Assembly: GCA_902984215.1 (NCBI GenBank)
Contig: CADWAF010004343.1
Span: 1-21,758 of the forward strand
DNA length: 21,758 nucleotides
From: Willaertia magna
Lineage: Eukaryota > Heterolobosea > Eutetramitea > Acrasida > Naegleriidae
Direction of reading: 5' to 3'
The notes beneath the pieces were generated by a model that saw only the letters and a program-made list of their open reading frames with translations, ran no database searches and was not told where the DNA came from. The translations under genes were made by a program, and so were the position numbers. Positions 1 to 21,758 of the stretch are shown piece after piece; within the stretch, counting starts at the first letter, position 1; every line of letters begins with the position of its first letter.

Positions 1-1411
1 ATGAACTAATTAATAAAAAAAAGAAAAATCAATAAATTTTAATAATAAACCAACAAATAAAAGACATGGAAATAATTATATATATAATAAAAAAAATCAG
101 AAATAGCTATATTAGTTTATTGTAAATGTTATTTAAAAGAATATAATTATAATTTTGTTTACATTTTTATTAGAAATGTCATTTAAAAAAAAAATATTAA
201 AAATTATTATTAAAAAATTGTTGTCTTTAAATAATGAATTTTTATAAAAAAAATTATTCAATAAAGTAAAATTTCTTTAAATAATTATTTTTTTTATTTT
301 TTTCTTTTTTTTAAATAAAATATTATCATTTTATAATTTAAAAACGTTAATAATTTTATAAAAAAAACAACAATTAATATTAAAAAACAATATTTTCAAC
401 TTTTAATATTTTAAACTTTAATTATTTAAAAAAGATTAATTATAAAAATAAAATAAATTTCTCTATTTTATTAAAAATTAAATAATATTAAAGTTTAAAA
501 TTTTTATTAGAATTATTATTTATATTTTTTAATTTTTTAGGCTTTTTTTATTAAAATAAAAATATATAATTAATTTTATGCAAATAAAATATTTTTATAT
601 AAATAATAAAAATTTTGTATCATTTTTTAATATTTTAAAAAAAAATTAAAATAAATTACTATTATTAATAACTTTATATTTTTTTAAAAAATTATTTACT
701 TTTAAAATCATAACATTAAATATAACATATTCTTGAATCTATTTATTGAATTATAATTTAAGATATATTAAATTATTTTTTAAAAAATCTTTTTAAATTT
801 TATTTAGATAATTATTTTTATTTTAATGATTTATTTATAAATATTTTTAACATTATTTGTATTATAATAAATAATTTTAAATGTTTTAATAAATAATGTT
901 TTTAAATAAATTATGAAAGTTAATTATTGTTTTAATTATAATATTTTATAAAAAACATAAAAAAATTTTAGCTTAAAAAGTATAAATTTATACAGTTTTT
1001 ATAATTTTAAAAATAAAATAAAAGAGTATAAATTTATACCTTTTTTATTCAACAAAAACAAAAAACAGTATAAATTTATATTGTTTTTGCTAATATTTTG
1101 ATGAATAAAAATGTTATTTTTATAAATGAAAAATAAAAATTTTATTAATTTAATTTAAAAACAAAATATTTTTACTTGTTTTAAACAAATTAAAATAATT
1201 TTAACATTAACATTAATAAATAAATGTTATTTATTACAAAAAACTGATATTTTTAACAAATTAAAGGTATTTTATTTTTTTTTATATTTTAACGTCTTTT
1301 AAATTTTAAATTTAAAACATACTCAAAAATTTTTAAACATTATTAATCATTTTCCTTTTGAAGTTTACCCGAGCATACTTTTTACGCACTAAATTTTACA
1401 GTACAAAAAAA
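1..1411. other. AT-rich non-coding region upstream of protease gene
   Basis: About 1.4 kb of extremely AT-rich sequence made largely of A and T runs. No open frame of useful length starts with ATG on either strand. It is much poorer in G and C than the coding regions. The only clear internal structure is a cluster of three copies of a 14-bp palindrome at 980-1081. Nothing else that I can read looks like a gene or structural RNA. It probably holds the promoter and 5' UTR of the protease gene at 1412, but I see no certain promoter element. Confidence 0.7.
980..1081. repeat. Three copies of a 14-bp palindrome
   Basis: The palindrome GTATAAATTTATAC occurs at 980-993 and 1026-1039. A third copy at 1068-1081 has one change in the last base. 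Spacing between starts is 46 and 42 bp. Each copy is flanked by an A-rich left arm and a T-rich right arm, so the inverted symmetry extends further; the third copy forms a near-perfect inverted repeat of about 26 bp. The cluster lies 330-430 bp upstream of the protease start codon. Homodimer binding sites, a hairpin in a long 5' UTR, or a chance product of AT richness are all possible. Three copies in about 100 bp make chance less attractive. Confidence 0.6.
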
Positions 1412-2683
1412 ATGAGAGATACAAGAACAGTTTGTGAAGTAATTTCTCATTTTGACCGCAATAGCTACGATGTAGTGAACGTTTCTGTGCTTGTGGTTAC
1501 AACAGAAGACACAATGTTCCTTAATACGAAACAAAATTTAGATATTGCAACTTCTGCTGCTCTTAATAACAAGCAAGATTCATTAATAACGGCTGCAAAG
1601 GGAGTTGTTAGAATTACCCAAAAAAAGAGCTTAATCTCAGGAACAGGCTTTTATTTGACTCCAGAAATTGTTGCAACTAATGGACATGTTTTAAATGATA
1701 TGGATCCCTCCGAATCCATGATATATTGGGGAAATGCAAGAACAAGAGAAATGGGCTTCTTGTTTGAACGGCTAGTTAAAAAGGAAATTACTGTTGAGGA
1801 ATGTATTTTGGCAGGACATGGACAGAATTTCAAAAACAGTAAAGTTAAAAGACCATCACTTGTTTACTTTGACGACAACGATTTACTAAAAGAGGCTGCT
1901 AATGACCCAGTTTTGGGATTTAAAGGTGATTATGATCTCTTTGACTTTACAATACTTAAGGTAATTCCCATTTCAAGGTTCCACAACGTTTTGTTTATCC
2001 CTTCAGCAGAAGAACTTGTAACTGGCGATCATATTGCTGTTTTGGGATATCCAGGCCATGAAGAGTTGAATTTAGATCATTACGAAAATTTTAATTTGAG
2101 TGCTGAGTATGTTGATTGGGTTCCTGAGTTTGAAAAACAAAAAGTTGCTTTTGGAGGTTTTGGACGTCTTTGTGCCAGTTTTGGATATGTACTTCCACAG
2201 TATAAGGAAAACTCTACAAGTGGATTATGGGAACAAGCAGGACAAGAAGATAAAAGATTTATCATTTCAAACGAAAATGTCTTCAAGGGAAGTTCTGGTA
2301 GTCCATTAATTAAAGTAAATTCATGTTATTCCCCAGAAAAGATTGACGGTTACAGTTTTGTTCCATTTAATGCAATTCACTTCTCAGGAGAATTTGTGGG
2401 ATGCAGTCAATGTTTAAAGGAATCAAAATTGTTAAGAAACATCGAGGCAAGTTCGACCTTTGGTTCGAGTAAATGGAAGTTTTGCAGTTGTTGCAAAAAT
2501 GAAAAAACACATGATAATTCTAGAGCATTTGCATATAACAGTTCTATTTCAGTTAATCACCCTCTCTTCATCAAAGCCTATGTTGCTTTTATTCTTCCAG
2601 AAATTGTAAAGTTGACAAATAATCAACTACCTTCAGCCCTAAAGGATTGGCTTGCCAAACATAAAGTTTCTGGTTACTTTTAA
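1412..2683 (+). CDS. Trypsin-fold (S1/HtrA-like) serine protease with Cys-rich insert
   Basis: Single-exon gene, 423 residues from the first in-frame ATG, which follows an A run as AT-rich protists prefer. The catalytic triad can be placed: His92 in TNGHVL after the GTGFYLTP strand, Asp178 in DYDLFDFTIL, and Ser295 in GSSGSP, which fits the GxSGxP loop. This is the trypsin-like fold shared by HtrA/Deg proteases and the Pfam Trypsin_2 group. No PDZ domain, signal peptide or membrane segment is apparent, so it is probably cytosolic or nuclear. After the active serine there is a segment with paired cysteines (Cys331/334 as CxxC, Cys358/360/361 as CxCC) that the core fold does not need; it may bind zinc. 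Substrate unknown. Fold confidence is good; proteolytic activity is inferred from the intact triad. Confidence 0.85.
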   Translation: MRDTRTVCEVISHFDRNSYDVVNVSVLVVTTEDTMFLNTKQNLDIATSAALNNKQDSLITAAKGVVRITQKKSLISGTGFYLTPEIVATNGHVLNDMDPSESMIYWGNARTREMGFLFERLVKKEITVEECILAGHGQNFKNSKVKRPSLVYFDDNDLLKEAANDPVLGFKGDYDLFDFTILKVIPISRFHNVLFIPSAEELVTGDHIAVLGYPGHEELNLDHYENFNLSAEYVDWVPEFEKQKVAFGGFGRLCASFGYVLPQYKENSTSGLWEQAGQEDKRFIISNENVFKGSSGSPLIKVNSCYSPEKIDGYSFVPFNAIHFSGEFVGCSQCLKESKLLRNIEASSTFGSSKWKFCSCCKNEKTHDNSRAFAYNSSISVNHPLFIKAYVAFILPEIVKLTNNQLPSALKDWLAKHKVSGYF

Positions 2684-3281
2684 ATTGGGTCCAAATGACC
2701 TTTTATTGTCATAGCACCACTTGTAAACTATTGCCAAGAATTACAAAAGGTTTTTTGAAAAATTCAATTCATCAACCAGTTAATTAAACTAAGAATTAAA
2801 AAGGTTTCTAGAAATGCACCACCTCTGAACAATAATATCAATTTGATTTTGATCGTTTCCTACTTTAATTTTTACATTCTTGTCATTGCCAATTACTGAG
2901 TTCTGTATTTCGAAAATTCTTATGAAAATGTCTCCGGTCTATTTTAAAATTATAAAAAATAAATGTTCAACAAGTAAAGTTTTTTTGTTTTCTTCATTAA
3001 ATTCACTAAGTTCAGTGTAGTCCAGTAGTTAAGTTTCCATAATACAAGTTAGTACAGTTCAATGTAAATAATAAATTTACAATTTCCTTTAGAAATATTA
3101 CAAAATAGTCTTTTTGGACCTCCATTAGAAATATTACGTAATATTTTCTCAATACAAAATTCTGCACAAATCACAACCCTAAATCCACTATAGTTCATCT
3201 TTAATTCTTTATTATACAAAAGGTTAACAGTTTTACTGTTCGGTGTTTACTATTACCACACCCTTTATTTATTAATCCCTC
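2684..3281. other. Intergenic region between convergent protease and coiled-coil genes
   Basis: About 600 bp separating the protease stop codon from the minus-strand stop at 3282. It is less AT-extreme than 1-1411, which raises the possibility of decayed or unrecognised coding sequence, entered separately at 2789-2938. I see no tRNA, no long ATG-started frame and no clear repeats. It should contain the 3' UTRs of both flanking genes. Confidence 0.5.
2789..2938 (-). pseudogene. Possible minus-strand exon or gene remnant
   Basis: On the minus strand a 49-codon open frame begins directly after TTTTAAAATAG and runs to TAG at 2789-2791. It reads like protein, with alternating hydrophobic and charged residues (GDIFIRIFEI, KNVKIKVGND). 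The same frame is open for roughly 30 codons upstream of the single TAG, also with protein-like composition (ELSEFNEENKKTLLVEH). This could be an exon preceded by a short intron, a gene inactivated by a stop, or a coincidence. No start codon or convincing GTAAGT donor was found, and I do not recognise a family. Confidence 0.2.
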
Positions 3282-4031
3282 TTAATGTTGTTGCTCGTCT
3301 TCCTTCTTTGTAATTTGGTTAATAGATTGTAGAGATGGCCTTTTCATGTTACTTTTTGGTTTAAGAGTTGGGGCAATAAATAGTTCACTCTCGTCAACAA
3401 ACGTTAATGGAATCTATTTTGTTAGATATTTTGTAAAGGACGTGAAGCAATTAAGTACTTACCCCGACGTTCTTTAATACATGGCAAAAATTAGGAAAAG
3501 AAAAGTTCACTTTAGATACAGTTTCATAAAGATCTTTCTTTTCCTTACTAGTGAAATCAGTTAATTGCAAATCTATCTTACACTTCTTTACGTATTTGCC
3601 GGCAATAGGCTGAACTGCAGGTGAATATTTTCTTTGAAATTGATGAAAGGAATACTCTGTCTTGGCATAATGAAGTTTAGGGGGAAACAAATTTAATTGA
3701 TGATCTAGTTCTTCTATTCTTGTTGAAATATTATCTAACCTTTCTAAGGCAAAATTATTTACTTTTTCTAAATGGTCCATCACCCTATTCAAAATACTTG
3801 GAATTTTCTCTCCTAGTTGTTTAAACATTAAATCCTTTTGATTTGATTCTGGAAAAGACACGGTAACAAAATTTAAAGTATCCTGTATTTCCTTTTCTAT
3901 TGCCTATATGAATTAAACAATTAATTTTTAATGTAAATAAAACTTACCTGTAAACCATTAATTCCGATCGCTAAACTTTCTTGTTCTACATCATCTACCC
4001 TTACCTCGCTTTCTTCTTCAACAGGCTTCAT
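3282..4031 (-). CDS. Three-exon coiled-coil protein, unknown family (218 aa)
   Basis: Exons on the minus strand: 3948-4031 (28 codons), 3463-3903 (147 codons) and 3282-3413 (43 codons plus TAA). Introns are 3904-3947 (44 nt, GTAAGT...ATAG) and 3414-3462 (49 nt, GTAAGT...ATAG, with a CTAAC branch-point-like motif). Both are phase 0, and joining keeps one frame throughout. The protein starts with an acidic segment (MKPVEEESE), then long amphipathic helices with heptad character around residues 28-110 (for example ALERLDNISTRIEELDHQL), and ends in a basic, polar tail. No catalytic motif, signal peptide or membrane segment is visible. The helical part faintly resembles the N-terminal helices of WASH/Scar/Abi-type proteins, but too weakly to name. 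It shares a 67-bp divergent promoter region with MSH6. Confidence 0.8.
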
Positions 4032-4098
4032 TTTTTGTAAATTTTTCTTTTAAAAAACCGGTTCTCGCAAGCGCTAGAATTTTTTAACGTGAAATAAA
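4032..4098. promoter_or_regulatory. Compact divergent promoter between coiled-coil gene and MSH6
   Basis: Only 67 bp separate the two start codons. Within otherwise A/T-rich DNA sits a GC-containing core with two 6-bp palindromes, ACCGGT at 4057-4062 and AGCGCT at 4070-4075, joined by TCTCGCA. Such a core in so short a spacer is the obvious place for a shared transcription-factor site. That it drives both genes is inference; no TATA element is evident. Confidence 0.5.
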
Positions 4099-7000
4099 AT
4101 GCCTGTCCAAACAAACCTGTACGATTTTGTTAAAAAGCCTTCTGCTTCATCTTCTAACAACAGTTCTACAACTTCAAATAAACCTTTAATATCGGAAGAA
4201 CAAAAACGTTTAGCTATGGAGAAGAGACAACAAAGAAAGAGTAGCGGCGATAGTCAAACAACTCTTCCTTTTACTAAACAAACTACGCTAAAAGTTCAAA
4301 CTCCTAATCCTAAAGATATAGCTATTAACGAAGAAGAAGAGACTTCATATACTGCACCGAAAAAGACAGTATTACCATCTCCTATAGGAGGTAAAAGTTC
4401 TTCTACAAAGAAAAAGAATACTTCAACAAAAAGAAAAAAACTAGACGACGATGACGATTTTAATCCTGAAGAAGACGAAGATGATGATTTTAATGGAATG
4501 GATTTAGATGAAGAGGAAGTAGAAGAAGAAGAAGTACCTAAAAAGAAAACTAAAAAGACCACAACTAAGAAGTCTACAAAGTCAACAAGTAAAAAATCTG
4601 CAACAAAAAGAACTACAAAAAAGAAGAAGAAAGATGAAAGTGACGATGATGACGATGGTAATTATAAATCTAAATATGCAACTACACAAAAGAAGAAGAA
4701 AAAAGATAAGGAAGACAGATTTCCTTTCTTAATAAATAGACAAGACGCAAATAGAAGAAAACCTGGGGATGAAGATTATGACCCTTCAACTCTATTTATC
4801 TCTACTGCCGATGAATGTACTTTAAGTGGTATGGAAAAACAATATTGGCAAATCAAAAAATATCACATGGATAAAATAGTTTTCTTTAAAAAAGGAAAAT
4901 TTTATGAATTATATGAAGAAGGTAAGTTAAATAATGTCACAATATAGTTGACCTTAATTTATATAATTTCAGATGCTGACATTGGAAAGAAAGAATTTGA
5001 CTTGAAAATGACTGAAAGAGTGAACATGAGAATGGTTGGTGTACCAGAAAGCTCTTTCAGAACTTGGGCAGCTAAATTTATTAATTTAGGTTATACAGTT
5101 GTTCGTGTAGAACAAATGGAAACTGCTGCAGAGAAAAAGAAAAGAAAAACTGAAAAAGGTTCAGCCAGTTCTTGTTTGGAGCGTAGTGTATGTGATATTG
5201 TAACCCTTGCCACAATTACTGATTTAGATTTATTACCTGATAGTTCTAATAATTATCTTTTATGCCTTAAAGAAGATATGATGAATCACAGATATGGTAT
5301 AACATTTGTAGATTTATCTACAGATAATTTTTTCATTGGTTATTTAGAGGATGACCAACATAGTACCCAATTCAATACATTAATTCACTCAATTAATCCA
5401 GTTGAAGTTTTATATGAACAAGGGCAGGTATCTGCAAATACTAAAAAGAATTTGAAAGTGAGTGAGAAAACATTTGTAAGACCAAAGAAGCCAACCCAAT
5501 CAGAAAAAGATTTTGCAGGTTTTCCATCAGCTGAAGTTACCAAAAGAGTATTAGAAATGGAAGATTATTTTCTTGATTCTACTTCCGGAAAAAACGAAAT
5601 TCCAGAAGCAATACAAAAGTTTTATAATAATGATATTGTTATGTCAAGCTTTGGATGTTGCTTGTTTTACCTTAAATACGTAAGTGTTAATTGTAATAGT
5701 TTTTAATTAATTCGATTGGTAGTTAAAAAAAGACGATGTTTTAAGAACTTCCAGTGCAACCTTTAAGGTTTATGATGGAAAAGTTGATATTGGTCACTTA
5801 ATTTTAGATGGACAAACTCTTGTCAATTTGGATGTTAAAATTAATTCTAGTACTGGTACAAAAGAAGGTACCCTCTTACAATTTATTGACCATACCTCTA
5901 CGGCTATGGGTAAGAGATTGCTGGAACAATGGGTTACTCGTCCTCTTAAGGATGTGAATGAAATCAACGACAGGTTGGATGCAATTGAAGATTTGGATAA
6001 TTTTGATGTTGATGGTATAAAGTCTGGACTATCTCAAATAAGAGATATTGACAGAATGTGCTCTTCTCTGTATAGAGAAGCAAGAAAAGAGAAAGAAGAA
6101 GTTATTTTCGATCCAAACGCTCCCAAAAGAAAGATTAAAACATATATCGACACTTTAGCCAACTTTAGAAAGTGTTATGATCTTATAAACAATTTACAAG
6201 ACCAAATTGGAAATATTAAATCAAATGCCTTAAAGAGAACACTTATAATTGACGATAATAGTGGTTTTCCAAATATTGATGAAATATTGTCAAGCTTCGA
6301 AAACAGTATAGATGTTGAAGAAGCTAAAGAAACAGGAATTATTGAACCAACAAGAGACCGTAAGTTTAATTGCTCTTAACCACTTTTTAATCCTAACAAT
6401 TCCACAGAAAATCCTGATTATTTTGAAATGGATGACGAGATGGAAACAATTAACAAAGAACTGGAAGATTTTTTGAGCGAAGTACAAAAGAAAATGAAGA
6501 GTAAAGATATTAAATATTCGAAACCAAAAAACAGTAATACATGGACTATAGAAATACCTATTGAACTTAAAGATAAAGTAATAGATGGTCTAAAGTATTC
6601 AAAAGCCAAGAAAAAATTTATTTCATATACTTCTCTCACTGTGGATAAAAAACTTGAACAATTAAAATTATTGGAAACTAAAAAGGAACAAATAAGAACA
6701 AGACAATTCAAATTTATTTTATCTAAATTTGGAGAACATGCTGCTATGTGGAAAAAAGTAGTTGATCGTATTTCTGAATTAGACTGCCTTATTTCTCTAT
6801 TTGCAGTTTCAAGAAGTGGAGTGTTTGTTAGACCAAGATTTATTACTTCTGAAAAACCAACTTTGAAGGTAACTCAATTAAGACATCCAACTGTAAAAAC
6901 AACTACATCAGAGTTTGTACCAAATAATATTACAATTGGAGATGATGATCCTACATGTATTATTGTAACTGGAGTAAGTAGTTTAAACTTTTTTATTTTA

Positions 7001-7832
7001 TTAATTCTTTTTTAAGCCTAATATGGGTGGTAAAAGTACAATCCTTAGATCTTCATGCATAGTTATCATATTAGCTCAACTTGGGTGTTACGTTCCTGCT
7101 GAGGATTGTGAAATGACAATAGTAGATAGAATTTTCACACGTATTGGTGCTAATGACAGAATAATGGCTGGTGAATCTACATTTATGGTTGAATTGACAG
7201 AAACATCAAACATTTTACGCCATGCCACTAAAAATTCTTTAGTTATTTTAGATGAATTAGGAAGAGGAACATCAACCCACGATGGTTACGCAATTGCTTG
7301 TGCAGTTGTCCAATATATTGCAGACTACATTGGATGTGCTTGTCTTTTCAGTACACACTACTATGAGTTGACTGAAGAATTAAAATTCCACCCCAACATT
7401 GCCATGTATCAAATGTTATGTGCTGTAGATAAAGATGAAGAAGGCAAAATATTAGAAGTAACATTCCTCTATGAATTCGTTAAGGGAGTATGTGAAAAAT
7501 CATATGGTATTCAAGTGGCAAAGAAAGCTGGTGTTCCAATAGAAGTTGTAGAGCAAGCATCTGCTATTGCTGAAGCATTTGAAAAGACAATGAGAGAGAA
7601 AAAACCAATATGTTATGATGATGTCACAGAAGAACAATATGAAATATTAGAAAGGGCTAAAGTATTTGCAACACAATTATCTCAAAATCCTAATATTGAT
7701 AGAGAAGAATTATTGGGAGCACTTAAAATTCTTCAATCAGAAATTTTAAAGAGCTACAGTAGTTATACTGCATTAATAGAAGAAAAGGAAGCAATAGAAA
7801 ACTTACCAATGGAAGAAGAAGAAATTGAATAA
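4099..7832 (+). CDS. MSH6: DNA mismatch repair protein MSH6 (MutS-alpha subunit)
   Basis: MSH6 pairs with MSH2 to recognise base mismatches and small loops in the nucleus. Five exons (4099-4921, 4973-5679, 5723-6359, 6408-6973, 7017-7832) join in frame to 1182 residues; introns are 43-51 nt with GTAAG donors. Visible features: a PCNA-interacting box at residues 4-11 (QTNLYDFV); a long disordered tail (about 12-215) of alternating acidic and Lys-rich runs that should act as nuclear localisation sequence; the mismatch-binding FYE motif at 268-270; Walker A GPNMGGKST at 911-919; Walker B LVILDELGRG with Asp990-Glu991; and the STHYYEL switch with His1025. The FYE motif separates MSH6 from MSH2. 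I see no PWWP domain. Length is close to yeast MSH6. The first intron interrupts the codon just after the FYE segment. Confidence 0.97.
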
Positions 7833-7994
7833 GTTATTCTATTTATTCAATCCATACTACTTACTATTTGTAAACATATGTATAACGTTATCAAATATGA
7901 TGTGTTTGTAAAGAATTATAAATCATAATCCCACAATTCATCATTCCACGAAAAACAACTTCAACAAAAAATTTAAAAAAATTAAAAAAAAAAA

Positions 7995-9503
7995 ATGCTT
8001 TCAACACATTCCACATTAAAAAAAACTTTCCGAAGCAACAACAATCTTTTCTTTTTAAACAATCACAACAACAATAATATCTTGTGTAAAAGTATTAAAA
8101 ATAATAAAAATAACAATATAAAATACTTTTCAACACATTTAAATCATTTACATAAAAAAAAAACAGAAACAACAACTATTCATATAAAATATGATCCAAG
8201 AAAAGAAAAGGCTCCAAAAAAACATTTTATTGAACAACAAATACAAATAAATAAAATAAATTCAACACAAAATACAATTAATGAATTTAATGATTTAATT
8301 TTAGAAGTTGATGTAAATAAAATTACAAAAGATTATTTAATGGATTTGGATAAATTTTATTTAAACAAATTACAAACAAATTTACAAACAAATTTAAAAG
8401 ATAGTTTACAAAATAATAATTTACAAAGTAATTTACAAAATAATTTAAAAGATAAATTAATGAAACCAATTGAAAATAAAGAAGAAATATTTTTATTTAA
8501 TAATTTAATGGATAAAAATTTTATTTTAAAAAGTAAAGAATTTTTACAAAAACATAATTTACAAAAAATACCAATTTCAATGTTCATAAAAGGAATGACA
8601 CATATTTCCTTTTTAACACCAACAAATAATAATAATAAAAATTATTGTAATGATGATTTTCAATTAATTGGTGGACAATTATTTACAACTCTTTGTAATA
8701 AATTTATGTATTTATTTTTAAAATTTAGAGAATTTAAAAATAAAAATTTAGAAAAGAATTTAAGATGGTTTTTAGAAGATGCTTTAAAAGTTGAAAAGAA
8801 AGATATTTTATATGATATGCAATTTAATTTTTTTAATAAATTAAGAAATGATATTATGGTTGCTTGTTTAAATAAAATTGAATTAAATAATTTTGTATTA
8901 TTTGATACAAATAGAATTAAAGAAGAATCTAATTATTTTTTATTAAATAATAATGATAGTGGTGATGATGATAAACTTGTTGGAAAGATTAGTATTGAAA
9001 CACAATTAGAGTTATTAGCAAAGGCTAATGCATTTCGTAGTTTATTATATTTAATTGATACATATTATGATTTTGAAACTTGTTCAAAATTTTTTGAGAT
9101 GAATGTTCTTCCTACAATGGTTGAATATATTCAAAGAGAAACTTTAGTTTTAGATGAAAATACTCATTATCCAGAATTATTATTTAATTTTTTAAATGAA
9201 AATAAAGAATTAAAAGATAAATTTTATATTGAATATAGATTTTTAAATGAATTTAGAGATATTGATAATAAAAAGAAGATATTAGTTGGATTATTTGTTA
9301 ATGATAAAGAATGGGAAAGTGAATTAGCTTTTAATTACACAGAAGCAAAGTTTTTGTTAGCAAAGAGATTTTATGAATCTTTACGAAGAAATCCAGTGAG
9401 AATGAGACACTTAGTTCAATCAATTTCAAATATTGCCTATGTTCACTCTTTAGAGAAATTGACAGAACAACCTAAACATAAGAAGAGAGTAAAAAAGGAA
9501 TAA
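7995..9503 (+). CDS. Hypothetical Asn/Lys-rich protein, probably mitochondrial (502 aa)
   Basis: Single-exon gene of 502 residues, starting at an ATG after a long A run, 162 bp downstream of MSH6 on the same strand. The N-terminus (MLSTHSTLKKTFRSN) is rich in Ser, Thr and basic residues with no acids, and a second such stretch near residue 45 (IKYFSTHL) looks like a presequence end, so mitochondrial import is plausible. Residues 1-160 are low complexity. A Leu-Gln-Asn repeat occupies about 127-155 (units like LQTNLQTNL and LQNNLKDKL). From about 180 on the sequence is mostly predicted helix without low complexity and is probably a folded helical domain. I do not recognise a family and see no catalytic motif. 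The tail is basic (KKRVKKE). Confidence 0.8.
   Translation: MLSTHSTLKKTFRSNNNLFFLNNHNNNNILCKSIKNNKNNNIKYFSTHLNHLHKKKTETTTIHIKYDPRKEKAPKKHFIEQQIQINKINSTQNTINEFNDLILEVDVNKITKDYLMDLDKFYLNKLQTNLQTNLKDSLQNNNLQSNLQNNLKDKLMKPIENKEEIFLFNNLMDKNFILKSKEFLQKHNLQKIPISMFIKGMTHISFLTPTNNNNKNYCNDDFQLIGGQLFTTLCNKFMYLFLKFREFKNKNLEKNLRWFLEDALKVEKKDILYDMQFNFFNKLRNDIMVACLNKIELNNFVLFDTNRIKEESNYFLLNNNDSGDDDKLVGKISIETQLELLAKANAFRSLLYLIDTYYDFETCSKFFEMNVLPTMVEYIQRETLVLDENTHYPELLFNFLNENKELKDKFYIEYRFLNEFRDIDNKKKILVGLFVNDKEWESELAFNYTEAKFLLAKRFYESLRRNPVRMRHLVQSISNIAYVHSLEKLTEQPKHKKRVKKE
8373..8459 (+). repeat. Short Leu-Gln/Lys-Asn tandem repeat within the 502-aa protein
   Basis: The DNA repeats imperfect units of about 12-15 bp around TTACAAACAAAT and TTACAAAATAAT, ending in TTAAAAGATA. 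It encodes residues 127-155 as repeated N-L-Q/K units. It is probably a replication-slippage expansion in a low-complexity linker. Confidence 0.6.
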
Positions 9504-9521
9504 ATAAAAATACAAGTTTAT
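9504..9521. other. 18-bp spacer between convergent stop codons
   Basis: The stop codons of the 502-residue gene (plus) and the giant repeat gene (minus) are only 18 bp apart. AATAAA-like sequence is present in both orientations (AATAAATAAAAAT on plus, AAATAAAC on minus). The 3' UTRs must therefore overlap or be extremely short, and each cleavage signal may lie in or beside the other gene's coding end. Confidence 0.6.
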
Positions 9522-12500
9522 TTAATCTTCATATGCAAATGCAAATAATTCAACATCACGTTTCATCTTGGTTTGTTTGAATTCTGGTAATCTGTTGAAT
9601 TCTCCCTTAGACATCTTGAAAATCTTCATAAAGTCAGAGTCACTTAAATATTGTTCACGTTTGTTTGCATCAACACCAGCTGGATATTTCTTTTGTTTGT
9701 TGTTCTTTAATTCTTCATAAGAATAATAAGCAGATGGACCAGTTTCAACATCTTCAAGAACAGAACCAGATACAGCACCAGCACTACCTACTGAATTCAT
9801 TAAACTTTGAAGTTTTGCTTGAATAAGACCACCCTTCTTAAACTTCATAGTATCAAACATCTTTAATTCTTCTTCTTCTTCCTTAGAAATTTGTTTAGGT
9901 TTTGGAGTAATCTTCAATTTTGGTGCAGTATTAACTGGGGTAGTTGTTGGTTGTTTATTTGCACCAGTAGTAGGCTTATTACCATTTTGACCTGCTGTCT
10001 TTCTTTCTGCTTGTTTCAAATAACTACCATAGTAGAATTCAGTGGTTCTCTTACTTTGATCTCCCCATCTTAAGGATTCTTGGAAGCCGAAACCTAAATA
10101 AGAAGAAACTGGTACTTCGAATTTCCACATCTTAATCTTTGCTAATCTATCTTCTAATTTCTTCTTTTCTAAACGAATTTGACGATAAGTGGCATTTGGA
10201 TTTTCAGCTAAAAAGTCTCTTGCTTCTTCTGCAAAGTCTTGAATTGCTCTCTTTTCTTCTTCTGTTAAATTCTTTTGTACTTGTTTATTCTTTGCTAATA
10301 CTTCTAAAACTCTGTCTGCGTAATTCTTTAGGTTTTGTGCTGCTTCTTTATCGTCAAAGATGTTATTAACAACATTTTCTAATTGTTTTCTCTTAAGTGC
10401 AATATCATTAAGTGTAGCATTTGGATTCTTCTTTAACCAATCAAGAGTAGATTGTACCTTTTCATCAATGGTCTTCTTTTCTTCATTTGACAAAGTGCTT
10501 GCCAATTCTTTATCATTCTTTAATTTATCTCTAACATTGGTTGCAAATGTTTCAAGATCTTTCTTTGCTTGAGCACGATCAATGATTGGTGAAATCTTTT
10601 GTTCTAATTGACGTTGTTGAGATTCAACTTCTTTTAATGGTGCATTCTTGTTCTTAGTTAACCAATCTAAGGTTTTTTGTGTTTCTTGGTCAACTAATTT
10701 CTTTTCTTCTGGTGATAATTTATCCTTTAATTCATTATTAGCTCTGTTACGAATGTTTGTGGCAAAGTTTTCTAAATCTCTGTGTTTTTCAGCTCTTAAT
10801 AATGATGGTTCAACCTTTTCTTTAGTTTCACGTTTCTTTTCCTTGATTTCGAATAAAGATGCATTTGAACCTCTTGCATTAATGAAATCTAAAGCATCCT
10901 TTGCTGCATTGTCAATGGTCTTCTTTTCAGTAGCAGTTAATCTTTGTGCCAATTGATCATCATTGTTTACCTTATCACGAACAGTGGTTGCATACTTTTC
11001 TAAATCTTTTCTTGCTCTTGCCTTTTCAACTACTGGATTAACCTTATTCTTTAAATCATTTAATTTATCCTTAATTTGTTCGACAGAAGTGGTTGGTTTG
11101 TTTGCAACAGTATCTAAAAAGTCTAAGGATTCATTGATTGCATTTTCAACTTGCTTCTTTTCTTCTTCAGTTAGAGCTAAACCACTGACATCTGAATCTT
11201 GTTGAATCTTTTCTTTTAATTTTTGAATTTCATCTTTCAAGTTTTGTCTTGCCTTTGCCTTATTGATAATTGGATCAACTTTTTCTCTACATTCTCTTTC
11301 CTTGTCCTTAATTTGATTCTTATTTGCAGTTGTAACATTGTTATCAATCCAATCAAGTAAATCTTGAGTGGAATCTTCAATAGCCTTCTTTTCTTCTGGA
11401 GTAAGAGATTGAATTAATTTGGTATCATTTTGTAATTTATCTTTAATTTCATTTGCATATTGTTCTGCATCTCTTGCCTTTTCTGCTTTGTTGATAATTG
11501 GGAATACTTTACTTTCTAAGATGTGTCTCTTTTCTTCAATCTTATTCTTAGAAGCATTAGGATTAGTATCCAAGAAATCAATTGCTTCATCAATTGAGGC
11601 TTCAATAGCTTTCTTTTCTTTATCATTTAATTTACCACCAAGATCATCGTTATCATTAATACGACCACGTAATTCATTGGCAAAGTTCTTTAATTTGTTT
11701 CTTGATTCAGCTTTTTCAATTATTGGTTCAACCTTATCTTGGAATTGTTTCTTTTTCTTAGTAATTTCTTCCAAAGTTGCATTTGGATTGTTATCTAACC
11801 AATCGATTACTTCTTGAATTTCAGAATCAATTAACTTTCTTTCGTTATCATTAAGAAGTGAGGTTAATTCAACATCTTCTTCCATTCTTTGTCTTAAGTT
11901 TTGTGCCATATTTTGTAATTCTCCCTTTTCTCTTGCTTTTTGTAAAATTGGTTCAACCTTATTTGCCAATTCTTTCTTTTTCTTTTCTACAGCATCTAAT
12001 GAGGCATTCTTTCCTTCTCTATCAATCCAATCTAATATTTCATTAACAGCATTGTCAATTAACTTCTTGTCATTATCATTTAGGTTATCATATACAATGC
12101 TACGTTCATCTCTGATTTGATCACGAATACCTTTTGCGTAATCACGTAAACCAGAACGAGATTTAGCTGCTTCAAGAATAGATGCCGTGTCTTTCTTTAA
12201 GTTTCTTGTCTTTTCTTTAATTTCAGGTGCAGTTAAGGATGGATTGTTGTCAATGAAATCTAAAACCTCTTGAGTAGTGAAATCAATCTTTTTCTTTTCT
12301 TCATCATTAAGGAAATCTCCAAGTTTTGATTCATCTTGTTCGAAGCTATCAAATTTAGCATGTCTTCTCTTACTAAAGTCGTTTGTAGCATCATCTTTCT
12401 TTTGTTTTTTGCCAACAATTACATCTAATATATTGTCGAACTCTTCATCTAAAGACTTGGTTTCATGGGATGCATCCTTTGTAGTAACATCTAAAGAGAA

Positions 12501-15500
12501 ATTGTCAAATACTTGTTCTCTGATATCATGAACTAAATCACGGAGCTTTTTACGTTCCTTAACCTTATCAACTATTGGTTTAACATTCTTGTTTAATTCC
12601 TTTTCTTTTTGTTTAATATCTTTTGCGGTAATATTTTGATTCTTGTCCAAATATGCGATGGTTTCATTAGCTAAGTCCATAACTTCATCACGTTCAGTAT
12701 TAGATAACATTCCACCAAGACCACCTTCTCCAAATTTGTTAAGGTCCAATAATAAATCTTTTGCCTTTCTGTATAAACCACCTTTTGCAGAAGCCTTTTC
12801 AACTAATCCTTTGGTTTTTTCATCTAACTTTTGTTGAGCATTAACTACTTCAGTTAGTGAACAATTTGGATTCTTTTCAAGGAAATCTAAAGCTTCTTGG
12901 GTTGCATCCTTAATTTGTTTCTTTTCCTTGTCATTAAGATATTTTCCTAAGTCATCATCAAGATTTACAATTCTATCACGTAATTCATTTGCTTTTTGTT
13001 CTAAATTAGATCTCTTTTCAGCAGTTTTAATGATTGGAGCAATGTGTGATTCAAATTCTTCTAACTTTTGTTGTAATTCTTTTGTAGTTGCATTTGGATT
13101 TTGTTCTAAGAATTTATTGAATTCTTCAACCTTGGTTGCTAAGTATTGACGTTCTTCAGGAGTAGTATTCTTACATAATGATGAATCCTTATCATCTAAT
13201 TTACGAATCAAATCATTAACCTTACTTTCTAATTGTTTCTTCTTATTGATTCTATCAGTAACAGAAGCAACAGCTTGATTGAATTTTTCTTTTTGTTTCA
13301 TAATTTGTTCTTCATTTGCTTCAGGATTCTTAGTCAAGAAATCGTCAATATGCTCTTTCTTTGCTTTCTTAACTAACTCCTTATCCTTTGGTGTTGTGTA
13401 CGGATCTTCTTCAACATCATTTGCTACTCTTTCTCCATAATTACTGAGTTCTGATCTTGCTTTTGCATTTTGGATAATTGGTCTTACTTTTTCATTGAAA
13501 TCATCTTCTGCCTTTCTTGTTTGTTCAATGGTTGGTTTGTTCTTTAATAACTTTTCAATTTCATCAATTGACTTTTCAATTAATTGCTTTTCTTTTGGTG
13601 ATAGGAATTTACTTAATTCTGGATCATCTTTTACTTTATCTCTAACATTAGATACGAGATCTTTCAATGCATCAATTTCTCTGACCCTTTCAAGAATTGG
13701 ACGAACCTTTTCATTTAACTTGTTTCTTTGTTCTTCAACTTTCTTAGGTGTTGCTTCAGGATTCTTTTGAATAAAGTCAACAACCTCATTAATTGCTGTT
13801 TCAATTGCTTTCTTTTCTTCTGGTTTAAGTTTACTAACGAAATCATTGTCATTCAATCTTTCTCTTAATTTACCAGCATAATCGTTTAATTGTTTTCTTT
13901 GTTCAGCACCATCAATAATATCTTTAGTTTTGTTGACAAATTGTTTTTCTCGTTCTTCAATTTGTTTTGGTGTTGCCTTCTTGTTCTTTAATACCCAATC
14001 CTCAATTTCATTAATTGCAAGTTCCAATGCCTTCTTATCCTTTGGAGAAATATATTTTCCTAAATCATTGTTGTCATTAATACGTTCTCTAATTTCCTTG
14101 GTAGTGTCTAATACTCCTTTTCTCTTTTCTGCCTTTTCTAAAACAGGTACTAATTTTTCTTTTAATTCTTTCTTCTTGTTGTTAATATCTTCAGCAGTAA
14201 ATTTACTAGGATCTTTTTCAACTTTCTTTAAGAAGTCTTCGCTATCCTTAATTTCCTTTAAGATTTGACGTTTTTCAACCTCATCAATCAAATCACCTAA
14301 ATCATCATTATCTTCAATTCTTTTTCTAATTCTGTGATTGTATTCATCCAATGCATTGTGAGCATCACCTCTTGAAATATATGGATCAATCTTTTGCTTA
14401 AGTCTTGTTTTTTGTTTTTGAATATTTTCAACATCAATATTTGGATTATTCTTGATAAATCTGTCAAAGTCGTCAAGAGCAGTTTCAATAGCTTTTCTTT
14501 CCTCAGGTGTTAATCTTGCTCTTAATGCTTCATCGTTATTAATACGATCTCTCATATTTGACGCATAGTCTAATAATTCTTTCTTTTTCTTTGCCTTTTC
14601 AAGAACTGGGTCAATACGTTTCTTGGCTTCTTCTAATTTTTCTTCTAATTCAGTTGCTGTAGCATTAGGATGTTCAGATAAGAAATCATCAATATCCTTT
14701 AAGGTATCATGTAAAGTACCCTTATCTTCGTCACCTAATAAATCGAATAACATATCTTCATCATCAGAAATCTTCTTTCTTAAATTATGTGAATAATTTT
14801 CTAATTCTTGTCTGTTGTTTGCTCTTGCAAGAATTGGTTTAATCTTTGACATTAATTCTCTTTCTTTTGCTTCAATTTCTTCTTTGGTTGCATTTGGGTT
14901 TGCTTCTAACCATCTTTCTAATTCGTCAAGAGCTTGTTCTAATTCTTTTCTTTCCTCAGGTGTTAAATTTTTGATTAATTCAGGGTCATTTACTAAACGA
15001 TCTCTTAAAGCAGAAGTAAGATCAGTAATAGCCTTTCTTTCTTTCTTGTTTGAAACTATTGGGTGTAATTCTTTATCTAAATCCTTTCTTCTTTTGTCAA
15101 TTTCTTGTGGAGTAGCATTAGGCTTATTCTTTAAGAACTTTTCTGCATCTTCTAATTCTTCTTGAATTAATTTTAATTCTTCATCATTTAAGTGATCACG
15201 AATACCAGAATCATTAAATGGACTGATTAACTCTCTATAGTCATTAATTTGAGATTGTAATTTATCCTTTGCTTCATTTTGGTCTTTTGATTCGTCAAAT
15301 CCTTCTGGATAAATTTCATCCCAATCAACTTCGTCATCTTGAACAGCTCCTCTTCTTTTCTTTGTGACATCGAAGGCATCTTGTTCTTTATTCTTTGTTT
15401 GTTCAAGCTCAGCTCTTTTTCTTTCTCTTTCCCTTTCTTCTTCTGCCTTCTTTTTCATTTCTTCTTCTACCTTTTTCTTCTTTTCTTCTTCAATTTTTTG

Positions 15501-17696
15501 TCTTTTCTTTTCTTCTTCTTCTTTCTTTTTACGTTCTTCTTCTTCCTTACGTTGTCTTTCTTTTTCTCTTTCTTCTCTTTCTTTTCTTCTTCTTTCTCTT
15601 TCTTCTTGTTCTTTTTGTTCAATTTCTCTTTCAAGTTGCTTTCTTCTACGTTTAATATCAATTCTTTTAGCTGCAACAATAATTTTACCATAAGGTAAAT
15701 CTGTTTCGTCACCATATTCACCACCTCCAGATGATGTTCTTTCTTCATCGTCAACATTTAATTGAGGCTTACTATAATCAAACAAGTCATTAGTTACTGG
15801 AATATCTTCATCTAAGGTATTATACAATTTGTTTGGATTTTCTAATTGTTCAATTTCATCAAGAGTAATCTTTGGTTCTAATGGTTCAACTGGAACTGGT
15901 GGTTGTTCTTCTTGTTGTTCATTACCTCCAGCTTCTTCTTCAGCTGCTCTGGTTGCTTCTTCTAAATCTTTCTTACTAATTGCTCTGTCTTTCTTTGATT
16001 TTGGTTCTACTTTACCACCTCCAATTAAGGTTAACAATGGTTTTAAACCACCTAATTTACGAATAACAGTTTTGTTAACGTCATCATTTGACAAATTCCA
16101 TAAAGCACCAGCTGCATTCATTTGAATATTTTCATTTGGGTGATATAATAATTCAATTAAAGCAGCAATACCATCAAGTTTACGAATAGCAACACGATTT
16201 TCAATATTATGTGTTAAGTTAAGAATTGCTGCAGTATCTTTTTCCAAGAGTTCATCATCATAATCTACACGTAATAATTCTAATAATTCACCTAAAGCTC
16301 CACATTCACGAATTTCATCCTTATTCTTATCGTTGTAAGCTAAAATTGCAAAACCAATAATTGCATATAATACACATTTCTTATGTTGTTCATTTTCAAT
16401 ATTTCTTTGGTCAACCTTTCCTGAAATAATTGCTTGTAATGGTTGGAAACCACCATTTTCACGGAATTGATTTGCAAAATCATCACTTGCACAACTTGTT
16501 AAAACTGCACCTAATACTTTTTCCAAAGCTTCATAATTATTTTGGAATGCTTCTAATAATGGAACTAAAGAAGGCATGGTATCCAAAGTAGCTAAAAGAT
16601 TTCTATTCTCTTCATTGTGTGACAAATTCCATACAGCTGCAGCAGCATTTTCACAAATTTGACCATCTTCATGAGATAATAATTTCACAATTAAAGGGAA
16701 TGCTCCATCAATATTTCTTAAAGTATCACTAACTGTATCATTTGAACTAAGAATTGAAATACACATAACACTATTTGCCAAAGTTTCAACATCTTCATCA
16801 GAACTTTGTAAAATAGTAACGAGTTTTTCTAAGGCTCCTTCATTTGATAAGGCTTCTCTTGTTTCATCGGAACCAACACTTAAATTCCAAATTGCTCCTG
16901 AAGTACGATTTCTACATTCTGGATCATCTGACTCTAAGCCTGAAATAATAAAAGGTAAAGCACCTTCCTTTACAATATCTTGAGTAAATTGAGGATCAAA
17001 ACAAATTTGAGCAATAGCTCCAATCGTATTTTTTTTAACTTCGGAATTTGTAGATTTTACGCATTGCGCCAAAATCTTTGCTCCGTCATTGGCTGTAACT
17101 AATTCTCTAGTTTCTTCATCAGAAGCTATTATTTGTTTGTTTGTTTGTTTGTTTAATTTAATAAATTAAATATGTTCATTAATTGAAATATATTAAATAA
17201 TTGATAGAAGTAGAGTAAATTTGTTGACAAATAATTTTTAATATTAACTTACCTAAATTTAATAATGCACCAGTACCATATTCTAAAGTAACTTCATCTT
17301 TTTGACCATCTAATAATTTAAGAATTGCTTCAACACCACTATATTCTCTAATATCTTCTCTACATTGGTCATCATTTGCTAAATTTAATAATGCACCTAA
17401 AGCTTGTCTTGGAATACGGAAATCAGTTTTATCATCTAAACATCCAACTAAATTTGCAATACCACCTGCATTTCTAATTTCTTCAACAGCTTCTGGATCA
17501 CTTGCTAATGAAAATAAAGCACCAATTGCTGCTAATCTGTTTTGAACAGATCCAGTTTTAATTTTATTGAGCGTTCCCTTTACGTCACCTATTATTAATA
17601 AGATTATTAATAAGATTATTAATAAGATTATTAATTGTTAATAATTGCGTAAAACCGATTAATATCAATTATTGATAAATAATAAAACTTACTCAT
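9522..17696 (-). CDS. Giant ARM / Hsp70-lid-repeat / villin-headpiece protein (2647 aa)
   Basis: Three exons on the minus strand: 17693-17696 (only ATGA), 17253-17588 and 9522-17125, joined in frame to 2647 residues. Introns are 104 nt (17589-17692) and 127 nt (17126-17252), both GTAAGT...TAG and phase 1. Domains: about 11 armadillo repeats at 1-481 (recurring GALLNLA and WNLS helices); an acidic/proline linker; a Glu/Arg/Lys coiled coil at about 597-696; about 22 tandem repeats of about 75 residues at 733-2444 that match the eukaryotic Hsp70 C-terminal lid; a Thr/Pro/Lys linker; and a villin headpiece at about 2583-2641. No Hsp70 ATPase or beta-sandwich domain is present. Likely a cytoplasmic actin-bound scaffold, with ARM repeats holding a partner and the lid repeats forming a long helical rod. 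Reading frame and domains are seen; the rod and scaffold role is inference. Confidence 0.93.
9543..9647 (-). other. Villin headpiece subdomain of the giant protein
   Basis: Residues 2607-2641 align gap-free with the 35-residue villin headpiece: LSDSDF, then IFKM, EFNRLPEFKQ and a terminal LF. The three core phenylalanines (headpiece positions 6, 10 and 17) and the central Pro are kept. A YPAGVD segment and Lys-Arg-Glu lie just before, as in full headpieces. Headpieces bind F-actin. Differences: the capping Trp is Phe, the Gly before the last Leu-Phe is Glu, and six residues follow the usually terminal Phe. Confidence 0.9.
10134..15269 (-). repeat. About 22 tandem Hsp70-lid-like repeats (protein level)
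   Basis: Encodes residues 733-2444. Each unit reads: a Tyr/Phe-Ala-x-x-(Leu/Ile)-Arg-(Asp/x)-(Arg/Lys)-(Ile/Leu) helix, an acidic turn (NDDDL), L-(T/N)-x-E-E-K-K-x-I, a helix ending (D/E)-(F/W)-(L/I), the turn NPNAT, a helix E-I-x-x-K-x-x-x-L, and (V/I)-x-P-I-(I/L)-x-K-A. This order and spacing is that of the eukaryotic Hsp70 lid, with its YAYNMR, LSPEDKKKIE, WLD-N and NPII motifs. Units are 70-80 residues and clearly diverged from each other, so the array is old rather than freshly expanded. Unit 13 carries an insertion of about 55 charged residues. The repeat count comes from reading by eye and could be off by one or two. Confidence 0.88.
16023..17588 (-). other. N-terminal armadillo-repeat domain of the giant protein
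   Basis: Residues 2-481 contain about 11 ARM repeats of 40-46 residues, recognised by recurring helix-3 segments GALFSLAS, GALLNLAN, GALLNLAS, GAIWNLSV, AAVWNLSH, AAILNLTH and GALWNLSN, and by intervening Gly-Gly-Leu/Ile turns. Repeats 8 and 9 are more divergent and contain an extra loop (around SGKVDQRNIENEQ). ARM superhelices bind extended peptides and helices, so this is the probable cargo or partner-binding end. The domain is split by the second intron, inside the NLASD of repeat 3. Confidence 0.93.
17132..17154. repeat. (TTTG)n microsatellite in intron 2 of the giant gene
   Basis: Five perfect TTTG units followed by TTT, lying just inside the 3' end of the 127-nt intron (read as CAAA repeats on the coding strand, immediately before the AATAATAG acceptor). 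It could lengthen or shorten by slippage. Confidence 0.9.
17591..17635. repeat. 12-bp tandem repeat in intron 1 of the giant gene
   Basis: Three exact copies of ATTATTAATAAG (17591-17602, 17603-17614, 17615-17626) and a partial fourth. They sit directly against the splice acceptor at 17589-17590 of the 104-nt intron that follows the four-base first coding exon. The two introns of this gene are the only ones here above 51 nt, and both contain simple repeats, so slippage probably lengthened them. Confidence 0.9.
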
Positions 17697-18126
17697 CTCA
17701 ATAATATTATTTTTTTTTGATAAGTTAATTGTCAACGCTTGTCAAAACAAATAAAAATTTTCTTGGCCATGTTTTTACGTCTCAAACTCCCCACAAATAT
17801 AACTACTAAAGGAAATCAATCTTCAACTATTATACAACTACAAAGGGAGAAGATATTTGTAGTAGATGTTTCTACAAGTAACATCTTTCAAATCAACTAT
17901 TATTAGAAAGGAATTTAGCAACCAAGATGTCCTGGACAGCAGCACAAACAGCACATAAATTGACCTCAAATAAATTTCAAAAAAAAAAAAATAAATAGTT
18001 TTTTAATTTTTAAAAATTTCTAGCTTTTGACTTTTAATAATTTGAACAAACATCCGTTCATTAGTAGCGTTGTTTGACGGTATAATAATAAATACAATAA
18101 ACAAATAACAATAATAACAACAACAA
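17697..18126. other. Divergent intergenic region between the two giant/F-box genes
   Basis: 430 bp between the start codons of the ARM/Hsp70-lid/villin-headpiece gene (minus) and the DCX/F-box/SPRY gene (plus). The edges are A/T-rich, as other non-coding DNA here. The centre (about 17760-17970) is noticeably richer in G and C and holds the small plus-strand open frames listed separately. The outer parts should carry both promoters; no certain element is visible. Confidence 0.5.
17769..17998 (+). CDS. Possible small two-exon gene (66 aa) or short ORFs
   Basis: An ATG at 17769 opens 45 codons ending at TAG 17904-17906. If a 29-nt intron (17878-17906, GTAACA...TTAG) is removed, the frame continues through KRNLATKMSWTAAQTAHKL to TAG at 17996-17998, giving 66 residues. 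The N-terminus (MFLRLKLPTNITTK) is basic and acid-free, like a mitochondrial presequence. Against it: the intron would be shorter than any other here and has a weak donor. Alternatives are a gene starting at the ATG at 17927 (23 codons), or an upstream ORF in the 5' leader of the next gene. No family recognised. Confidence 0.25.
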
Positions 18127-20835
18127 ATGGATTCATCTCCAAGCCATCAACAACAACCTTATGGTTATTATGAAGAATATAATAATCATTCTTTTTCTAG
18201 TAATAACAATAATGATATAACTGAACACTCTAACAAAATTAATAATGATTCCCGATATAACATGTTTATACATCATCATAACAATAATAATGAACACCAT
18301 CACCACCAACATAGCGGTTCGCCATACCCTCATCATAATAACCATCATCATAGCGGTATCTTATACTATAGTAGTAATCCAAATAATGAACATCAAGGCT
18401 ATCATCATCCTATCTATAGAGGTTATGATAACAACACTTATTATACAACTACCGCGGCAACTGCTTTATTCAATAATCAACAACAAGATGAAGACGTATT
18501 TGATTATAATGTAGATCAATTCTTTACTCCTTCTTCTTCTCATCATGCTGCCCATCATCATACTTTCTCTCATTTCCATCCAACAACAATGAATACAACA
18601 ACCTCACCAACAACCTTAAATTCTTTACAATTATTTAGACCAATGATTAGAATCCACGTTTATCCAAATGGTACTTTACAATACGGAAAATGTTTGACTT
18701 TTGATCCTTTTCAAACATCTTTTGAAGAATTGCTATTAATGATTTCACGAAAATTTAAATATAATATGATATTGCCAACTACAACTGCAAATAATAACAA
18801 TAGAAATAATGAAATAATAGAAGAACAACAACAACAACCAATGGTACTAACGGCAGGAAATAATATTAATCGTACAAATAGTGGAAATAATCTTAACAAT
18901 CTTTTAGCTAACAGTTCAAGTGGAAATACTAATAATAACAATACCTCATCTTCTTCCCCTCTACCTCAACAACAACAACAACCAATAAGATTCATAAATA
19001 GCGCTAGAAGTGAAAGAGAAAGTGATGGATTACTACCTAAACTATTTACCCTTAGAGGAACTGAAGTTGACCATATAAATCAAATCGTAAATAATGATAT
19101 TTTTTGTTTTGTACTTCCAACAGAACCTTTTAGACCGCCAATAAGCCTTGAAAGGGTAATTTTAAATAATTTGGATTCTAGTCAATCGAAGCCTTATTTT
19201 TATTCAAGTAATTATTATGGGAGTGGAAATAATGATGTGGGGGTTGGTACAACTACGGCTAGTAATAATGGTAATGCGCAAACGATGGTGGCTACGGGTT
19301 CTTGTTCTTCTTCTTTAAATAATAATTTTAATAGTGAATTATTTGAGGAAGAGAGTAATAATACAATGTCTTCTAAAAATATGATGGGAAGAAGAAGTAA
19401 TAATAATTCTAGAGAAAATTTAGATAATATAACGAATACAAATAATATACAAGTTGATCAACAACAAATTCATGAAACTGTATATTCCACACCAAAGAAG
19501 AATGGTAAAGTAGGACCAACTTCTTTAGAAATTTCAAATAATAACAATACTTCAGCAAGCGCTACAGTTCGCTCACCTCCAATACAACTTTCTGTACATA
19601 GACAATTTCATACCATGCCACCTACCGTTCCTGTAAATTTAAATATGGCCATGGTTGACCCATTTTCCCCTACAACAACTTTACATTTTGCTTCACCTAA
19701 TCACTTAAATTTTACTACTTCAAATATCCCGCCACAATCTACAGTTAGAATAATCAAAAAAGAAAAACATTTTATTAGATTAATACCAGAACTTTATTTT
19801 TTAATATTTTCATTTCTTTCACATAAAGATCTATGCCTTGGTGTAGGTTTAGTTTGTAAAGAATGGGATAGAGAATACGCTAGAAATGATATTATATGGA
19901 AAGAATTATGTATGAATGTTTACTGCTATTATGTTAAAAGAAAGTTTTATAAAAGTGGTACAGATAAGATTACAAAGTTTTTTGCAACATGCAGTTTGAA
20001 TGAATTAAAAAAGAAATTTAATGAAGCATGTGAAAAACCACCATGTTATTATAAATCATGGAAAACTTATTATAGATATTTTATTAATTGGTCTTTAAGA
20101 ATAACATGGGATACATGTGAAAGAGGAAATAATATTAAATTTAAAAATAATAATGCTACTATATATAGAGATGATAATATAACTTATCATTGGCAAACAA
20201 TTAGAACTAACATTCCAATAAGAATACCAACTGAACAAGAAAAACGTAAGAATGGATATATGTCACTTCCAGTTACTTCTCCATTTGAAACAAGTGATGA
20301 AGAACCTGATATTATAACTGATGATGTTTCAATTTATGAATTTGAAATTAAAATTGAAAAATTTGATAGATCTAATGCAAATGGTTGGTGGATTGTAATT
20401 GGTTTAGAAACTGAAATGTTTCCTTATAAAGAATCTACACCAACAAATTTAATTGGTTATGATCGTCATGGAGGGTTTGGTTATGGTGGAAATGGTGATT
20501 CTTTACACTTTTATTCTAATACCCACTTAAAACATAAACAAGCCTTTACATGTGATCCTGTAATCCCATGGTCTAATGTTACAAGCTCTTTTAATGAAGG
20601 TGATATTATTAAATGTAGAGTAAAACATTATACAAAAGCCTTTGAAGATGCAATTGACCCAAAGAACAATATTGGAGCTACCTTATCTTGGTTTTTAAAT
20701 GGTAAATATTTGGGACAATGTTTTAGAAATATTACTGGAACTCTATTTCCAGCGGTATCTCTTTTAACTAATCAATGTGTTACTTTAAGGAATGTAGATC
20801 CAATGTTAAAATTATTGATGAAGGATTTTGAATAA
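18127..20835 (+). CDS. Doublecortin-like / F-box / SPRY fusion protein (902 aa)
   Basis: Single exon, 902 residues, starting at an ATG in a CAACAACAAATGG context. Residues 1-165 are His/Asn/Gln-rich. Residues 172-332 form a doublecortin-like fold: IRIHVYPNG, GKCLTFDP, SFEELLLMISRKF, then after an Asn/Gln/Ser insert of about 90 residues (212-303), LFTLRGTEVDHINQI and DIFCFVLP. Residues 340-540 are low complexity. An F-box lies at about 550-600 (LIPELYFLIFSFLSHKDLC, CKEW, WKELC), which should bind Skp1 in an SCF ubiquitin ligase. A SPRY domain at about 735-890 (GWWIVIGL, GYGGNGDSLHFYSN, LSWFLNGKYLG, LFPAVSL) would bind substrate. F-box plus SPRY recalls FBXO45; the doublecortin part is not found there. 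Doublecortin domains bind microtubules, so a microtubule-linked adaptor is inferred. Confidence 0.9.
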   Translation: MDSSPSHQQQPYGYYEEYNNHSFSSNNNNDITEHSNKINNDSRYNMFIHHHNNNNEHHHHQHSGSPYPHHNNHHHSGILYYSSNPNNEHQGYHHPIYRGYDNNTYYTTTAATALFNNQQQDEDVFDYNVDQFFTPSSSHHAAHHHTFSHFHPTTMNTTTSPTTLNSLQLFRPMIRIHVYPNGTLQYGKCLTFDPFQTSFEELLLMISRKFKYNMILPTTTANNNNRNNEIIEEQQQQPMVLTAGNNINRTNSGNNLNNLLANSSSGNTNNNNTSSSSPLPQQQQQPIRFINSARSERESDGLLPKLFTLRGTEVDHINQIVNNDIFCFVLPTEPFRPPISLERVILNNLDSSQSKPYFYSSNYYGSGNNDVGVGTTTASNNGNAQTMVATGSCSSSLNNNFNSELFEEESNNTMSSKNMMGRRSNNNSRENLDNITNTNNIQVDQQQIHETVYSTPKKNGKVGPTSLEISNNNNTSASATVRSPPIQLSVHRQFHTMPPTVPVNLNMAMVDPFSPTTTLHFASPNHLNFTTSNIPPQSTVRIIKKEKHFIRLIPELYFLIFSFLSHKDLCLGVGLVCKEWDREYARNDIIWKELCMNVYCYYVKRKFYKSGTDKITKFFATCSLNELKKKFNEACEKPPCYYKSWKTYYRYFINWSLRITWDTCERGNNIKFKNNNATIYRDDNITYHWQTIRTNIPIRIPTEQEKRKNGYMSLPVTSPFETSDEEPDIITDDVSIYEFEIKIEKFDRSNANGWWIVIGLETEMFPYKESTPTNLIGYDRHGGFGYGGNGDSLHFYSNTHLKHKQAFTCDPVIPWSNVTSSFNEGDIIKCRVKHYTKAFEDAIDPKNNIGATLSWFLNGKYLGQCFRNITGTLFPAVSLLTNQCVTLRNVDPMLKLLMKDFE

Positions 20836-20955
20836 ATAACAAATACAAACCCTAAAATTTCCAAATAAACCAACACACAACCCATAAAAGGAAAATGCCA
20901 AAACAACCTTTTTAATAACAACCACTGTAACAAATATTTATATGTAACAATCAGA

Positions 20956-21026
20956 TCGGCTGTGGTATAGTGGTAGCATTCTAGACTGTCACTCTCGCGA
21001 CCCGGGTTCGATTCCCGGCAGCCGAG
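20956..21026 (+). tRNA. tRNA-Asp (GTC)
   Basis: A full cloverleaf: acceptor TCGGCTG / CAGCCGA with discriminator G, T arm CCGGG-TTCGATT-CCCGG, anticodon loop CTGTCAC with anticodon GTC. Internal promoters are present: A box TGGTATAGTGG and B box GGTTCGATTCC. Asp identity positions G34, U35, C36, C38, G73 and the G10-U25 pair are all kept. No intron; CCA is not encoded, as expected in eukaryotes. A TTTT run at 21032-21035 can end Pol III transcription. Two stem mismatches (A12-C23 and U28-C42) are unusual. Confidence 0.92.
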
Positions 21027-21031
21027 TTAAA

Positions 21032-21035
21032 TTTT
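21032..21035 (+). terminator. Pol III T-run after tRNA-Asp
   Basis: TTTT six bases after the discriminator base, the minimal Pol III termination signal. Confidence 0.6.
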
Positions 21036-21084
21036 GAACCAGCCGAGCATCAGCACTCATTTAATTAATTTGAATTTTCATTAG

Positions 21085-21092
21085 AAAAAAAA
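21085..21092 (-). terminator. Pol III T-run after 5S rRNA
   Basis: Eight T residues on the minus strand directly after the last paired base of the 5S terminal helix, a strong Pol III terminator. Confidence 0.85.
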
Positions 21093-21209
21093 TCTACAGC
21101 ACTACAGGTTCCCGAGAAGTCTCCCATCTCAGTACTAATGTAGCCCTACTGTGCTTAACTTCTCAAATCGGACGGGATGAGGTGCTTTCACAGTGGTATG
21201 GCCGTAGAT
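21093..21209 (-). rRNA. 5S ribosomal RNA
   Basis: Read on the minus strand it begins ATCTACGGCCATACCAC and ends GTGCTGTAGA. The two ends pair over at least eight bases (TCTACGGC with GCTGTAGA, one G-T). Hallmarks of eukaryotic 5S are in order: GAAAGCACC, CATCCCGTCCGAT, AAGTTAAGCAC (box A), TAGTACTGAGATGGGAGAC (the TFIIIA/box C region) and GGGAAC. Length of about 117 nt is normal. It is a dispersed single copy, close to and facing the tRNA-Asp gene, rather than part of a tandem array or rDNA unit in this window. Confidence 0.97.
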
Positions 21210-21373
21210 ATCAAATTTAGTTTCCTATGTTTTTATTTGTTAGATTTAAAATATTGATCAATTAAAATCAATTTTACTACAGTCAAAGTTTTAAATAATT
21301 AACTTTTTGCAGATATCCACAAATTTAAAATTTTTTCTTTCTATGACATACATTTAGAAAGTCTAATTCAGAC

Positions 21374-21732
21374 TTGAAACCTATCTTTACAAAAGTTGTC
21401 AAAACAATTCAAAAAAAAAAATGTCATTTTACAACAAAATTTAAGGTACTAGATTATTTAAGTAAAGATGATTGGTTTTCTGTTTTTCAATCTTTATCTC
21501 TTCAAGAATTATGTAATTGCTGTTTAATTTCAAAAGAATTTAATGAAATTGTAAATGAAAATGTTGGAAATTTCACTTTTTACAATTTTCAAACAGTCCA
21601 ATTGATAAAAAACGAGAAATTAATGAAGATAATATGAATTGGAAAAGTTTATTAAAAAATAATTTTTCAAAATATTCAATTAGATTGTCACAATCATTAG
21701 GAATTTATTTTAAAGAATTGAATGATAATTAA
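21374..21732 (+). pseudogene. F-box gene or pseudogene with a frameshift and no clear start
   Basis: An open frame from about 21347 encodes an F-box-like motif (VLDYLSKDDWFSVFQSLSLQ, ELCNCCLISKEFNEIVNEN). At about 21564 the frame breaks: the next frame continues with VWKFHFLQFS, then NMNWKSLLKNNFSKYSIRLS, and ends in TAA at 21730-21732. One missing T in the TGTTGG run would explain it. No ATG lies in frame upstream; the ATG at 21421 is in another frame and stops after seven codons. An upstream exon ending at the CTAATTCAG acceptor (21370) is possible, but I find no donor. A decayed F-box paralogue, a sequencing error or a mis-spliced gene all remain open. Confidence 0.55.
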
Positions 21733-21758
21733 AAGCAACAAGTTAAACAGTGTTTACG

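Follow-up and report, generated by a model that had tools for sequence, protein, structure and literature searches.

Introduction

Hsp70 is among the most conserved of proteins, and its lid has been described as the chaperone's C-terminal part, which ends in a disordered tail; an EEVD-type C-terminus, bound by TPR co-chaperones, is a feature of the cytosolic forms. Rods of tandem three-helix bundles are known from other families: the repeat of spectrin, which is elastic, measures about 106 residues and spectrin-type rods carry an actin-binding module at one end, while the giant surface proteins Ebh and Embp are bacterial and extracellular.

A relative of Hsp70 that has no lid is described in PMC10299296. 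Here we report, from the free-living amoeba Willaertia magna, a relative of Naegleria (PMC6892926), a gene whose product carries 22 domains homologous to the Hsp70 lid, flanked by armadillo repeats on one side and by a villin headpiece on the other; with somewhat better than even confidence, we propose that it forms a long helical rod tethering an armadillo-held partner to actin filaments. The gene lies in a 21,758-nucleotide stretch, hereafter called the window, of contig CADWAF010004343.1. A preliminary description had stated that no such protein was known to its author, and our literature search, with most subscription journals outside its coverage, likewise found no account of a tandem Hsp70-lid protein; the terms villin, armadillo and HSP70 were not found in the main text of two Willaertia omics papers, one of which mentions heat shock proteins in general.

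Results

Gene structure and domain organization

The gene occupies the minus strand from its ATG at 17696 to its stop codon at 9522-9524, coordinates (17696-9522) that cover it entirely. Its three exons (17696-17693, 17588-17253 and 17125-9522), bordered by GT..AG introns, encode 2,647 residues, and the spliced protein is identical, letter for letter, to the NCBI hypothetical protein ABK040_000242 of Willaertia magna (P0001 below). From N to C terminus it consists of armadillo repeats, a putative E/K/R helix, 22 units that are each about 75 residues long, a linker and a villin headpiece, with all 22 units encoded by exon 3:

17693-17696, minus strand: exon 1, the ATG and base 1 of codon 2; GT..AG intron, spliced protein identical to P0001
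17253-17588, minus strand: exon 2, armadillo repeats (Pfam Arm 2.9e-9)
9522-17125, minus strand: exon 3, remaining armadillo repeats, putative E/K/R helix, 22 lid-like units, linker, headpiece and stop
16011-17125, minus strand: armadillo repeats within exon 3, to about residue 485 (Pfam Arm 8.2e-35)
15396-15668, minus strand: E/K/R-rich stretch, residues 600-690 (charge composition)
10113-15272, minus strand: array of 22 Hsp70-lid-like units, residues 732-2451 (profile and models)
12156-12557, minus strand: residues 1637-1770, either unit 13 enlarged by about 56 residues behind its first helix or a decayed unit plus a full one
11247-11930, minus strand: units 15-17, the triplet modelled with AlphaFold2, with predicted fused helices at both joints
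9756-10112, minus strand: linker joining the array to the headpiece, residues 2452-2570, conserved in part in orthologues
9543-9716, minus strand: villin headpiece, both subdomains (VHP 6.7e-14; villin-1 HP67 2.5e-9)
9543-9650, minus strand: Pfam VHP core

The armadillo repeats and the headpiece both pass Pfam cut-offs, in keeping with the earlier placement of lid-like repeats between these two modules. The former extend over approximately residues 1-485, an end point set by reading of the sequence, and their closest natural relatives in the PDB are Vac8 (5.5e-22) and outer dynein arm-docking subunit 2 (2.5e-20). The E/K/R stretch that follows contains the most highly charged 60-mer of the protein, with 90% charged residues and opposite charges at 39 of 56 i/i+4 positions, and is likely to form a rigid single alpha helix. 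At the other end of the array, the linker is partly conserved in orthologues, as judged from an alignment of one triplet and five full-length proteins.

The headpiece matches villin-1 HP67 across both subdomains. PMC2879411 gives the actin motif of villin as LKKEK and assigns roles in F-actin binding to individual headpiece residues, including a hydrophobic cap (W64) and a basic crown. The counterpart of the motif reads MKRDV in the Willaertia protein and LKKNA in its relative P0005; the positions of K65, K70 and K71 hold K or R in all five proteins compared (P0001-P0005, see below), K73 is replaced by V or A, and F takes the place of the W64 cap in five of five. Because of these changes at K73 and W64, binding of F-actin by the headpiece is likely rather than secure.

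VHP has three matches in the genome. A second very long open frame (L023, C468:21471-21578; 1,906 residues) also contains a villin headpiece, and does not match a query made of three lid-like units.

The window holds several other frames. Same-strand frames at 4093-7832 (plus strand) resemble exons of one MutS-family gene; the last of them (7005-7829), the one scanned, matches MutS_V at 1e-72, and an N-terminal QTNLYDFVKK motif presumably points to MSH6. A 505-residue frame at 7986-9503 (plus strand), with no Pfam match at 0.01, lies tail to tail with the giant gene, 18 bases from its stop. On the far side of the latter, 18118-20835 (plus strand) encodes a Q/N/H-rich protein with an F-box-like match (7.2e-7) and a sub-threshold SPRY match, and the remaining frames comprise a trypsin-like peptidase domain (1337-2683, plus strand; Trypsin_2, 1.4e-8) and a short frame with a sub-threshold HSBP1 match (3451-3903, minus strand; 0.0093).

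The repeat array

An iterated self-profile yielded 23 matches, of which 22 are strong (52.8 to 84.3 bits) and one is broken (1.7 bits, residues 1641-1684). The earlier estimate of about 22 units thus stands, and the proposed extent, about residues 733-2444, agrees with the borders set by the profile (732-2451). We read the broken match as the first helix of unit 13, apparently split off by about 56 extra residues; a decayed 23rd unit followed by a full one is a possible alternative. Unit 13 matches only partly also in the three closest relatives. Mean identity among the units of the protein is about 30% (30.2%), and no Pfam family passes its cut-off anywhere on the array, which exposes a gap of some 1,720 residues in the coverage of that database.

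Relationship of the units to the Hsp70 lid

When a profile of the 22 units was compared with the PDB, Hsp70 lids occupied the first 16 of 54 rows (1.2e-15 to 3.9e-8), and the next row (0.015) trailed the weakest lid by more than five orders of magnitude. In the 19.2-Mb genome of Willaertia itself, a three-unit query matched only the array gene and one Hsp70 lid (1.3e-12). The unit profile aligns with residues 537-608 of an Hsp70 of this genome and scores 51.2 bits on an Hsp70 lid encoded there; the reversed profile scores -1.9, and among 100 column permutations run against four Hsp70s none exceeded 6.3, so that the match cannot be attributed to chance.

At E ≤ 1, neither exon 2 nor exon 3 is matched by the Pfam Hsp70 model (PF00012), in line with the earlier remark that both the ATPase domain and the substrate-binding sandwich are missing; a search of the genome with PF00012 at E ≤ 0.001 did not return the contig of the array gene, and the C-terminus, AFAYED, is not of the EEVD type. 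Because both the Pfam match and the tail are missing, the protein is not an Hsp70 but only the carrier of its lid.

Single units give weaker signals, with three of 22 matching Pfam HSP70 at E ≤ 1 (best E 0.015, none ≤ 0.001). Matches to FIVAR, also weak, are commoner (seven of 22 at E ≤ 1, best 0.0019); exon 3 gives none at E ≤ 1. From the unit-level hits, the units could be regarded as a convergent family of three-helix bundles, akin to FIVAR, GA, Ebh or Embp modules, rather than as descendants of Hsp70. We consider such convergence highly improbable: the unit-level hits lose to the Hsp70 lid both in the profile search and in structure. Spectrin is absent from the 10 Pfam families that match exon 3 at E ≤ 1 and from the fold-search rows listed, though a structural kinship may still exist. 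The profile search, proposed earlier as a check, ranks the lid and not another helical repeat family first, and the sequence comparisons support homology of the units to the Hsp70 C-terminal lid; we infer that the array goes back to the capture of a single lid, from the cytosolic Hsp70 lineage, and to its duplication.

In two Hsp70-like frames of the genome (L003 on C429 and L004 on C626; 525 and 621 residues), taken as single frames irrespective of introns, the unit profile finds no lid, with no match better than E 0.14. The first stops before the lid yet has the C-terminus EDVD, so that Hsp70s naturally devoid of a lid may occur alongside the lid array in this genome. An Hsp110-like protein (L005, C647) has two lid-like stretches, 615-680 (E 0.0021) and 699-784 (3.4e-7).

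Predicted fold and joints between units

AlphaFold models of the units (pLDDT 94-96) fit Hsp70 lids to 1.1 Å over 73 residues; in the superposition on the BiP lid, at this same value, the predicted model has the three-helix topology of the lid. Each unit is thus predicted to fold as a three-helix lid bundle, the outcome that the preliminary description had expected of such modelling.

Units 15-17 were modelled together with AlphaFold2 (pLDDT 94.3, pTM 0.79), using as input an alignment of six non-overlapping triplets from the Willaertia protein; these replaced 17 overlapping triplets, which had produced a misregistered alignment of 404 columns. In the resulting model, a unit's third helix is continuous with the first helix of its successor, so that helices 53-92 and 128-168 (40-41 residues) span the two joints. 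As in spectrin, the last helix of each unit is accordingly predicted to continue into the first helix of its neighbour. The joint measures 12 residues at all 21 measurable junctions (22 in total, one not measurable), whereas the interior of the units varies from 60 to 67 residues. With the broken match left out, 12-residue joints account for 20 of 21 in each of P0001-P0004, 19 of 22 in P0005, and 6/6, 4/4 and 3/5 in the fragments P0006, P0007 and P0008, respectively. A constant joint combined with variable loops suits what a rod requires, and on the level of anatomy the predicted continuous helices and constant joints uphold the suggestion that the lid was reused in the manner of spectrin repeats. 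From helix lengths, we estimate that the array would advance by about 3 nm per unit and, if straight, extend over some 65-70 nm.

Relatives in other genomes

A search of 5.8 billion proteins, with scoring confined to the 7,992 candidates that had the most words in common with the query, gave five proteins, including the Willaertia protein (P0001) itself:

P0002, an ENA protein: 61%, 22 units
P0003 and P0004, Naegleria lovaniensis (57%) and N. fowleri (55%): 22 units each
P0005, a JGI/NCBI protein with the source label DnaK: 28%, 23 units

Arm and VHP domains are present in all five, so that the same architecture, sought as a check on the preliminary description, occurs in two Naegleria species, P0002 and P0005. 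Such proteins may already be annotated by domain databases that include a superfamily model of the lid, as the JGI name of P0005 hints.

In each of P0002, P0003 and P0004, the best match of every one of the 22 units is the unit of the same number; the units differ in conservation between species. Misassembly of tandem repeats could in principle generate an array of this kind, or a faulty gene model could simulate one. We attach next to no probability to such an artefact, because the same 22 units recur in the same order in the two Naegleria species and P0002; in addition, the units are only about 30% identical to one another, and an identical protein model is present in NCBI.

Against P0005, correspondence is clear only for the first and last units. 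Whole arrays align better in their own order than when shuffled (4, 5 and 21 of 500 shuffles do as well for P0001, P0003 and P0002, respectively), but without the first and last units no signal of collinearity is left (216, 209 and 235 of 500). Internal units of P0001 and P0005 have a mean identity of 28.9%, close to the values within each protein (30.2% and 27.2%). Independent remodelling and saturation would look alike in these sequences.

With units 14-21 as query, one Closterium Hsp70 (6e-6) and three JGI fragments (P0006, P0007 and P0008), all of them containing several units, were found; lid arrays hence occur beyond P0001-P0005. The fragments, of 354-467 residues, are made of lid units, P0006 and P0007 being near copies and P0008 more divergent. 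P0005 as query returned only itself, and scans of IMG/VR with units 14-21 and with P0005 gave 34 and 56 pattern matches, none of which was confirmed as a relative.

Proposed function

We propose a mechanism in which the armadillo repeats would bind a partner and the headpiece F-actin, with the putative E/K/R helix and the lid array between them as a long and mostly rigid spacer. Rod and tether are functions that we infer from this anatomy; competing with them are chiefly two readings, in which the array would serve as a docking platform for chaperones or as a spring that responds to force.

If the array served chiefly to dock chaperone partners or clients, its many lids, homologous to part of a chaperone, would offer as many co-chaperone faces, which the headpiece would place on actin; fragments of the Hsc70 lid and tail have been solved with the TPR domain of CHIP, according to the title of PDB 4kbq. 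We think this unlikely, as the C-terminus AFAYED offers TPR co-chaperones no EEVD tail, divergence of the units to about 30% identity is unlike the repetition of one binding face, and the constancy of the joints points to geometry.

No more probable, in our judgement, is an extensible spring or tension sensor, whose units would unfold or bend under load between partner and actin. The predicted series of three-helix bundles joined by fused helices, like that of elastic spectrin, would suit this role, as would the uneven conservation of units between species; the anatomy, however, is the same as that of a rod, from which a spring would differ only in its mechanics. A rod that tethers its partner to actin is the function that we prefer.

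Discussion

On balance, we believe that a lid separated from its ATPase, joined head to tail by continuous helices and multiplied to 22 copies represents a second, independently evolved answer to spectrin, used in a giant protein that tethers actin by heterolobosean amoebae and by other microbes, whose arrays have different internal units. What is new is not the tandem three-helix rod, which is of a known kind, but the unexpected module from which it appears to be made: a lid that stands alone, in 22 copies with fixed joints and an order that Willaertia and Naegleria share. Should the models prove right, it is a module that is autonomous and can be stacked, and it provides structural biology with a natural lid-based rod and these amoebae with a giant candidate actin linker; if the array indeed works as a rod, part of a chaperone has been reused as a structural building block.

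The C-terminal lid of Hsp70 and BiP (SBD-alpha, or 10-kDa subdomain; PDB 2p32, 3lof, 2lmg and 5e84) shares with the units its profile, helix order, motif spacing and predicted fold. Unlike these chaperones, the Willaertia protein lacks the ATPase domain, the substrate-binding sandwich and the EEVD tail, and has 22 tandem copies of the lid, each predicted to be linked directly by a helix to the one that follows, in place of the disordered tail.

With the rods of spectrin, alpha-actinin and dystrophin, the array has in common tandem three-helix bundles, helices that cross the joints (predicted here) and an actin-binding module (putative here) at one end. It differs from spectrin in its unit of about 75 residues, its homology to the Hsp70 lid, the absence of a Pfam Spectrin match in exon 3 at E ≤ 1 and the nature of its actin module, a villin headpiece. 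Ebh and Embp, the giant staphylococcal surface rods of FIVAR/GA modules, show 9-16% identity in aligned structures, and the sequence profile indicates Hsp70.

As for the flanking modules, proteins of the villin/dematin type share the C-terminal headpiece, whose W64 cap is F here; none of the 10 Pfam families matching exon 3 is a gelsolin family, and armadillo repeats and the lid array are present instead. Vac8 and outer dynein arm-docking subunit 2 (ARMC4), the best natural PDB matches, share the armadillo repeats and, to our knowledge, have neither a lid array nor a headpiece.
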